From: Gemmatimonadaceae bacterium
Lineage (GTDB): Bacteria; Gemmatimonadota; Gemmatimonadetes; Gemmatimonadales; Gemmatimonadaceae
Assembly (NCBI GenBank): GCA_019637355.1
Contig: JAHBVT010000001.1
Span: 186,001 to 250,000 of the forward strand
Length of the DNA: 64,000 bases
Direction of reading: 5' to 3'
The position numbers and the translations under genes were made by a program. The notes beneath the pieces are model-generated. The model had not been told where the DNA came from, made no database searches, and saw nothing but the letters and a program-made list of their open reading frames with translations. The number at the start of each line of letters is the position of its first letter. The stretch's first letter is position 1. This document shows positions 1-64,000 of this stretch, piece by piece.

Positions 1-1473
1 CGCCAGCACCGCGCCGCCGCCGGCCGTCTTCTGGTTGAGCAGGATCGGGAGCGCGTCCGTCCAGCCCCACCAGCCGAGCAGGACCAGCAGGAACAGCGGC
101 GTGATGTAGGTCATCACGAACTTGAAGATCCGCGGGATGCGGATATCCGCCCCCTGATGGATGCTCGCCCAGGCCTTCTCCGGCTTGAAGATCCAGACGA
201 ACACGATCACCTCCAACAGTGCGACGATCACGAGGCCGAAGGTGCCGGCCCAGTAGTCCCACTCGTCGAGGAAGCCGTACTGCAGCCAGGCGACGTGCAT
301 CAACCCGAACACGAGGGCGATAGCGCCGAAGGCCCAGGCCACCGGTTCCCGTCGCCACCCGAACTCCTCGCGGAAGAACGCGACGATGGGGGTGAGCATC
401 GCCACCGACGAGGTGATGCCGGCGAAGAAGAGGAGACCGAACCAGGCGACGCCGAGCAGGTTGCCGGCCGGCAGTTGCTGGAACACCACGGGCATCGTCG
501 CGAAGCCGAGGTCGAACGACCCACCCTGCGCGATGGCCATCGCGCCGGAGACGCCGAAGAAGGTCACGGCCGCGGGGATCGCGATCGTGCCGCCCAGCAC
601 CACTTCGACGGACTCGTTGGTGGCCGCCGTGGCGATGCCGTTCAGCGCGATGTCGTCGCGCTTGGAGAGGTAGCTGGCGTAGGCCGCCAGCGAGCCCATT
701 CCCACCGACAGGGTGAAGAAGATCTGCCCCGCCGCCGAGAGCCACACGCCGGGCTCATCCAGCCGCGAGAAGTCCGGGTTGTAGATGAACTCCAGCCCTT
801 GCCACGGCGTCGTGCCGACGCCCGGTTGGGCCGGCAGCGTGAGCACGACGATCGCCAGGATGATCGCGAGGCCGAAGAGGATCGGCATCCCGATCTTCGC
901 CAGCTTCTCGATGCCCCCCGAGATGCCCTTGGACAGGATATAGATGTTGACACCGAGTGTGCCAAGGAAGAACGCATACGGCGTCCACGGTGCGTGATAG
1001 ACCGGCGCGCCGGCGGCGGGGTTCGCCTGGAAGGAGCGCAGGTAGTCGAGCATCCCCTGCTGCGTCTCGATGCCCCAGTAGTCCTTGGTGAGCGAGAACC
1101 ACGCAAAGGCGGCCGTCCAGCTCTCGATGTACGTGTAGTAGATCATCACGCAGAGCGGGACGATCATCCCGACGACGCCGAGGTACTTGGCGGCGGGGTG
1201 CCGCCAGATGGCGGCGAACATCCCCGGAAGATGTCCCTTCCGGTAGCGGCCGCCGTGGCGGCCAATCCCCCACTCGATCCACATCAGGGGGATGCCCAGG
1301 AGCAGCAGGGCGATGAAGTAGCTGATCATGAAACTGCCACCGCCGTTGGCGGCGGCCTGCCTCGGGAAGCGCAGGAAGTTGCCGAGGCCAACTGCATTCC
1401 CCGCCATTGCGAGAATCAAGCCGATCCGGCTGCCCCACGCCTCGTTGGGGGAACCGGTACTGCTGGAAGACAC
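1..1473 (-). CDS. Sodium-dependent SNF/LeuT-family transporter (partial)
   Basis: Neurotransmitter:sodium symporter family (SNF/NSS) protein, a multi-pass inner-membrane Na+ symporter for amino acids or similar solutes. The gene is open from a GTG at 1473 through the left edge, giving at least 491 residues, so the C-terminus is missing. Residues about 25-37 read GNAVGLGNFLRFP, the unwound TM1 sodium/substrate site of LeuT, followed by QAAANGGG and GIPLMWIEWGIGR as in LeuT. Further helices are visible throughout, ending near TPLFLLVLLGWWGWTD, probably the last helix. GGAG lies 7 bases before the GTG. The substrate cannot be told from sequence. Family identity is secure. Confidence 0.93.
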   Translation of the reverse strand, partial: MSSSSTGSPNEAWGSRIGLILAMAGNAVGLGNFLRFPRQAAANGGGSFMISYFIALLLLGIPLMWIEWGIGRHGGRYRKGHLPGMFAAIWRHPAAKYLGVVGMIVPLCVMIYYTYIESWTAAFAWFSLTKDYWGIETQQGMLDYLRSFQANPAAGAPVYHAPWTPYAFFLGTLGVNIYILSKGISGGIEKLAKIGMPILFGLAIILAIVVLTLPAQPGVGTTPWQGLEFIYNPDFSRLDEPGVWLSAAGQIFFTLSVGMGSLAAYASYLSKRDDIALNGIATAATNESVEVVLGGTIAIPAAVTFFGVSGAMAIAQGGSFDLGFATMPVVFQQLPAGNLLGVAWFGLLFFAGITSSVAMLTPIVAFFREEFGWRREPVAWAFGAIALVFGLMHVAWLQYGFLDEWDYWAGTFGLVIVALLEVIVFVWIFKPEKAWASIHQGADIRIPRIFKFVMTYITPLFLLVLLGWWGWTDALPILLNQKTAGGGAVLA

Positions 1474-1580
1474 GGGGTCTCCGGGTTGAGGGTTGTGCTC
1501 CTACGGACGCAGGGCGGGGAGCGTTGGCAACCGCAAGACCGCGCCCCTCTCCCGTGCCCTCCCCCCGGAAGGGGTACCCC

Positions 1581-2957
1581 CTACCGCGTCAGCCACCCCC
1601 GCGTACGCGCCGTGGCGATCGCGAACGGCGTGATCCAGAACAGCGTGAACGCGTAGAAGATGTTGTACGAGAAGATCCACAGCGACCGACGCCAGCACTG
1701 CGTGGCGGCGTAGTATGTCGCGGGGATCAACGACAACAGCGCGACGCTGACAACCATCGAGCTGAGGAACAGCCGCGGGTAGGCGGCGAGCAGCAGGACC
1801 GCCGTGAGCAGCGCTGGCACGGCCCAGAGCACCGCAATCCACTGATTCAGCAGCAGGAGACGCGGGCGCAGGCACTCGGCCTCGCGGAACTTCGTGAAGG
1901 CGAAGGTGGACATCACGATGTTCTCGCGCACGTTGCTGCGCTCCCAGCGCGTGTACATCTTGCGCAGCGTCCGGTAGTTCTCCGGCGTGTTGGTGTACAC
2001 GACGGCGTTGCGCTGGAACAGGACGTGCCGCCCCTGCTTGAGGATGAGGTTCGTCATCGCGCGATCCTCGCCGATGTCGCTGGGCACCCCCAGGAAGGTC
2101 TGGTTCACCCAACGATCCAGGCAGGCGAGCACGGCGTCGCGCCGATACGCCGCGAGCGCGCCCGGCGTGCACAGCACCGACCCCATCGTGCTCTGCGCCG
2201 CGCGCACGACACCGAAACTGTAGGCGAAGCTGACGCTCAGCATCTTCGGGATGATCGCCGACTCGGCGTTGAGCACCTTCACGTTGCCGGCCACGGCGCC
2301 GCAGCGCGGGTCCGTGACGAAGGGCGAGACGAGGTTGCGCAGCGTATCCGGGTCCACTACCGAATCGCTGTCGATCGTGACGAAGACCTCACCGCGGCCC
2401 TGCGTGAAGCCCCAATGCAGCGCGTGCCGCTTGCCCATATTGCGCGGCTGCTGGTGGACCGTCACCAAGTCGCCGAGTCGCTGCGCCGCGCGCTGGATCC
2501 ACGCCCAGGTGTCGTCGGTGCTGCCGTCGTCGATGGCGAGGACCTGCAGCTTGTGCCGCGGATACGAGCTCCGCGCGACGCTCACCAACGTGTCGTAGAC
2601 GAGGCGCCCTTCGTTGTACGCCGGCACGATGACCGTGCAGGTCGGCAGCTCGTCGTCCACCGATGGCGTCTCCCGATAGCGCAGGAAGTGTACGAGCAGG
2701 AACACTAGGAAGCCGACCTTGAAGGCCAGCACCGACAGCGAGAGGACCAGTAGCGTCGTGCCCCAGGTCGTGCTGAGCAAGGCCGCACGGATCTCGTCGA
2801 ACTGATGTTGGAACTGCAGGAACACGATCACGGCACCGACGACCAACAGGGCCGTGTAGACGTGGACGAACGCGTCGGGGATTCCGCCCCGCTGCGCGTC
2901 GATGTGCGTGGAGTCCGCCTCCGCGAGCGGCCGGGTTGCGATGAGCGTATTCGACAC
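1581..2957 (-). CDS. Processive family 2 glycosyltransferase (HAS/NodC type)
   Basis: Membrane glycosyltransferase of 458 residues that should polymerise or extrude a beta-linked polysaccharide from UDP-sugars. Predicted helices lie at about 32-50 and 66-92, the cytosolic GT-A domain at about 105-345, and further helices at about 372-392, 396-418 and 430-450. Catalytic motifs of processive GT2 enzymes are present: DDG at 143-145, DSD at 196-198, GEDR at 296-299 and an (R/Q)xxRW-type element with RW at 337-338. The architecture matches hyaluronan synthase, NodC and chitin synthase-like proteins. There is no PilZ domain or obvious export partner nearby. The gene is divergent from the kinase at 3279. 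The product sugar is unknown. Confidence 0.88.
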   Translation of the reverse strand: MSNTLIATRPLAEADSTHIDAQRGGIPDAFVHVYTALLVVGAVIVFLQFQHQFDEIRAALLSTTWGTTLLVLSLSVLAFKVGFLVFLLVHFLRYRETPSVDDELPTCTVIVPAYNEGRLVYDTLVSVARSSYPRHKLQVLAIDDGSTDDTWAWIQRAAQRLGDLVTVHQQPRNMGKRHALHWGFTQGRGEVFVTIDSDSVVDPDTLRNLVSPFVTDPRCGAVAGNVKVLNAESAIIPKMLSVSFAYSFGVVRAAQSTMGSVLCTPGALAAYRRDAVLACLDRWVNQTFLGVPSDIGEDRAMTNLILKQGRHVLFQRNAVVYTNTPENYRTLRKMYTRWERSNVRENIVMSTFAFTKFREAECLRPRLLLLNQWIAVLWAVPALLTAVLLLAAYPRLFLSSMVVSVALLSLIPATYYAATQCWRRSLWIFSYNIFYAFTLFWITPFAIATARTRGWLTR

Positions 2958-3278
2958 GTCGGCACCTGTCTTGAGACGAGAGGGCTTCGGCGGACCCGAG
3001 CGTGATTCTCGCGGGCGCGCCAGATCGTCTCATTGAAGTGGCAACACTCGTGCCGCACGTCGTATCGAGCCTATCTCATTGCGCAGCAATCGCTTGCAGG
3101 ATTCCAGACGACCCGAAACCGGTAAGAAGAACAGGGATTCAGGGAAAATGTCCCGGGGTCCGAATAGCCTCACGTCGATCCGTTGCGGCTACGATGAGTT
3201 CCGCGATGCACCGGCAGTCGATGGCAACCGCCGCGGGCGGACGCTAACGTCCCCCTGCGCGCCCCATCCGGAGTCCCA
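2958..3278. other. Intergenic region between divergent genes
   Basis: This 321-bp gap separates the minus-strand glycosyltransferase start from the plus-strand kinase start, so it must carry both promoters. I could not identify a convincing -35/-10 pair, hairpin or repeat. A GGAG about 6 bases before the kinase ATG is a plausible ribosome binding site. Confidence 0.5.
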
Positions 3279-4646
3279 ATGAGCATCGACATCGCCGCCC
3301 TGCGTCCCAGACTCGAGTTGGCGCTGGGCGACCGGTTCCAACTCGGCGAGCTGCTCGGCCAGGGCGGCTTCGGCGCGGTCTTCCGCGCGCGCGAGGTGTA
3401 CCTCGAGCGCGACGTCGCGATCAAGGTGCTCGACTCCGCCCTCGCGCTCGATGCGGCCCACGAGGAGCAGTTCCTCCACGAGGCGCGGACGATTGCGGCC
3501 GCTGAGCATCCGCACATCGTGCCGCTGTACTCCGCCGAGTCGCGCGACGGCCTGCTGTATCTCGTGATGCGCTTGCTGCCCGGTCGATCGCTCGAGGACC
3601 GGGTCGCCGAGGGGAAGCTGCCGGTCGCCGATGCCGTGCGGATTGCGCGGGAGTGCGCCAGCGCGCTGGCGGCGGCCCACGCTGTCGCGGTCGTGCACCG
3701 TGACATCAAGCCCGCGAACATCCTCCTCGACGCCAACGGCAACGCGACCATCACCGACTTCGGCGTGGCGCTCGTCACGTCGCGTCCGGCGCGCGAGTCT
3801 CAAGGCCCGAGTTCAGGCACGCCGCTGTATATGAGCCCCGAGCAGGCACTCGGTGAGCAGGTGGACGGACGAGCTGACGTCTACGCGCTGGGCGTCGTGC
3901 TCTATGAGATGCTCACCGGGACGCGTCCGTTCTCGGGGCGCAACGCGACGGAGTTGCTTGCCCAGCATATCTCGGCACCCATTCCCAACGTGTCGGAACG
4001 CGAGCCGCAGACCCCAGAGGCGCTCGCGCGATTGGTGGGCCGAATGCTGGCGAAGGATCCGGACGGGCGCCCGACTGCAGGCGAACTCGTGGTCGAGCTG
4101 ACGGCGCTCAACTCCGCCGATGCATTGCTGTCACCCGCACAGCTGCGGCGGCGTCGCTGGAAGCGCCGGGCGGTGTATCTCACGATTGCGGGGGTGAGCG
4201 CCGCTGCCGTGGCGGTCGTCGGTGTGCGACTCGCGTTGCGGTTGATCGCCTTCGTCGCCAGCGGCGGTGAGGGAGACGATCCCGCGCTGCTCGCGTCGGG
4301 AGCCGCGGTGCCCGACTCGATCGTGCGGCAGGCGCTTGACGCTGGGCTCGTGCGTGAAGGCGAGCGCATCCAGATGGTCTTCGTCAAGGCCGGTCGCCGC
4401 TTCCCCGACGCCTTCCTGATGACCGATTCCGCGCTCATCCGCCACGCGTCGTCAGGCACCATCAGGCGTTCGCGTCAGTCGAGCGACATCAACCTGCAGC
4501 CGTTGCCGCGCGCGGGTTCACCCGGCGGCCTGCTGATCGTGCAGCAGCGCGGCGAGGCGCCGGACACATTCTACCTCGACCTGACTTCCCGCGAGGGATT
4601 TCGCCTGGCGACGGAATTCGGGGAGTTGCGGCGCTCGCGGTTCTAA
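3279..4646 (+). CDS. Membrane-anchored Ser/Thr protein kinase (PknB-like)
   Basis: Hanks-type Ser/Thr kinase of 455 residues. The kinase domain spans about 18-275: glycine loop GQGGFG at 27-32, ATP lysine K49, HRDIKPAN with catalytic D142 and N147, DFG at 160-162 and SPE at 186-188. One transmembrane helix at about 298-328 follows an RRRRWKRR stop-transfer cluster and leaves about 125 residues outside the membrane. That external part resembles no sensor domain I recognise; it is not PASTA. All catalytic residues are present, so the kinase is probably active. Its stop codon overlaps that of the convergent broken gene (shared CTAA at 4643-4646). Signal and substrates are unknown. Confidence 0.93.
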   Translation: MSIDIAALRPRLELALGDRFQLGELLGQGGFGAVFRAREVYLERDVAIKVLDSALALDAAHEEQFLHEARTIAAAEHPHIVPLYSAESRDGLLYLVMRLLPGRSLEDRVAEGKLPVADAVRIARECASALAAAHAVAVVHRDIKPANILLDANGNATITDFGVALVTSRPARESQGPSSGTPLYMSPEQALGEQVDGRADVYALGVVLYEMLTGTRPFSGRNATELLAQHISAPIPNVSEREPQTPEALARLVGRMLAKDPDGRPTAGELVVELTALNSADALLSPAQLRRRRWKRRAVYLTIAGVSAAAVAVVGVRLALRLIAFVASGGEGDDPALLASGAAVPDSIVRQALDAGLVREGERIQMVFVKAGRRFPDAFLMTDSALIRHASSGTIRRSRQSSDINLQPLPRAGSPGGLLIVQQRGEAPDTFYLDLTSREGFRLATEFGELRRSRF

Positions 4647-5305
4647 CAGAGCGCGCGTCGCCACGGACGCCAGCCTGGCACGGGGAGGCGCGCCGCGAGA
4701 TCCGCGAGCACGATGCCGTCGTGACGCATCGCGACAATGCGGCTCTGGGCGCACCGGGCCGCGAAGGCCGACATCTGCTTCTTGTCGGACGAGAGCTGGT
4801 AGTGCGTGTAGCTCGAGTCCGACGCGCGGATCTCGATGAGTCCCGCGGCGGAGGAGCTGATGAACCCGACGCGTGACGATTGAATGCCAGCTCACTGTCG
4901 AGCGCGAGCAGCGTCGCCGTCGCGCGGTCGAGGTCGAGCGCCGCGACGAAGCCGTAGGTGCCGACGACCAGTACGGAGCCGGTCCAGTGGCAGGATTGCA
5001 CGAGTGGCTGGAGCACCGTGGGCAGCGTCGTGCGCGGAGACGACGGCTGCAGGCCGGGCCAGGAATCGACGACTCGGAATTCCCTGATGACGCTGAGGCC
5101 GCCGTCCGAGAGTACGGCGACCCCGAGCGGCGTCGGGCACACGCGGCACTGAAGTGGTTCGCCTTGGGCGGAAAGCCGTCGCGCCGCACCACAGAGGTGA
5201 CGCGCAGATCCCGCGTCACCGTCCAGACGTTGCCGTCCGCGATGAATGCGGCGAATCGAGCGCCAGAGGGAGCAGCAGCGCGAGTAGGGCGGGGACTTTG
5301 GACAT
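4643..5305 (-). pseudogene. Broken secreted-protein gene, about three frameshifts
   Basis: No single frame covers this stretch, yet protein-like sequence continues by switching frames. ATG at 5305 opens a signal-peptide-like start (MSKVPALLALLLPLA). Sequence around 5255-5155 then reads DGNVWTVTRDLRVTSVVRRDG in a second frame. A third frame covers about 5150-4880 with PLGVAVLSDGGLSVIREF and SVLVVGTYGFVAALDLDR. The rest, back in another frame, runs through VGFISSSAAGLIEIRASDS to a TAG at 4645-4643. Repeated G-(V/A)-V(L/A)-D strands suggest a beta-propeller-like secreted protein, but I do not recognise the family. Breaks fall near 5258, 5155 and 4875. Real decay and indel errors in the assembly are both possible. 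Confidence 0.6.
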
Positions 5306-5452
5306 TACGGGCGCCTCAGTGGCAGCTCACGCGAGCCCGAGAGTGAACGGGAAAATAGAACGAAGGCGCAGTCCGGCCGCTAGGTCGATGCAGGCCCCAC
5401 GACTCTATCGGCCGTACGCCCTCGACGGCGCGCGTCGGTGCCGTGGTAGGCC

Positions 5453-8212
5453 CTAACTCCCGTCCCGCAGCGCCTCCGCCGGATCCACCCGCGCCGCGCG
5501 CTGCGCCGGCACCCAACTCGCGAGCACCACCACCGCAAGCACGAGCAAAGTCCCAATCGCCAGCACCACCGGATCGGCCGGCTGTACCTCGTAGAGCAGG
5601 GACGCCAACACACGCGACCCGCCCAGTGCCGCGGCCAGCCCGAGCCCCACACCGAGCACGGCGATGGTCGCCGACTGCCGTACGACCAGCCACACGACCT
5701 CGGCGACGGTCGCACCGAGCGCGAGGCGAATCCCGATCTCCGTGCGCCGCTGCGTCACGAGATACGCAATCACGCCGTAGATGCCCACCGCGCTCAGCAG
5801 CAGCGCGACGCCGGCCGCCACGCCGAGCATCGTCAGGACGAAGCTGGTGCGCGCCATCGAACCGGCCACCACTGCGCCCATCGGCCGCGGGCTGACGATC
5901 GGGACCTGCGGATCGAGCGTGCGCAGCTCCTCGCGGATGGCGGGTAGCAGCGCATAGGGATCATCGCCGTCGCTGCGCACGAAGATCGTGAGATCGTTGA
6001 GCATCCCGCTGCGCACATTGGCCTGGAGGCCCGTCGCCGCATAGAAGACCGCTTCTGTCGGCGCCAGGTCCAGCGCCTCCGCGCGCAGCGAGGGAATCAC
6101 CCCGACGATGCGATACCACTCGCTGGAGTTCTGTCCGTTGCTCGCGATGCCCTTGCCGATCGCGTCCTCGCCTGGCCAGAGGCGGTCGGCAAGCGCGCGC
6201 GTGACGACCACCGCCTGCGAGCGCGCGGCGACATCGTTCCAGTTGGGCCTGCGCCCCTCCACTGGAATGCCGAGCGCCTCGAAGTAGCCCGGGATTGCCG
6301 TGGGTGTCGGCACGCAGGGCGTCTGCTCGTCGGGGCCGAACGGTCGCGCTTCGCGGAACACCACGCTGCAGCCCGTGCCAAACTCCTCGAGCGGCACGGG
6401 CCCGGCGCCGACGGCCCGCACGCCCGGCAGCGCGCCGACGCGCCGCTGGAGCTCTTGGTGGAAGACCGCGGCCTTCTCCCGAGTGTCATAGCGCAGGAAG
6501 GGCAGTGAGATCTCGAAGGCCAGTACGCCCTGGGCATCGAAGCCCGGTTCCACGCGTCGCAACTGCTCGAAGCTGCGCAGCATCAGCCCGGCCGCCGCGA
6601 GCAGCACGAGCGTCAGGGCCAACTGCCCGACCACCAACGCGTGTCGCACGCGACGCAGCCGCGGTGACGGCGACAGTCCGCGTCCGCCGTCGCGGAGCGT
6701 GTTCACATCGAGTCCGCGTCGGATGAGCGGCACCACGCCGAGGATGAGCCCGAGCAGCAGCGCGGCAAGCACGGCGACGCCGATCGACCGCGCGCCCAGC
6801 GTCACTTCGCTCAAACGCGGAATGTTGGTCGGCGCAATCGCCAAGAGTGCGCGCAGTCCGCCAATGGCAATGACCACGCCCGCCGCGGCCGCCGCGAGAC
6901 AGAGCAGCAAGGTCTCCGCGAGATAGTGCACCGCCATCTGGCCGCGGGCTGCGCCCAACGCCGTGCGGATCGCCGATTCGCGACGCCGCGCCTCGAAGCG
7001 CAGGAGGAACAGATTCCCCACGTTCGCCGCCGCGATGCACAGCACGAGCAGTACCGCCCCGAACAGCAGCCAGAGCGCCCGAGGTACGGTGGGGCCAAGC
7101 ACGGAGTCACGCAGCGACGCCACCTGCACGCCAAAGGCATACTGCTTCAGGAAGCCCGGCGAATACACCCGCGGCAGATCCTCGGCGATGCGGCCGAACA
7201 GTCCGACGAACTCGCGCTGCGCGTCCTCCACGCTGACGCCTGGGCGGAGGCGGCCGACTCCGACATACGGATGATTGTTGAAGAACGGCCCCGCGGGATC
7301 GAGTTGCAGCGGCGTCCATACCTCCACGCTGAAGCCACTCAGATTCGCCGATGACGAGAACGGGCCCGGCATCGGCAGCGCCAACCCCGGCTCGGCCACG
7401 CCCACGATCTCATAGCTGCCGACGCTCGTCTCGAGCATCCGCCCGATCATCGTCACGTCGCCACCGAAGCGGCGCGTGAAGAACTCGTGGCTGAGCACCG
7501 CTACCTGCGGGCCGCCGGGCACATCGTCATCCGCCAGGAGGAGGCGGCCCGCCGCGGGCTGCGCGCCCAGCGTACTGAACAGCGACGCCGTCACGCGCGC
7601 GACCTGCACCAACTCCGCGTCGCCGCCATTCGTGACGGTGAAGCTTGAGCTCGCGTACATCCCGAGATCGCTGAGCGTGTTGGTGCCGTTGCGGAAGCCG
7701 AAGTAGCTCCCCGGCGAGAGCCCCCAGTTGCGCTGTCCGCTGCCGGGAACGGTGGCCGGATGCATCACCGAGACCAGCTGCTGCGCGTCGCGATACGGCA
7801 GTGCGCGCAACACGACGGCGTCGAGTACCGTCGCGATGGCGGTCGTCGCGCCGAGGCCTACGGCGAGCGTGAGGAACGCCACGATGCTGAACGCCCGGTC
7901 GCGCAACAGCACGCGGGCTGCCCGCTGCAACTCGCGACGGACCGTGTGTCCCCATTCCGCCCGCCGTTCACGGCTGAGCGTCACCGAGTCGATGTCCTTC
8001 GTCCGGTGCAGGTACGCCTCGCGGTCACCGAACCGCCGCTGCGCCTCGCGCTCGGCTTCCTCGCGCGAGAGTCCCGCCGCCACGAACTCCTCGATCCGCT
8101 CTTCCATATGGAAGCGGAACTCATCCTCGAGCTCGCCTTCGAGGCGATCCTCGGCGCGCGGCATCGCGAAGTCGCGCTTGGGCCGCTCCGGCCCGGGGCC
8201 ACGGCTGCTCAT
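5453..8212 (-). CDS. ADOP/MacB-FtsX family ABC transporter permease 1
   Basis: ABC permease of the acidobacterial duplicated orphan permease (ADOP) type, 919 residues from the ATG at 8212. Upstream in-frame sequence is rejected because the ATG overlaps the PadR stop (ATGA). The N-terminal soluble segment LEGELEDEFRFHMEERIEEF is the ADOP hallmark. Helix one near SIVAFLTLAVGLGATTAI is followed by a large MacB-like periplasmic domain, an FtsX core with helices, a second periplasmic domain and a final FtsX core near VALLLSAVGIYGVIAYLVTQRR. It ends at WVPAQRAARVDPAEALR, typical of the family. No ATPase gene is nearby. Known members are putative macrolide or lipoprotein exporters; the substrate here is unknown. 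Confidence 0.9.
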   Translation of the reverse strand: MSSRGPGPERPKRDFAMPRAEDRLEGELEDEFRFHMEERIEEFVAAGLSREEAEREAQRRFGDREAYLHRTKDIDSVTLSRERRAEWGHTVRRELQRAARVLLRDRAFSIVAFLTLAVGLGATTAIATVLDAVVLRALPYRDAQQLVSVMHPATVPGSGQRNWGLSPGSYFGFRNGTNTLSDLGMYASSSFTVTNGGDAELVQVARVTASLFSTLGAQPAAGRLLLADDDVPGGPQVAVLSHEFFTRRFGGDVTMIGRMLETSVGSYEIVGVAEPGLALPMPGPFSSSANLSGFSVEVWTPLQLDPAGPFFNNHPYVGVGRLRPGVSVEDAQREFVGLFGRIAEDLPRVYSPGFLKQYAFGVQVASLRDSVLGPTVPRALWLLFGAVLLVLCIAAANVGNLFLLRFEARRRESAIRTALGAARGQMAVHYLAETLLLCLAAAAAGVVIAIGGLRALLAIAPTNIPRLSEVTLGARSIGVAVLAALLLGLILGVVPLIRRGLDVNTLRDGGRGLSPSPRLRRVRHALVVGQLALTLVLLAAAGLMLRSFEQLRRVEPGFDAQGVLAFEISLPFLRYDTREKAAVFHQELQRRVGALPGVRAVGAGPVPLEEFGTGCSVVFREARPFGPDEQTPCVPTPTAIPGYFEALGIPVEGRRPNWNDVAARSQAVVVTRALADRLWPGEDAIGKGIASNGQNSSEWYRIVGVIPSLRAEALDLAPTEAVFYAATGLQANVRSGMLNDLTIFVRSDGDDPYALLPAIREELRTLDPQVPIVSPRPMGAVVAGSMARTSFVLTMLGVAAGVALLLSAVGIYGVIAYLVTQRRTEIGIRLALGATVAEVVWLVVRQSATIAVLGVGLGLAAALGGSRVLASLLYEVQPADPVVLAIGTLLVLAVVVLASWVPAQRAARVDPAEALRDGS

Positions 8213-8550
8213 CGTGCACCCTCCGCCGAGAGGATCATCGCCACGGCTTCGGTATAGCGCGTCCAGCGCGAGACCTCGACCCCGAGTTGCCGTCGTCCGG
8301 CGGGCGTCAGGGTGTAGTACTTGGCCCGTCGATTGTTCTCGGTGCGCCCCCACGCGGCGCTCAGCCAGCCGCGTTGTTCCAAGCGGTGGAGCGCGGGATA
8401 CAGCGCGCCTTCCTCGACCTGCAGTTGGCCGTTGGTGTGATGCTCGATCCACCGAAACACTCCGAGGCCGTGCATCGGGCCCCACGAGAGCGTCTTGAGG
8501 ATGATGAGGTCGAAGGTGCCGCGGACGAGCTCGAGGTCGGTGCCGGTCAT
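8209..8550 (-). CDS. PadR-family transcriptional regulator 1
   Basis: PadR winged-helix regulator of 113 residues. LVRGTFDLIILKTLSWGPMHGLGVF forms the first helices, VEEGALYPALHRLEQRGWL the recognition helix and NNRRAKYYTLTPAGRRQL the wing, all PadR signatures. A short C-terminal dimerisation helix follows. It overlaps the permease gene by ATGA at 8209-8212, so the two are cotranscribed and probably translationally coupled. PadR/ADOP pairs recur in Acidobacteria and Gemmatimonadota, and the regulator probably represses its own operon. AGGGGA lies about 5 bases before the ATG. An imperfect palindrome (CCTAAGG T TTCTAGG) lies just upstream at 8558-8572 and could be its operator, weakly supported. 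Confidence 0.92.
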   Translation of the reverse strand: MTGTDLELVRGTFDLIILKTLSWGPMHGLGVFRWIEHHTNGQLQVEEGALYPALHRLEQRGWLSAAWGRTENNRRAKYYTLTPAGRRQLGVEVSRWTRYTEAVAMILSAEGAR

Positions 8551-8691
8551 AGAGTCCCCTAAGGTTTCTAGGTGAGACTACGGGACCGGGCGAAAGGTTT
8601 GTTTCGGGGACTCGGGCCCCGGCGTGACAGCCCCGCGCCCCCGAGGGTATTCTGGGCGCCTGCTGTGCAAGGCATTCTTGGACTCCCCGCG

Positions 8692-9173
8692 ATGAAGTAC
8701 ATCCCGCCAAGCTGGCGCTACCTCAAGTTGCTCCTCGGCGTCGTCGCCCTCGCCTGCGCCGACGGGCCCACCCAGTTGCAGGAGACCACGCCCGTCGCCG
8801 AGCTGCGCGAGCGCTGGGAAGCGAGCGGTATCCGGTCGTATCAGTACGATCTGACCGTAGTTGCTTCTGCGTGCTTCCGTACAGCCGTCGCGTGACGGTG
8901 CGCGACGGCGTGGCGGTGGAAGTGCGGGACGGCTACACACTCCAGTTGCTGCCGGCGAGCGACCATCTCGGGCGGCTGACAATCGACTCGATGTACGCCA
9001 GGGCGGTGGAGCAGTGCGACGCGCATCAGGAACTCGGCGATCCCGCTCGGCCGTGCTTGCCGATGCGACGAGTCGCAGCGAATGGAGTGCCTCAGGTGTT
9101 TCTGTGGGATCCGTATCCGACGTTCGTCGACGACGAGATGGCGTTCCGCATCACGCGATTCCTCCGGCAGTAG
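8692..9173 (+). pseudogene. DUF6174-like lipoprotein, single frameshift
   Basis: ATG at 8692 starts a lipoprotein-like leader (KLLLGVVALACADG) followed by RERWEASGIRSYQYDLTV, the usual opening of DUF6174-type lipoproteins. The frame then runs into a stop at 8895. The rest of the family pattern continues in another frame: FCVLPYSRRVTVRDGVAVEV through PQVFLWDPYPTFVDDEMAFRI to a TAG at 9171-9173. The two halves join if one base is added or removed at about 8857-8866, beside an odd TAGTTGCTTCTGCGTGCTTC stretch. Either the gene decayed recently or the sequence has an indel error. Function is unknown; family members are exported. Confidence 0.65.
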
Positions 9174-9229
9174 GGCGGTGGGAGCAGTCTCGGCTGGGCG
9201 TGGCTGCAGATGTACTCGCCGACCCGACG

Positions 9230-10960
9230 TCAGCGAATCGCCACCTGACCGTCCCGTCGCGAATCTGATCCGGCCACATATCCCCGGCGCCCACGCTGTA
9301 TGGCTTGACCGCCGCCGAAGACGAGCCCGCCGTTCGAGCCGAGAAAGATCGTCTGCGCCGTCGCCACCAACGGATTGTGCGGTGCGTGCCCGAGTGACCG
9401 CAGTTCGTCCACGATCGCCTTGGGGACACCGCTCTCGAAGCTCACCTGGTTGCCTTCCCAGTGACGGAAGCGCGGGGCGTCCAGCGCCTGCTGTGGATCC
9501 ATTCCGAACAGCAGCATATTGAGCAGGAACTGGACGTGCGCCTGCGGTTGCTGCGGGCCGCCAACGATGCCGAACGCGAGCCACGGCACGTCCTTCCCGT
9601 CCTCGGCGAGGCGAGTCACGAACCCGGGAATGATGGTGTGAAAGGGCCGTCGCCGTGCGCCGACGGTGTTCACTCGACCGGTGTCGTACGTGAATCCGAC
9701 GCCGCGATTGTGCAGCGCGAAGCCCGTACCCGGTACGACGACGCCAGAGCCGAATCCTCCACCCAGGCTCGCGATGAGCGACACCATATTGCCCGCACTG
9801 TCGGCGACGGTGAGAAAGGTCGTCTCGCTGGTGGACAGCGAAGGGTCGGGCGTGGCGCGCAGCAACGCGCGATTGCGATCGATCAACGCCCGGCGCCTGG
9901 CGATGAACTCCTCTTCCAGCAGCTGGTCCGGCGTCCGCGTCATAAACTCCGGATCCCCGACGGCCTGGTCGAGGTCGGCGTAGGCCAGCTTCTTCGCTTC
10001 GATGAGATGATGCAGGTACGGGGCGGAGTTATGTCCCATCGCCGCGAGATCGAACGGTTCCAGGATGCGGAGCATCTCGAGCGCCGCGATGCCCTGGCCG
10101 TTTGGCGGCAGCTCCCACACGCGATACCCTTTGTACGCGACGGACAACGGCTCCACCCATTCTGCCTTGTGGCTGGCGAAGTCGTCGGGTGTGAGGAAGC
10201 CACCGAGTTGCGTGACGTGAGTCGCGATGCGGCGGCCCAGCGTGCCGCCGTAGAGCGCGGCGGGGCCCTGCGCGCTGATGCTGCGCAGGGTACGCGCAAA
10301 GTCGGGGTTCGTGAACCAGTCTCCCGTGGCCGGCGAGCGCTCGCGGTCAAAGAGGAAGGTCGCGCTGGCGCCCGAATCGGCCTTGGCCAATCGCGCGAAC
10401 ACCGCCCATTCCGCCGCCCCGCGCTCCGATACCGGGAACCCCTGTTCGGCCAGCGCGATGGCCGGAGCGATCGCCTCGGCGAGCGAGATCGTACCGTAGC
10501 GCTCGAGCAGTGCGGCCCAGCCTGAGACTGCGCCGGGAATCGTGACGGTCTTGGGGCCATCGCCGGGGATGCGGCCCGAACTTCGGAGCGCCTCGCGTGT
10601 CATCAGGGAGCCAGAGCGCCCACTCGCGTTGAGTCCCACAAGCCGTGCTTCATCGGCCGACCAGAGGAGCGCGAACAGGTCGCCTCCCGGCCCTGACATA
10701 TACGGCTCGACGACACTGAGCACCGCCGCCGCCGTGACGGCCGCATCGATGGCGTTGCCGCCGCGATGCAGCACCGCGAGTCCGGCCTGGCTCGCCAGCG
10801 GATGACTCGTGGCTACGGCTCCGCGCGGTGCATACACCGCCCGAGCGTGGTTCGCCTCAATCGCAGGGCCGAGGGCGGCACGGAAACTCACTGCCGCAGC
10901 AATCGCGGATGCCGAGGCGACGGCCACAGCCGCCAAGAGCCAAACGAGGAGTCGCTTCAT
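9230..10960 (-). CDS. ggt: Gamma-glutamyltransferase
   Basis: Gamma-glutamyltranspeptidase of 576 residues, an N-terminal-nucleophile hydrolase that cleaves glutathione and gamma-glutamyl amides in the periplasm after export. Residues 1-30 form a signal or anchor. Family motifs follow: VATSHPLASQAGLAVLHRGGNAIDAAVTAA, SGPGGDLFALLW, PNGQGIAALEMLRIL and a conserved GGGFGSGVVVPGTGFALHNR region. Autoprocessing should occur before Thr380 in SETTFLTVAD; E. coli has TTHYSVVD, so His is replaced by Phe after the second Thr. GIVGGPQQPQAHVQFLLNML is the usual small-subunit motif. It stands alone, convergent with the broken DUF6174-like gene. Confidence 0.93.
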   Translation of the reverse strand: MKRLLVWLLAAVAVASASAIAAAVSFRAALGPAIEANHARAVYAPRGAVATSHPLASQAGLAVLHRGGNAIDAAVTAAAVLSVVEPYMSGPGGDLFALLWSADEARLVGLNASGRSGSLMTREALRSSGRIPGDGPKTVTIPGAVSGWAALLERYGTISLAEAIAPAIALAEQGFPVSERGAAEWAVFARLAKADSGASATFLFDRERSPATGDWFTNPDFARTLRSISAQGPAALYGGTLGRRIATHVTQLGGFLTPDDFASHKAEWVEPLSVAYKGYRVWELPPNGQGIAALEMLRILEPFDLAAMGHNSAPYLHHLIEAKKLAYADLDQAVGDPEFMTRTPDQLLEEEFIARRRALIDRNRALLRATPDPSLSTSETTFLTVADSAGNMVSLIASLGGGFGSGVVVPGTGFALHNRGVGFTYDTGRVNTVGARRRPFHTIIPGFVTRLAEDGKDVPWLAFGIVGGPQQPQAHVQFLLNMLLFGMDPQQALDAPRFRHWEGNQVSFESGVPKAIVDELRSLGHAPHNPLVATAQTIFLGSNGGLVFGGGQAIQRGRRGYVAGSDSRRDGQVAIR

Positions 10961-11066
10961 CGGGAGTCAGTGGTTTCGTGTGAACGGTCGTGCACTGCCG
11001 CTAATCCTATGGCCTACGCGAGTGCGGCGTCAGCTGTTCCGGTGCGCGCCCGCGGGAGCATCGCCC

Positions 11067-13814
11067 TCACTGCTGCCGCAACGCCTCCGTCGGCTGCACG
11101 GCAAGTGCACGCAGCGTCGGGACGATGCACGCCAGAAGGTACACCGCCGTCGCCGCCAGCGCATAGCCAACGAGGAACCGCACCTGGCCTGCGGACGGCC
11201 CACCGTCCTCCAGCATCCCGGTCAGCATCGCCGTGAGCACTGTGCCGGCGAGCAGGCCTAAGCCGAGTTGCCACAGCGGCTGCGCGAGCACCGCGCGGAC
11301 AATGCCAATCGGACGCCCGCCGAGCGCGACGCGAATGCCGATCTCGCGCGTACGGCGCGCCACGGCAAACGACATCACCGCATAGATCGCGACGAGGGAG
11401 AGCAGCAGCACCAGCACGCTCACGATGGTCGTCATCCGCACCCAGAACTCGAGGAACGCCACCGCGCCATTCACCACGTCCCGCAGGGGCATCAGCTCCG
11501 CGAGGTGCAGCGTCTCGTCCACTCCGGTCGCGATGGAGCGCAGGCGCGGTGCGAATGCGATCGGGTCGCCACGCAGATGGATTGCAACGTTCAGCGGGTA
11601 GACCTGACCGGTGCCGACGCTCGTGCCACTGGTTGCTTGGCCCGCCTCGCGCACAAGCGGGAGATAGATCCCCGCGGGGCCCCAGCCGGAGTTGGTGCCC
11701 ATATCCGGCGCGACACCGATGATCTCGTACCACACCGGCGTCTCGCTCTTGACGCCGCCCGGCGCATACTGGATGCGTCGCCCGATCGGGTTCGCCCCGC
11801 CCATAATCCGCTCGACGAAGGCCTTGTTCACCACCGCGACGCGCGCGCCCGGCTGCGTGTCACCGCTGTTGAACCAGCGCCCTGAGAGCATCGAGACGCC
11901 AAACACGTCGAGGAAGGACGGGTCGACCCTCGTGGACGCCAGGCGATGTCCGCGCTCGTCCTTGGCTGCGACCGCGCCTTCGTCCACCTCAACCTGATGG
12001 TTGGGATGATACTGTCGCGGCAACTGTTGCCCGAATGTCACGGCAACCACGTTCGGCTCCGCCACAAGCCGCTGCTCGAGCATTCGTAACGCTTCCATAT
12101 ATCGCGCCTGAAATGCCGCCGCACTGGTGTCGATGCCCGGCTGCGACGGATAGCGCTCCATCTCGACGCGAACGGAGAGGTACTGTTCGACGGGGAAGGG
12201 AAGCGGCTGCGTCTCGGTGTCGACGGCATTCTGCCGCACGGTGTACGCGACGACCGGGAACGCCATCGTCACGGCGAGTTGCAGGACGATGACCACGGTC
12301 CACAGCCCGCCGAATGTCGCTACGCCACCGCCGGCGGTCACGCTCTTGAGTCGGTCCCCGAAGTTGCGTGTGATCTTGAGCCCCGGGAGTACGCCGGCGA
12401 TCGCCGCCGCCACGAGGGTCAGCACGGCCGTGTACACGAACGTCAGCGGCGACAGACGGCCGTCGACCCAGAACGCGAAGTTGCCACTGCCGTCGGTGAG
12501 CTCACTGCGCAGGAGATCCAGCGCCCAGCGCAGGCCCCAGCCGGCCGCCGTCAACCCGACCGCCGCCGCCGCGATCCCGAGCACCAGCGCTTCCGCGAAC
12601 ATCTGCGTGACGATGCGCCGTCTGCTCGCGCCCAACGCCGAGCGTACGACGATCTCGGTCTCGCGCGTGGCCGCGCGTGCATACATCAAGAGTCCGACAT
12701 TCGCGCAGACCAGCACCAGCAGCAACAGCACGAACAGATTGCCGGTCAGCATCACCGTCCCGCCGCCGCCTTCCCCCAGCGCGCGCACCGACGCCGCGAA
12801 GGTCATCGCCTGCGGTCGCAACTGCGCGTGCGTGCCGGGAAAGTCACTGGCCGCGATCTGTCCCAGCGTCGCGAGCTCGGCTTGCAGTTGCGCAAGCGAG
12901 GCGTCCGATGCCAGCCGCCCGATGATCTGTATGGTCGCGCCCTGCCGCGGCGCGGCGACGGCCTCATCGACCTGGAGCGGTGCCCACAGCTCCTGGTTCC
13001 GCGGGAACGCGAATCCGTCCGGCATCACGCCGACGATCGTCGCCAGCGCGCCGGTCACGCGAACCGCCCTGCCGATGATGCCCGAATCCCCTTGAAAGCG
13101 GCTTTGCCACAGGTCGTATCCGATGACCGCGGCCAGCGGTGCGCCAGGCTGCTCGTCTGCATCGACAAGCGTGCGCCCGAGCAGCGGCGCGACCCGCAGC
13201 GCGCGGAAGCCCGACGCCGTCATCTCGGCGGCGAGCACGGGCTCGGCAATGCCCTCCGTCACGACCAAGTTGCGCGTGACCGTGCGGTAGGCCGCGAGGT
13301 TGTCCACCGAACGCAGCGCGTCACGCCAGCGCACGAAGTCGTGCATCGCGCGATGCTCCGGCCGGTTCGCCTCGGCGTCCCAGTTCTGTAGGACGACGAG
13401 CCGATCGCTCGCGGGCAGTGGAATGACGGGGGCCACGAGCTGCCGCAGCGCTTCGAAAGTGCCGGCGCCTACCCAGATCGCGAACGCCATCGACACGCCG
13501 CCGACCACCGTGAGCACCGGGTACTTCACCAGCATCCGGCCGCCGAGTTTGACGTCGAGCCAGGAGAAGCGCAGCGCGTCGAACCAGCGCAGGCCGCGCG
13601 CGTGCCGCGCCTGCTCAAAATGGTCCGCGGTGCTCCCAAACTCCGCGCGCGCTACGCGCATCGCCTCGGTGGGCGACATCCCCGCCTTCACGAGGTCCTC
13701 GGCGCGCAGCTCGATATGGAGCCGGAACTCCTCGCGGAGATCCTCGTCCATCTGCTGCGTGCCGACGATGCCTCGCCAGAGCGAGCGCAGCCGGGCGAGA
13801 AACTCAGCGAACAT
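11067..13814 (-). CDS. ADOP/MacB-FtsX family ABC transporter permease 2
   Basis: Second ADOP permease, 915 residues. The N-terminal MDEDLREEFRLHIELRAEDLVKAGMSPTEA segment is the ADOP cytosolic domain. The first helix follows near VLTVVGGVSMAFAIWVGAGTF, then a MacB-type periplasmic domain (LVVLQNWDAEANRPEHRAM). Three core helices begin at NLFVLLLLVLVCANVGLLMYARA, with a second helix and periplasmic unit after about residue 500. The C-terminus VPTLRALAVQPTEALRQQ is canonical. It starts 3 bases after the upstream PadR stop, forming a two-gene operon. It is clearly diverged from the first ADOP protein, so the two pairs are old paralogues. The partner ATPase must be encoded elsewhere. Confidence 0.9.
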   Translation of the reverse strand: MFAEFLARLRSLWRGIVGTQQMDEDLREEFRLHIELRAEDLVKAGMSPTEAMRVARAEFGSTADHFEQARHARGLRWFDALRFSWLDVKLGGRMLVKYPVLTVVGGVSMAFAIWVGAGTFEALRQLVAPVIPLPASDRLVVLQNWDAEANRPEHRAMHDFVRWRDALRSVDNLAAYRTVTRNLVVTEGIAEPVLAAEMTASGFRALRVAPLLGRTLVDADEQPGAPLAAVIGYDLWQSRFQGDSGIIGRAVRVTGALATIVGVMPDGFAFPRNQELWAPLQVDEAVAAPRQGATIQIIGRLASDASLAQLQAELATLGQIAASDFPGTHAQLRPQAMTFAASVRALGEGGGGTVMLTGNLFVLLLLVLVCANVGLLMYARAATRETEIVVRSALGASRRRIVTQMFAEALVLGIAAAAVGLTAAGWGLRWALDLLRSELTDGSGNFAFWVDGRLSPLTFVYTAVLTLVAAAIAGVLPGLKITRNFGDRLKSVTAGGGVATFGGLWTVVIVLQLAVTMAFPVVAYTVRQNAVDTETQPLPFPVEQYLSVRVEMERYPSQPGIDTSAAAFQARYMEALRMLEQRLVAEPNVVAVTFGQQLPRQYHPNHQVEVDEGAVAAKDERGHRLASTRVDPSFLDVFGVSMLSGRWFNSGDTQPGARVAVVNKAFVERIMGGANPIGRRIQYAPGGVKSETPVWYEIIGVAPDMGTNSGWGPAGIYLPLVREAGQATSGTSVGTGQVYPLNVAIHLRGDPIAFAPRLRSIATGVDETLHLAELMPLRDVVNGAVAFLEFWVRMTTIVSVLVLLLSLVAIYAVMSFAVARRTREIGIRVALGGRPIGIVRAVLAQPLWQLGLGLLAGTVLTAMLTGMLEDGGPSAGQVRFLVGYALAATAVYLLACIVPTLRALAVQPTEALRQQ

Positions 13815-13817
13815 CGC

Positions 13818-14156
13818 TCAGGCCTCTCGCGGCTTGGCCGAGAGCGCGAGCGCGATCGCGTCCGAGAAGCGCTTCCAGCTCGCCGCCTCGTTCTCGAGCG
13901 CGCGCCGCCCCGCGGCGGTCAGGCGGTAGAACTTCGCGCGGCGGTTGTTCTCCGAGGTGCCCCATTCGGCGTCGATGAGGCCCCGGTGTTCGAGCCGCGC
14001 CAGCGCCTGGTAGAGCGCGCCTTGCTGGATGAGGAGTGCGCCGCCGGAGATCTGCTCGATGCGCAGCAGGACGCCGTAGCCGTGGAGGCGGCCGAGCGAG
14101 ACCGCCTTGAGGATGAGGACGTCGAGGGTTCCGGGGAGTAGATCGGCGGGGGCCAA
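13818..14156 (-). CDS. PadR-family transcriptional regulator 2
   Basis: PadR regulator of 112 residues. The TTG at 14156 is chosen as start because AAGGAG sits 6 bases before it and the product then begins MAPADLLPGTLDVLILKAVSLGRLHGYGV, exactly the usual PadR length. Upstream in-frame residues are rich in Pro and Arg and look non-coding. IQQGALYQALARLEHRGLI is the recognition helix and NNRRAKFYRLTAAGRRAL the wing. It is the first gene of the pair with the downstream ADOP permease, 3 bases apart. A perfect palindrome covering the ribosome binding site at 14162-14182 is a strong candidate for its own operator. Confidence 0.92.
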   Translation of the reverse strand: MAPADLLPGTLDVLILKAVSLGRLHGYGVLLRIEQISGGALLIQQGALYQALARLEHRGLIDAEWGTSENNRRAKFYRLTAAGRRALENEAASWKRFSDAIALALSAKPREA

Positions 14157-14161
14157 CTGGC

Positions 14162-14182
14162 TCTCCTTAGTGACTAAGGAGA
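14162..14182. promoter_or_regulatory. Perfect palindrome over the padR2 ribosome binding site
   Basis: The core CTCCTTAGT-g-ACTAAGGAG (14163-14181) has 9-bp perfect arms around one base and extends one more matched pair on each side. One arm is the AAGGAG ribosome binding site of padR2. PadR proteins usually bind inverted repeats at their own promoters, so this is a likely autoregulatory operator. In RNA it would form a hairpin hiding the binding site, so translational control is also possible. Confidence 0.6.
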
Positions 14183-14476
14183 ACAACGGGGGCGGGATTG
14201 GGCGGGTTTCAGGGGGTATGCGTCGCGCATGTCGCAGTGCACGCACTCTCGCCTGAGGAACGCTGAGTGCCCCGACTCCCGAGTCTTGGCAGGTCGAGTT
14301 CGGCCGTGGCTTGGTCGGCGATCAATCGCGTCCCGCGCGCCGCCCGGCTTGGCGCGTGCCTGCGCAACCTCGCACGCGGTGACAGCCGTCTGGCCTTGCC
14401 CTTGCGAGCCCGAGCCCAATGGCACATTCTCGGGCGGCTAGTCTGAACCCAGCCCTCCCCCGCCGAGGATACGCCC

Positions 14477-16129
14477 GTGCCACGTCACTGCGTCGCAGGA
14501 TCCTTCTGGTACTACGCGCTCGTGCTTGCAGCGGTGGTGGCGGGGTGTATCGATACTCCCTTCGTGCCGCCTGCGGCGTCCACTCGAGCCATCACCGCCG
14601 CGAGCGTGGGTCTGGAGGCGATTCACGGCGAGAGTTTTCTGCGGACAACTGGCGCTCCAAATGAGTACCGGCGAATCATCCCCACGGCCGGTTTTACGGC
14701 GCCCTTCGAGCTGCACATTCGCAACGGAACGGCAAACGGTGCCCATCGCGCCACAAGCGCCAGCGTGCGCCTGGACGGCGAGACGTTGCTCGGCCCGTCG
14801 GCATTCAATCCGAATGCGGTCGAATGGACGATTCCCGTGACGGTCGGTGCCACTGCTGAGTTCGTCGTCACAATTGCGGGAAAGCCGGGCAGTTTCGTCG
14901 AGGTTACGCTGCGCGGGACGCCGATCGGGGATTCCGCGATACTCTTTTGTCCCGACGGGAGGCCGGGCAGCTTCGCGGTTCTCGCGGACGCCGTGGCGGC
15001 AGCGCCGGAGGACGGCACCGTGCTGGTCTGTGATGGGGAATGGGCGTTGGACGAGGAACTGATCGACAAGCCGATCACGCTGCGTCCGCAGAGTCCCGGT
15101 GGTGCGACGATCCTGGACTCCGATCCGGCGCCCATCGGCAACACCGGGCGCCCGGCGATCTGGATCACCGGGTATTCATCCGGAACGGTGCGCATCGTGG
15201 ATCTCACCTTCCGCGTCCGCGGCCGTGCGCTCGTTCCGACGGACCTCTTCGCTCGCGTGGAGATTGACAGTTCCCGGTTCGTCGGACTTAGCCAGATAAC
15301 CGCGTTCATCGTGATGGCTCGCGTCCCCACGCTGCCGAACGCGTTCATTGAAGTGCGCAACAGTGAGTTCGACAGCGGTCAGGTCGGCATCTTCGTGCTC
15401 AATGGTGTCGAAGGCTTCGTGCACCACAACACGTTCCGCAACTACAACTCATCCGGAGTGATTCACTCGGGCGGCAATACCGCGGTCCACGGCTTCGGGC
15501 GCGTGGAGGACAACCTGTTCACCGATTGCGTGACGGACTGCATCCGTTCGTTCGCGAGCAATGTGGTGATTGCCCGGAACCGCGTCGAGGTCCCGATTGG
15601 CCCGGCGCGGCTTTCCGGCATCTTCGTCAGTCGTACGTCTCCGGCCGCGTCGCCGGCTCCAGATCCGATCGTCGTGGAGGATAACGTAATCGTCGCGGTG
15701 CAGTTGGCAGGGACGCCGACAGATCCGCTCTCGTGGTCACTGCAGCGCGGCATTCAGGTGTCGGATCTCGCCCCGAGCGCATCACCGAACGTCATTCGTC
15801 GAAACCACATAGAGAACGCTTGGGTCGGAATCGGCGGAACGATGAGCAACAGCGGGCCCGGCTTCATCGCGCACGACAACGTCGTCGTCGGGGGAGTGCA
15901 TCCAGTTGCCTTCTCACCCGGCGTCGCCAGTTCTGTCAGCCGCAACGATTTCATCGGTGCAATCAACTCGCTGTCGCAGAGCGTGAATGCGTCGTCGAAC
16001 TTCCAGTGCAACTGGTGGGGTTCCGCTGCTGGGCCGACGGCGCCGTTTCACGCTAGCGTCACGCCGATGCAGTACACACCCTGGGCCACCGTGCCGATCG
16101 CAGGCAATGCCGGGGTGTCCTGCCCCTAG
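14477..16129 (+). CDS. Lipoprotein with right-handed beta-helix domain
   Basis: Exported protein of 550 residues. Residues 1-25 form a lipoprotein signal ending LAAVVAGC, so Cys25 is probably lipidated. A beta-sandwich-like region to about 155 is followed by a parallel beta-helix at about 160-520 (pectate-lyase-like or NosD-like). It begins with the typical AVLADAVAAAPEDGTVLVCDGEW opening and shows repeated coils such as VRIVDLTFRVRG, FIEVRNSEFDSG, GFVHHNTFRN, RVEDNLFTDC and VIRRNHIENAW. It ends NFQCNWWGSAAGPTAP, a common cap motif. Such proteins bind or cleave polysaccharides; no catalytic residues can be assigned. The start is the GTG at 14477. Confidence 0.75.
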   Translation: MPRHCVAGSFWYYALVLAAVVAGCIDTPFVPPAASTRAITAASVGLEAIHGESFLRTTGAPNEYRRIIPTAGFTAPFELHIRNGTANGAHRATSASVRLDGETLLGPSAFNPNAVEWTIPVTVGATAEFVVTIAGKPGSFVEVTLRGTPIGDSAILFCPDGRPGSFAVLADAVAAAPEDGTVLVCDGEWALDEELIDKPITLRPQSPGGATILDSDPAPIGNTGRPAIWITGYSSGTVRIVDLTFRVRGRALVPTDLFARVEIDSSRFVGLSQITAFIVMARVPTLPNAFIEVRNSEFDSGQVGIFVLNGVEGFVHHNTFRNYNSSGVIHSGGNTAVHGFGRVEDNLFTDCVTDCIRSFASNVVIARNRVEVPIGPARLSGIFVSRTSPAASPAPDPIVVEDNVIVAVQLAGTPTDPLSWSLQRGIQVSDLAPSASPNVIRRNHIENAWVGIGGTMSNSGPGFIAHDNVVVGGVHPVAFSPGVASSVSRNDFIGAINSLSQSVNASSNFQCNWWGSAAGPTAPFHASVTPMQYTPWATVPIAGNAGVSCP

Positions 16130-16173
16130 TCTCCGCGGATCGCTCCACGACGCCGGTTACCCGGGGACGCGCA

Positions 16174-16334
16174 TCAGCAGTTGGCGCAACTCCCTCCGAA
16201 AGCGGGCGAGGTGACCTGGCTGCGTCCGTGCGGATCCTGCCCCGCACGCGCCGCGTTGACCAACTCCAACGCGGTCTGCGTCAGCGGCGGCAACTCCATC
16301 GCGCTCTCCCCCAGCGGCGTCACGCGGCCTTCGT
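16174..16334 (-). pseudogene. 3'-end fragment of a KAS III gene
   Basis: Directly after the dnaE2 stop the minus strand reads RVTPLGESAMELPPLTQTAL, then ELVNAARAGQDPHGRS, then QVTSPAFGGSCANC and a stop. This is the tail of the KAS III protein encoded at 26570-27709, with one residue changed over the shared part. The DNA is duplicated (16220-16326 against 26631-26737). No start codon or catalytic region is present, so it is a gene remnant, not a gene. Confidence 0.8.
16220..16326 (-). repeat. 107-bp direct repeat, copy A
   Basis: It matches 26631-26737 with 3 mismatches in 107 bp and the same orientation. The similarity stops sharply on both sides. The two copies lie 10,411 bp apart and bracket dnaE2, imuB, the cargo operon, imuA and the GNAT gene. 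Copy B is inside an intact gene; copy A is a stranded fragment. Confidence 0.9.
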
Positions 16335-19300
16335 TCAGCGATAGTTGTGCCCCTTCACGGACTGCTCGCCGACGCCGGCGTGCAGCGCCACGAACTCCTT
16401 GGCCCGGATGTTGTACACCCCGCTCTCCACCTGCAGCACGCCGCGTACGAGCAGCAACGGCGTGCGCGAGATCAGCATCGCCTGTGCCTCGAAGCGCTGC
16501 GGCGTGACGATGACGTTGATGGTGCCGGTCTCGTCCTCGAGGGTGAGGAAGACGAAGCCCTTGGCCGTGCCGGGGCGCTGGCGGCAGATGACGAGGCCCG
16601 CGTGGGCCACCGCCTCGCCGTCGCGCATTGCGTGGATCTCGCGCGCGGTCCTCACGCCGTTGGGCGCGACCAGCGGCCGCACGTGGCGCATCGGGTGGCC
16701 GTTGAGCGAGAGGCCGGTGAGACGGTAGTCGGCCTCGGTGAGTTGCGGTGCCGAGAACCCGGGCAGCACCGCCGGCACGGTGGACTCGGGGAACAGCGCC
16801 AGCGGCCCGGCCGGCTCGCGCTGCGCCTCGAGCACGCGCCACAGCGCCACGCGCCGCCGCCGCGCCGGAGGCTCGTCCTGCACGAAGGCGTCGAGCGCAC
16901 CGGACTCGGCGAGGGCGCGCAGGGAGCGCTTGTCTAGCTGGGTGCGCGTGACGAAGTCGGTGATGGAGGTGAAGGCAACGGCGTTCAACGCAGAGGCGCA
17001 GAGGGCGCAGAGAACTGCAGAGGCTACTGCCTTGGGGGTCTGCGCAGATTGTTCGGTCCGGCCCCCCCCACAACTGCAGTTGCCGTGCTCTGCGTACTCT
17101 GCGCCTCTGCGTTGACTGCTGTTGCCGTTCTCTGTGTGCTCTGTGCCCTCTGTGGTGAACCGCCGTTCGAAAGCCCGCTCAATCTTCTGCCGCGCCACGG
17201 AGCCAAGCCCCAGCACCGAGCGAATCCCCAGCCGTACCACCGGCGCCGCATTGCGTCCGTTGCCGGGTTCCAGCGTGTGATCCCACTGCGAGCACGTGAT
17301 GTCCACCGGCCGGACCTGCACGCCGTGGCGCTTGGCGTCCTCGATGAGCGTGCCGGGCGCGTAGAAGCCCATCGGCTGCGCGTTGAGCATCGCGCAGAGG
17401 AACTCGGGGGCGTAATAGTGCCGCAGGTACGCGCTGGCGTACACGATGAGCGCGAAGCTCGCGGCGTGGCTCTCGGGGAAGCCGTAGTCGGCGAAGGCGT
17501 TGATCTGGTTGTAGATCCGCAGCGCGACGTCCTCGGGGATGTCGTTGGCGCGCATCCCGTCGATCATCCGCTGGCAGATGCCGGCCATCCGCTCGCGGCT
17601 GCGCTTGTGGCCCATCGCCTTGCGCAGCAGGTCGGCCTCGCCGGCGGTGAAGCCCGCGGCGGTGATCGCGACCTGCATCCCTTGCTCCTGGAAGAGCGGA
17701 ACGCCGAGCGTGCGCTTGAGGATGGGCTCCAGCGACGGATGCGGATAGGTGACCTCCTCGATCCCCGCCTTGCGCCGCAGGTACGGATGCACCATCGCGC
17801 CCTGGATGGGCCCTGGGCGAATCAACGCGACTTCGACGACGAGATCGTAGAAGCAGCGCGGCTTGAGGCGCGGCAGCGTGTTCATCTGCGCGCGGCTCTC
17901 GACCTGGAACACGCCGACTGTATCGGCCCTGCAGAGGTCGTCGTACACGGCCTGGTCAGTGCAGTCGAGCTGGCCGAGGTCGATGTTCACGCCACGCGTG
18001 CGCCGGATGTAGGCGAGGCAATCTTGTACGACCGTCAACATACCGAGCCCCAGCAGGTCAATCTTCACGAGGCCGACGGGGTCGAGGTCGTCCTTCTCCC
18101 ACTGGATGACGGTGCGGTCCTCCATACTGGCGGGCTCGATCGGCACCACGGTGCGCAAGGGCTCCTCGGTGAGGACGAAGCCGCCGACGTGGATGCCGCG
18201 GTGGCGTGGCGCGGCGTCGAGCTGCTCGACGATGTCGGCGAGCTTCTGCACCCGTGGATCGTTTGGGTCGAGATTCGCTCTGTGTAGCAACGACATCTCT
18301 TGGTCGGGTCGGCCGCGAGGTCCGTCCTCGCGAGGCTCTCGGACCGCTGCGCGGTCCTGCGGCCGCCTCGCTGTGGCGGACCTCGCGACCTCCCCTCCCG
18401 TGCGCAGCTTGCGGTGCTCCTCGCGCGACGCCTTGATCAGGTTGCTCGCGTGCGTGCCGACGACGAGGTCGCTGGAGACGGCGTCCACGAGCGTCGCAGG
18501 GCGAGTCGTCAGCGCGCGCTTGTTGTAGTTCGCGGGGCCCAGTGCGTCCGCCCGTTCGGGTGCGAAGGGGTCGGCGACGTTCGCGTATCCCACACGCAGC
18601 GCCGCCGCCGTGTTCTTGGCGCTGAAGCGGTCGCTGAAGCTGGCGAGCACGCCTGCCTGCTCCGGCGAGAACCCCAGTACGCGCGCCGCGTCGCGCACGG
18701 CGCTGCGCCCGCGCCAGGTGATGTGCTCGCAGACCATCGCCGCGTGCTCGCGGCCGTAGCGCTGGTACACGTACTGCAGCACGCGCTCGCGTTCGCGGTG
18801 CGCGAAGTCGATGTCGATGTCCGGCGCCTCGGCGCGTTCCTCGCTCAAGAAGCGTTCGAACAATAACTCCAGCTTGACCGGATCCACGGCGGTGATGCCG
18901 AGGCAGTAGCACACCGCGCTGTTCGCCGCCGAGCCGCGGCCTTGGCAGAGGATGCCTTCGCGCCGCGCGAAGCGCACGATGTCCCAGACGATGAGGAAGT
19001 AACCGCTCAAGCCGAGCTTGGCGATGAGCGCGAGCTCGTGCGCGAGCTGCTTGTCGTGCCGCGCCGTGCGCCGCCAGCCCCAGCGCTCCTGCGCGCCGTC
19101 CTCCACAAGACGGGCGAGGTATTCGTCCTCGCTCACGCCCGGCGGCAACGGAAAGCGCGGCAGCCGCGGCTTGAGCGCGTCCAGCCGGAACGCACAGCGC
19201 TCGGCCACCGCCAACGTCTGCGCGAGGCCATCCTCGCGGCCGCGCCAGCGCCGCGCGAGCGCGGCGTAGCCCTTGAGATGCCACTCGCCGTTGGGCCGCA

Positions 19301-20099
19301 GGCGCGTCCCCATCTGGTCGAGCGTCGCGCCGTGACGCAGTGCGCTCAGCACGTCGTGGCCGAGCCGGCCCTGCGGCAGCGCGTAGTGCACGTCGTTGGT
19401 GACGAGCCAGGGCAGGCCCAGCGACTGCGCGAGCGGGATGAGCTGCGCGACGAGTGCGCGCTCCTCCGGCAGCGCGTGGTCCCAGCACTCGATGGCGAAG
19501 CGCCCCGGGAACAGCTCGGCGAGTTGGCCGGCGGCCTGCGCGGCGCTTCGTGCGACGGCATCGCCGCGTGTGGCGTTGCCAGCGCCACGCGACTGCGCTC
19601 CAGCACCGCGCTCCAACGCCAGCAGCTGCGGTACCCAACCGCGTACGCAACCGCTCAGCGCGTACAGCCCGCTCGTGTGCGCCGTGAGCTGATCGAGCGT
19701 CACGCGCGGCTCGCCACGCGGATGATCGAGCCGCGCTCGCGTGATCAGCGTGCAGAGGTTGCCCCAGCCTTCGCGCGACTCGCAAAGCAGCACGAGATGC
19801 GTGCGCAGGCGCGGCACGCCGTCCTCACCGACGACGCGGCCCGGGACGGCGGCCTCGCCGCGCTCGAGGGCCGGCGGCAGCGGTACGTCCACCGTGAGCT
19901 CGGCGCCGTGCAGCCCGGGGAGCTGCGCCTCCTTGGCCGCCGTCGCGAAGCGCACCGCACCACCGACGTCATCGTGATCCGTGAGCGCGAGGGCCGTGAG
20001 CCCGAGCGCCAGCGCCCGCTCCACGAGACGCTCGGGATCCGAGGCGCCGTCGAGCAGCGAGAACGTGGAGTGGCAGTGCAGCTCGGCGTAGCCGCTCAA
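16335..20099 (-). CDS. dnaE2: Error-prone DNA polymerase III alpha subunit DnaE2
   Basis: DnaE2 (ImuC), 1254 residues, performs mutagenic translesion synthesis with ImuA and ImuB after DNA damage. The TTG at 20099 is chosen because it overlaps the imuB stop (TTGA) and gives SGYAELHCHSTFSLLDGAS, the PHP-domain start. Longer in-frame sequence upstream only shadows imuB. ILCQGRGSAANSAVCYCLG and PDIDIDF (426-432) are polymerase core motifs, with HVGGFVLTEEPL and KIDLLGLGML later. The OB domain lies near TGTINVIVTPQRF and the end is VGEQSVKGHNYR. Two stretches are absent from normal DnaE2: about residues 566-600 and about 980-1043. Both are read through palindromic repeat DNA in frame. If the protein tolerates them it is functional. 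Confidence 0.93.
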   Translation of the reverse strand: MSGYAELHCHSTFSLLDGASDPERLVERALALGLTALALTDHDDVGGAVRFATAAKEAQLPGLHGAELTVDVPLPPALERGEAAVPGRVVGEDGVPRLRTHLVLLCESREGWGNLCTLITRARLDHPRGEPRVTLDQLTAHTSGLYALSGCVRGWVPQLLALERGAGAQSRGAGNATRGDAVARSAAQAAGQLAELFPGRFAIECWDHALPEERALVAQLIPLAQSLGLPWLVTNDVHYALPQGRLGHDVLSALRHGATLDQMGTRLRPNGEWHLKGYAALARRWRGREDGLAQTLAVAERCAFRLDALKPRLPRFPLPPGVSEDEYLARLVEDGAQERWGWRRTARHDKQLAHELALIAKLGLSGYFLIVWDIVRFARREGILCQGRGSAANSAVCYCLGITAVDPVKLELLFERFLSEERAEAPDIDIDFAHRERERVLQYVYQRYGREHAAMVCEHITWRGRSAVRDAARVLGFSPEQAGVLASFSDRFSAKNTAAALRVGYANVADPFAPERADALGPANYNKRALTTRPATLVDAVSSDLVVGTHASNLIKASREEHRKLRTGGEVARSATARRPQDRAAVREPREDGPRGRPDQEMSLLHRANLDPNDPRVQKLADIVEQLDAAPRHRGIHVGGFVLTEEPLRTVVPIEPASMEDRTVIQWEKDDLDPVGLVKIDLLGLGMLTVVQDCLAYIRRTRGVNIDLGQLDCTDQAVYDDLCRADTVGVFQVESRAQMNTLPRLKPRCFYDLVVEVALIRPGPIQGAMVHPYLRRKAGIEEVTYPHPSLEPILKRTLGVPLFQEQGMQVAITAAGFTAGEADLLRKAMGHKRSRERMAGICQRMIDGMRANDIPEDVALRIYNQINAFADYGFPESHAASFALIVYASAYLRHYYAPEFLCAMLNAQPMGFYAPGTLIEDAKRHGVQVRPVDITCSQWDHTLEPGNGRNAAPVVRLGIRSVLGLGSVARQKIERAFERRFTTEGTEHTENGNSSQRRGAEYAEHGNCSCGGGRTEQSAQTPKAVASAVLCALCASALNAVAFTSITDFVTRTQLDKRSLRALAESGALDAFVQDEPPARRRRVALWRVLEAQREPAGPLALFPESTVPAVLPGFSAPQLTEADYRLTGLSLNGHPMRHVRPLVAPNGVRTAREIHAMRDGEAVAHAGLVICRQRPGTAKGFVFLTLEDETGTINVIVTPQRFEAQAMLISRTPLLLVRGVLQVESGVYNIRAKEFVALHAGVGEQSVKGHNYR
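16981..17160. repeat. Palindromic repeat insertion inside dnaE2 (TTEGTE/RRGAE type)
   Basis: Arms of 17 bp, AACGCAGAGGCGCAGAG at 16987-17003 and its exact reverse complement at 17097-17113, flank about 93 bp. A second block of related CTCTGTG-type units follows at 17128-17159. On the dnaE2 strand it reads FTTEGTEHTE and QRRGAEYAEH, peptides I recognise as typical translations of short repeats scattered in many bacterial genomes. The insertion keeps the reading frame (about 64 residues, near residues 980-1043). Confidence 0.8.
18311..18390. repeat. Nested palindrome insertion inside dnaE2
   Basis: Outer arms CGCGAGGTCCG at 18314-18324 and its reverse complement at 18377-18387 enclose a second hairpin, GGACCGC-tgc-GCGGTCC at 18341-18357. 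On the dnaE2 strand the region translates to low-complexity GGEVARSATARRPQDRAAVR (about residues 566-600), which has no counterpart in ordinary DnaE2. The frame is kept. It is unrelated in sequence to the other insertion. Confidence 0.7.
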
Positions 20100-21604
20100 T
20101 CGTACCAGCCTTGCAGGCGCCAGCCGCCGGCATCGCGGTAGAGCAGCAGGTCCTGGCCGAGTTCGTCGCACTCGCAGCGCCAGTAGTCGCGCGCGAAAGG
20201 CTGGGCCTGCCACCACTCGCCGCTGAGCCGCTCGGGGCCGTCGGCGCGCGTGAGCGCGAGGCGGCGCCCCTTCCAGAAGAGCCGCAGCGGCAGGCCGCTC
20301 TTGTCGGTGGTGACGGCGACGTGCTCGGGGGCTTCGAGCAACCGGGCGGCGGGCGCGGGCCGCACGGCTGGTGCCCGCAGCGCGTCGAGCGGCACGGCGC
20401 GCGCCGCCTGCTCCACATCCACCCAGCCACCGGCGCGTTCCGGCGCGTGCGAGTCGCGGGCGATGGGCCGCACGACCGTGCCGGCCCCCAGCGTCGCGCG
20501 GAGCCGGGCGAGCGCAGCCTCCGCCGCCGACGGATCGCGCCACGCCGCCGCCAGCAGGTCGCCCTGCTCGGCGCTCGACGCAGCCGTCTCGCACACGCGC
20601 AGTTCCAGTGCGGCGATGGGTGCCTCGAGCGTCCAGGTGTCGAGCGCGGCGCGGCAACGCTCGAAGAGCGGCAGGACGCGCGCGATCGGCCGCGCGGGGC
20701 GCACCTCGCGCGTGACGCGGCGGCCGTCGTCGAGCGTGAGCGTGATGCTGAGCGCGGCGGCGGCCAAGCCATCGGCGGCGAGCGTGCGCACGAGGTGGTC
20801 CAGCGCGGCGCGCACGAGAAAGAGCACCGGCTCCACCGTCGGGGCGCTGGTGGCGAGTTCGTGCACGATCACCCGCGGGTCGTCCGTGCGCGCGAGCGTG
20901 GCCCGCCGCGGATCGTCGCCGCAGGCGAGGCGCCAGGCCGCGAGGCCGTCGCTGCCCCAGCGGCGTTCGACTTCCAATGGATCGAGGGCCGCGAACGCTC
21001 CGGCCGTGCGCAAGCCGAGTGCGCCGAGTGCCTCGCGCAACTCGGCGTCCATCGGGATGAGCGCGATCGGCACGCGCGCGAGGTAGTCGCGGTCGCCGCC
21101 GGGAGCGACGTGCAGCGGCTCGCTGGCGGCGCGCGTGCTCCACGTCGCCGCGTACGCGGTGACGCAGCGGTCGGCGATGGCCACGCGCGCCCGCGGATGC
21201 CACACGCGCGCGAGGGCGAGCAGCTGCGTGGCCAGCACACGTTCGCCGCCGATGGCCTCGAAGCCCTCGGCGCCGATCCACCAGGTACCGGGCTCGTCGC
21301 GCAGCGGACTCACCTGCGGCGACGCAGCGAGGAAGGCGGCGCTGGCGCGCGCGACTTCGCGGGCGATGGCGCCGTGGTCCCAGGGCAGCACGTCGAGCGC
21401 AGCGCACTTGGACTTGCCTTGGACGACGGTCATTCCCGTGCGCACGCCGCTGCGCGCAGCCGCGGCGGTCACGGCGCGCAGGCGCGCGTGCTCGGCGAGG
21501 GCGATGGGCAGGGCGTCCCAGTGCGCGAGGATGCAATCCCGACCTGAGAGAGCGACGGCACCAACTGCAAACCGAGGAATCCTGAGGCAGGCGATTCGTA
21601 CCAT
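20096..21604 (-). CDS. imuB: Y-family-like DNA repair protein ImuB
   Basis: ImuB, 502 residues, the inactive Y-family polymerase homologue that links DnaE2 to the beta clamp and ImuA in mutagenic repair. RIACLRIPRFAVGAVALSGRDCILAHWDA is the family start. VRTGMTVVQGKSKCAALDVL, GTWWIGAEGFEAIGG and VRVAIADR-like fragments follow the Y-family fold without the acidic catalytic residues. The C-terminal part has LFWKGRRLALTRADGPERLSGEWW and ARDYWRCECDELGQDLLLYRDAGGWRLQG, typical of ImuB. It overlaps dnaE2 by TTGA. The ATG at 21604 begins one base after a LexA-like direct repeat. Unusually, imuA is not adjacent: a plus-strand operon separates them. Confidence 0.93.
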   Translation of the reverse strand: MVRIACLRIPRFAVGAVALSGRDCILAHWDALPIALAEHARLRAVTAAAARSGVRTGMTVVQGKSKCAALDVLPWDHGAIAREVARASAAFLAASPQVSPLRDEPGTWWIGAEGFEAIGGERVLATQLLALARVWHPRARVAIADRCVTAYAATWSTRAASEPLHVAPGGDRDYLARVPIALIPMDAELREALGALGLRTAGAFAALDPLEVERRWGSDGLAAWRLACGDDPRRATLARTDDPRVIVHELATSAPTVEPVLFLVRAALDHLVRTLAADGLAAAALSITLTLDDGRRVTREVRPARPIARVLPLFERCRAALDTWTLEAPIAALELRVCETAASSAEQGDLLAAAWRDPSAAEAALARLRATLGAGTVVRPIARDSHAPERAGGWVDVEQAARAVPLDALRAPAVRPAPAARLLEAPEHVAVTTDKSGLPLRLFWKGRRLALTRADGPERLSGEWWQAQPFARDYWRCECDELGQDLLLYRDAGGWRLQGWYD

Positions 21605-21605
21605 A

Positions 21606-21624
21606 TACCGAATAAAAACCGAAT
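21606..21624 (-). promoter_or_regulatory. LexA-like direct repeat at the imuB start
   Basis: On the minus strand it reads ATTCGGTTTTTATTCGGTA, an ATTC-N7-ATTC direct repeat with 11-bp period ending one base before the imuB ATG. The geometry equals the GTTC-N7-GTTC LexA operator of alphaproteobacteria. Three more copies occur nearby and two of the four abut mutasome start codons. A role in SOS control is inferred. Confidence 0.65.
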
Positions 21625-21783
21625 ATTATGTGCAGAGAAAACGCCCTTCTCCAGGGCTAGCTACTCCGGGTCACCGTTCTGGCTATGCGATATCGAACCT
21701 TGCTGAGCGCGGATGGGGAGCTGATCTACTTGTCGTTCCGCTGTGTGCGCTATGTGTTGTGTGGCGAAAAGTGAGCACTTAGT

Positions 21784-21802
21784 TACCGAATAAAAACCGA
21801 AG
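21784..21802 (-). promoter_or_regulatory. LexA-like direct repeat, distal copy near imuB
   Basis: On the minus strand it reads CTTCGGTTTTTATTCGGTA: the same CTTC/ATTC-N7-ATTC repeat and orientation as the copy at the imuB start, 178 bp further upstream. It lies 205 bp before the cargo operon start, so it might act on either direction. Confidence 0.55.
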
Positions 21803-22007
21803 TTGCAAGTGAATCCAGCATTCTGAATGCTGGGTGAGAAGACGTGGATCTGGCCATCAACGGCGACGATGACACGAATAATAATGAAACAAAAACGAAA
21901 TTTGGCGCAATTTTCGCTTTATTGCGTATTGCAGTCTGTTTTACGTGTCGTACTATCACGGCCAGTCCAGTTCCGTGAACAGGTTGCCGACTACCACCAG
22001 CGAGACG

Positions 22008-22649
22008 ATGCCGAAGCCCACGCTAGTTCTTTCTGTTCTGCTGCTGGCAACCGTTCTAGGCTGGTCTAGGGCCGTACGGGCGATCGAGGACTATGCGATT
22101 CTGCGTGACGACGTGGAGCGGCAGGCGGTTGCGAGAGCGCAGGCGTTACGAGCTGGTGAGTCGCTGCCCGAATTGCTGGTGGTGGACCACCGGGGGCAGC
22201 GACTAAGCCTAGGTGACCTGCATCGCTCGGGCGTGCGTCATTTCTATTTCTTTCGCGGCGATTGTGCGGCGTGCACGGCCCTGGAGCCGTACCTCTTAGA
22301 GTCCCCAGTCGCGGCAGGCCAGGCATTCGCGCGCATCGCATACTCGCGACGGGCGGGGCTCCCGCAGCCGACGGCTCCTGGAACGTATGCGGTGATTGCG
22401 GATGCGTTGCCAGAGCGCAGGCATATCGCGTCTGTACCGGCGTTCTTCACCGCAACGGAGGATGGGCGCGTGGCGGCTGCGGCGGACTTCGAGTTCCGTG
22501 CCGTTGTCGGGTTGCTGGATCTGGCCCGCGTCGTGGATGGACCCGCGCTGTTGAGCGCACTTGCTACGCAAGCGCCGGTATCCTCTGCCGAATCCGAGCC
22601 AGCTTCTGACCGTCTGACCGCACCTGCTTCAGCAGTGCGGCTTCCGTAG
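22008..22649 (+). CDS. Exported thioredoxin-fold protein
   Basis: Protein of 213 residues. The ATG at 22008 gives a clean signal peptide (MPKPTLVLSVLLLATVLGWSRAVRA); a GTG at 21945 would add 21 unlikely residues. After SLPELLVVDHRGQRLSLGDLH it reads FYFFRGDCAACTALEPYL, a thioredoxin-like beta strand followed by CAAC (Cys86, Cys89). SVPAFFTATEDGRVAAAADFEFR holds the cis-proline position (VPAFF) expected opposite the active site. It is therefore a periplasmic thiol-disulfide protein of the TlpA/redoxin group. It leads an operon whose second gene encodes an eight-cysteine exported peptide 22 bp downstream, an obvious candidate substrate. Confidence 0.75.
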   Translation: MPKPTLVLSVLLLATVLGWSRAVRAIEDYAILRDDVERQAVARAQALRAGESLPELLVVDHRGQRLSLGDLHRSGVRHFYFFRGDCAACTALEPYLLESPVAAGQAFARIAYSRRAGLPQPTAPGTYAVIADALPERRHIASVPAFFTATEDGRVAAAADFEFRAVVGLLDLARVVDGPALLSALATQAPVSSAESEPASDRLTAPASAVRLP

Positions 22650-22660
22650 TACCTTCACTC

Positions 22661-22667
22661 AAGGAGG
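22661..22667 (+). promoter_or_regulatory. Strong ribosome binding site of the Cys-rich peptide
   Basis: AAGGAGG four bases before the GTG at 22672 is among the best Shine-Dalgarno matches seen in the window. It fixes the start of the short peptide gene and suggests high translation of the peptide relative to its neighbours. Confidence 0.75.
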
Positions 22668-22671
22668 GCCC

Positions 22672-22917
22672 GTGTCTGTTCGCACTCGACGTACGTTGCT
22701 GTCGCTGTTGATGTGGCCGGCGCTCGCGTTTGCAGCGGTGTTGCTGGTGTCAACACCGAAGGCTGCGGTGGCTTCTGGGGAGCACTACAGCTGCGCGTGC
22801 AGCTATCTCGACTGCACGTATCACTATCAGCGTTTGTGCTGTCAGTGGCCGTCCGGGGGAGGTTCGCCCAGTTGCTACTGTACCTTCTGGGTGGTCAACT
22901 GCGTTGAACCCGACTAA
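22672..22917 (+). CDS. Small exported cysteine-rich peptide (8 Cys)
   Basis: An 81-residue protein of no family I recognise. Basic RTRR then LLSLLMWPALAFAAVLLV and a likely signal cleavage after AVA (about residue 34) leave a mature peptide of about 47 residues. It contains eight cysteines (41, 43, 48, 56, 57, 68, 70, 77), many Tyr/Trp, a GGG turn and few charges. Even cysteine number and export fit four disulfides made by the thioredoxin-like partner encoded just upstream. The start is the GTG after AAGGAGG. The next gene overlaps its 3' end. It could be a secreted structural, signalling or toxic peptide, or a precursor modified after export; sequence alone cannot say. Confidence 0.7.
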   Translation: MSVRTRRTLLSLLMWPALAFAAVLLVSTPKAAVASGEHYSCACSYLDCTYHYQRLCCQWPSGGGSPSCYCTFWVVNCVEPD

Positions 22918-24088
22918 GTGCAGTGCTGTTCGGGCAGGGCAGCCACGCATCTGTGTGGCTGCCCTGCTCGCGTTGCTGGCTGGTGCGTGCGTCTCTCACT
23001 CGGATGCCACAATTCATTTTGAGGTCGCTGCGCGGCACACGGTTTCTGAGCGGGAGTATCTCGCGGCGCCGCGACTCGAGCTCGTCAGGGGCGCTGTGGT
23101 CTGCGGAGGCGAACGCCCGGCTTGCTCCGGTCGCGGGACTGTAGCGGCAGCGGCAGACGATTTCGGGCGAACGCTCATCTTGGCCGACGACGGAGCCGTG
23201 TTCCTGGTGCACGATGCAGCCGTGCGGCAGGTCGGGTTTGAGGTGAATCGACAGGGAGGAGTGCGGCGTGGCAGTGCAGGCCTGCGCTCCGAGGGTGGCT
23301 GGGCTGTCTACAAGTGGGGCGCTTCCGCGCTGCAACTGCTCGCTCCCGACGGGACTCCGCAGGGCTGGACCGCAGCGTGGCCACACCGCTACTTCGCAGG
23401 AGCTGACCTGCGAGGTGAGACCTTCGCTCATTTGATTCGCCCCCTCGCGAAGCGAGCAGGTCAGGACTCCGTGGTGGCGGAGATACGGGTCGTTGAACCG
23501 CGCGCGAGGCGCGGTGAGGTCCTCGCACGCCTGCCCGTGGTTGCGCTCGGCCACGAGAAGGAGGGCGGTGCGCCGCTCAGGCCGTTCTTCGAACCTGAGC
23601 TTCGATGGGGACTTGCGGACGACTCTTCCGTTTGGGCGGTCACTGATGAGCGGTATCGGATCATCTGGATCTCAGGCTTAGCTGCGACTCGTGTGCTTGA
23701 AGTCGCCGCACCTGTCGAGCCGGTCACGGAGGACGATCTTGATCTGGCCGGACGCGCCTTCATGGCACAGATGCCGCGGAACGCGATGTTTCGACGCGCG
23801 GTGGAGCTCGACATCCGCCGGCGTCAACGTGCCGCCCCCAAGTTCTTTCCCGCAATCGCCGATCTCGTGGTGGCAGACAGCGGCTGGATTCTGGTCAAGG
23901 TCAGCGAATCGCTTTCCAACTCCTCGCGCTGGGACGTCTTCGATGCCGACGGTACGATGCGCGGCTACATCGAAGAGTCCATCCTGCAATTGCTCGTGGT
24001 CGCGGGCGATAGCCTTCTCGTCGAGCAACGGGCGAGCAACGGTGCGCGCGAGGTTCGCTGGCTGCGCGGTTGGCGCGGAGCACTCTAG
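22904..24088 (+). CDS. Lipoprotein, probable beta-propeller fold
   Basis: About 394 residues. The TTG at 22904 overlaps the end of the peptide gene and gives a basic start, a hydrophobic core and the lipobox LLAGAC with Cys29. A later GTG at 22955 would leave too short a signal. The mature part has repeated strand-turn units such as RTLILADDGAVFLVHDAA, SALQLLAPDGTP, YRIIWISGLAATRVLEV and RWDVFDADGTMRGYI, suggesting a six-bladed beta-propeller. I do not recognise a named family. As the third gene of the thioredoxin-like/Cys-rich peptide operon it is probably an outer-membrane or periplasmic partner of the peptide. Confidence 0.65.
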   Translation: MNPTKCSAVRAGQPRICVAALLALLAGACVSHSDATIHFEVAARHTVSEREYLAAPRLELVRGAVVCGGERPACSGRGTVAAAADDFGRTLILADDGAVFLVHDAAVRQVGFEVNRQGGVRRGSAGLRSEGGWAVYKWGASALQLLAPDGTPQGWTAAWPHRYFAGADLRGETFAHLIRPLAKRAGQDSVVAEIRVVEPRARRGEVLARLPVVALGHEKEGGAPLRPFFEPELRWGLADDSSVWAVTDERYRIIWISGLAATRVLEVAAPVEPVTEDDLDLAGRAFMAQMPRNAMFRRAVELDIRRRQRAAPKFFPAIADLVVADSGWILVKVSESLSNSSRWDVFDADGTMRGYIEESILQLLVVAGDSLLVEQRASNGAREVRWLRGWRGAL

Positions 24089-24105
24089 TCAGTGGATGAA
24101 GTCGG

Positions 24106-24354
24106 ATGAGCGGCGTCGCCTTGTGCGGGGCGCTGGACACCTCGCCCTTTCCGATGGCCGTGCTGCGCGCGAACGGTGCTGCGGGTTGCTTGGCCTTCGG
24201 CACGCTCCGGCAGGCGATCACGCGGGCAACTGGCGGGATTCCGTTCCCGCTATTCGTCGTGTCCGCTAGCGAGCTTGAGGATGTCCCTCGCGCCGTTGCG
24301 GACTTACTCCTTCCTGAACTCGCCGATCGATCACTTGCGTTGGCCGCCCTGTGA
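24106..24354 (+). CDS. Hypothetical protein, cargo operon gene 4
   Basis: An 82-residue ORF 17 bp after the lipoprotein stop, same strand. Its composition looks protein-like (VLRANGAAGCLAFGTLRQAI, GGIPFPLFVVSASELEDVPR), but I recognise no domain, signal peptide or membrane helix. No good ribosome binding site precedes the ATG. It overlaps the following ORF by GTGA, which supports both being real and cotranscribed. Confidence 0.4.
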   Translation: MSGVALCGALDTSPFPMAVLRANGAAGCLAFGTLRQAITRATGGIPFPLFVVSASELEDVPRAVADLLLPELADRSLALAAL

Positions 24355-24872
24355 CTTCTGCCCAATGGATGGCGGTGGCACTGGCGAGCCGGGTGCGCCC
24401 ACTCGATGTACTCGGTCCTGCGCCGTCGCTCGGTGAGTGGCGCGCCGTGTTTGCCTCCGCGCGCCACGGGCACCCGACGCTCGCCAGCCAGTGTGCGAAC
24501 GATCTCGTGCAGACAGTCGCGGTCAACGACGTGCCACAGGCTGTTGCGTTGCTGATGGGCTGGTGGGGAAGGAGTCCGCGCCGCGAGCGACGAGGAACCT
24601 TCTCCCATTACTGGCTGCGGCGGCCGACCCGGCTGCAAGTGCTTGGTCAAATCGCCCGCACACTTGATGCATTCGCTGCCGGTTTGCCGCGGACCGATGA
24701 CACCGTTACGCAACTTGGCTGGCGTAGTCTGCGGCAATCCAACGAGTGGTTGCGCCGTACGCTCGGCACGTCAGACGCTCGGGCACTCGGACGTCGTGCG
24801 GATTGTCTCGAGGCGCTTCGTAGTGCGCTTCTCGGCGGGGGGGGGGACCTCGAGTGTTCAGCGGCAGGCTAG
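24351..24872 (+). CDS. Hypothetical protein, cargo operon gene 5
   Basis: A 173-residue ORF starting with GTG inside the previous stop (GTGA). It is helical and Arg/Trp-rich in its middle (LLMGWWGRSPRRERRGTFSHYWLRRPTRL), without signal or membrane segments and without a domain I know. The C-terminal ALLGGGGDLECSAAG runs through a G-tract (nine G at about 24838-24846) where an indel could change the end. It is the last gene of the plus-strand cargo operon and convergent with imuA 45 bp away. Confidence 0.45.
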   Translation: MTSAQWMAVALASRVRPLDVLGPAPSLGEWRAVFASARHGHPTLASQCANDLVQTVAVNDVPQAVALLMGWWGRSPRRERRGTFSHYWLRRPTRLQVLGQIARTLDAFAAGLPRTDDTVTQLGWRSLRQSNEWLRRTLGTSDARALGRRADCLEALRSALLGGGGDLECSAAG

Positions 24873-24917
24873 CTTGCCGCGCTCGATGTCGCCTTAGCTC
24901 GGCCCACACTTCGCTGA

Positions 24918-25724
24918 TTACGGATCGGTGTGCGCGTGTGTCGTTTCGCGCGGATACTGCGGCTGCGCCGCCCGCCGCCCGCGGACGCTGCCGATGCGCG
25001 TGGCGCCGTGTCGCGTGCGAGCCACGCCGCGCCGATCGGGAACCTCGGGATGCGTACACAGGCGACGCGCGATGTCACGGGCGAGAGCGCGGGCATTGCC
25101 CACCTCCAGGTGCAAAGGGATGTGTTGCTGCGGGCCGCCCTTCTCGATCCACGCGGCCACCTGCGGTCCGCCGCGCGTGTCGCGCGCCGGCCGACGCGTG
25201 AGCACGAGGCGCAGCGCCCCGCCGATCTCCGAGGCCTTGTTGCCTTCGCCGAGCAGGAGCAGCGCGGCGTCGGAATCGCGGGCGAGTTGCGAGAGGCGTA
25301 CGGCGATGGTGCGGGCGAGCACCGGCGCGCCGTCGAGCACGACCAAGGCGAAGGCGCCGGTGCGCAGCAGGAGGTCGGCGCACCAGGCGGCGCGCGCGGG
25401 ATCGCCGGGCCGCACGATCCACAGCGCATCGCGGCCGGCGGCGTCCACATCTATGAAGTCGCGCGGGTCCAGCGTGCGAGTGGCATCCACCCAGGCGACG
25501 GCGTGCCCACCGAGCAGGGTGGTCGCAGCGATGCTGCGGGCGAGCGTGGTCTTGCCGAGTCCGGCGGGCGCGAGGAGTTCGGTGATGCGTCCGCGGGGGA
25601 GGCCGCCGCCGGGGAGCGCGAGGTCCAATCCCCTCACTCCCGTGGGGAGCCCGGGTGTGCTGCTGGGCGTGCCCGCTACGACGGCAGCGAGCTGTTCGCG
25701 CAGGGTTTGGAGGGGGAGTGGCAT
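24918..25724 (-). CDS. imuA: Mutasome protein ImuA (RecA-like)
   Basis: ImuA, 268 residues, a RecA/SulA-like protein that helps recruit ImuB and DnaE2 in damage-induced mutagenesis. TGVRGLDLALPGGGLPRGRITELLAPAGLGKTTLARS holds the RecA-fold entry and a P-loop-like APAGLGKT at about 53-60. HAVAWVDATRTLDPRDFIDV and FALVVLDGAPVL correspond to later core strands. The C-terminus is short and Arg-rich. The ATG at 25724 overlaps the last base of a LexA-like direct repeat. It lies 3.3 kb from imuB on the same strand, with an unrelated plus-strand operon between, whereas imuA-imuB-dnaE2 genes are usually contiguous. Confidence 0.88.
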   Translation of the reverse strand: MPLPLQTLREQLAAVVAGTPSSTPGLPTGVRGLDLALPGGGLPRGRITELLAPAGLGKTTLARSIAATTLLGGHAVAWVDATRTLDPRDFIDVDAAGRDALWIVRPGDPARAAWCADLLLRTGAFALVVLDGAPVLARTIAVRLSQLARDSDAALLLLGEGNKASEIGGALRLVLTRRPARDTRGGPQVAAWIEKGGPQQHIPLHLEVGNARALARDIARRLCTHPEVPDRRGVARTRHGATRIGSVRGRRAAQPQYPRETTHAHTDP

Positions 25725-25742
25725 ACCGAATAGATACCGAAG
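25724..25742 (-). promoter_or_regulatory. LexA-like direct repeat at the imuA start
   Basis: On the minus strand it reads CTTCGGTATCTATTCGGTA and its last base is the A of the imuA ATG. It has the same CTTC-N7-ATTC, 11-bp period and orientation as the copy at the imuB start. Identical placement on two mutasome genes makes a shared SOS operator likely. Confidence 0.65.
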
Positions 25743-25758
25743 ATTGTAGGTGAGTAAT

Positions 25759-25777
25759 TACCGAATAGAACCAGAAT
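25759..25777 (-). promoter_or_regulatory. LexA-like direct repeat, distal copy near imuA
   Basis: On the minus strand it reads ATTCTGGTTCTATTCGGTA, again ATTC-N7-ATTC, 35 bp upstream of the start-proximal copy. It is the most divergent of the four but keeps the repeat spacing and the GGTA tail. Confidence 0.55.
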
Positions 25778-25791
25778 AAGGCAAGGGATAT

Positions 25792-25900
25792 GGGAGAGGG
25801 GGAGGGGGGTGACGGCGGGGAGATGGGAGAGGGGAGACGGTCGGGAGATGGGAGACGGTCGGGAGAGGGGAGATGGTCGGGAGCGGGGAGATGGGAGACG
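25792..25900. repeat. Purine-rich GGGAGA tandem tract
   Basis: About 110 bp almost wholly of G and A on the plus strand, built from irregular copies of GGGAGATGGGAGACGGTC and GGGAGAGGGGAGA. It can form triplex or G-quadruplex structures and is likely to vary in length. It lies between the imuA promoter and the GNAT terminator and contains no gene. Confidence 0.75.
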
Positions 25901-25902
25901 AA

Positions 25903-25935
25903 AAGGGGCGACCCGATCTGCTCGAGTCGCCCCTT
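25903..25935 (-). terminator. Rho-independent terminator of the GNAT/KAS III operon
   Basis: Perfect 10-bp arms AAGGGGCGAC (25903-25912) and GTCGCCCCTT (25926-25935) around a 13-base loop. On the minus strand the stem is followed by a short T-run (CCCCTTTT), as expected for the end of the long operon whose last gene stops at 25983. Confidence 0.75.
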
Positions 25936-25941
25936 CCGTCT

Positions 25942-26003
25942 TCAGTCTTCCGTCATCTACGCACCTATCAGTCTTCCGTCATTTACGCACCTACCAGTCT
26001 TCG
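25942..26003. repeat. 26-bp tandem repeat overlapping the GNAT 3' end
   Basis: Two copies of TCAGTCTTCCGTCAT(c/t)TACG plus CACCTA (25942-25967 and 25968-25993, one mismatch) and a partial third to 26003. The GNAT stop codon lies in the second copy, so expansion has reached the coding end. Related GAAGACTGA units occur as dispersed repeats in other genomes, from memory. Confidence 0.75.
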
Positions 26004-26573
26004 CTCTAGGCGCTCCCGCACCGCCGGCCACTCGGCGGCCAGAATACTATAAAACACGCTGTCCCTAGCCGATCCGTCGCGGCGGGCTTGGTGATGCCGC
26101 AGCACGCCGTCGCGCTTGGCGCCGAGTCGCTCGATGGCGGCCTGCGAGCGTGTGTTGGCGAGGTCGGTGCGCAGGCCCACCACGCCGCAGCCCAGCGTGT
26201 CGAAGGCGTGGGTGAGCAAGAGCAGCTTGCAGGTCGTGTTCACGTGCGTACGCTGGAAGCGCGCGGCGTACCAGGTGTAGCCGATCTCCACGCGGTCAAT
26301 CTGCGCGACCACATCGTGGTAGCGTGTGCTCCCGATGATGGTGTCGCTCACGAGATCGCGCACGGCCCAGCAGAGCATCGTACCATCGGCTTGGCCGTTG
26401 TGCGCCTTGGCGATGTAGTTGTCCATATCGGACGGTTCGGGCACGACCGTGAACCAGAGATTCCAGAGCTCGCCGTCGCGCACGGCGTCGCGGAGTGCGT
26501 CCGCGTGCGAGGCGAGGAGCGGCTCGAGCCGGACGCCGCCCCCTTCCAAGACGATGGGACGGAGTTCGATCAC
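25983..26573 (-). CDS. GNAT family N-acetyltransferase (RimJ/RimL type)
   Basis: Acetyl-CoA-dependent N-acetyltransferase, 196 residues from the GTG at 26573, which overlaps the KAS III stop (GTGA). LRPIVLEGGGVRLEPLLASHADAL is the RimJ/RimL start. GSTRYHDVVAQIDRVEIGYTWYAARFQRTHVNTTCKLLLLTHAF covers the central strands and the acetyl-CoA loop, and GLRTDLANTRSQAAIERLGAKRDGVLRHHQARRDGSARDSVFYSIL is the classic C-terminus. Last gene of the operon; the terminator at 25903-25935 follows. Its substrate could be an amine made by this pathway or an unrelated protein or antibiotic; undetermined. Confidence 0.88.
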   Translation of the reverse strand: MIELRPIVLEGGGVRLEPLLASHADALRDAVRDGELWNLWFTVVPEPSDMDNYIAKAHNGQADGTMLCWAVRDLVSDTIIGSTRYHDVVAQIDRVEIGYTWYAARFQRTHVNTTCKLLLLTHAFDTLGCGVVGLRTDLANTRSQAAIERLGAKRDGVLRHHQARRDGSARDSVFYSILAAEWPAVRERLERRLVGA

Positions 26574-27709
26574 GCTGTCGCCGTCGTCGTCGCCGCCGCG
26601 GCAAACACCGGCGCCATCAACCCCGCCTTGCTGCGCCCGTGCGGATCCTGCCCCGCGCGCACCGCGTTGACCAACTCCAACGCGGTCTGCGTCAGCGGCG
26701 GCAACTCCATCGCGCTCTCCCCCAGCGGCGTCACGCGCTTGCCCCACTTCACCAGCAGCGCGCAATAGGTGAGCCCGCCGCCGAACGCCGGCATCAGCAG
26801 CCACGAGCCCGGCGTCACGCGACCTTCCTCCAGCGCCTCCACCAAGGCCACCGGCACGGTCGCCGCACTCATATTCCCGTACTTCTGCACGGTGAGCATC
26901 ACCTTGTCCATCGGCACGCCGGCGTACTTGGCCACGGACTCGATGATGCGCAGGTTGGCCTGGTGCGGCACGACGAGGCCGATGTCGTCAGCGTCGAGCG
27001 TGCGCGCCTCCATCACGCGCTTGGCCGCGTCGCTCATCCCGTGCACGGCGCGCTTGAAGATCACCTGGCCGTCGAAGTCCCAGAGCGTGTCGCCGAAGGT
27101 GATGCCGAGTCCGGAGTAGCCGCAGCCGAAGCCGCGCACGCGCAGCGAGTCGCGCGCCTCAGCGTCGCAGCCGAGCACGGCTTCGAGCATCCCGGTCTCC
27201 TCGTCGCTGGACTGCAGCACGACGGCCGCCGCACCGTCACCGAAGAGCACGGCCACGTTGCGGTTGCTCCAGTCCATATACCGCGAGATCAGCTCCACGC
27301 CGATGACGACGGCGTTCTTCACGACGCCGGTGCGGATCATCGCCGTAGCGGTGGCGAGGCCGTAACAGAAGCTGGTGCAGGCGGTGTTGAGGTCGATGCT
27401 CGCGGCCTTGGTGGCGCCGAGTGACAGCTGCACGCCGGAGGCGGAATTGGGGCAGAGCTCCTCGTTGCTGACGCCGCCGTAGATGATGAGGTCCACGTCC
27501 TTGGCCTCGAGGCCGGCGCAGGCCAGCGCGCGCGACGCGGCGATGGTGCTCATCTCCACCGCCGACACGTGCGAGATGCGGCGCTCCTTCATCCCCGTGC
27601 GCGACGTGATCCACTCGTCGTTGGTGTCGAGGAAGGTGGAGAGGTCGGCGTTGGTGAGCGTGGCAGGTGGCATACACTTGCCCCAGCCCGTGATTTCTGC
27701 GAATGGCAT
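26570..27709 (-). CDS. 3-oxoacyl-ACP synthase III (KAS III) family protein
   Basis: KAS III/FabH-type condensing enzyme, 379 residues. The catalytic triad is intact: Cys111 in DLNTACTSFCYG, His249 in VVPHQANLRI and Asn279 in KYGNMSAA. MKERRISHVS and FGDGAAAVVLQ are also family motifs. The core ends at LTYCALLVKWG (about residue 325), where FabH normally stops. Here about 55 extra residues follow, of which 36 are repeated in the fragment beside dnaE2. It sits between RidA and GNAT genes in an operon with an aryl-CoA ligase, so it may act on an aromatic CoA ester as PqsD does, or make fatty acid precursors. Housekeeping FabH is less likely from context. Confidence 0.85.
   Translation of the reverse strand: MPFAEITGWGKCMPPATLTNADLSTFLDTNDEWITSRTGMKERRISHVSAVEMSTIAASRALACAGLEAKDVDLIIYGGVSNEELCPNSASGVQLSLGATKAASIDLNTACTSFCYGLATATAMIRTGVVKNAVVIGVELISRYMDWSNRNVAVLFGDGAAAVVLQSSDEETGMLEAVLGCDAEARDSLRVRGFGCGYSGLGITFGDTLWDFDGQVIFKRAVHGMSDAAKRVMEARTLDADDIGLVVPHQANLRIIESVAKYAGVPMDKVMLTVQKYGNMSAATVPVALVEALEEGRVTPGSWLLMPAFGGGLTYCALLVKWGKRVTPLGESAMELPPLTQTALELVNAVRAGQDPHGRSKAGLMAPVFAAAATTTATA
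26631..26737 (-). repeat. 107-bp direct repeat, copy B
   Basis: Intact-gene copy of the repeat also found at 16220-16326, with 3 mismatches. It covers codons for RVTPLGESAMELPPLTQTAL through GQDPHGRS near the KAS III C-terminus. The last 20 codons of the gene are not part of the duplication. Confidence 0.9.
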
Positions 27710-27730
27710 CGGTCGCTCGGTGGGAGAGGA

Positions 27731-28129
27731 CTACGCGGGGACGACGGCGGTGGCCTCGATCTCCACCACGGCGTCGGCTTCCATCAACGACGAGACTTCC
27801 ACCGCGGTCATCGCGGGGAAGTGCCGGCCCATCACCTCGCGGTACGCGACGCCGAGTGCGGCGCTCGCGGCGAGATAGGCCGCACGGTCGGTCACGTACC
27901 AGGTCAGGCGCACGATGTGCTCGGGCTTGGCGCCGTCTTCGGCGAGGATGGCGACGATGTTGCGCAGTGCCTGCGTCGCCTGTGTGACGAGGTCGCTGCC
28001 GACGAGGCGTTGTTCGGCGTTCCAGCCGATCTGGCCGGCGAGGAAGATCGTGCGGCCGCTGGCGACGACGCCGTTGGCATAGCCCTTGGGGCGCGCCCAG
28101 CCGACGGGCTGGAGGGTGCGATGCGTCAC
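27731..28129 (-). CDS. RidA family reactive imine/enamine deaminase 1
   Basis: RidA (YjgF/YER057c/UK114) protein of 132 residues, a trimeric cytosolic enzyme that hydrolyses reactive imines. PKGYANGVVASGRTIFLAGQIGWN, LRNIVAILAEDGAKPEHIVRLTWYVTD and FPAMTAVEVSSLMEADAVVEIEATAV are all family motifs, but the catalytic Arg of active deaminases is not clearly seen (the usual R-x-A-V-x-V-xx-L region reads FPAMTAVEVSSL). In 2-aminobenzoyl-CoA clusters a RidA homologue is expected to remove the amino group after ring reduction gives an enamine. Position 22 bp before KAS III supports that role. Confidence 0.88.
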   Translation of the reverse strand: MTHRTLQPVGWARPKGYANGVVASGRTIFLAGQIGWNAEQRLVGSDLVTQATQALRNIVAILAEDGAKPEHIVRLTWYVTDRAAYLAASAALGVAYREVMGRHFPAMTAVEVSSLMEADAVVEIEATAVVPA

Positions 28130-28157
28130 GGGCGCTCCGGGGATGAAGGACGAGGGC

Positions 28158-29819
28158 TCACGTCGGCTCCTTGAGGCGGAAGCGTTGCAGCTTCCCGGTG
28201 TCGGTCTTGGGCAACGCGGCGACGAACTCCACGAGCCGCGGATACTTGTACGGCGCGATCGTCGCCTTCACGAAATCCTGGATCTGCTTGGCGAGCGCGC
28301 TGGACGCCTCGTGCTCAGGCTTCAGCACCACGAAGGCCTTCACCGCCTGCCCGCGCTCCTCATCCGGCACGCCCACCACCGCGCACTCGGCCACGGCCTC
28401 GTGCTGCAGCACCGCGGCCTCGACCTCCGGTGCGCCGATGTTGTAACCCGCCGAGAGGATGAGGTCGTCGGTGCGTGCCTTGAAGAACACGTAGCCGTCC
28501 GCGTCCATCATCGCGGCGTCGCCGGTGAGATTCCAACCGCGCTGCACGTAGTCGCGCTGGCGCGGGTCGTTGAGGTAGCGGCAACCGGTGGGGCCGCGCA
28601 CGGCAAGGCGGCCGACCTCACCGGCGGGTAGCGGCTCAAGTGCGTCGTCGAGGATCGCCACCTCGTAGCCCGGCACCGCCTTGCCGATGGCGCCCGGCCG
28701 CACGTCCTTGCCCGCGGCGGCGATGAAGATGTGGATCATCTCCGTGGCGCCGATGCCGTCGAGCATCTCGATGCCGGTGGCGTCGCGCCAGAGCCTGCGC
28801 GTCGCGTCGGGAAGCGCCTCGCCAGCGGAAACCGATGCACGCAGCGAGCCAGTGCGCCATCGCTGCGGCTCCTTCTTGAGGGCCAGCGACATCGCGCGGT
28901 AGAACGTCGGCGCCGTGAAGCTCACCGTGGCCTGCGTCTGTTCGATGGCGTCGAGCAGCGACTCCGGCGTGGCCTTCTCCACGAGCACCGCCGCGCCGCG
29001 CGCGGCGAGCGGGAAGCAGAGCAGGCCGCCGAGCCCGAACGTGAACGCCAGCGGTGGCGTGCCGATGCAGCGATCCGTGTGCGTGGCCTTCAGCACCTGC
29101 TTGGAGAATCCGTCGCACATCGCCATCACATCGCGATGGAAGTGCATACAGCCCTTCGGTACGCCGGTGGTGCCCGAGGTGAAGGCGATCAGGCACACGT
29201 CATCGCGACTGGTGTCCACGGCGGTGAACACGCCGCGCGGAGCGGCCATCAGCGCCTCCAGGCCTTCCGCGTCCTGCGTGCCCCACACCCGGATGTCGCG
29301 CAGCGTCGTCGGCGACTCCGCCGCCAGGCGCAGCTCGTCGGCCAACCGCACGTCGCAGAGCGCGGCTTGGCACTTGGCACGCTCGGCGATCACGCGCAGC
29401 TCCTTGGTGCGCAGCAGGGGCATTGTCGTCACGGCCACGAGGCCGGCCTTCACCGTCGCCAACCACGCGACGGCCATCCAGCGGCCGTTGAAGCCGCGCA
29501 GCAGCACGCGGTTGCCGGGCTCGAGTCCCATATCGCTCACCAGCACGTGCGCGAGCGCATCCACCTGTGCCGCAAGCTCGGCGTAGGTGGTGTGTGCCCA
29601 GCCGCCGTTGCCGTCCGGCATAATCAGTGCGCTGCGGTTGCCGTGGCCCTCGCGCAGGGCCTTGTCCACGAGCTCGACGGCCGCGTTCAGCCGCTCGGGA
29701 TACGCATAGACGCCGTCCAGCGTCAGCGTCGGCCACTCCTCGGCCGGCGGGAGTTGCTGGCGTGGCCAGTGGTCCACGTGCGCGCTCGGCGCGAGGTCCT
29801 TCGGCGCGGCAGTTGGCAT
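28158..29819 (-). CDS. Aryl-CoA ligase, probably 2-aminobenzoate-CoA ligase
   Basis: ANL-superfamily acyl-CoA synthetase, 553 residues. It forms an acyl-adenylate then the CoA thioester. The AMP-binding signature AFTSGTTGVPKG lies at about 212-223. LDGIGATEMIHIF, LAVRGPTGCRYLND, GWNLTGDAAMMDADGYVFFKARTDDLILSAGYNIG and the C-terminal lysine motif PKTDTGKLQRF are complete. Overall pattern resembles benzoate-CoA and 2-aminobenzoate-CoA ligases (for example the REWPTL/YPERLNAAVELVDKAL opening). The bifunctional hydroxylase/reductase in the same operon favours anthranilate as substrate. Salicylate or benzoate remain possible. Confidence 0.85.
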   Translation of the reverse strand: MPTAAPKDLAPSAHVDHWPRQQLPPAEEWPTLTLDGVYAYPERLNAAVELVDKALREGHGNRSALIMPDGNGGWAHTTYAELAAQVDALAHVLVSDMGLEPGNRVLLRGFNGRWMAVAWLATVKAGLVAVTTMPLLRTKELRVIAERAKCQAALCDVRLADELRLAAESPTTLRDIRVWGTQDAEGLEALMAAPRGVFTAVDTSRDDVCLIAFTSGTTGVPKGCMHFHRDVMAMCDGFSKQVLKATHTDRCIGTPPLAFTFGLGGLLCFPLAARGAAVLVEKATPESLLDAIEQTQATVSFTAPTFYRAMSLALKKEPQRWRTGSLRASVSAGEALPDATRRLWRDATGIEMLDGIGATEMIHIFIAAAGKDVRPGAIGKAVPGYEVAILDDALEPLPAGEVGRLAVRGPTGCRYLNDPRQRDYVQRGWNLTGDAAMMDADGYVFFKARTDDLILSAGYNIGAPEVEAAVLQHEAVAECAVVGVPDEERGQAVKAFVVLKPEHEASSALAKQIQDFVKATIAPYKYPRLVEFVAALPKTDTGKLQRFRLKEPT

Positions 29820-29829
29820 CGCTGGGCCC

Positions 29830-31008
29830 TCAGGTGGTGGAAGAACCGGAACGCGCGCTCAGCGTCTCGCGGCCGATGATGAGCCGCTGCACCTCAGTCG
29901 CCCCTTCATAGATGCGCAGCGCCCGGATGTCGCGGTACAGCCGCTCGACGATGTGACCGGTCTTCACGCCGAGCCCGCCGTGCAACTGCACGGCGCGATC
30001 GATGATCGTCTGGGCGTGCTCAGTGGCGCTGAGCTTGGCCATCGCGGCGACGGCGGTAGTGCGGGCATCGCTGCGGTCGCGCTGCCAGGCGGCGCGGTAG
30101 GTCAGCAGCGCGGCGGCGTCGAGGTCCGTGGCCATATCGCCGACGATGGCCTGCGCCAGCGGCTGCGCGGCCAGCGTGCTGCCGAACATCGCGCGGTCGT
30201 TGGCGCGGGCGACGGTCTCTTGCAACGCACGGCGAGCGAAGCCCACGGCCGCCGCCGCCACCGACACGCGGAAAATGTCCAGCGTGCGCATTGCGAGCTT
30301 GAACCCGTCCCCCTCGGCGCCGATGCGGTTGGCATCGGACACCTCGCAACCGTCGAAGGCCAGCGTCGCCAACGGATGCGGTGAGACGGTCTCGATGCGC
30401 TCTGCGATGCGCAGGCCCTTGGCGTCGGCGGGGACGAGGAAGGCCGTGATGCCCTTGGCACCGCTGCTTTCCGGCTTGCTGCGCGCGAACACGCAGTAGA
30501 AGTCAGCGATGCCGCCGTTGGAGATCCAGGTCTTGCGGCCGTCGAGACGCCAGCCGCCCTTCGTGGGCGTGGCGGTGGTGCTGATGGCCGCGACGTCGGA
30601 GCCGGCATCGGGCTCGCTGAGCGCGAAAGCCGCGATCGCCTGGCCGCGCGCCACGCGAGGCAGCCACGTCGCCTTCATCGCTTCCGACCCGGCCAGCGAG
30701 ATGGCTCCGGACCCCAGGCCCTGCATCGCGAAGGCGAAGTCGGCGAGCGCGTCGTGCGCCGCGAGATGCTCGCGCAGCAGGCAGAGCGCGCGCGAATCAA
30801 TAGCCGGTAGCGCGCCACCGTGCGCGGCCGGCACGCAGTAGCGCAGGAAGCCCTGCGCACCGAGCAGCTTCACCCAGCTCCGGCAGGCCGCATCGGCATC
30901 GCGGTGATCCACCTGCTGCTGCGCCACCCAGTGCGCGACGTCGCGCGCGAGCGTGCGATGCGCCTCGTCGAAGAACGGCCAGTCGAGGTGCGAGGTCGAG
31001 GCGCTCAC
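29830..31008 (-). CDS. Acyl-CoA dehydrogenase
   Basis: FAD-dependent acyl-CoA dehydrogenase of 392 residues. The middle domain has [20 protein letters not shown] and [15 protein letters not shown] (FAD and substrate loop). The C-terminal helical domain ends [39 protein letters not shown] with the probable catalytic base Glu368 in YEGATE. It starts with GTG one base after the enoyl-CoA hydratase stop. In the pathway it would oxidise a cyclic or open-chain acyl-CoA formed after ring reduction and deamination. The exact substrate cannot be read from sequence. Confidence 0.9.
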
Positions 31009-31009
31009 G

Positions 31010-31858
31010 TCAGTTGCCCTCGAACACGGGCGTCTGCTTGGCGGCGAAGGCCTCGAAGGCGCGGCGAAAGTCCTGCGTGCCCATACAGATCGCCTGTGCC
31101 TGCGCCTCCATCTCCAGCGCCTGCTCCAGCGGGACGCTCCACTCCTGCAGCAGCATCTTCTTGGTCATCGCGTGGGCAAAGCTCGGACCGTTGGCCAGCG
31201 CCGCGGCCCGCGCCTGCGCGTCGGCGAGCAGGGCATCGGGTTCCACCACTGCGTTGTAGAAGCCCCAGCGCTCGGCTTCGGCGGCGTCCATCGAGCGGCC
31301 GGTGAAGAGCAGCTCGGCGGCGCGCCCCTGTCCGATGATGCGCGGCAGCATCGCGCAGGCGCCCATATCGCAGCCCGCGAGCCCAACCCGCGTAAACAAG
31401 AACGCCGTCTTCGCGCGCAGCGTGGCGAGGCGCAGGTCGCTGGCCATCGCGAGGATCGCGCCCGCACCGGCGGCCACGCCATCGACCGCGGCAATGATGG
31501 GCTGCGGTGCGCGCAACATCGCCAGCACGAGGTCGCCGGTCATCCGCGTGAAGGCCAGGAGCTCCGGCTCCTGCATCCGCGTGAGCGGCTCGATGATCTC
31601 GAACACGTCGCCGCCGGAGCAGAAGTTGCCACCGGCGCCGGTAAGCACCACCGCGCGCACGTCGCTGGCGTAGGGCAGCTCGCGGAAGAGGTCGCGCAGC
31701 TCGGCGTAGGAATCGAAGGTCAGCGGATTCTTCCGCTCCGGCCGGTTGAGCGTGATGGTCGCCACGCGGCCGTCGGCGCTGGTAGACCAGCCGAAGTGCG
31801 TGAACCTGCGCGAGGCGAAGGGGCGGCGCATCGCCGTGATTGGGTCGGGAGCGGTCAT
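31010..31858 (-). CDS. Enoyl-CoA hydratase/isomerase family protein
   Basis: Crotonase-fold protein of 282 residues from the ATG at 31858, which overlaps the MarR stop by ATGA; in-frame sequence upstream of it belongs to shadow. [44 protein letters not shown] (oxyanion hole) and [25 protein letters not shown] are standard, and [34 protein letters not shown] follows with an Asp rather than the second Glu of hydratases near GLAGCD. It may thus be a hydratase, hydrolase or isomerase. Members of this type occur in 2-aminobenzoyl-CoA and benzoyl-CoA ring-cleavage clusters. Confidence 0.88.
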
Positions 31859-32352
31859 CGGGCGTCCTGGCTGGGGCGAAAGCGAGCTTTCAACGTGCCG
31901 AGCGCGGCGTGCAGCGCGCGACGTTCTGTGGCGGAGAGGTCGGCGAACAGGCTGACGATGAGGGCTTCGTGACGGCGCGCCATCGTCTCGAAGTGCCGCT
32001 TGCCGGCAGCGGTGAGGCGGACGACCGTCGCGCGGCGGTCGGCGACGTCGGGGCGGCGCTTGACGAAGCCTTCGCGCTCCAGCGCTGCCACCAACCAAGT
32101 GACGTTGCCGTTGGTGACGAGGATGCGCTCGGAGAGTGCGCCCATCCGCAGGCCGTCCGGTGTGCGGTGCAGTTGCGAGAGTAAATCGAAGCGCGGCAGC
32201 GACGAGCCGAACTCGCGCTTGAGCGTGCTGTCCACCACCCGTTCGACCATCGTCGTGGTGGTGAAGAGCCGCAACCAGAGCCGAAGCGCCTCGTGGTCTT
32301 CTTGCACGAGGTGTGCCTCGGGGTCTGCGCTGCGCAGCGCCGTGCTGGTCAC
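31855..32352 (-). CDS. MarR-family transcriptional regulator
   Basis: MarR winged-helix protein of 165 residues. [73 protein letters not shown] is a complete MarR DNA-binding domain with the DxRxxxVxLT wing. It lies inside the catabolic operon, overlapping the SDR gene before it (GTGA) and the hydratase after it (ATGA). MarR proteins of aromatic catabolism usually repress their operon and respond to the aryl-CoA or the free acid, so self-control of this operon is the likely function. The operator is probably upstream of 35482. Confidence 0.92.
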
Positions 32353-33113
32353 GTGTCGAGCCCCATCAAGACGAACGTCTCACCGCTCGCCGCCGCGCCG
32401 CCGCCGGCCACGAAGTGCAACACGGCGTCCGCTACTTCCTGCGCTTCGACGATGCGCGGCTGGCCGGCGTCCTTGAGGATCGCCGCCAGCGCTTCGGCTT
32501 CGCTGAGTCCCGTTTTGGCCGAGATCTTGCTCAAGGAGCCGCTCACCAAGTCCGTGGCCACGTAGCCCGGGCACACGGCGTTCACCGTCACGCCCTTGCC
32601 GCGATACTCGGCGGCAAGCGCGCGCGTGAGGCCCACCAGCGCGTGCTTGGCGGCCACGTAGTGCGCCACGTACGGCGCGCCGTGCAGTCCGGCGATGCTC
32701 GCGACGTTGACGATTGTCCCGGCGCCGCGCTCAAGCATCGCGGGCAGCAGGGCCTGCGACGTGTGCACCGCGCCAAGCACGTGCACGGCGAACATCTGCG
32801 TGAAGACCTCTGGCGCCGCCTTGAGGAAAGGAATCGTCTCCACGGTGCCGGCGTTGTTCACGAGGATATCCACCGGCCCGAGCGCGGCCGCCGCAGACTC
32901 GCAACCAACGCGCACGGCAGCGCGGTCGCTCACGTCGGCAGTGACGATGTGCGTGCGCGTGCGCAGCTCGGCGGCGACGCGCTCGGCGGCAGCGCGGTCG
33001 CGTACCATCAGCGTGATGTCAGCCCCTTCGGCGGCGAGGCTGCGGACGATCGCCGCCCCGATGCCGCGGTTGGCACCGGTGACCAGCGCGTGCTTGCCGG
33101 TGAGCCTGCTCAC
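32349..33113 (-). CDS. Short-chain dehydrogenase/reductase
   Basis: Classical SDR of 254 residues from the GTG at 33113, which overlaps the stop of the large flavoprotein gene (GTGA). TGANRGIG at 12-19 binds NAD(P), NNAG at 86-89, and the catalytic set Ser139, Tyr152 and Lys156 is complete ([24 protein letters not shown]). [29 protein letters not shown] resembles 3-hydroxyacyl-CoA or 3-oxoacyl-ACP reductases. It would serve as the 3-hydroxyacyl-CoA dehydrogenase step or reduce a cyclic ketone in the anthranilate route. Confidence 0.9.
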
Positions 33114-35482
33114 GTGAGTTCTCCCTTCGGTGGTCCTGCAGCGGCGGCGGCCAGCGTGGCGCGCTCGCGTTCCATCAGGCGGTCCAGTTGCTGCTTGGCG
33201 GCACGGTACTGCGGAGGCCAGAGCGGCCCCGTGCCAGTGTAGCCGAACTTCGCGCTCTCCGTCAGCGTCCAGCCCGGATTCACCAGATGCGGACGCCCCA
33301 CCGCGACCAAGTCGGCGCGACCCGAGGCGATGATGCCGTTGGCTTGATCGGCGTCGGTGATGGCGCCCACCGCAATTGTCGCGATTCCCGCCTCCTGCCG
33401 CACCCGGTCGGCGAACGGCGTCTGCCACATCCGCCCGAACACCGGTTGCTCTTCCTTCACGACTTGGCCGGCGCTCACGTCGATGACATCCGCGCCGGCG
33501 GCCTTGAACAACGTGGCGATCGCGATGGCGTCGTCAGCCGTGTTGCCGCCAGGCACCCAGTCGTGCGCCGAGATACGCACCGACATTGGCCGGCCCGCCG
33601 GCCACGCCGCGCGCATCGCGGTGAACACCTCGAGCGGATACCGTGCGCGGCCTTCGAGCGAGCCGCCGTACTCGTCGTGACGATGGTTGGTGAGCGGCGA
33701 AAGGAACGCCGAGAGCAAGTAGCCGTGCGCGCAGTGCAGTTCGAGCCAATCGAAGCCGGCCTCGGCGGCGCGCCGCGTCGCCGCTACGAACTCGCCTCGC
33801 ACGCGGTCCATATCCGCCCGCGTCATCTCGCGCGCCAACTGCGAGACGCCCTTCAGGTATTGCGTCTCGCTCGGCGCGATTAGCGGCCAGTTGCCATCGG
33901 GCAGGGGCTGGTCGATGCCCTCCCACATTTTCTTGGTGGAGCCCTTGGCGCCGGCGTGCCCGAGCTGCATCCCGATCTTTGCGCCGCTGTGTTCGTGCAC
34001 GAATCGCACGATGCGCGTCCAGCCGTCGCGCTGCGCGTCGGTCCAGAGGCCCGGGCACCAGGGTGTGATGCGCGCGTCCGGCGCGACGCAGGTCATCTCC
34101 GCCATCACGAGGCCAGCACCACCGTTGGCGCGGGCGCCGAGGTGGACGAGATGCCAGTCGCCGATCGTGCCGTCGGTGTTGGCACTGTACTGCGCCATCG
34201 GCGAGACGACGACCCGGTTGCGCAGGGTGACGCCGCGCACCGTGTATGGCGTGAGCAATGGCGGCGGCGCCGGTTTGTCGGGAGCGAGCGACAGGCCCAC
34301 GCGCTCGGCGAACCAGCGCTCGAAGGCGGCCACGTAGTCCGCGTCGCGCAGGCGCAGGTTCTCGTGCGAGATGCGCTGCGAACGCGTGAGCAGCGAGTAC
34401 GCGAACTGCTCTGGTGCCAGCGAGGCGTAGCGCGCCACCGACTCGAACCACTCCGTCGAGTTGCGGGCGGCGTTCTGCAGCTTGAGCACCTCGACCGCGC
34501 GTTCCTCCTGATACCGCGCAAACGCGCGGTCGAGGTCGGGCTCGGTAGCGAGGATGGTATCAAGCGCGATGGCGTCCTCCAGCGCGAGCTTGCTGCCCGA
34601 GCCGATGGAGAAGTGTGCCGTGTGCGCGGCGTCGCCGAGCAGGACCACCGGTACGCGGCGCCTGCCATCGGCTAGCCATTGCACCCACGAGCCGCAGGTG
34701 ATGCGCGGAAAGCGGATCCACTGGGCCGAGCCGCGCAGGTGGCGCGCGTTGCTCAGGAGCTTGGCGCCCTGGAGCTGGTCGGCGAAGAGCCGCTCGCAGA
34801 ACGCGATGGCGGCGTCGGTGTCCATCGCGTCCAAGCCGGCACGTTCCCAGTTCTCTTGTGGTGTCTCGACGATGAACGTGCTCATCGACTCGTCAAACTG
34901 GTACGCGTGCGCCTGGAACCAGCCGTGTGGCGTCTCGGCGAAGGCGAAGGTGAAGGCGTCGAAGCTGCGCTTGGTGCCCAGCCACACGTAGCGGCAGCGT
35001 CGCGTGTCCGTGTCCGGCTTGAACGTGGACGCGTAGCGCTCGCGGATCCGGCTGTTGATGCCGTCGGCGGCGATGATCAAGTCCGGATGCTCGGCCGCGA
35101 CCAGCGCGTCGAGGTCGTCCGGCAGTTCGTGTTCGAATCGGAGCGTCACGCCGAGCGCGCGGCAGCGCTCGTGGAGCAGGGCGAGCAGGCGTTTGCGGCC
35201 GATGCCGGCGAAGCCGTGTCCGCCCGAGCGGATCGTCTGGCCGGCGAAGTGCACCGCGATGTCGTCCCAGCGGTGCAGGGCGGCGGCGATCTCACGGCCG
35301 CTCTCCGGGTCGGCGGCGCGGAGGTTGTCGACCGTCTGGTCCGACAGCACCACGCCCCAACCGAAGGTGTCGTCCGGGCGGTTACGCTCGTGCACCGTAA
35401 TGACGGCGTCCGGGTGCCGCCGCTTGAGCAACAGCGCCGCATAGAGTCCACCGGGACCGCCACCGACCACGACGACGCGCAC
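33110..35482 (-). CDS. Bifunctional aryl-CoA hydroxylase/reductase (2-aminobenzoyl-CoA or salicylyl-CoA type)
   Basis: Fusion flavoprotein of 790 residues. The FAD monooxygenase half (1 to about 390) has GGGPGG at 7-12, [15 protein letters not shown] and [22 protein letters not shown] at about 283. The Old Yellow Enzyme half (about 405-790) begins [23 protein letters not shown] and has [38 protein letters not shown] and [13 protein letters not shown]. This fusion is 2-aminobenzoyl-CoA monooxygenase/reductase, which hydroxylates then reduces the ring; a related one is salicylyl-CoA 5-hydroxylase. The GTG at 35482 follows AGGAG by 8 bases; an in-frame TTG at 35536 would add a PPPPP-rich stretch. 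First gene of the operon. Confidence 0.9.
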
Positions 35483-35640
35483 TGCGGGAGCTCCTGAGGG
35501 AGGGGGCGGAGGAGAGAGTGCCGCCAAATCCTTCAAATGTCAAGTAATCTGCCCGTACGGCGTGCCGGGGCGGGCCGGGGGCGGGGCCGTTATCTTCCGG
35601 CGATGCGGCACTCTATAGAAGCGATCGTCGGCGGGGCCCC
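35483..35640. promoter_or_regulatory. Divergent control region of the anthranilate operon
   Basis: This gap separates the minus-strand operon from the plus-strand HNH gene. On the minus strand a perfect TTGACA lies at 35543-35538 but the -10 candidate 17 bp on (CACTCT) is poor. The same spot holds a near-palindrome CTTGACATTTGAAG (35531-35544), a candidate MarR site. Toward the HNH gene, CTATAGAA near 35611-35618 could serve as a -10. Confidence 0.35.
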
Positions 35641-36195
35641 GTGAGCGGGCCGGCCAAGAAGAAGTCAGCGGCGCCCAAGCGGCGCCGGCGAGGGCGGGGC
35701 GGCGGAGGCGGAGGCGGCAAGGCCGCGAGCCGCCAACCGACGTTGACGTCGGTGCCCACCGGGCGCGCCGCCTACACCGAGACACGCCGCTGGCTGCTCG
35801 AACGCCACGGACCGGTCTGCGCCTACTGCGAGCGCATCGTCCCCGAGCGCACGATTACGCTGGACCACGTCACGCCGCGGCGCGGCCTCACCGCCTACGA
35901 CCGCCGCGACAACCTGGTGCTGAGCTGCAAGACCTGCAACTCCGCCAAGGCCGACAAGCCAATCCTCTCCTTCCTGCTCGGCAACCGCGCGCGCGTCGTC
36001 GCGATGTACAGGTACGGCCAGCACCTCAGCCACCAGTTGGTGGAGATGGTGAAGGACCTGCTGCCCGAGGATGAGCGTCCGCCGCTGCCCACCGGGCCGG
36101 CGCGCGCCAAGCCAGCCAAGCCCAAGGGCCGCCGTCGTTCGTGGAAGGAGCTGCACCCGCACGACCGCGACGACGCCGACCCCTACCTCGACTGA
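35641..36195 (+). CDS. HNH endonuclease family protein
   Basis: HNH nuclease domain protein of 184 residues starting with GTG. The N-terminal 30 residues are Lys/Arg then Gly-rich (KRRRRGRGGGGGGGK), a likely nucleic-acid-binding tail. The HNH core spans about 57-105: zinc cysteines Cys60, Cys63, Cys96 and Cys99 (CAYC, CKTC), Asp75-His76 in LDHVTPR and Asn91 in RDNLVLSC. The C-terminal tail is again basic and Pro-rich. Single-domain HNH proteins of this kind are widespread and mostly uncharacterised. It precedes a RidA gene by 4 bp and is not part of an evident restriction or phage module. Confidence 0.88.
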   Translation: MSGPAKKKSAAPKRRRRGRGGGGGGGKAASRQPTLTSVPTGRAAYTETRRWLLERHGPVCAYCERIVPERTITLDHVTPRRGLTAYDRRDNLVLSCKTCNSAKADKPILSFLLGNRARVVAMYRYGQHLSHQLVEMVKDLLPEDERPPLPTGPARAKPAKPKGRRRSWKELHPHDRDDADPYLD

Positions 36196-36199
36196 CGCG

Positions 36200-36586
36200 A
36201 TGCCGATCACGCGCATCGCGACGCCGCAGGCCCCGACGCCGGCCGGCCACTACGCGCAGGCCACCGTGCGCGACGGCACCGTGTACGTCGCCGGCCAGCT
36301 CAGCATCGATCCCGCCACGGGCGAGAAGCTGCACGGCAGCATCGAGGAGCAGACCGAGCGTACGCTGCGCAACCTCGAGGCCATCCTGCACGCGGCCGGC
36401 AGCGACTTCGCGCATCTGCTCAAGGTGAATGTGTACGTCACCGACATCGCCTTCTGGCCGCGCGTGAATGCCGTGTATGCGCGCGTCGTCGGCGCGGAGG
36501 TGCCGGCCCGCGCCGTGGTGCCGGTGCCGGCGCTCAATCACGGGCTACTGATCGAGATTGACGCCATCGCGGCCGTGAAGCGCTAA
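36200..36586 (+). CDS. ridA: RidA family deaminase 2
   Basis: RidA family protein of 128 residues with PAGHYAQATVRDGTVYVAGQLSIDPATGE at the start, TLRNLEAILHAAGSDFAHLLKVNVYVTD in the middle and PARAVVPVPALNHGLLIEIDAIA at the end. The Arg in PARAVVPVPAL and the Glu in IEIDAIA are the usual catalytic-site residues, so this copy looks like an active 2-iminopropanoate deaminase, unlike the operon copy at 27731. It follows the HNH gene by 4 bp. Its stop overlaps that of the convergent amidohydrolase gene (CTAA at 36583-36586). Confidence 0.9.
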   Translation: MPITRIATPQAPTPAGHYAQATVRDGTVYVAGQLSIDPATGEKLHGSIEEQTERTLRNLEAILHAAGSDFAHLLKVNVYVTDIAFWPRVNAVYARVVGAEVPARAVVPVPALNHGLLIEIDAIAAVKR

Positions 36587-38469
36587 GGCCGCTCCGTGCT
36601 GGTGTTCGCGGCCCCGAGCAATGCGGCCGGCGTGTACCCGCGCCCCCGCCGGAACACCATCTCCACACGCCGCAGGTCGGCAATCCGCTCCGTCGGCTTG
36701 CCGTCGATGATCACCAAGTCCGCGACCTTGCCGGCCGCGATGCTGCCGGACTCGGCGTCGAGTCCCATCACGCGCGCCGACACGATGGTCGCCAGCTGCA
36801 GCACCTGCGCTGCGGGGATGCCCGCCATCTCGTAGTGCTCGAGCTCGCGGTTGTAGCTCGAGCCGTCCGTTCCCGGCACCAGCGTGATGCCCGCTTCGTG
36901 CAGGCGGCGGATCAGCGTCAGGTACGCGCGGTTGCCTGCCTTCGCGCTCACCGAGTCCGCCCCGGTGCTGTCGCGCAGCCACAGGTTGAACGTGCCGTCG
37001 ATTACCGTGCCGTGCGCCTTGAGATCGGCGATGAGCGCGCGCATCGCCGGGCCGTCCACATCGGTGTTAGGCGCGACGACCGTCGCCACCGCCGAGTACG
37101 CGCGCATCACGGGCCAGTACAGCGAGTCCTGGTGGAAGGTCGAGAAGAGGAACGCCGCGTGGTTGATCTCGTCGTAGCCGAGCCGGATGGCGGCCGGCAC
37201 GGTGAGCCCGCGCGCGACGTGTCCGGAGAGCCGCATCCCGCGCCGCTTCGCTTCCTCGGCGATGGTCGGCACCAAGTCAGGATGCACGAGGTTGTAGAGC
37301 TTGAGCTGGCGGTAGCCGAGCGAGTCGTACATCGCGACCGTGGCACGGGCTTCATCCTCGGTGCTCACGATCACGTCCGTCGGGCCGGCCCAGAGCTGCG
37401 GCCCTTCGATGATGCCGGCCAGCACCACCTGCGGCGAGACGATCGCGCCGGAGTTGGCGCGGTCGCGCAGCGAGGTCGCGATGTCGGTGTCGGCCGCCAT
37501 ATCGCGGATGGTCGTCACGCCGATGGCCAGGTTCCGGAATGCGCCGTCGGTCTGCGTGGCCGAGAAGACGTGTGAGTGCATATCCCACATCCCGGGGATG
37601 ACGGTCTTGCCGCTGGCGTCCACGCGCTGCGCGCCGCGCGGCGCACGGAACCCGGCCGTCGGCCCCACCTGCGTGATGCGTCCGTCGGCGATGGCGATGC
37701 TGTGGTTGGGAAGGATCACGCCGCGCTCGGCGTCAAACACATCAGCGTTATGGATGACCACCGTCCCCTGGGCACTCGGCTGCAGCCGCGCCGCCATCCC
37801 CGCCGCGAGACGCTCGCGGTAGGCCAGCTCGATCGTGCGCAGCGTCGGCAGCGCCTCCACGAAATCCGGATGCACGGTGATGAACCACTCGGCGAGGCTG
37901 GCCACCAGCCTGCCGTCGCCGTCCACCCACACGCCCCGCGGCGTAGCGCCCTGGCCGTGCAGCATCGCAAGCCGGACGCGGGCAGGGCCGTGCGGCGTGC
38001 GCAGGGTCGTGTCGGCGGCAATCACGAGGCGCACCGCGGAACTCTGCGGCAGCGCCGGCGCTTCCATCCCCGGCGCGGCGAGCAGGTGCCGCACCGTCGC
38101 CGCGAGGTCCCAGGCCGTGGCGCTGTTGAGCGCGACGAAGCCCGTCCCTCGCGGCATCCCGCGCGTGATCGTCCCGCGCGTGATCGTCACCGAGTCGCCG
38201 TGCACGCGATAGCGGTCGGTGGCGGCGCTGACTTCGCCGTCCCGCGTCATCGGACGCGCCTCGGCGGCCACGATCCGGCCGTTGGCGTCCACTGTGTACC
38301 GATTCTGCACCCAGCGCCCGCGGTTGCGGTCGATGTGTCCGTAGGTGACGACGACGGAGTCCGCATCGGTCACCACGCGCATCTCACCACGTGGCTTGCC
38401 GTGGTTGAGCACAGGGTACACCAGCGTGTCGGCGGCGAGGGCGACGGAGATGGTGAGCGCGAGAAGCAT
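36583..38469 (-). CDS. Secreted amidohydrolase family protein
   Basis: Exported metal-dependent amidohydrolase of 628 residues. The ATG at 38469 gives a short signal (MLLALTISVALAADT). Residues to about 250 are a separate N-terminal domain. The amidohydrolase barrel starts at VVIHNADVFDAERGVILPNHSIAIADGRI. H298-x-H300 in GMWDMHSHVF are the first metal ligands, followed by GHVARG, INHAAFLFS and the final Asp in VPGTDGSS. The C-terminus SGSIAAGKVADLVIIDGKP is typical. Imidazolonepropionase-like and prolidase-like members share this form. It is divergent from the sugar dehydrogenase at 38552 with only 82 bp between. Confidence 0.88.
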   Translation of the reverse strand: MLLALTISVALAADTLVYPVLNHGKPRGEMRVVTDADSVVVTYGHIDRNRGRWVQNRYTVDANGRIVAAEARPMTRDGEVSAATDRYRVHGDSVTITRGTITRGMPRGTGFVALNSATAWDLAATVRHLLAAPGMEAPALPQSSAVRLVIAADTTLRTPHGPARVRLAMLHGQGATPRGVWVDGDGRLVASLAEWFITVHPDFVEALPTLRTIELAYRERLAAGMAARLQPSAQGTVVIHNADVFDAERGVILPNHSIAIADGRITQVGPTAGFRAPRGAQRVDASGKTVIPGMWDMHSHVFSATQTDGAFRNLAIGVTTIRDMAADTDIATSLRDRANSGAIVSPQVVLAGIIEGPQLWAGPTDVIVSTEDEARATVAMYDSLGYRQLKLYNLVHPDLVPTIAEEAKRRGMRLSGHVARGLTVPAAIRLGYDEINHAAFLFSTFHQDSLYWPVMRAYSAVATVVAPNTDVDGPAMRALIADLKAHGTVIDGTFNLWLRDSTGADSVSAKAGNRAYLTLIRRLHEAGITLVPGTDGSSYNRELEHYEMAGIPAAQVLQLATIVSARVMGLDAESGSIAAGKVADLVIIDGKPTERIADLRRVEMVFRRGRGYTPAALLGAANTSTERP

Positions 38470-38551
38470 TGGAGGCTGCGTCGGAGTGAGAGAGGCGGAT
38501 CGCCAGCGTGCGCGGCTGGCGCTGAGACGGTACGGGGCGTAGGGTAGAAGT

Positions 38552-39724
38552 ATGCGCCCGTTCGCCTTCCTCCGTACGCTCGGCCTGTTCGCGGTGCTGA
38601 GCCTCGCCGCCTGCTCGCGCCCGCTCACCTCGGATGCGCGCGCCATCCAGTCGCCGACGCCGGGATACACCACTGGCGTCGTCACCACCGAGACCGTCGC
38701 CGAGGGACTCGAGTATCCCTGGGGAATGGCCTTCCTGCCGGACGGGCGTATCCTCGTGACCGAGCGGCCGGGCCGGCTGCGCCTCGTCGGTACCGATGGG
38801 TCGCTCTCGGCTCCGCTGGACGGAGTGCCTCAAGTGGCGGCGCGAGGGCAGGGCGGGTTGCTGGGCATAGCGCTCGATCCGAACTTCGCGACGACGCCGT
38901 GGGTGTATCTCAGCTACGCCGAGCCGGGCGAGGACGGGTCGGGCACCAGCGTCGCGCGCGGACGGCTCGTCGGGAACGCGCTGACGGACGTGCAGGTGAT
39001 CTATCGCCAGCGACCGAAGCTCAGCGGCAATGGGCACTTCGGGTCGCGCCTCGTCTTCGCGCGCGACGGCCTGCTGTTCGTCACGCAGGGTGACCGCCAG
39101 CAGTATCGTGACCGCGCGCAGGATCTCACCCAGGGGATGGGCAAAGTCGTGCGCATCCATCCCGACGGCCAGGTGCCGAGCGACAATCCGTTCGTCGCGC
39201 ATTCCGGCGCGCAGCCCGAGATCTGGTCGTACGGGCATCGCAACGTCCAGGGTGCGGCACTGCATCCGCAGACCGGCCGTCTATGGACCGTCGAGCACGG
39301 CGCACGCGGCGGTGACGAGCTCAACCATCCGGAGGCCGGCAAGAACTACGGCTGGCCCGTGATCACCTACGGCCGCGACTATAGCGGCCTGCCGATCGGC
39401 GAGGGCACCGCGCGCGAGGGAATGGAGCAGCCGGTGTACTTCTGGGATCCGGTCATCGCGCCCAGCGGAATGACCTTCTACACCGGCTCGCGCTACACGG
39501 GATGGAACGGCAGCGTGCTGATCGGGTCGTTGACGCCCGGTGGCTTGGTGCGCCTCACGCTTACAGGCGACCGCGTGACTGGCGAGGAGCGCCACCTCGG
39601 CGAGTTGCGCGAGCGCATCCGCGACGTGGTGCAGGGACCGGACGGCTACCTGTACCTGCTCACCGACAACTCGCGCGGGCGCGTGCTGCGGGTGGTGCCG
39701 GTGGCCGGAGCGGGAGCGCCGTGA
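38552..39724 (+). CDS. PQQ-dependent aldose sugar dehydrogenase (lipoprotein)
   Basis: Soluble-type quinoprotein glucose/aldose dehydrogenase (Asd/YliI family), 390 residues. The signal ends [12 protein letters not shown], so Cys21 is a probable lipid anchor. The six-bladed propeller shows [92 protein letters not shown] and [17 protein letters not shown], which carry PQQ and calcium sites. It oxidises sugars in the periplasm and passes electrons to the respiratory chain. No PQQ synthesis genes are in the window. The next gene starts inside its stop (TGATG). Confidence 0.9.
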
Positions 39725-40830
39725 TGCGGTTCCTCCTCGCGATGGGCTTCCTCGGTTGTGCGACGCTCGCGTCGGCGCAGGCCACGCGCCCGATGTTCAA
39801 CGTGCAAGGCGACGCCAAGGATTGGGAGGCCTGGTTCGACCACGGCGCGCGCGTGATGCGGGAGGCCCCGCGCGAGGCGGCCGCGGCCTTCGCCTGGGCC
39901 GCCGAGCTCGAGCCTAGCCGCGCCGAGCCGCTGTTTGCCTGGTATGCCGCGACGATGGTGCGCCTGCCGCGCGAGCGCACGGTGCAATACTTCCTGAACG
40001 ATCCGGAGGCGATGCGCGATCCGATGGTGCGCGCGGCTGACACGGCGCGCACGCGGGCCTTGATGCGCAATCCATTCGTGCATCGCGGACTCGAGGCAGT
40101 GATGTTCGATATCCTGCCGGGCCGGTTCCGCGAAGACCGTGACACGCGTGCCTGGGTGGCGTACAGCAACGGCGAACTGCAACAGGCGGTCACGCTGCAC
40201 ACGCGCACCATCGACCGCTTGGGTACGCGCGCTCGGTGGCAACTCTTTGACCGCGCCCTGGCCTACGTGGCGGCGGGCAACCGACGCGCCGCACTGCAGG
40301 ACCTGCAGCGGCTCCTCGACGCCGTGCGGGCCGACGAGGAGAAGGGGCCGGTGACGTTCTATCGCTCGAAGCACTTCCTGCTGCAGATGATCGCCACCCT
40401 GCAAGTCGCGGGAGGTGACCTCGAGGGCGCGAAGACGACGTTCGGCGAAGCGCTGGTCGAGGACGCCGGGTTCGCCTATGCGCACGCGGGGCTGGCACAG
40501 GTGGCGCGCGCCCAGCAGCGCTTCGGCGACGCCGTGGATGCACTCACGATGGCCATCGAGCTCGCGCCCGACGACGCCGTGCTGTACCAGGCGCGGGGCG
40601 CGTCGCTGATGTCGCAGGCCAAGCTCGACGAGGCGCTTACCGACTTCCGTAAGGCGCAGCAGATGAAGCCGCAGTGGCCGGCCCCAGTGCTCGCGGAGGC
40701 GCAGGTGCTGGAGCGGCAGCGGAAGACCGACGAGTCCCGCGCGCGCTACCGGCGCTACGTCGAGATGGCGCCCGCCAACGACGCGCAGGCGCGGGCGATC
40801 CGCCAGCGACTCGGTGCCGGCGGTCCCTGA
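39724..40830 (+). CDS. Secreted TPR-repeat protein 1
   Basis: Exported protein of 368 residues with a signal peptide ([20 protein letters not shown]). The C-terminal half holds tetratricopeptide repeats: DTRAWVAYSNGELQQAVTLHTRTI, VALAYVAAGNRRAALQDLQ-like, GFAYAHAGLAQVARAQQRFGDAVDALTMAIELAPDDAVLYQARGASLMSQAKLDEALTDFRKA. The start ATG overlaps the upstream stop (TGATG). It is paralogous to the TPR gene at 46264: both begin with PxxAA-AFxWAAxLxPS units and share a QYF motif. It probably scaffolds proteins in the periplasm; the partner is unknown. Confidence 0.8.
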   Translation: MRFLLAMGFLGCATLASAQATRPMFNVQGDAKDWEAWFDHGARVMREAPREAAAAFAWAAELEPSRAEPLFAWYAATMVRLPRERTVQYFLNDPEAMRDPMVRAADTARTRALMRNPFVHRGLEAVMFDILPGRFREDRDTRAWVAYSNGELQQAVTLHTRTIDRLGTRARWQLFDRALAYVAAGNRRAALQDLQRLLDAVRADEEKGPVTFYRSKHFLLQMIATLQVAGGDLEGAKTTFGEALVEDAGFAYAHAGLAQVARAQQRFGDAVDALTMAIELAPDDAVLYQARGASLMSQAKLDEALTDFRKAQQMKPQWPAPVLAEAQVLERQRKTDESRARYRRYVEMAPANDAQARAIRQRLGAGGP

Positions 40831-40833
40831 GCG

Positions 40834-42066
40834 CTACATCAGGAACATCGTCGCCAGCCCAAGCAGCATTCCCATCGAGGCCACGTCCGTCGCCGTGGTG
40901 AGGAAGATGCTCGAGGCCGTCGCCGGGTCGGCGCCCACGCGCTGCAGCGTCAGTGGGATGAGCGCGCCGCTGATTCCGCTGATCACGCAGGAGCCCACCA
41001 TCGCCAGCACGACGATGCCCGCAAGGCCGAGGGCGTGCGGATTGCCCTGGGCCCGCGCTACGAAGAACATCCCGGCGGCGGCGACCAGGCCGACCAAGAA
41101 GCCGTTCAGCACGCCGAGCAGGGCTTCCTTGGACACGAGCTTCTTGCCCGCACCCTTGTCGAGCTCGCCCAGCGTCATCCCGCGCAGCGTGACCGCCAGC
41201 GCCTGACAGCCGGTGTTGCCGCTCTGTCCCGCGAGCACGGGCAGAAACAGCGCGAGGATGACCATCTGGTCGAGCGTGTCCTGGAAGAACCCGACGACCG
41301 CCGCCGCGAGGAACGCGGTGAGCAGGTTCAGTTGCAGCCACGGATGCCGGAACTTGAGCGATCGCGGCCACGGCGTGAGCAGACGTTCCTCTTCATTGAC
41401 ACCGACCATCTGGCCGGGCTGTGCGGAGATCTCGATCGCCTGCTCCTGGAACATCGCGCTGCCGCGCACCTGACCGAGGAAGCGGCCGACGTCGTCGGTG
41501 ACGGGGTAGACCGGATAGTGGCGATGGACGACCGACTTCATCGCGTCGCCGAGTTCGGTGCCCGGCTGCAGCGCGAACACGTCGCGCAGCATAATGTCGC
41601 CCAGCGTCGCGTGGTCGTCGGCGGCCAGCAGGTCGCGCATCGTGCACACGCCGACGAGCCGGCGTTCGGCGTCGAGCACGAAGGCGTAGGTGAAGAACAC
41701 CGTCCGCGGCACGCTGCGCACGCGGTCCGAGGCCGCCCCGACGGTCTCTTCGGGGCGGAACGTCAGCGGCGGCATCTCCATCAGGCGGCCGACGCTGCCC
41801 TCCGGGAACGAGAGGTTGAGCGACCACTGCGCGGTGACGCCTTCCGGCGCGGCCGCGAACATCGACTCGCGCTTCGCGTCCTCCATTTCGGGGAGGATGT
41901 CGCCGACCAGCGAGGGGTTGATCGCCTGAAGCACCTCGGCGGCCTGTTGTGGGTCGAGGGCCTCGAGTGCATCGGCGGCCTCGGCGGGTCCAAGGTTGCC
42001 GATGGAACGCTTGAGCTGTTCGGAGCTCAGCGAGGGCGTGGGGCGCTTCGAGCGGGCGTCGGACAC
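40834..42066 (-). CDS. mgtE: Magnesium transporter MgtE
   Basis: MgtE-type Mg2+ channel of 410 residues. The N domain of superhelical repeats (ADALEALDPQQAAEVLQAINPSLVGDILPEM) is followed by paired CBS domains (VVFTYAFVLDAERRLVGVCTMRDLLAAD, HYPVYPVTDDVGRFLGQVRGSAMFQ), then the membrane part from about residue 240. The pore region reads DQMVILALFLPVLAGQSGNTGCQALAVTLRG, with conserved LPxxAGxSGNTGxQ, and the end VGADPATASSIFLTTATDVASMGMLLGLA holds the acidic gating Asp. The CBS and N domains sense cytosolic Mg2+ to close the channel. The plug helix appears shortened, making the protein slightly shorter than the usual 450. Confidence 0.92.
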   Translation of the reverse strand: MSDARSKRPTPSLSSEQLKRSIGNLGPAEAADALEALDPQQAAEVLQAINPSLVGDILPEMEDAKRESMFAAAPEGVTAQWSLNLSFPEGSVGRLMEMPPLTFRPEETVGAASDRVRSVPRTVFFTYAFVLDAERRLVGVCTMRDLLAADDHATLGDIMLRDVFALQPGTELGDAMKSVVHRHYPVYPVTDDVGRFLGQVRGSAMFQEQAIEISAQPGQMVGVNEEERLLTPWPRSLKFRHPWLQLNLLTAFLAAAVVGFFQDTLDQMVILALFLPVLAGQSGNTGCQALAVTLRGMTLGELDKGAGKKLVSKEALLGVLNGFLVGLVAAAGMFFVARAQGNPHALGLAGIVVLAMVGSCVISGISGALIPLTLQRVGADPATASSIFLTTATDVASMGMLLGLATMFLM

Positions 42067-42257
42067 GACGGGACTCCTCTGGGGCGGGCGGCGGGAGGCG
42101 AACGCGAGGAAGATGCGTATCCCGACGCGCTCCCACCAGTCACCGACGCTGGACGCGCCCCCGCGCGAGGCCCAAGTTCAGTCGGATGCCCGTCGCGAAC
42201 GCTCGGGCGCCGATGCGCGTAGCCTGTGCGTCCCGTTCACTCCTTCCAGGTCTGCCG

Positions 42258-44111
42258 ATGCGAGCTTCCTTCCTCGCCTTGCTGCTCTCCGCCGCGCCCC
42301 TCGCCGCCCAGATGGGCGGTGGAATGGGCGGTGGCCAAGGTGCCAACCAGCCGCGCGACACCGTGCGCCGCGTCCTCACCATCCCCGGCCTGCGTGACGG
42401 TCCGTCGACTTTCCCGCTCACGAACTATCCGGAGATGCAGCCCAAGCAGTGGGGCGTGATGGACTTCCAGCACTATCACACCACCGCCGAGCTCAATTAT
42501 TGGATGGAGCGCTGGGCCACCGAGCGTCCCGACATCGTCGAGCGCGTACAGGTCGGCACCTCCTTCGGCGGGCAGCCCATCTGGCAGCTCACCATCACCA
42601 ACAAGGCCACCGGCAAGCACACCGACAAGCCGGCGGCGTTCTTCGAGGGCGGGCGCCACTCGGGCGAGATCACGTCCAGCGAGAGCGTGCTCTGGCTCGC
42701 CTGGCACGTCATCGAGAACTACGGCAAGGATCCCGCGATCACGCGGCTGGTGGACGAGAAGGTCCTGTACCTGCGGCCGAACAACAATCCGGACGGCGCG
42801 GATATGTACAAGCTCACCGCGCAGGCCAACCGCAGCTCGGTGCGCCCGGTGGACAACGACGGCGACGGCCTGCTCGACGAGGATCCGGGCGAGGATCTCG
42901 ACGGCGACGGCTTCATCCGCCAGATGCGCAAGTTCGTCGGCGCCGGCAACGGCACGCACGTGGTGGATTCGCTCGACCCCAAGGGCCGCCTGATGCGCCC
43001 CGTGGGGATGGGTCGCGGCGATTATCTCCTCTGGCCCGAGGGCATCGACAACGACAAGGACGGCCGTTACAACGAGGACGGCGTCGGCGGGCTCGACCTG
43101 CACCGCAACTATCCGTACAACTGGCGTCCCGAGCGCGAGAACACCGGTCGCGGCCAGACGCAGTTCGGTGCCGGCGAGTATCCGCTCTCGGAGCCCGAGA
43201 CCCGCGCCGTCTTCCTCTGGCAGCTGACGCATCCGAACATCAGCGTCACCAACTCGATGGACACCCAGGTGCCGATGCACCTGCGCGGCCCCAGCACCTG
43301 CGAAGAGAAGGATTGCGTCTTCCCGAGCGACCTGCGCCTGATGCAGTACTTCGACTCGGTCGGCCTGTCGTTCACGAACTATCCCTGGGCCGGCGACGTC
43401 TACCGCACCTACGCCACGCGCTTCAACCCGAACGGCAACCCGCAGCCGCTCTTCGGCCACGGGCCGGACTTCGGATACTTCCAGATGGGCCAGATCTGGT
43501 ACGGCGACGAACTCTGGAACGGCGGTCGCGAGCGGGACTACAACGGTGACGGGCGCGTGGACCAATACGAAGTGCTGCGCTACAACGACGAGCACTTCGG
43601 CGGCCGCGGCTACCAGATGTGGACCAAGGTGATGCACCCCGACCTCGGTGAGGTCGAGGTCGGCGGGATCAATCCGAAGTTCTGGGCCCAGAACGGTCCG
43701 CCCGAGGTGCTCGAGCAGTGGGCCGCCAACCAGGCGCGCTTCAACCTCGCGATGGCGATGGAGCTGCCGAAGGTCGAGATCACGAACACGCAGGTGACGC
43801 GGCTGCGCGGGACCCAGCGCGACTCGGCCACGCACGAGGTCCGCGTGACGGTGCGCAACACCGGGCGCATCCCGACGGCACTGGAGCAGGCCAAGCGCGT
43901 GCACATCGTGCGGCCCGATGCGCTGAGCGTCGAGGCACCGGGCCTGCGCACCATCGGGCCGCGGCTGCAGGAGTTCTGGCTCGCCGGGCGCGAGACCAAG
44001 ACCGTCACCGTGCGCGTGCGTGCGCCGGAAGGTCGGGCGGTGGAGGCCAACGCGCGGGTGACGAGCACGCGCGGCGGCATCGCCGACGCGAAGGTGACGA
44101 TCCCGCAGTAA
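42258..44111 (+). CDS. Secreted M14 family zinc carboxypeptidase
   Basis: Exported M14 metallocarboxypeptidase of 617 residues. The signal (MRASFLALLLSAAPLAAQ) is followed by a glycine/methionine-rich stretch (MGGGMGGGQG). Zinc ligands His134 and Glu137 lie in EGGRHSGEI, with the later His in LRPNNNPDG.../THPNISVTNSMD regions. Between them DNDGDGLLDEDPGEDLDGDGF is a calcium-binding, EF-hand-like acidic loop and GLDLHRNYPYNW follows. The last 100 residues form an Ig-like domain (VRVTVRNTGRIPTALEQAK). It would trim peptides outside the cell. A divergent mgtE lies 191 bp upstream. Confidence 0.9.
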   Translation: MRASFLALLLSAAPLAAQMGGGMGGGQGANQPRDTVRRVLTIPGLRDGPSTFPLTNYPEMQPKQWGVMDFQHYHTTAELNYWMERWATERPDIVERVQVGTSFGGQPIWQLTITNKATGKHTDKPAAFFEGGRHSGEITSSESVLWLAWHVIENYGKDPAITRLVDEKVLYLRPNNNPDGADMYKLTAQANRSSVRPVDNDGDGLLDEDPGEDLDGDGFIRQMRKFVGAGNGTHVVDSLDPKGRLMRPVGMGRGDYLLWPEGIDNDKDGRYNEDGVGGLDLHRNYPYNWRPERENTGRGQTQFGAGEYPLSEPETRAVFLWQLTHPNISVTNSMDTQVPMHLRGPSTCEEKDCVFPSDLRLMQYFDSVGLSFTNYPWAGDVYRTYATRFNPNGNPQPLFGHGPDFGYFQMGQIWYGDELWNGGRERDYNGDGRVDQYEVLRYNDEHFGGRGYQMWTKVMHPDLGEVEVGGINPKFWAQNGPPEVLEQWAANQARFNLAMAMELPKVEITNTQVTRLRGTQRDSATHEVRVTVRNTGRIPTALEQAKRVHIVRPDALSVEAPGLRTIGPRLQEFWLAGRETKTVTVRVRAPEGRAVEANARVTSTRGGIADAKVTIPQ

Positions 44112-44114
44112 GCG

Positions 44115-44942
44115 TCAGCGCGGGACGCGCGCGTCGAGCCAACGCTCGAGGCGCGCGAAGACCGGGGCGGCCAGCGTCCCCTCGTTGAGGATCTCGTGGT
44201 AGAGCGCGTCGAAGCGCTCGGACTCCACGACCTCAGTCGGGGCGCTGGCCGCAAACGCATCGCTGCCGGCCGGGTCCACCAATCGGTCGCTGCCGCCGTA
44301 GAGCAGCAGCGTGGGCACGGTCCAGCGAGCGGCCGCTCCGAGCGCCGTGGCGCCGGCGTCCAATGTCGCTTTCGCCAATCGCGCGCTGATGCGGTCGTGC
44401 ACCAGCGGGTCGTCGAGGTATGCGCGCACCGTCGCCGGATCGTGCGCGATGCCGGTCGGGTCCAGTCCATTGGGCTGCGCCAGCCAAGGCAGCAACGCGA
44501 GGCCGACGGCGAGCTGGATGCGTTGGACGAAGCTCATCCGGGCGCGCAGCGCCGGACTCGTGAGGATCGCGAAGTCCACCGGCCGACGCCGCGCGGCGAG
44601 GAATCCCGCCACGACCGCGCCACCCATCGAGTGCCCCAGCAGGAGCAGCGGGCCGTTCGGCGCGCGCACGGCATCTACCACCGTCGCGAGGTCGGCGGAC
44701 AGGGCGTCCGTGTGCGGCAGCACGCCGCGCTTGCCGTCGGAGCGGCCGTGTCCGCGGTGGTCGTAACCCACGGCAGTGAACCCACGCGCGGCCAGCCAGG
44801 CGGCGACGTGCGCGTAGCGTCCGCCGTGCTCGCCCAAACCGTGCACGATCAGCACCGTGCCGCGTGTGCCCTCTCCCGGCCAGCGGTAGAGGTGCAGGGC
44901 GGTACCATCGGCGGCGCGCAGGGACTCGGGAGGCTTGGTCAC
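44115..44942 (-). CDS. Alpha/beta hydrolase, monoacylglycerol-lipase type
   Basis: Serine hydrolase of 275 residues from the GTG at 44942; further upstream in-frame sequence is not protein-like. LHLYRWPGEGTRGTVLIVHGLGEHGGRYAHVAAWLAARGFTAVGYDHRGHGRSDG is the monoacylglycerol lipase opening with HGLGEH as oxyanion region. The nucleophile is Ser105 in LLGHSMGGA, the acid Asp in GSDRLVDP and the His in ALYHEILNE. No signal peptide, so it acts in the cytosol or at the membrane face on monoacylglycerols or lysophospholipids. It is divergent from the second hydrolase at 44997, 54 bp away. Confidence 0.9.
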   Translation of the reverse strand: MTKPPESLRAADGTALHLYRWPGEGTRGTVLIVHGLGEHGGRYAHVAAWLAARGFTAVGYDHRGHGRSDGKRGVLPHTDALSADLATVVDAVRAPNGPLLLLGHSMGGAVVAGFLAARRRPVDFAILTSPALRARMSFVQRIQLAVGLALLPWLAQPNGLDPTGIAHDPATVRAYLDDPLVHDRISARLAKATLDAGATALGAAARWTVPTLLLYGGSDRLVDPAGSDAFAASAPTEVVESERFDALYHEILNEGTLAAPVFARLERWLDARVPR

Positions 44943-44996
44943 GGGTATATAGTATGAAGGCTGTAATCTTAGGTGGTTCCCCGGCTCTCGGCGACG

Positions 44997-45749
44997 ATGA
45001 CGCGATTCCTGCACACGAGACTCCTGACGTTCACGCTGCTCGCGGCGCTGACGCCGCCGGCCGCGCGCGCGCAGGCGTCGGGAGTGCCCGGTGACCAGGC
45101 GGCACAGGCCAGCGCACCAGACACCGCGCTGGCTGCGCGCGAGCTCGTGGTCGTGCTGCACGGGATGGGACGGACCACCTACTCGATGCGTCCCGTGGAA
45201 ACGGCTCTCAAGGCTGCGGGCTATGACGTGCTCAACATCGGCTATTCGAGTTATTGCTGCTCGATCGCCGAGTTGGGTGCGGCACTACGCCGTGAGATTG
45301 ATGCCAAGCGCCGTCCCGAGCACGTGACGCTGCACTTCGTCGGCCACAGCCTCGGCGGTATCCTCGCGCGCTGGGTGGCGGCGCAGGACGACCGCCCGGC
45401 CGGTATCGGACGCATCGTGATGCTCACGCCGCCCAACCAGGGGGCGCGGATGGCGGACCGTTTCACGCCCTTGGTCGGGTGGCTGCTTGAGCCCATCGAC
45501 GAGTTGCGCACCGATAGTACGGCGACCGTGCGGAAGATCCCGCCGCCGCGGGGCGTCTCCGTGGGCGTGGTAGCGGCGCGCGGCGACGATACGGTGGATA
45601 TCTCCGAGACCCACATCTACGGCGAGGCGGACCACGTCGTGGTGGACGGCAGCCATACCTTCGTGATGCGCCGCGAAGAGGTGCACCGTCTGGTGCTTGG
45701 CTTCCTGCGCGATGGCCGCTTCCCGCTCGACACCCGCAGCGCGCGATGA
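44997..45749 (+). CDS. Secreted alpha/beta hydrolase (lipase-like)
   Basis: Exported hydrolase of 250 residues. The ATG at 44997 gives MTRFLHTRLLTFTLLAALTPPAARAQA as signal peptide; an ATG 24 bp earlier is less suitable. LVVVLHGMGRTTYSMRPVETALKAAGYDVLNIGYSS and HFVGHSLGGILARWVA (Ser118) match triacylglycerol lipase/PGAP1-like proteins. An Asp is available near AARGDDTVDI and the His is in DGSHTFVMR. Two adjacent Cys (YCCS) lie next to the fold core. It overlaps the following DCC gene by ATGA. The substrate is not known. Confidence 0.85.
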   Translation: MTRFLHTRLLTFTLLAALTPPAARAQASGVPGDQAAQASAPDTALAARELVVVLHGMGRTTYSMRPVETALKAAGYDVLNIGYSSYCCSIAELGAALRREIDAKRRPEHVTLHFVGHSLGGILARWVAAQDDRPAGIGRIVMLTPPNQGARMADRFTPLVGWLLEPIDELRTDSTATVRKIPPPRGVSVGVVAARGDDTVDISETHIYGEADHVVVDGSHTFVMRREEVHRLVLGFLRDGRFPLDTRSAR

Positions 45750-46171
45750 ACGCGTCCGATGCCGCGGTGCCGATCCTCGTCTACGACGGCGATTGCGGAT
45801 TCTGCGCACGATCGGTGCAGTTCGTCCTCGCCCACGACAGACGCGGCACCGTGCGCTTCGCCGCGCGCGACGGCATTGCCGGGCGCGCCGTGCGTGAGCG
45901 GCACTCGCATCTCCTGACCGTGGAGTCGATGCTCTGGGTCGAGACGGTGGACGGGCGCGAGGTGGTCCGCACGCACTCGGATGCCGTGCTCGCGACCGCC
46001 GCCTACCTCGGCGGCGGGTACGCCGTCCTGGCGGCACTCGGGCGGCTGGTTCCGCGCATCCTGCGCGACCCGGTCTATAACGCCGTGGCGCGCGTGCGCC
46101 GCCGCCTGCTCCGTCGCGCGCCGGCCTGTGCGTTGCCCCAGCCTCACGAACTGGCGAGGATGCTGCCGTAG
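45746..46171 (+). CDS. DCC-family thiol-disulfide protein (DUF393)
   Basis: DUF393/DCC protein of 141 residues, a predicted thiol-disulfide oxidoreductase. ILVYDGDCGFCARSVQFVL holds the DxxCxxC motif that names the family (Cys17, Cys20). FAARDGIAGRAV, LTVESMLWVETVDGREVVRTHSDAVL and LVPRILRDPVYNAVARVRRRL follow as in homologues, the last being the conserved DxxYxxxAxxR element. No signal peptide. ATGA overlap with the secreted hydrolase gene suggests cotranscription; the functional link is unclear. Confidence 0.9.
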   Translation: MNASDAAVPILVYDGDCGFCARSVQFVLAHDRRGTVRFAARDGIAGRAVRERHSHLLTVESMLWVETVDGREVVRTHSDAVLATAAYLGGGYAVLAALGRLVPRILRDPVYNAVARVRRRLLRRAPACALPQPHELARMLP

Positions 46172-46263
46172 GGGGCGCAAGCCCGCGAATCCGGTCCGAG
46201 GGGTTGACGGCGATGCGCGTCGGGCGCATATCGTGCGTTTAACACTCCCATCGGAGACACAGG

Positions 46264-47466
46264 ATGCGAGCATTTCTCGGCGCGGTCAGCTTGGCTGTCG
46301 TGATTCTAGCCGCCGAGCTTGAGGCGCAGAGGCTGGGCCCCGAGGTGCGCCGGCCGCGCCTCACGGCGAGTGCGGACACCAACGACGCCGTCGCCTACCT
46401 CGAGCTCGGGATGGCCTCGGCCGCCGAGTCGCCGGATGTGGCGGCCGATGCCTTCTACTGGGCCGCGCGTCTCGATCCTTCCGCACCGGGTGCACTGCAC
46501 GGACGTCGCATCGCCCTGCTGACGCGTCGTCCACAGACGCTGAACCAGTACTTCCAGGGCGGACGTCGCGCGCGCGAGAATAGCCGCGAGTTCAGGTCGA
46601 TCGACTCGCTGCAGCTGCGGGCACTGAATCTCGATCCTCTGATGTACCGGATGCTCGACCGCACGCTGCTGTTCACGTACTACTACAACAGCTACCGGCG
46701 GCGCGGCGGGAGCCTGACCCGACGGGAGTTCGATCGCGAGCTGCAGTTCGAGTTGCGCAGCGAGAGCCCGGCGACGCGAGCGTGGGTGTTCTATGGTTCT
46801 GGCCAGTTCGACGCCGCCATCACCGAATACGATGTCGCCATCCGGGGCTCCAGAGACCCGGTGAATCTGCACATCGAGCGCGCGCGCACGCTCTCGCTGC
46901 GCTCGCGTGATACCGAGGCCATCCAAGGCTTCACCAAGGCCATTGAGTTGCTCACGACTCGCGACGAGCGCCGTGGTGAGTACGTGGTGTTCTACGACTC
47001 CAAGGCGATGCTGCACCACAGCATCGGCGTGCTGCACATCCGCCAGAACAAGCCGGACTCCGCGCGCGCCGCCTTCGGCCGGGCGATGGAAGAGGACGTC
47101 TCCTTCTGGCCGCCGCACATCGAGCTGGGCCGACTCGCGCTCGCCCAGCACGACACGATCACCGCCGTCTCCGAACTCGGACTCGCCGCGACGCTCGCCA
47201 CCGACGAGCCGTACATCCAGTACGTGTACGGCCAGATGTTGCTCGCCACCGGCCAGGCAGAGGATGCCATTGTGCCGCTGCGCAGCGCCATCGAGTTGGA
47301 GCCGTACTACGCCGCACCGCACTTCCTGCTCGCCGAAGCCCTGGCGGCCACGGGCGACAATGCCGGCGCGCGTACGCACTATGAGCGCTACCTCGCACTG
47401 TCATCGGTGCGAGATGGTCCGCGCCGCAACACTGCCACGACGCGCCTCACGGCGCTCGCTCGATGA
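46264..47466 (+). CDS. Secreted TPR-repeat protein 2
   Basis: Exported protein of 400 residues with a signal (MRAFLGAVSLAVVILAAELEA). Tetratricopeptide repeats occur throughout: AVAYLELGMASAAESPDVAADAFYWAARLDPS, TRAWVFYGSGQFDAAITEYDVAIRG, HHSIGVLHIRQNKPDSARAAFGRAMEE and QYVYGQMLLATGQAEDAIVPLRSAIELEP. It resembles the TPR protein at 39724 in order and length, so the two are paralogues. It overlaps the S41 protease gene by ATGA (47463-47466), which suggests that it serves as substrate or scaffold for that protease. Confidence 0.82.
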   Translation: MRAFLGAVSLAVVILAAELEAQRLGPEVRRPRLTASADTNDAVAYLELGMASAAESPDVAADAFYWAARLDPSAPGALHGRRIALLTRRPQTLNQYFQGGRRARENSREFRSIDSLQLRALNLDPLMYRMLDRTLLFTYYYNSYRRRGGSLTRREFDRELQFELRSESPATRAWVFYGSGQFDAAITEYDVAIRGSRDPVNLHIERARTLSLRSRDTEAIQGFTKAIELLTTRDERRGEYVVFYDSKAMLHHSIGVLHIRQNKPDSARAAFGRAMEEDVSFWPPHIELGRLALAQHDTITAVSELGLAATLATDEPYIQYVYGQMLLATGQAEDAIVPLRSAIELEPYYAAPHFLLAEALAATGDNAGARTHYERYLALSSVRDGPRRNTATTRLTALAR

Positions 47467-49037
47467 AGGCCGCCCGTTCGCTTTGCGCGGCGGTTGTCGC
47501 CGCGGCACTCGCTGCGCCGACGCTTGCGGCGCAGCAGACGCCGGTGCTTCGCCAGCGCACCGCCGCGGAAGACCTGCAGCTGTTCAGCCAGGTCTACAAC
47601 CAGATCCGCGTCAACCATCCGGACTCACTGGATTCGCACCGGCTGTTTATGGCGGCCATCCAGGCGATGGTGCAGGCCACGGATCCGCACTCGTACGTGA
47701 TTCCGGCCGCGCGGCTGAGTCCGGGCAAGGAAGACGAACTCCGCGCCGGTCGCCTGCATCCGGTTCCTATCGAATGGAGCTTCGTCGGTGGCTCGGCGGT
47801 CGTCGCGAACGTGCACGCCGGGACGGCGGCCCGTCGCGTCGACATCCTCCCGGGTGACGAGCTGGTCGCCGTGGACGGCGAGCCGGTGCGCGCCGAGAGC
47901 GCGCTCGAACTGGAGATCGAACTCGCCGGTCCGCGCAACAGCACGACCACGCTCACCTTCGAGCGGCGCCAGCCCGACGGCAGCTACGCGCGACTGGACC
48001 GGCGCGTGCGCCGGGAGCGCCGCGCCGAGGAGACCTCGGTTCCGGCGGCGTTTCTGCTCGACGCGCAGACGGCATACATCCGGATCACGACCTTCACCGG
48101 CGACCGCACCGCCGAGCAGATGCGCTCCGCGATGGATCGAATGGCGGGAGCCGGTGCGCGTCGACTGGTGCTCGACCTGCGCCAGAATGGTGGTGGCCTC
48201 GTGAACGAGGCCCTCGACGTCGCCAGCGAGTTCCTACCCACCGGCACCTTGGTCTACACCTCGGAGTCGCGCCGCGCCAATCCCGACACCGGCCGCGTCC
48301 GGCGCGGGCTACGCTCGCCGCGCACCTGGCCGATCGTCGTCCTCATCGACGACGGCACGGCCAGCGCCTCCGAGCTCGTCGTCGGCGCGCTGCAGGACCA
48401 CGACCGTGCGTTGGTCGTTGGCCGCCCCAGCTTCGGCAAGGCGCTGATAATGCGTGGCTTTCCGCTCTCCGATGGCTCGATCCTCGTGCTCGTCGTCGGG
48501 CACCTGAAGACGCCTTGCGGGCGCGTCATCCAGCGGCAGTACAAGGGCATCACCGCGCGCAACTACTATCGGCTCGCCGCCGCGGACCGCGACACCGTCG
48601 GTCGCCCGAGCTGCCAGACCAAGGGAGGCCGTACCGTCTACGGAGGCGGCGGCATCTATCCCGACATCGTGACTCCCGTCGCGCCCGCACCGCCGGCGTG
48701 GTGGCGACGCATCAGCGCGCTCGACCTCCCGACCACCTGGGCTGGCGGCTACGTCACCGAGCAAGGCGCACGGCTCACGACGGCCGCCGCCTTGGCTGCT
48801 GCGCCGTCGATCGAGGCGGCGGCGCTGGCCGGCTTCCGTGCCTTCGCCAAGGAACGCGGCGTCGAGATCCCCGAAGGCGAAGCCACTGACGCGCAGCTCA
48901 CGCACCTGCTCGTCACGACGGTGGCCTTCGCCAAGTGGGGGAACGAGGGGCTGTACTTAGTGGAAGCGCATCTCGATCCAGAGGTGCGCGGCGCGCTCAA
49001 GTACTTCGACGAGATGGAATCGCGCGGCATCCGCTAG
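47463..49037 (+). CDS. S41 family carboxy-terminal processing peptidase
   Basis: Exported S41 (CtpA/Tsp-like) protease of 524 residues. Signal peptide MKAARSLCAAVVAAALAAPTLAAQ. A PDZ domain spans about 100-185 (VHAGTAARRVDILPGDELVAVDGEPV) and the core contains AYIRITTFTGDRTAEQM and LVLDLRQNGGGLVNEALDVASEFL. The Ser-Lys dyad is Ser301 in DDGTASASE and Lys326 in RPSFGKA, 25 residues apart as in D1 processing protease. The C-terminal 130 residues add a helical domain. It would clip or degrade periplasmic proteins. Its stop overlaps that of mocA (CTAG). Confidence 0.9.
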   Translation: MKAARSLCAAVVAAALAAPTLAAQQTPVLRQRTAAEDLQLFSQVYNQIRVNHPDSLDSHRLFMAAIQAMVQATDPHSYVIPAARLSPGKEDELRAGRLHPVPIEWSFVGGSAVVANVHAGTAARRVDILPGDELVAVDGEPVRAESALELEIELAGPRNSTTTLTFERRQPDGSYARLDRRVRRERRAEETSVPAAFLLDAQTAYIRITTFTGDRTAEQMRSAMDRMAGAGARRLVLDLRQNGGGLVNEALDVASEFLPTGTLVYTSESRRANPDTGRVRRGLRSPRTWPIVVLIDDGTASASELVVGALQDHDRALVVGRPSFGKALIMRGFPLSDGSILVLVVGHLKTPCGRVIQRQYKGITARNYYRLAAADRDTVGRPSCQTKGGRTVYGGGGIYPDIVTPVAPAPPAWWRRISALDLPTTWAGGYVTEQGARLTTAAALAAAPSIEAAALAGFRAFAKERGVEIPEGEATDAQLTHLLVTTVAFAKWGNEGLYLVEAHLDPEVRGALKYFDEMESRGIR

Positions 49038-49621
49038 CGCGCGGCGTCGTAGTCCTCGGGCGTGTCCACGTCCTGCAGCGCCGCCTCGGGCCAGTCGTGC
49101 ATCTGGGCCTCGCCCTCGTGCGCCCGCACGACGGCCTTGCCGCAGCCTTCGCCCTGCCAGGCCAGTAACTCGGGCCACAGGGCGCGGCGGAACACCAACG
49201 GCGGCGCCAGCACGTCGCCGTAGCGCGAGACGCCCAGTGGCGCGTCGCTCGCCGCGAGGCCATCCACCAGCGCACGCAGCATCGGCGTCGTAACCTGCAC
49301 CATATCCGCGAGCATCACCAGCGCGGCGTCCACGTCATTGGGCAGGGCACGCAGTCCGGCGTGCAACGACGCACTGGTCGGGCCCGTCGGGTCCGGCGAC
49401 TCGGCGTAGCGCAGATCCTGCGCGGCCAGCGCCTCGCGCACCCGCGCCGACTCGTGGCCGGTCACGACGACGATCGGCTCGCAGCCGGCGTCGCGCACGC
49501 GGCGCACCGTACGGTGCACCATCGCTTCGCCCTCGACGGGCAGGAGCAGCTTGTTGCGGCCCATCCGCCGCGACGCACCGGCCGCGAGCACCACGGCCGC
49601 CACCCGCGGCGCGTCGCTCAC
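49034..49621 (-). CDS. mocA: Molybdenum cofactor cytidylyl/guanylyltransferase (MocA-like)
   Basis: NTP transferase of 195 residues of the MobA/MocA family, which attaches CMP (or GMP) to molybdopterin. VVLAAGASRRMGRNKLLLP at about 10-28 is the nucleotide-binding start, PTGPTSASLHAGL and ALVMLADMVQVTTPML follow, with the acidic DxDT-type end DVDTPEDY. It overlaps xdhC by 4 bp and completes a molybdoenzyme operon, so it probably makes the MCD form needed by the xanthine-oxidase-type subunit at 50657. The S41 gene faces it tail to tail. Confidence 0.88.
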   Translation of the reverse strand: MSDAPRVAAVVLAAGASRRMGRNKLLLPVEGEAMVHRTVRRVRDAGCEPIVVVTGHESARVREALAAQDLRYAESPDPTGPTSASLHAGLRALPNDVDAALVMLADMVQVTTPMLRALVDGLAASDAPLGVSRYGDVLAPPLVFRRALWPELLAWQGEGCGKAVVRAHEGEAQMHDWPEAALQDVDTPEDYDAAR

Positions 49622-50652
49622 GTCTCGCTGGGCGACGTGGGCGAGTGGATCGGTGCGCGCCGCTCGCGCAGCGACTTCGGCCGGCGCCCGCTGCGCACCG
49701 CCAGCAACTCGGCCACCACGCTGAGCGCCACCTGCTCGGCGCCGTCCGTGCCGATGTCCAGGCCGACGGGGCTGTAGATCCTCGACTCGTCCACCGGGCC
49801 CTCGCCGCGCAGGATGCCGAGCAGGCGCTCCGTGCGCGCCCGCGGGCCGAGCACGCCGAGGTAGCGCGCCGGCGTGCGCAAGAGGGCGCGCAGATAGTCG
49901 GTGTCATCGGCGAAGTGGTGCGTCATCACGACGGCGTAGCTGTCGTCGTCGAGCACGACGCGCTCGCCGAGGCGAGCGGCATCCGTCTCGACGCGCTGGA
50001 TGGGGGCAGGGAAGCGTTCGGCGGTGAGCAGGCCGGGTCGACGATCGGCCACGACCACGCGAAATCCCACCTCGGCTGCGAGCCGCGCAACGTGCCGCGC
50101 ATCGTCACCGGCGCTGACGACGAGCAGGCGCGGCGGCGGGTAGAGCAGTTCGATGAAGCGTTCGCCCTGCACCTCGGAGTCTTCCTCGCTGCCGTGCGCG
50201 AGGTCGAGCAGGTTGAGCTCGTCCATCGGCCGGCACGTGCGCGCAGCGGTCTCGAGGTCGGTGGTCACGACGTGCGCCACTTCCGCCGCAATCATCGCGC
50301 GCTCGGCGTCGCGCGCGTCGCGCACCGGCTCCACGTACACCTCGACCACGCCTTCGCAGCCGACGCCGAGGTCCCAGGCCTGCACCTCGTCTGCGCCGCC
50401 ACAGTACTCGCGCAGTTCGGCGACGCCGCTGCGGATCACACGCAACGCCACCTCGCGCACGTCCGCCTCGAGGCAGCCCCCGCTGACGTTGCCGACGTGC
50501 TGTCCGTCCGCGGCCACGAGCAGCTTGGCACCCTCGTGGCGGTAGGCCGAACCGCGCACGCGCACGACGGTCGCCAACGCGCAGGGCACGCCCGCCGCGT
50601 GCCACTCGGCGAGCTGGGCAAGTACCTGCCGCGTCTCCAGCCAGGTCTTCAC
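49618..50652 (-). CDS. xdhC: XdhC-family molybdenum cofactor chaperone
   Basis: XdhC/CoxI family protein of 344 residues, which protects, sulfurates and inserts MoCo into xanthine-oxidase-type enzymes. The XdhC N-terminal domain has ATVVRVRGSAYRHEGAKLLVAADGQHVGNVSGGCLEADV, and the C-terminal Rossmann domain has LLVVSAGDDARHVARLAAEVGFRVVVADRR and YLGVLGPRARTERLL then PVGLDIGTDGAEQVALSVVAELL. It lies 4 bp after the large subunit gene and overlaps mocA. Confidence 0.92.
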   Translation of the reverse strand: MKTWLETRQVLAQLAEWHAAGVPCALATVVRVRGSAYRHEGAKLLVAADGQHVGNVSGGCLEADVREVALRVIRSGVAELREYCGGADEVQAWDLGVGCEGVVEVYVEPVRDARDAERAMIAAEVAHVVTTDLETAARTCRPMDELNLLDLAHGSEEDSEVQGERFIELLYPPPRLLVVSAGDDARHVARLAAEVGFRVVVADRRPGLLTAERFPAPIQRVETDAARLGERVVLDDDSYAVVMTHHFADDTDYLRALLRTPARYLGVLGPRARTERLLGILRGEGPVDESRIYSPVGLDIGTDGAEQVALSVVAELLAVRSGRRPKSLRERRAPIHSPTSPSET

Positions 50653-50656
50653 GCGC

Positions 50657-52870
50657 CTAGCTCCACGAGAGGTCGTGCAGGCTGAGCGGCAACGAGCGGA
50701 TGCGCTTGCCGGTGGCCGCGAAAATCGCGTTGGTCAGCGCCGGGATCACCGGCGGCAGGGCCGGTTCGCCCATCCCCGTCGGCGGCACGTCGCTGAGCAC
50801 GAAGTCGATCTCCACCGGCGGCGTGCCGGTGATGCGTAGCAACGGATACGTCGTGAAGTTCGACTCCCGCGCCGCGCCGCCCTCGATGGTCACCTGCTGG
50901 TTGAGCGCTTCGGCGATGCCGTCGAGCACCGAGCCGCGCACCTGGTTGGCGGCGCCGCTGGGATTGATGATGACACTGCCGACGTCGCCGGCCACCCAGA
51001 CTTTGTCGACGGTGAGCGTACCGTTGCGGGCCACCGTCACCTCCACCACCTCGGCGAAGTAGCCGCGATGGCTGAAGTGGAAGCCGACGCCCATTCCCTT
51101 GCCGCGGGGCAGCGTGCGCGTGCCCCAGGCCGACATCTGCGCCACGCGCTCGAGCACCCCGCGCATCCGTGCGGGGTCCATATAGGAGGGGCGCGGCCCC
51201 GGGCCGCTCGGCGGCGGCGGCGCCACGAACTTCCCGAGCAGGTCGAGGCGGAACGCCACGGGATCGCGACCGGCGGCGAGCGCCAGCTCGTCGAGGAAGC
51301 TCTGGTACACGAAGGCGATGGCGTTGCTCGTCGGCGCGCGCAGGAAGCCCGTGGGCACGCCGAGCGGCATCGTCGAGACGCCGAGGTGGAAGTTCGGTAC
51401 GAAGCCGGCCGGGAACTCGCCGAGGCTGATGCCGGCCGCCGGCGCGAAGCTGTTGCCCTCGCCGAAGGTGACGAAGTGGTTGTCCCAGGCCACGAGGTTG
51501 CCCTGCGCGTCCACCGCGCCGCGCAGCTTATGGTAGCCGGCCGGGCGGTAGAAGTCGTGCTGCAGGTCGTCCTCGCGCGTCCACGTCAGCTTCACCGGCG
51601 CGCCCACCTGCTTGGCGATGGCCGCCGCCTCGACCATATAGTCGTTGTTCAGCCGCCGGCCGAAGCCGCCGCCGCCGCGGATCATATGGATGGTGATGTC
51701 TTCCGGCGCGATGCCCAAGGTGTTGGCGCAGAGCGTGCGCCCGGACTGCGGGTTCTGCGTCGGTGCCCAGACCTCGAGCTTGCCGTCCTTGAAGTGTGCC
51801 GTGCAGTTCATCGGCTCCAGCGCCGCGTGCGCCAGGAACGGATACTCATACTCGGCTTCCACCACGCGGCCCAGCGCGGCGCTCGGGCCGGCCTCGCCGA
51901 CGCGTACCAGCGTACGCTGCGGCGCCCCGCGCAGGAACTCCTGCGCCTGCCGCTTGAAGCTCGTATTCGACTGCTGGGCCGTCGGGTGCTCGGCCCAGGT
52001 GACGCGCAGCGCATTGCGGGCCACGCGTGCGTTCCAGTACTTGTCGGCGACGATCGCGACGCCGGGCAGCAATCCGTTGAGCTGCGTCGTGCCTTCGATG
52101 ACGAAGGCATCGCGCACCCCGCGCATCTGCTTGATGGCATCGAGGTTTGCCGAGGCCACGCGGGCACCGAACACCGGTGCCTTGATGTACTGCGCGTGCA
52201 GCATTCCCGGCACCGAGACGTCGATGCCGAACAACGGCGCGCCGCGGACGATCTTGGCGTTGTCCACGCCGCCCAGTGGCTTGCCGATGATGCGATAGTC
52301 CTTGGGGTCCTTCATCCGCACCGCCGCCGCGTCGGGCGTCGGCAGCGTCGCGGCGCGTTCGGCGAGCTCGGCGTAGCGCAGCACACGCCGGCTGGCGTGG
52401 TGATGCACGCGCGCGTCGCCCGAGGTGCTGCACTCGGCTTCGGGGACGTTCCACACCTGTGCGGCGGCGCTGATCATCAGGGCGCGACCGACCGCACCGG
52501 CGCGGCGCAGCGGTTCCCAGTTGGTGGGCGTGGCGGTGCTGCCGCCGGCCACCTGCGGGCCGTACTTGGCGGGGTCGCTGTCGGCCTGCTCGATCGTCAC
52601 CGACTCCCAAGGCACGTCGAGCTCGTCCGCGATCAGTTGCGGCAGCGAGGTCTTCACGCCCTGCCCGACCTCGGGGTTCTTGGCGATGATCGTGACCTGT
52701 CCGTCGCGCGTGATGCGGAGGAAGGCGTTCGGCGCAAAGTCGGCATCGGCGCCGGGCTCGGCGGCGCCGAGTTCCGGCAGGCGGTAGTCGAGCTGTGTGC
52801 CGATGAGCAGTCCTCCGCCGGCGATGCCGGTGACGCGGAGGAAGTGGCGGCGGTCCACGGCGGCGCTCAC
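50657..52870 (-). CDS. Tat-exported molybdopterin aldehyde/isoquinoline oxidoreductase large subunit
   Basis: Xanthine-oxidase-family molybdoenzyme subunit, 737 residues, of the IorB (isoquinoline 1-oxidoreductase beta) type. The GTG at 52870 overlaps the small subunit stop (GTGA) and places a Tat signal [18 protein letters not shown] at 7-24, so the folded enzyme is exported. [63 protein letters not shown] and [27 protein letters not shown] are MoCo-domain motifs. The catalytic Glu lies in [23 protein letters not shown]. Likely oxidises aldehydes or N-heterocycles; substrate unknown. Confidence 0.9.
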
Positions 52871-53361
52871 TTGGCCTCCCCGGCGGCGGCGCCCGCATCG
52901 TTGTTGGCGGCGATCTGCACCGCGCGGTGGATGCCTTCGCGTATGCGATGGTACGTGGCGCAGCGGCAGATGTTGCCTTCCATCGCTGCGTCGATGTCCG
53001 CATCCGTCGGCCGCGGGGTGCGGCGCAGCAGGGCGGCCGCCTGCATAATCTGGCCGGCTTGGCAGTACCCGCACTGGGGGACGTCGAGGTCCTGCCACGC
53101 GCGTTGCAGCGGGTGCGAGCCGTCAGCCGAGAGGCCTTCGATGGTCGTCACGTTGGCGTTGGCGACACCTGCGGCCGGCATCACGCAGGAGCGGACCGGG
53201 TTGCCATTGACGTGCACCGTGCAGGCGCCGCAGGACCCGATCCCGCAGCCGAACTTGGGGCCTTTGAGGTCCAGCTCCTCGCGGAGCACCCAGAGGAGGG
53301 GCATATCGTCGGGGACGTCGAGAGTACGGCGCGTCCCGTTGACCGTGAACGTGACCGGCAT
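52867..53361 (-). CDS. [2Fe-2S] small subunit of the molybdoenzyme
   Basis: Ferredoxin-like subunit of 164 residues, IorA/CoxS type. The plant-type cluster uses [21 protein letters not shown] and the helical cluster uses [14 protein letters not shown] with [15 protein letters not shown], all eight cysteines present. The start ATG at 53361 follows a gap; sequence further upstream in frame is not conserved-looking. It passes electrons from the molybdenum centre to an acceptor, probably a cytochrome since no FAD subunit is encoded here. It is carried out of the cell with the Tat-tagged large subunit. Confidence 0.93.
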
Positions 53362-53529
53362 CGGTGCTCCTGAAGGCAGTAGGATGCAACTTCGCCCCCC
53401 GCGGGGACGTCCGCAACGCGCGGGCCCGCGCGCGGCGGCGTTCCCCCTGTGTACGTTTGGGGTACTGGAAGGGTTGCCCGAGTCCCCCGTCTCCGGTCGA
53501 GATCGCCGTATGCCTGCCCTCCCTCTGCG

Positions 53530-54987
53530 ATGAACCTCGGTTTCCTGCGCGACCTGCCTGGCTGGTGGCCCCTGGCAACAGGTGCCGTGTGGCTGGCGCT
53601 GAACCTCGCCGCCACCTCGCACGTGCTCGTGCAGAAGCGCGACGTGCGCGCCGCCATCGCCTGGGTGGGCGTCATCTGGTTGGTCCCAGTGATCGGCTCG
53701 CTACTTTATGCGGCGCTGGGGCTCAACCGCATCCGCCGCCGCGCCGCCGAGCTGCAGCGCGCGCGCCGCCGCGTCCCGAGCTCCACGCCGATCGACAGCG
53801 CCGTGGCCCGGGTCGGGACCGAGTCCACCGTGCCCGAGCAGTTCAAGCCGCTGGCGCGCCTCGGCGAGGCGATGAGCGGCCGCCCGCTGCTCACCGGCAA
53901 CGCCGTCCAGGTGCTCCACAACGGCGACGAGGCCTACCCCGCGATGCTGGCAGCCATCGAGGAGGCACGCTCGAGCATCGCGATGATGAGCTACATCTTC
54001 GCCGAGGACGCCGCCGGCCGCCCGTTCATCGAGGCCCTCGGGCGCGCCGTGAAGCGAGGCGTCGAGGTGCGCGTGCTCGTGGACGGCGTCGGCGCGCGCT
54101 ACACCTGGCCGCCGGTGCACCGCGCGCTGCGCAAGGCAGGCATCCGCGCCGAGCTCTTCCTGCCCGGCATCCGAGACGCCGGGCTCGCCTTCTTCAACCT
54201 CCGCACGCACCGCAAGGTGCTTACGGTGGATGGGCGCGTGGCCTTCGCTGGCGGCATCAACATCCAGGCCCGCAACATCCATCGCGACAACCCGCCGCAG
54301 ATGGTGCGCGACCTACACTTCCGGCTTGAGGGTCCGATCGTCGGCCAATTGCAGGAAGTCTTCGCCGAGGACTGGGCGTTCACCACGCGGGAGCTGCTCG
54401 ACGGGCCGCTGTGGTATCCGACGCTGCTGCCGGTGGGCGACACCACCGCGCGGGCCTTTACCGACGGCCCCGACGGCGACCTCGAGATCCTGCGCACCGT
54501 CCTGCTCGGCGCGCTCTCCAGCGCCCGCGAGTCGGTGCGCATCGTCACGCCCTATTTCTTGCCTGACCAAGGCCTGATTTCCGCGCTGACCGTGGCGGCG
54601 CTGCGCGGCGTGCGCGTGGACATCGTCCTGCCCGCGCAGGTGAACATCCCGCTGGTGCAGTGGGCCGCCACCGCCCAACTCTGGCAGGTGCTGCGCCCTG
54701 GTTGCCGCGTGCACCTGACGCCGTTGCCTTTCGACCACACCAAGCTGACGGTGATCGATCGCAGCTGGGTCCTGTTCGGCTCGTCCAACTGGGACCCGCG
54801 TTCGCTGCGGCTGAACTTCGAGCTGGACGTGGAATGCTTCGATCCGCGCCTCGCCGAACGCCTCGACGAAGAGGTGCGTATGCGCATTGCCGGCGCGTCG
54901 GAGCTCACGCTCAGCGACGTGGACGGCCGCCCCGTGTGGAAGAAGATCGGGCACGGCCTCGCCCGCCTCCTCGCCCCTTACCTTTGA
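53530..54987 (+). CDS. cls: Cardiolipin synthase (phospholipase D superfamily)
   Basis: ClsA-type synthase of 485 residues that joins two phosphatidylglycerols or transfers from phosphatidylethanolamine. Two N-terminal helices (about 11-30, 42-62) anchor it, with [32 protein letters not shown] typical of ClsA. HKD motif 1 is His227-Lys229-Asp234 in [16 protein letters not shown], motif 2 His403-Lys405-Asp410 in [32 protein letters not shown] and the C-terminal RLAPY-like end also fit. A 33-codon ORF follows 3 bp after the stop. Confidence 0.93.
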
Positions 54988-54990
54988 CCG

Positions 54991-55092
54991 ATGCCTAGTC
55001 CCCGCGTCCGTGACACCCTCGTCAGCGTGCTCACCATCCAGGTGATCGCGCTGGCACTGCTCTGGTTGCTCCAGCGGCGCTTCGGAATCTGA
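54991..55092 (+). CDS. Small membrane protein, 33 residues
   Basis: ATG at 54991 to TGA at 55090-55092 encodes MPSPRVRDTLVSVLTIQVI then ALALLWLLQRRFGI: a positive N-terminus, one hydrophobic helix of about 18 residues and a basic end (QRR), i.e. a single-span membrane peptide. It starts 3 bp after cls and stops 2 bp before the symporter ATG, filling the gap exactly. No ribosome binding site of note. Nothing in my knowledge names it, but such small partners occur beside sodium/solute symporters. Confidence 0.6.
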   Translation: MPSPRVRDTLVSVLTIQVIALALLWLLQRRFGI

Positions 55093-55094
55093 CG

Positions 55095-56723
55095 ATGCAT
55101 TGGATCAACTGGGCCATCGTCGGTGCCTACCTGCTCTGGGTCGTGGGAGACGGCATCCGCCGCTCCCGCGGGGCCACGACCATCGAAGGCTACTTCCTCG
55201 CAGGCCGCTCGTTGCCGTGGTGGGCCGTCGGCCTCTCGGTGATGGCCACCCAGCTCTCGGCCATCACGCTCATCGGAACGACGGGGCAGGGCGCCACCGA
55301 CGGACTGCGCTTCGTGCAGTTCTACTTCGGCTTGCCGATCGCGATGGTCATCCTCGGCGTCACGCTGGTGCCGTTCCTCATCAACGCCAAGGTCTATACC
55401 GCCTACGAGTACCTCGAGCGGCGCTTCAATCCCGCCACGCGCTCGCTCACCAGCCTTCTGTTCCTGCTGTCGCGCGGGATGTCCTGCGGCACCATCATCG
55501 CCGCGCCGGCCGTGGTGCTCTCGGCGGTGCTCGGGCTCGACCTCTGGATCTCCATCGCGCTGATCGGCATCCCGACGATCGCCTACACCGCCGTCGGCGG
55601 CGTCGGGGCCGTCACCTGGGCCGACGTCAAGCAGATGGTGGTCATCGTCGCCGCACTCTTTGCCGTCGTCGTCGTGCTCATCTCCCGCCTGCCGATTCCG
55701 CTCGGGGATGCGCTGTCGCTGGCCGGCAGCACCGGCAAGCTCAACGCCTTCGACTTCTCCTTCTCGATCACCAACACCTACACGTTCTGGTCCGGGCTCA
55801 TCGGCGGCACCTTCCTGATGCTGTCGTACTTCGGGGCAGACCAGAGCCAGGTGCAGCGCTACCTCGCGGCCAAGTCGGTGGACGAGGCGCGCAGCTCGCT
55901 GTTGATGAGCGCGTACTGGAAGATCCCGCTCCAGGCGCTGGTGCTGCTGGTGGGCATCGGCGTGTTCCTCTTCTATGTGTTCACGCCCGGGCCGCTGCTG
56001 TTCAACCCGGCGCAGGACCGCGCCGCGCGCGCCGCCGCGCCGGCAGAGTTCGCGGCGCTCGACGCCCGTTATGCCGACGCCCTCTCGCTCCGCGCCGAGG
56101 CCGCCCGTGCGAACAATCGCGCCGTCTTCGCCGCCAGTGACCAAGTCGTCACGGCGGTGCGCAGCGAGGCCTTGGCCACCGCCCAGGAAGCGCTCGGCCG
56201 GCCCACCCGTGACGTGAACTACATCATCCCGCGCTTCGTCACGGACCACCTGCCCATCGGGCTCGCCGGCCTGTTCCTCGCCGCCGTGCTGGCGGCCGCG
56301 ATGAGCAGCATCGCCGCCGAACTCAACTCGCTGGCCACCGCCAGCACCGTCGACTTCTACATCCGGTGGATCAATCCGGCGGCCAGCGAGAGCCAGAACC
56401 TTCGCGTCGGCAAGTTGGCCACGATGCTCTGGGGCACCTTCGCCTGCGTGGTCGCGCTCAAGGCGGCCACGCTCGGTTCGCTGATCGAGGTCGTGAACCG
56501 CTTCGGTTCCTTCTTCTACGGGTCCATCCTCGGCGTCTTCCTGCTGGCGATGATCCCGCGCGCCCGCGGACTCGGCGCGTTCGTCGGCCTGCTCGCGGGA
56601 ATGGGCACCGTGGCGTACGTCGCCACCTACCACCCGGCGATCTCCTTCCTCTGGCACAACGTCATCGGCGCGGTCACCGTCGTCACGGTCGGAATGCTGC
56701 TCAGCCTGCGCCCCGCGCGCTGA
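55095..56723 (+). CDS. Sodium/solute symporter (SSS family)
   Basis: SSS/SLC5 symporter of 542 residues with about 13 helices. TTIEGYFLAGRSLPWWAVGLSVMATQLSAITLIGTTGQGATDGLRF is the TM1 region of the family and TAYEYLERRFNPATRSLTSLLFLLSRGM the next conserved block. A soluble loop of about 70 residues (RAARAAAPAEFAALDARYADAL) interrupts the core between helices, longer than usual. VTDHLPIGLAGLFLAAVLAAAMSSIAAELNSLATASTVDFY holds the sodium-site serines (SS, S..N). Substrate may be an amino acid or sugar; arginase next door is suggestive but separated by 93 bp. Confidence 0.9.
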   Translation: MHWINWAIVGAYLLWVVGDGIRRSRGATTIEGYFLAGRSLPWWAVGLSVMATQLSAITLIGTTGQGATDGLRFVQFYFGLPIAMVILGVTLVPFLINAKVYTAYEYLERRFNPATRSLTSLLFLLSRGMSCGTIIAAPAVVLSAVLGLDLWISIALIGIPTIAYTAVGGVGAVTWADVKQMVVIVAALFAVVVVLISRLPIPLGDALSLAGSTGKLNAFDFSFSITNTYTFWSGLIGGTFLMLSYFGADQSQVQRYLAAKSVDEARSSLLMSAYWKIPLQALVLLVGIGVFLFYVFTPGPLLFNPAQDRAARAAAPAEFAALDARYADALSLRAEAARANNRAVFAASDQVVTAVRSEALATAQEALGRPTRDVNYIIPRFVTDHLPIGLAGLFLAAVLAAAMSSIAAELNSLATASTVDFYIRWINPAASESQNLRVGKLATMLWGTFACVVALKAATLGSLIEVVNRFGSFFYGSILGVFLLAMIPRARGLGAFVGLLAGMGTVAYVATYHPAISFLWHNVIGAVTVVTVGMLLSLRPAR

Positions 56724-56726
56724 CTG

Positions 56727-56770
56727 CCAATGCAGCGCGGCCGGCATACGCCGTGCAAGCGCTGCATTGG
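56727..56770. promoter_or_regulatory. 12-bp inverted repeat upstream of rocF
   Basis: CCAATGCAGCGC at 56727-56738 and GCGCTGCATTGG at 56759-56770 are perfect arms around 20 bases. The right arm also starts a smaller palindrome TGCATT-GG-AATGCA (56763-56776). No T-run follows, so a terminator is less likely than a protein-binding or leader structure for arginase. Confidence 0.5.
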
Positions 56771-56816
56771 AATGCATTTCCGCGTCTGTTGCAGTCCGCC
56801 GTTGTAGCATCCGGCT

Positions 56817-57728
56817 ATGACACAGGTTCGCATCATCGGCGTCCCAATGGACCTCGGCGCGTCGCGCCGCGGCGTGGATATGGGACCATCCGCCGTCCGC
56901 TATACCGACCTCCGCGATCGCCTGGCCAAGCTCGGCCACGACGTGGACGACATCGGTAACGTCTCCGTGCCCCTACGCGAGGATGCCGCCCGCGGCGCGC
57001 AACGTGGCGCACGCTACCTCGGCGCCATCACCGACGTGTGCAGCGAGGTTGCGACGCGCACGGAAGAAGCCCTCCGCGCCGGTCGGCTTCCCGTGGTCCT
57101 CGGCGGCGACCACGCACTTTCTGCCGGCAGCATCGCCGGCGCGTCTCGCTTCCTGAAGTCCAAGGGGCAGCATCTCGGCGCGCTCTGGATCGACGCCCAC
57201 GGCGACCTCAACACGCCTGGCACCTCCAAGAGCGGCAACGTGCACGGGATGCCGCTGGCCGCGCTGCTCGGGCACGGCGACGCGGCGATGGTCGGCATCG
57301 CCGGCGCGGAAGGCGCGCTGCGCAGCACCGACCTCGCGCTGGTCGGCCTGCGCGACCTTGACGCCGCCGAGCGCAGCCACATCAAGAAGTGGAAGCTCTC
57401 CGCGTTCACGATGCGCAGCCTCGACGAGCGCGGCGTGCGCACGGTGCTCGAGCAGGCCATCGCCGTCGCGACACGCGACACCGCCGGCATCTGGGTGTCA
57501 TTCGATATGGACGTGATCGATCCGGAAGAGGCGCCCGGCGTCGGCACCGCCGTCCCCGGCGGGATGACCTACCGCGAAGCCCATCTCGCGATGGAGATGC
57601 TCGCCGACACCGGCAAGCTCGTCGGCCTCGATATGGTCGAGGTGAACCCCGTCCTTGACGAACGCAACCGCACCGCCGAGATCGCCTGCGAGCTCATCTG
57701 CTCGGCGCTCGGCAAGCGCATTCTCTGA
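56817..57728 (+). CDS. rocF: Arginase
   Basis: Arginase of 303 residues, hydrolysing arginine to ornithine and urea. Manganese ligands: His99 in GGDHALS, Asp126, His128 and Asp130 in DAHGDLN, Asp230 and Asp232 in SFDMDVIDP. The N-terminal GVPMDLGASRRGVDMGPSAVRYTDL and the SGNVHGMPLAALLG substrate loop are standard for RocF rather than agmatinase. The next gene, 7 bp on, encodes ornithine cyclodeaminase, so the pair converts arginine to proline. An inverted repeat precedes it. Confidence 0.95.
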   Translation: MTQVRIIGVPMDLGASRRGVDMGPSAVRYTDLRDRLAKLGHDVDDIGNVSVPLREDAARGAQRGARYLGAITDVCSEVATRTEEALRAGRLPVVLGGDHALSAGSIAGASRFLKSKGQHLGALWIDAHGDLNTPGTSKSGNVHGMPLAALLGHGDAAMVGIAGAEGALRSTDLALVGLRDLDAAERSHIKKWKLSAFTMRSLDERGVRTVLEQAIAVATRDTAGIWVSFDMDVIDPEEAPGVGTAVPGGMTYREAHLAMEMLADTGKLVGLDMVEVNPVLDERNRTAEIACELICSALGKRIL

Positions 57729-57735
57729 GTCGACG

Positions 57736-58845
57736 ATGACACTCCGCTACACCCCACCCGACTTCACCGCGAAGCCGCTGGCCAAGGCCCCCGCCGCGCG
57801 GACCGTGGTCGCCGAGCGCGATGGCGTGCTGCCCGACGGCTTCTTCGCCACCACCAACCTGCCGACCTACGTCAAGAACGCCGACGGGAGCTGGGTGCTC
57901 CCGCGCGAACCTCGGATGGACGGCGTGCTCGTGCGCGGCAAGGATAACGCCTGGTGGGTGCGCGAAGGCCGCCGCGTGAAGGCGGGCGACGAAGTGGTCG
58001 TCGGCAGCGCCGAGGATGGCAGTGAGGGCGTGCTCGTGCACGCCCGCGGCTTCAGCGGCGACGAGGGCCCCGGCGGCGACTTCCACTTTATGAGCAGCAC
58101 CGTGAGCCGCGAGAAGCCCATCGACTACACGCAGATCGCGCGGATGCTCGTCGAGGAAAAGCGCCGCGGCGGCTACGTGCTCTGGGTGACCGGTCCGGCG
58201 CTCGTGCACTCGCGCGCCCGCGACAACCTCGCGTGGTTCATCCGCAACGGCTACGTGCAGGCCCTCTTGGCCGGCAATGCCGTCGCCGTACACGACATCG
58301 AGGCGGCGATCGTCGGGACCACGCTCGGGATGACCAGCGAGGGCGAGCCCACCGCCGGCGGGCACGCCTCGCATATGCGCGCCATCAACGCCGTGCGCCG
58401 CGCCGGCAGCATCAAGGCGGCGGTGGGGCAGGGCGTCATCACCGAGGGCATTATGCACGCCTGCGTCGTCGAGGGCGTGCCCTATGTGCTCGGCGGATCC
58501 ATCCGCGATGACGGCCCGCTGCCTGACGTGCACACCGACGCCGTGAAGGCGCAGGAGGCGACGCGGGCGCACACCATCAAGGCCACGATGGCCGTGATGA
58601 TCGCGACCGCCCTCCATTCAATTGCGGTCGGCAATATGCTGCCCGCGTACTACGAGGATCCGCAGCGCGGGATGCAGGAGTTGCCGACCATCTGTGTGGA
58701 CGCCAGCGAGTTTCTCGTCAGCAAGCTCAAGGATCGCGGTACGCACCAGGCCATCGGCGTGGTGACGAATGCGCAGGACTTTATGAGCATCTTGCGCGCG
58801 GCGGTGGAGCGTGAGGTACGCGAGACCGACGTCGCCGAGGCGTAG
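57736..58845 (+). CDS. Ornithine cyclodeaminase, LOR/SDH-type
   Basis: Protein of 369 residues of the family once called LOR/SDH (TIGR00300), whose characterised members are NAD-dependent ornithine cyclodeaminases making proline and ammonia. It is unrelated to the mu-crystallin type. RDNLAWFIRNGYVQALLAGNAVAVHDIEAAIVGTTLGM, GGHASHMRAINAVRRAGSIKAAV and GVPYVLGGSIRDDGPLPDVHTDAV are strong family blocks. The start ATG at 57736 follows arginase by 7 bp. The preceding gene supplies ornithine directly. Orphan members are often misannotated as hypothetical. Confidence 0.85.
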   Translation: MTLRYTPPDFTAKPLAKAPAARTVVAERDGVLPDGFFATTNLPTYVKNADGSWVLPREPRMDGVLVRGKDNAWWVREGRRVKAGDEVVVGSAEDGSEGVLVHARGFSGDEGPGGDFHFMSSTVSREKPIDYTQIARMLVEEKRRGGYVLWVTGPALVHSRARDNLAWFIRNGYVQALLAGNAVAVHDIEAAIVGTTLGMTSEGEPTAGGHASHMRAINAVRRAGSIKAAVGQGVITEGIMHACVVEGVPYVLGGSIRDDGPLPDVHTDAVKAQEATRAHTIKATMAVMIATALHSIAVGNMLPAYYEDPQRGMQELPTICVDASEFLVSKLKDRGTHQAIGVVTNAQDFMSILRAAVEREVRETDVAEA

Positions 58846-58903
58846 GGGCGGGGCTTGATTGCGCCTCGGAGTGTGTGCGCGCCCCGGTTGGCGCGCGGTG
58901 CCG

Positions 58904-59446
58904 CTAGAGCGTGACCTGCGCCGCCGCCCAGTCCGTGGCGGCGTTGTCGCTGCGTAGCTTCGTCGCGAGGTCCACCACGAGCTCGTCGCCGTCGCGCCGC
59001 AGCGCGTAGCGGTCCAGCCCGCGTTCGGCGCGGCCGCCGATCAGCGTGCCGTTCGGCTGGAAGGTGCTGCGGTGCTTGGGGCAGTAGAAGCGGTTGCGGT
59101 CGCCCTGCCAGGTCACGCTCTCGCCGCGGTGCGGGCATTCGAGCACGAAGGCCAGCGCCACGCCGCCCACGCGCGCAAGGATCACCTTGTTCGGCGTGTC
59201 GATCGTCACGCCGTCGGCGGCGGGGATGGGGTAGCGCAACTCGTCGCCCGTCCGGCGGCCGACCGCGAACCGGCGTTCCAGCGCGCTCAGGCGATCCGGC
59301 GTGACACCGAGCGTGGCCAGCGCACCCACCGCCATCAGGCCGGCGCGGAGGAAGTCGCGGCGGTCGTGGCGGATGGCGCAGCTGTCCGTGCCGGCCGTCG
59401 TCGCTTCAGCGCTGCAGACGTCTGTCCTTGCGTTCGTTTCTGACAT
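58904..59446 (-). CDS. Tat-exported Rieske [2Fe-2S] protein
   Basis: Rieske protein of 180 residues. The ATG at 59446 is chosen for its AAGAGG 5 bases upstream; an earlier ATG at 59515 would add 23 residues without a ribosome binding site. A Tat signal follows (RHDRRDFLRAGLMAVGALATLG, RR at 29-30). Cluster ligands are Cys104 and His106 in CPHRGE and Cys122 and His125 in YCPKHRSTF. No cytochrome b gene is near, so it is not a bc1 subunit of a visible operon; it may serve another redox enzyme outside the membrane. Cys11 in the pre-Tat region is probably incidental. Confidence 0.88.
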   Translation of the reverse strand: MSETNARTDVCSAEATTAGTDSCAIRHDRRDFLRAGLMAVGALATLGVTPDRLSALERRFAVGRRTGDELRYPIPAADGVTIDTPNKVILARVGGVALAFVLECPHRGESVTWQGDRNRFYCPKHRSTFQPNGTLIGGRAERGLDRYALRRDGDELVVDLATKLRSDNAATDWAAAQVTL

Positions 59447-59556
59447 TGCGGCCTCTTGGGCGGGCGAAGGGCTTCGTGTCATACCAACGCCAGCACGCAG
59501 GGTTTCGTTAGCCATCCGTTAGGGCAAGCGCGGCAGCGCCGCATAGATTCAGCGCT

Positions 59557-60327
59557 ATGCCGCTCGACTACGCCCGGCGACTCACCGCCCCGGAACGCTC
59601 CCGGCAAGGGAACGTCCATCTCGGGGCGGGCCTGGCGTTCGTCGCCGGTGCTACCAACGCCGGGGCCTTTCTCGCCGTCGGGCAGTACACCTCGCATATG
59701 ACCGGCCTCGTCTCCGAAATGGCCGATGCCGTCGTCCTGCGCCGCTGGCCCGTGGCGGCCACCGCCCTTGGCGGCGTGCTGGCGTTCATCGCCGGCGCGG
59801 CGAGCACGGCCATACTCGTCAACTTCGCGCAGCGCCGCCGCCTGCGCAGCGCCTTCGCCCAGCCCTTGCTGCTCGAATCGGCCCTGCTGCTGGCCTTCGG
59901 TTTCCTCGGCGCGCGCCTCTCGCAGGTGCACGGCTTCTATACCTCGGTCACCGTGCTCCTGCTCTGTTATATGATGGGCCTGCAGAACGCCGTCATCACG
60001 AAGATCTCGCGCGCCGAGATCCGCACGACGCACGTGACCGGACTCATCACGGACCTTGGCATCGAGCTGGGCAAACTCGTGTATTTCAATCGCACTCGCG
60101 CGGACGCCATCGCGCCGGTCGCCGCCGACCGCGAGCGCCTCGCGGTCCTCGCAGCGTTGCTGCTGGCCTTCTTCGCGGGCGGCTTGGTCGGGGCGCTCGG
60201 GTTCACCAACATCGGCTACCTCACGACCGTGCCGCTGTCCGGCGTGCTGTTGCTGCTGGCCGTCATCCCCGCGCTGGATGACCTGCGCGGAGCGCCGCGC
60301 GGTCCCCATCCTCCTGGTACCGTGTGA
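59557..60327 (+). CDS. YoaK/DUF1275 membrane protein
   Basis: Membrane protein of 256 residues, DUF1275 (YoaK) family, function unknown. AGLAFVAGATNAGAFLAVGQYTSHMTGLVSEMADAV is the family opening, then about six helices and VTVLLLCYMMGLQNAVITKISRAEIRTTHVTGLITDLGIELGKLV, the conserved second block. It overlaps the MFS gene by 4 bp (GTGTGA), so the two are a unit. Members are proposed transporters or hydrolase-like but without proof. Confidence 0.9.
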   Translation: MPLDYARRLTAPERSRQGNVHLGAGLAFVAGATNAGAFLAVGQYTSHMTGLVSEMADAVVLRRWPVAATALGGVLAFIAGAASTAILVNFAQRRRLRSAFAQPLLLESALLLAFGFLGARLSQVHGFYTSVTVLLLCYMMGLQNAVITKISRAEIRTTHVTGLITDLGIELGKLVYFNRTRADAIAPVAADRERLAVLAALLLAFFAGGLVGALGFTNIGYLTTVPLSGVLLLLAVIPALDDLRGAPRGPHPPGTV

Positions 60328-61535
60328 CGCCGCGCCGCGCCGCGCTGGCGTTCATCTTCGTCTCGATCGTCCTCGACATCGTCGCCTTCGGCATCGTCAT
60401 TCCGGTGCTGCCCAAGCTGATCGAGTCGTTCGTGGACTTCGATGCCGCGCGCGCCGCACAGTGGGTGGGACTCTTCGGGACCGTCTGGGCGCTGATGCAG
60501 TTCTGCTGTGCGCCGCTGCTCGGGGCGCTCTCCGACCGCTTCGGCCGCCGCCCGGTGCTGTTGCTCTCGATCAGCGGCCTCGGACTCGACTACGTCTTTA
60601 TGGCGCTTGCGCCCACGCTCGGCTGGTTGTTCGTCGGGCGCATCATCTCCGGAATGACCGCCGCCGGGTTCGCCACCGCCGCCGCGTACATCGCCGACGT
60701 CACCGAACCGGAGCGTCGTGCCGCCGCCTTCGGCCTCGTCGGCGCCGCGTGGGGATTCGGCTTCGTCGTGGGGCCGGCGCTCGGCGGCATCCTCGGTGCC
60801 GCCGATCCGCGCCTCCCGTTCTGGGTGGCGGGCGCGCTGGCGTTGGTGAACGCGGCCTATGGCTTCTTCGTCCTGCCGGAGTCCTTGCCGCCCGAGAAGC
60901 GCGCCGCCTTCGACCTCAAGCGCGCCAACCCCTTGGGCTCGCTGCGGTTCCTGCAGGCCAACCGCCAACTCTTCGGCCTCGCCGGCACGAGCTTCCTCTA
61001 CAACCTCGGCCATACCGTCTTCCCGAGCGTCTTCGTCATCTGGGCCAGCTACCGCTATGGCTGGGACGCCAAGGCGGTCGGGCTTTCCCTTGCCGTGGTC
61101 GGCATTGCCAACATCCTCGTGCAGGGCGGGCTCGTGCGCCCCCTGGTCCGGCGCGTCGGTGCGCGCCGCGCGATGGCCATCGGCGCCGCGGCCGGGACGC
61201 TGGGCTTCGCGCTCTACGGCATCGCCGCGGCGGTGCCGCTCTTCTGGCTCGCAATCTTCGTCTATGCGCCGGCGGGTGTGTTCAACCCGTCGTTGATGGG
61301 CGCGATGTCCAAGCGCGTCGGCCCCAGCGAGCAGGGACGCCTGCAGGGAGCGACGAGCTCGTTGATGGGCGTGGCCGGAATGCTCGGGCCGGGCCTCTTT
61401 ACCCTGAGCTTCGCCTGGGCGATTCGACCCGGCGGCATCGTCCACCTGCCAGGCCTTCCGTTCTTGATCGCCGCGGCGCTCTTTGCGGCCGCCGGTCTCC
61501 TGGCGATGCGCAGTACCACGCCCGAATCGGACTGA
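60324..61535 (+). CDS. TCR/Tet family MFS exporter
   Basis: Major facilitator protein of 403 residues with 12 helices, related to TetA-type drug exporters. [45 protein letters not shown] includes the MFS motif A ([11 protein letters not shown]), and [34 protein letters not shown] is motif C of 12-TMS antiporters. [27 protein letters not shown] is typical of the Tet branch. The start is the GTG overlapping the DUF1275 stop. It could export a drug or metabolite; no TetR regulator adjoins it. Confidence 0.92.
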
Positions 61536-61616
61536 CGAGTCATAGGGCGAGAGGACCATTCCGCGGGCGCGCTCCCGGCGATAGCGTATCGCGATCTCTT
61601 CCCCGACGGATTCCCG

Positions 61617-62423
61617 ATGCGCCGAATGTTGGTCTTCTGCAGCGCCCTCTCTCTCGTCCTCGGCTCCGCACTTGAGGCGCAGGGTGCGCCGGTGCGCGCG
61701 CGGCTGGGCGCACCCAACGACCGGTGGACGCCTGCGGAGATGGAGCTTGGGCCGGGTGACTCGCTGGACCTCCGGACGCGCAGCGGCGCGGCGGTCCTGC
61801 GCGCCGCCCGCGGTGAGGTTAGCATCGAGCGCCGCACTGGCTTCGATCGGCGCACCGGTGCCATACGTGGCGCGATGATCGGCGGCCTGGTCGGCGTGGC
61901 GATCCCCCTGCTCATTCCCGAGATGCGCGAGAGCGGCTGGGGCCCGGTCTTCTCGGTGATATTCGGCGCCGTCGGCGTCGGCGGCGGAGCACTGGTCGGC
62001 ACCGCCTTCGCACCGGCGAGCTGGGAGCCGTATTCCGTGGCTCGTGACGGCTGCGCGGTCTACCGCTTCGCCCCGGGCTCCGTGGTCAAGATCCGCGCCG
62101 CGGATGGCAGCCAGCGCTCCGGCACCGTCGTCCGACACGAGGCCGAGGCCATCGCCATCCAGTCAGCCGGTTCAGCGGCTCCCACGGCGCTGCAGACGTC
62201 CGGTGCGTCCGCCGAGCTTGCCGTCGGAAAGAACCGCCGCAAGGGCGCGCTGGTCTGGGGCGCCGCCGGGGCTGGGCTTGGCATTGTCGGGGCGGCGACG
62301 GACCCCGAGGCTGACGGCAGCACCGCCGTCGCCGCGGTCCTCGGGAACGCACTCTTCTTCGGCGGTATCGGCGCGCTGGTGGGCACGTCAGGCAACACCC
62401 GAGTGCCGCTGCCTTGCCGCTAG
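61617..62423 (+). CDS. Secreted protein with glycine-zipper segments
   Basis: Exported protein of 268 residues, no family I can name. Signal peptide MRRMLVFCSALSLVLGSALEAQ. Two glycine-rich membrane-like stretches occur: AMIGGLVGVAIPLLIPEMRESGWGPVFSVIFGAVGVGGGALVG and GALVWGAAGAGLGIVGAA...AVLGNALFFGGIGALVG. Between them is a soluble part. This looks like a pair of YMGG/glycine-zipper hairpins of outer-membrane-associated proteins. It follows the MFS gene by 81 bp. Confidence 0.7.
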   Translation: MRRMLVFCSALSLVLGSALEAQGAPVRARLGAPNDRWTPAEMELGPGDSLDLRTRSGAAVLRAARGEVSIERRTGFDRRTGAIRGAMIGGLVGVAIPLLIPEMRESGWGPVFSVIFGAVGVGGGALVGTAFAPASWEPYSVARDGCAVYRFAPGSVVKIRAADGSQRSGTVVRHEAEAIAIQSAGSAAPTALQTSGASAELAVGKNRRKGALVWGAAGAGLGIVGAATDPEADGSTAVAAVLGNALFFGGIGALVGTSGNTRVPLPCR

Positions 62424-62499
62424 CGCCCCCACTGGCGTAACGCAGGGCGATGTACGAACCTCAAGGCGTGGAGCGGCACCCCCCACGCCGGAGGTCGCG

Positions 62500-62709
62500 A
62501 TGGCTTTCACCCCGCAGGCGCAGGCCGTCTGGGACCGCGTCCCGGAGGCCACCCGCGCCAAGCTCCTCGACAGCGGCTTCTGCACGCGCTGCCTGGCGAC
62601 GCGTCATTTCGACCTCACCGAAGGCGAGATTCGCGACAAGGAACTCGCCTTGATCGGCAAGTGCGGCACCTGCGGGGCGCGCGTCGTGCGCCTCGTGCAA
62701 CTCGAATAG
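62500..62709 (+). CDS. Small zinc-ribbon protein
   Basis: A 69-residue cytosolic protein. Cys28-x2-Cys31 and Cys55-x2-Cys58 (CTRC, CGTC) form a four-cysteine zinc ribbon around DLTEGEIRDKELALIGK. GGAGG lies 5 bases before the ATG, fixing the start; longer in-frame sequence upstream is shadow. I know no function. Such ribbons bind nucleic acids or proteins. Confidence 0.7.
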   Translation: MAFTPQAQAVWDRVPEATRAKLLDSGFCTRCLATRHFDLTEGEIRDKELALIGKCGTCGARVVRLVQLE

Positions 62710-62714
62710 ACCCT

Positions 62715-63122
62715 ATGCGCTTCGTCCTTCCAATTGTCATTGTCGTGGCACTGAGCGCTGCGGCGCCGCTCCACGCCCAAGCCGCCGTGCGCTGGCAGGA
62801 GATCGGCAAGACCTCCACCGGCAATCTGGTCTACGTGGATCCGCGATCGGTGCGCGACACCGCAGGCTTCAAGCAGGCCACGGTGCGCACCGTGTACGCC
62901 GAGCCGGTGGATACGCCGCAGGGCCCCATCACCGGCTCGCGGGCGACGGCGCTGTTCGATTGCGCCGCGCAACGCGTGGCGGTGCTCGAGAACATCATCT
63001 ACCACGACGAGCGCGCCAACCGCGTCTACCGGCGCAGTGCCCCTCAGCGGCCCGGCTTCGGGCCGGCGATGACGAGCACCTTTGCGCACGTAGCAATGCA
63101 GCACCTCTGCGCGCCGCGGTAG
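62715..63122 (+). CDS. Secreted surface-adhesin-E-like protein
   Basis: Exported protein of 135 residues starting 5 bp after the zinc-ribbon stop. Signal peptide MRFVLPIVIVVALSAAAPLHAQ. The pattern VRWQEIGKTSTGNLVYVDPRSVRDT, then KQATVRTVYAEPV, ATALFDCAAQRVAVLENIIYHDE and CAPR at the end matches the small family found under surface-adhesin protein E, with two conserved cysteines. The function is unknown. Confidence 0.65.
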   Translation: MRFVLPIVIVVALSAAAPLHAQAAVRWQEIGKTSTGNLVYVDPRSVRDTAGFKQATVRTVYAEPVDTPQGPITGSRATALFDCAAQRVAVLENIIYHDERANRVYRRSAPQRPGFGPAMTSTFAHVAMQHLCAPR

Positions 63123-63253
63123 GGGTCGCTCCTGCGCACGGTGTTCGCGCACGGCTGTGGATGTCGACTGAAGCCTCCGGCTGAAGGTTGGGCGGGTCGC
63201 AACTCCAGCTACCTCAGTTGTGCCTCAGTGAGCTCCCGCCTTGTGGCCGACAG

Positions 63254-64000
63254 CTAGATGCATTCTGACAACCGCCGAAGGCCCTCCGCGATGTCCTCGG
63301 GCTCAATGCCACCGTAGCCAAGCAGCAGCCCGGAGCGAGGCGGCGTATCGACATACCTCGGCGAGAGCGGAAACATCGCCACTCCGCGCTCGTGCGCCCG
63401 CTGGGCCACGCCGCAATCGTCGACCGCCGGGTCGTCGAAGGTCGCGGCAAGGTGCAGTCCGCCTGGCGCCGCAATCGGCGTCAGCACGCCACGGAACTTC
63501 CCGGTGAGCAGCTCGCGCATCGTGTCGTGACGCTTGGTGAACGCGCGCCGCAGGCGTCGGAGATGTTGGGCCAGGACTCCATCCTCAAGGAACTGCGCGA
63601 GCGCCGCCTGCGTCGGTACCGGACTATGCCAGTCGGTGGCGTGCTTTGCCTTGCGTAGCGCCGCGTGGAGCGTCGACGGTGCCACCACGAAGCCCAAGCG
63701 GAGCGTGGGGAGCATCGACTTGGAGAAGCTGCCCACGTAGAGCACACGGCCGCAGGTGTCGAGGCTGCGCAGTGGCTCAAGGGGTCGCCCGCCGAAGCGG
63801 AACTCGCTGTCGTAGTCGTCCTCCACGACTGCGGCGTGATGGGCGGCGGCCCACGACAGCAACGCTTGCCGGCGCTCCATCGACATCGGAATTCCGAGCG
63901 GGTACTGGTGCGACGGCGTCACGTACACCAGTCGCGCACGCGCCGGAAGCGCATCCACCACGAGTCCCGCCGCATCCACCGGGACTCCACGCACGGTGCA
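63254..64000 (-). CDS. MocR-type PLP aminotransferase/regulator (C-terminal part)
   Basis: Partial gene continuing past the right edge; 249 residues visible. It is the aminotransferase-fold half of a PdxR/MocR-type GntR regulator or a free aminotransferase. RLVYVTPSHQYPLGIPMSMERRQALLSWAAAHHAAVVEDDYDSEFRFGGRPLEPL contains VYVTPSHQYPxG and VxEDDYDSEFR, characteristic of the MocR family. PLP lysine lies in YVGSFSKSMLPTLRLGFVV. Its N-terminal helix-turn-helix would be encoded beyond 64000. Neighbours do not tell which pathway it regulates. Confidence 0.88.
   Translation of the reverse strand, partial: CTVRGVPVDAAGLVVDALPARARLVYVTPSHQYPLGIPMSMERRQALLSWAAAHHAAVVEDDYDSEFRFGGRPLEPLRSLDTCGRVLYVGSFSKSMLPTLRLGFVVAPSTLHAALRKAKHATDWHSPVPTQAALAQFLEDGVLAQHLRRLRRAFTKRHDTMRELLTGKFRGVLTPIAAPGGLHLAATFDDPAVDDCGVAQRAHERGVAMFPLSPRYVDTPPRSGLLLGYGGIEPEDIAEGLRRLSECI

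What the first reader, a model, noticed from the sequence alone, without database searches (positions are those of the whole stretch)
22008..24088. Undescribed three-gene system: thioredoxin-like protein, eight-cysteine exported peptide, lipoprotein
A CxxC exported protein (CAAC), a short exported peptide with eight cysteines in about 47 mature residues and the best ribosome binding site around, and a probable beta-propeller lipoprotein are packed together. The arrangement suggests an oxidative folding partner, its substrate and a surface receptor, export aid or immunity factor. I do not recognise any named family. It is located between two SOS-type operators inside the mutasome block, which might tie expression to stress.
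Basis: inference. Interest (0 to 1): 0.75.

Follow-up and report, generated by a model that had tools for sequence, protein, structure and literature searches.

The report
Cysteine-rich peptide cassette inside mutasome operon
A small exported peptide probably held together by its eight cysteines, encoded with its likely folding enzyme and a surface protein, was inserted as one foreign block between two DNA-damage genes; the same three-gene arrangement recurs in distant relatives and matches no family in the databases searched.

Summary
A thioredoxin-like protein (22008-22649), an 81-aa exported peptide with eight cysteines in 47 mature residues (22672-22917), and a probable propeller lipoprotein (22904-24088) are packed on the + strand. 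The peptide has the only perfect Shine-Dalgarno there. No Pfam, NCBIfam, PHROG or PADLOC family fits any of them.

The triad is not a one-off. Three genomes of another taxonomic family carry thioredoxin-like protein > 8-Cys exported peptide(s) > propeller lipoprotein, one with three tandem peptides. One of these was found from the peptide profile alone.

In this genome it looks imported. imuA and imuB are contiguous in all ten same-genus genomes examined. Here about 3.4 kb (21527-24951) separates them, with foreign GC3, two further genes, a new imuB 5' end and two extra mutasome-type operators.

Best reading: a disulfide-rich peptide with its own folding catalyst and a surface-lipoprotein partner. 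Antagonism is somewhat more likely than signalling, metal binding or a structural role. SOS control of the triad is not shown: the near operator sits against imuB and the other lies 207 bp from the triad. Function is inferred throughout.

The parts
22008..22649 (+). Exported thioredoxin-like protein, 213 aa, CAAC active-site motif, single N-terminal hydrophobic segment
   Evidence: Only clear homologue in 395 genomes of the phylum: G365, 29% identity, E 2e-15. A profile with its relatives matches ResA (4nmu, E 1e-5).
22662..22667 (+). Perfect Shine-Dalgarno AGGAGG before the peptide start
   Evidence: 6/6 match, spacing 4 nt; other starts in the block at most 4/6.
22672..22917 (+). Exported 8-Cys peptide, 81 aa, mature about 47 aa; carries CxC[TS]FW (CYCTFW)
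   Evidence: Scores 16.2 bits against a profile of five relatives' peptides, above all 2000 composition-matched shuffles (best 14.3).
22931..22970 (+). 18-bp RNA hairpin just after the peptide stop, inside the start of the lipoprotein gene; probably raises the peptide-to-lipoprotein ratio (inferred)
   Evidence: MFE of 22915-22990 is -46 kcal/mol, z -4.5, 0 of 200 shuffles as stable.
22904..24088 (+). Lipoprotein, probable divergent NHL-type six-bladed beta-propeller; TTG start overlaps the peptide stop
   Evidence: 32% identity over 133 aa, E 2e-9 to the triad propeller of G298, which passes the PF17170 cut-off.
24106..24354 (+). Small gene of unknown function (82 aa) on the same imported block
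   Evidence: no family; GC3 0.735, same strand.
24351..24872 (+). Gene of unknown function (173 aa), overlaps the previous gene by 4 nt
   Evidence: no family, no plasmid or viral-contig homologue; GC3 0.678.
21527..24951 (.). Imported segment of about 3.4 kb that splits imuA from imuB; includes a replaced imuB 5' end
   Evidence: DNA similarity to G011 stops at 24952 and resumes at 21526; imuA and imuB contiguous in 10 of 10 same-genus genomes.
21606..21623 (-). Operator TTCGGTTTTTATTCGGTA, 2 bp before the imuB start
21784..21801 (-). Second identical operator copy, between imuB and the thioredoxin-like gene, 207 bp from the latter's start

Best explanation
A horizontally acquired cassette for a secreted disulfide-rich peptide. 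The peptide is exported through the inner membrane and its signal peptide removed. Its eight cysteines are paired or corrected into four disulfides by the membrane-tethered thioredoxin-like protein. The mature peptide then binds, or is received or neutralised by, the propeller lipoprotein, which is probably in the outer membrane. The peptide is made in excess of the lipoprotein (perfect ribosome site, strong hairpin after its stop codon). The likeliest use is interaction with other cells, antagonism somewhat ahead of signalling. Shown: gene content, recurrence, cysteine count, insertion into the mutasome operon. Inferred: folding partnership, localisation, partner binding, expression ratio, biological role.
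For: (1) The same order thioredoxin-like > 8-Cys exported peptide(s) > propeller lipoprotein occurs in G298 (L104), G074 (L138) and G404 (L163), all of another taxonomic family. G404 was found with the peptide profile alone, so its neighbours are an independent check. (2) All six peptides have exactly eight Cys, and the five relatives keep the spacing C-x3-C-x4/5-C-x5/9-CxCxC-x8/9-CxC. (3) The window peptide resembles that family beyond composition (16.2 bits, 0 of 2000 shuffles reach it). (4) The thioredoxin-like proteins keep CxxC in 3 of 4 triads and a Val-Pro or Thr-Pro in the cis-Pro place in all. (5) All four propellers have a lipobox Cys. (6) Three diverged tandem peptides in G298 and strong sequence drift with a fixed gene order fit diversifying secreted peptides. 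(7) A dedicated putative thiol-disulfide oxidoreductase that raises the potency of a bacteriocin is known: PedC with pediocin (PMC4919988). (8) Thioredoxin-like and NHL propeller domains are naturally fused in NHLRC2 (PMC6107167).
Against: No immunity-type membrane protein, ABC transporter or dedicated secretion gene is adjacent, which most known bacteriocin clusters have. The G404 thioredoxin-like protein has CAVS, so a two-cysteine centre is not always kept. The window Cys spacing (1,4,7,0,10,1,6) differs from the relatives' (3,4-5,5-9,1,1,8-9,1). The thioredoxin-like proteins of window and relatives are not significantly similar pairwise. The G365 homologue of the window thioredoxin-like protein has no peptide downstream (upstream is cut by the contig end).
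Confidence: 0.5

Rival explanations
1. The peptide is a periplasmic metal or thiol-redox protein: reduced CxC and CC cysteines bind copper or zinc, and the ResA/TlpA-like protein keeps them reduced.
For: CxC and CxCxC motifs; the closest solved relative of the thioredoxin profile is ResA, known as a reductant.
Against: Exactly eight Cys in all six peptides despite strong divergence; few other metal ligands; three tandem copies in G298; no metal gene recognised next to the triads.
Confidence: 0.2
2. Structural or enzymatic complex: a small cross-linked subunit matured by the thioredoxin-like protein and docked on the propeller, comparable in layout to methylamine dehydrogenase (MauD, MauA, MauB).
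For: Same three kinds of parts; weak matches of the window thioredoxin to proteins that look MauD-like in G159 and G190 (MauD by recollection).
Against: No Pfam match for any part; peptide only 47 aa with one or two Trp; the relatives' propeller is NHL type.
Confidence: 0.12
3. The insertion is a mutasome-linked stress cassette: the operators carried on it repress both imuB and the divergent triad, so that DNA damage releases the peptide. (This concerns control and is compatible with the best explanation.)
For: The imported segment carries two perfect copies of an operator that, within one mismatch, occurs only at the imu locus in this genome and in G011; one lies in the 403-bp divergent intergenic region 207 bp from the triad.
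Against: The near operator is 2 bp from the imuB start and both have the orientation seen at imuA; no promoter for the triad was found near 21785; relatives' triads are not at imu loci.
Confidence: 0.15

Closest known systems
Pediocin PA-1 with accessory thiol-disulfide oxidoreductase PedC (PMC4919988)
   Same: Small secreted disulfide-containing peptide encoded with a dedicated putative thiol-disulfide oxidoreductase that improves its potency.
   Different: Pediocin operons have an ABC transporter and an immunity protein; here there is a general export signal and a propeller lipoprotein. No sequence relation shown.
NHLRC2 and SOQ1 (thioredoxin-like domain plus NHL propeller; PMC6107167; SOQ1 structures 7djk/7djl)
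   Same: A thioredoxin-like domain working beside an NHL beta-propeller.
   Different: One fused protein, no small cysteine-rich peptide; the CCINC motif was not looked for.
NVEALA peptides of Bacteroidota (PF14055)
   Same: Short exported peptides, Cys-rich by my recollection; also by recollection, not tested, they lie near TlpA-like and propeller lipoprotein genes.
   Different: No PF14055 match anywhere in this genome; the neighbourhood of NVEALA genes could not be examined here.
ResA/TlpA/MauD thioredoxin-like proteins
   Same: Exported, N-terminal anchor, CxxC, cis-Pro position; profile match to ResA at E 1e-5.
   Different: The window protein itself reaches no Pfam or NCBIfam cut-off.

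Membership tests
Exported thioredoxin-like proteins (ResA/TlpA kind) | CxxC motif and a later cis-Pro position | tested here: met
   FFRGDCAACTALEP and ASVPAFF in the window protein; aligned with relatives.
Exported thioredoxin-like proteins (ResA/TlpA kind) | Family profile above curated cut-off | tested here: not met
   No Pfam hit; ResA NF002854 at E 0.065. The four-row profile hits ResA structures at E 1e-5 to 0.003.
Thioredoxin fold | Three-dimensional fold | tested here: inconclusive
   AlphaFold model mean pLDDT 41.
NHL / six-bladed beta-propeller (PF17170) | Profile above cut-off | tested here: inconclusive
   Window protein: no hit. Its triad homologue in G298: 24.2 bits, cut-off 22.9; the two are related at E 2e-9.
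NVEALA (PF14055) | Profile match | tested here: not met
   No match at E 0.1 in the whole genome.
Class II bacteriocin cluster with PedC-like protein | Small peptide plus dedicated CxxC protein | tested here: met
Class II bacteriocin cluster with PedC-like protein | ABC transporter with peptidase domain and immunity gene | tested here: not met
   None recognised among the ORFs of 21605-24917; gene content of relatives.
Class II bacteriocin cluster with PedC-like protein | Antibacterial activity of the peptide | not testable with these tools
   Needs expression and assay.
Methylamine dehydrogenase module (MauD/MauA/MauB) | MauA-like small subunit | tested here: not met
   Peptide has no Pfam match and is 47 aa.
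The triad described here | thioredoxin-like > 8-Cys exported peptide > propeller lipoprotein, same strand | tested here: met
   4 of 4 loci with a related peptide.

The most novel reading that the evidence does not exclude
A previously undescribed, mobile class of secreted disulfide-rich peptide system with its own folding catalyst and lipoprotein receptor, spread between families of this phylum, and in this species captured by a DNA-damage operon so that peptide release may follow DNA damage.
Probability: 0.15. Interest if true: 0.8.

Novelty: new variant of a known kind. Interest (0 to 1): 0.58.

Why it matters
Exported peptides of this kind diverge too fast for ordinary searches and are usually missed. 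Here constant neighbours and cysteine count expose a small family across two taxonomic families, and give a way to find more. If the thioredoxin-like protein folds the peptide, it is a compact model of a dedicated disulfide catalyst with its substrate. The clean insertion between imuA and imuB also shows how a mutasome operon can be split and its second half given its own operator.

Tried and rejected
Direct homologue search with the window peptide in 84,980 species: none. The same with the relatives' thioredoxin alignment: none, although it is built from two genomes known to hold it, so that scan is insensitive or its genome set differs; the negative says little. Peptide profile over 395 genomes of the phylum and 179 of the family: only G074 and G298 and the window itself are credible; seven of the better family hits were inspected and are false; the weaker phylum hits were not inspected one by one. 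Searching about 40 propeller neighbourhoods for exported Cys peptides: only L104 and L138 positive. Donor of the insertion: no genome in the family has an imuB N-terminus closely like the window's; no plasmid or viral relative. AlphaFold without an alignment: unusable for both proteins, so no fold search was run. The triad as a defence system: no PADLOC match. The Bacteroidota NVEALA comparison could not be taken further than the profile test; no paper in the library names it.

Full report
What is there. On the + strand, 22008-22649 encodes a 213-aa protein with an N-terminal hydrophobic segment, CAAC and a Val-Pro in the cis-Pro place. 22672-22917 encodes an 81-aa peptide, GTG start, signal peptide ending AVA, then 47 residues with eight Cys. 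It has AGGAGG four bases before its start, the only perfect match among the starts tested in the block. 22904-24088 encodes a lipoprotein (LLAGAC); its likely TTG start overlaps the peptide stop, so the two may be translationally coupled. An 18-bp hairpin follows the peptide stop (z -4.5). Two more genes of unknown function, 24106-24354 and 24351-24872, follow on the same strand. No Pfam, NCBIfam, PHROG or PADLOC family covers any of the five.

Is it chance? A rule-based scan for small exported ORFs with at least eight Cys in the last 50 residues found only this peptide in the 64-kb window. In 1.01 Mb of fetched loci it found only the related peptides described below and one other ORF.

An insertion. 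In ten same-genus genomes, imuA and imuB are directly joined or overlapping. In the window, DNA similarity to the nearest genome, G011, stops at 24952 and resumes at 21526. About 3.4 kb therefore lies between them. The imuA end keeps the old overlap with imuB in another frame, while imuB has a different first 26 codons. The five inserted genes have GC3 of 0.66-0.74, against 0.84-0.93 for neighbouring genes. The segment carries two perfect copies of TTCGGTTTTTATTCGGTA. Within one mismatch of TTCGGTNNNTATTCGGTA, this genome has three sites and G011 two, all at the imu locus. The segment therefore probably came from another mutasome locus, but no donor was found. That these are SOS operators is inferred from their position before imuA and imuB; LexA binding was not tested.

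Relatives. The propeller lipoprotein has weak matches in 41 other genomes of the 395 searched in the phylum. Among about 40 neighbourhoods, two hold the triad: G298 (L104), with a CxxC protein, three tandem 8-Cys peptides and a propeller lipoprotein, and G074 (L138), with one peptide. A profile of these peptides then found G404 (L163) without using neighbours; it too has the thioredoxin-like gene upstream and the propeller lipoprotein downstream, though its motif is CAVS. G074 and G404 lie near clpX and have a second propeller gene upstream. All three belong to one genus of another taxonomic family in the same class. The five relatives' peptides keep nearly one Cys spacing; the window's differs but has the same number and a shared CxC[TS]FW. 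It scores 16.2 bits against their profile, above 2000 shuffles that keep composition. Homology is likely, not certain.

How it probably works. The peptide is exported, cut, and its eight Cys paired by the anchored thioredoxin-like protein; the lipoprotein is its partner, probably at the outer membrane. The ribosome site and hairpin point to more peptide than lipoprotein. Antagonism towards other cells is my first guess for the use, because of rapid divergence and tandem copies. Signalling, metal binding and a structural role remain open. Each of these steps is inference.

Stress link. The operator at 21607 is 2 bp from the imuB start and the one at 21785 is 207 bp from the thioredoxin-like start. 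They give imuB its own control after the split. Control of the triad is possible but has no positive evidence, and relatives' triads are not at imu loci.

Limits. The relatives' loci were partly found through the propeller, so only G404 is an unbiased neighbour test. The structure predictions failed. Only open-licence papers could be searched; none found described the triad.

Noticed in passing
21527-21604 and 24918-24952: imuB has a replaced 5' end with its own operator 2 bp before the start, while the imuA end keeps the old imuA-imuB overlap in another frame; the imuA-imuB pair is contiguous in ten same-genus genomes.
   Followed up: yes
21606-21623, 21784-21801, 25725-25776: Operator-like repeats TTCGGTNNNTATTCGGTA occur (within one mismatch) only at the imu locus in this genome and in G011, suggesting a mutasome-specific operator rather than a general SOS box.
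   Followed up: partly
24106-24872: Two overlapping genes of unknown function on the imported block, no family and no homologue found in the searches made.
   Followed up: partly
L163:7245-8800 and L104:1510-2251: Upstream of the triads of G404 and G298 lies a thioredoxin-like protein without the CxxC motif, and in G074 and G404 a second propeller gene.
   Followed up: partly
L163:6709-7245: The thioredoxin-like protein of the G404 triad has CAVS in place of CxxC.
   Followed up: no
L138:5615-5715, L104:3138-3240, L163:6272-6376: RNA hairpins also follow the relatives' peptide genes (z -1.5, -2.1, -3.0), weaker than in the window.
   Followed up: partly
L149 (minus strand, about 430 in reverse coordinates): Another small exported-looking ORF with many Cys at its C-terminus (CCCQGPCCNDCCCRRGTC), not related to the triad.
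   Followed up: no
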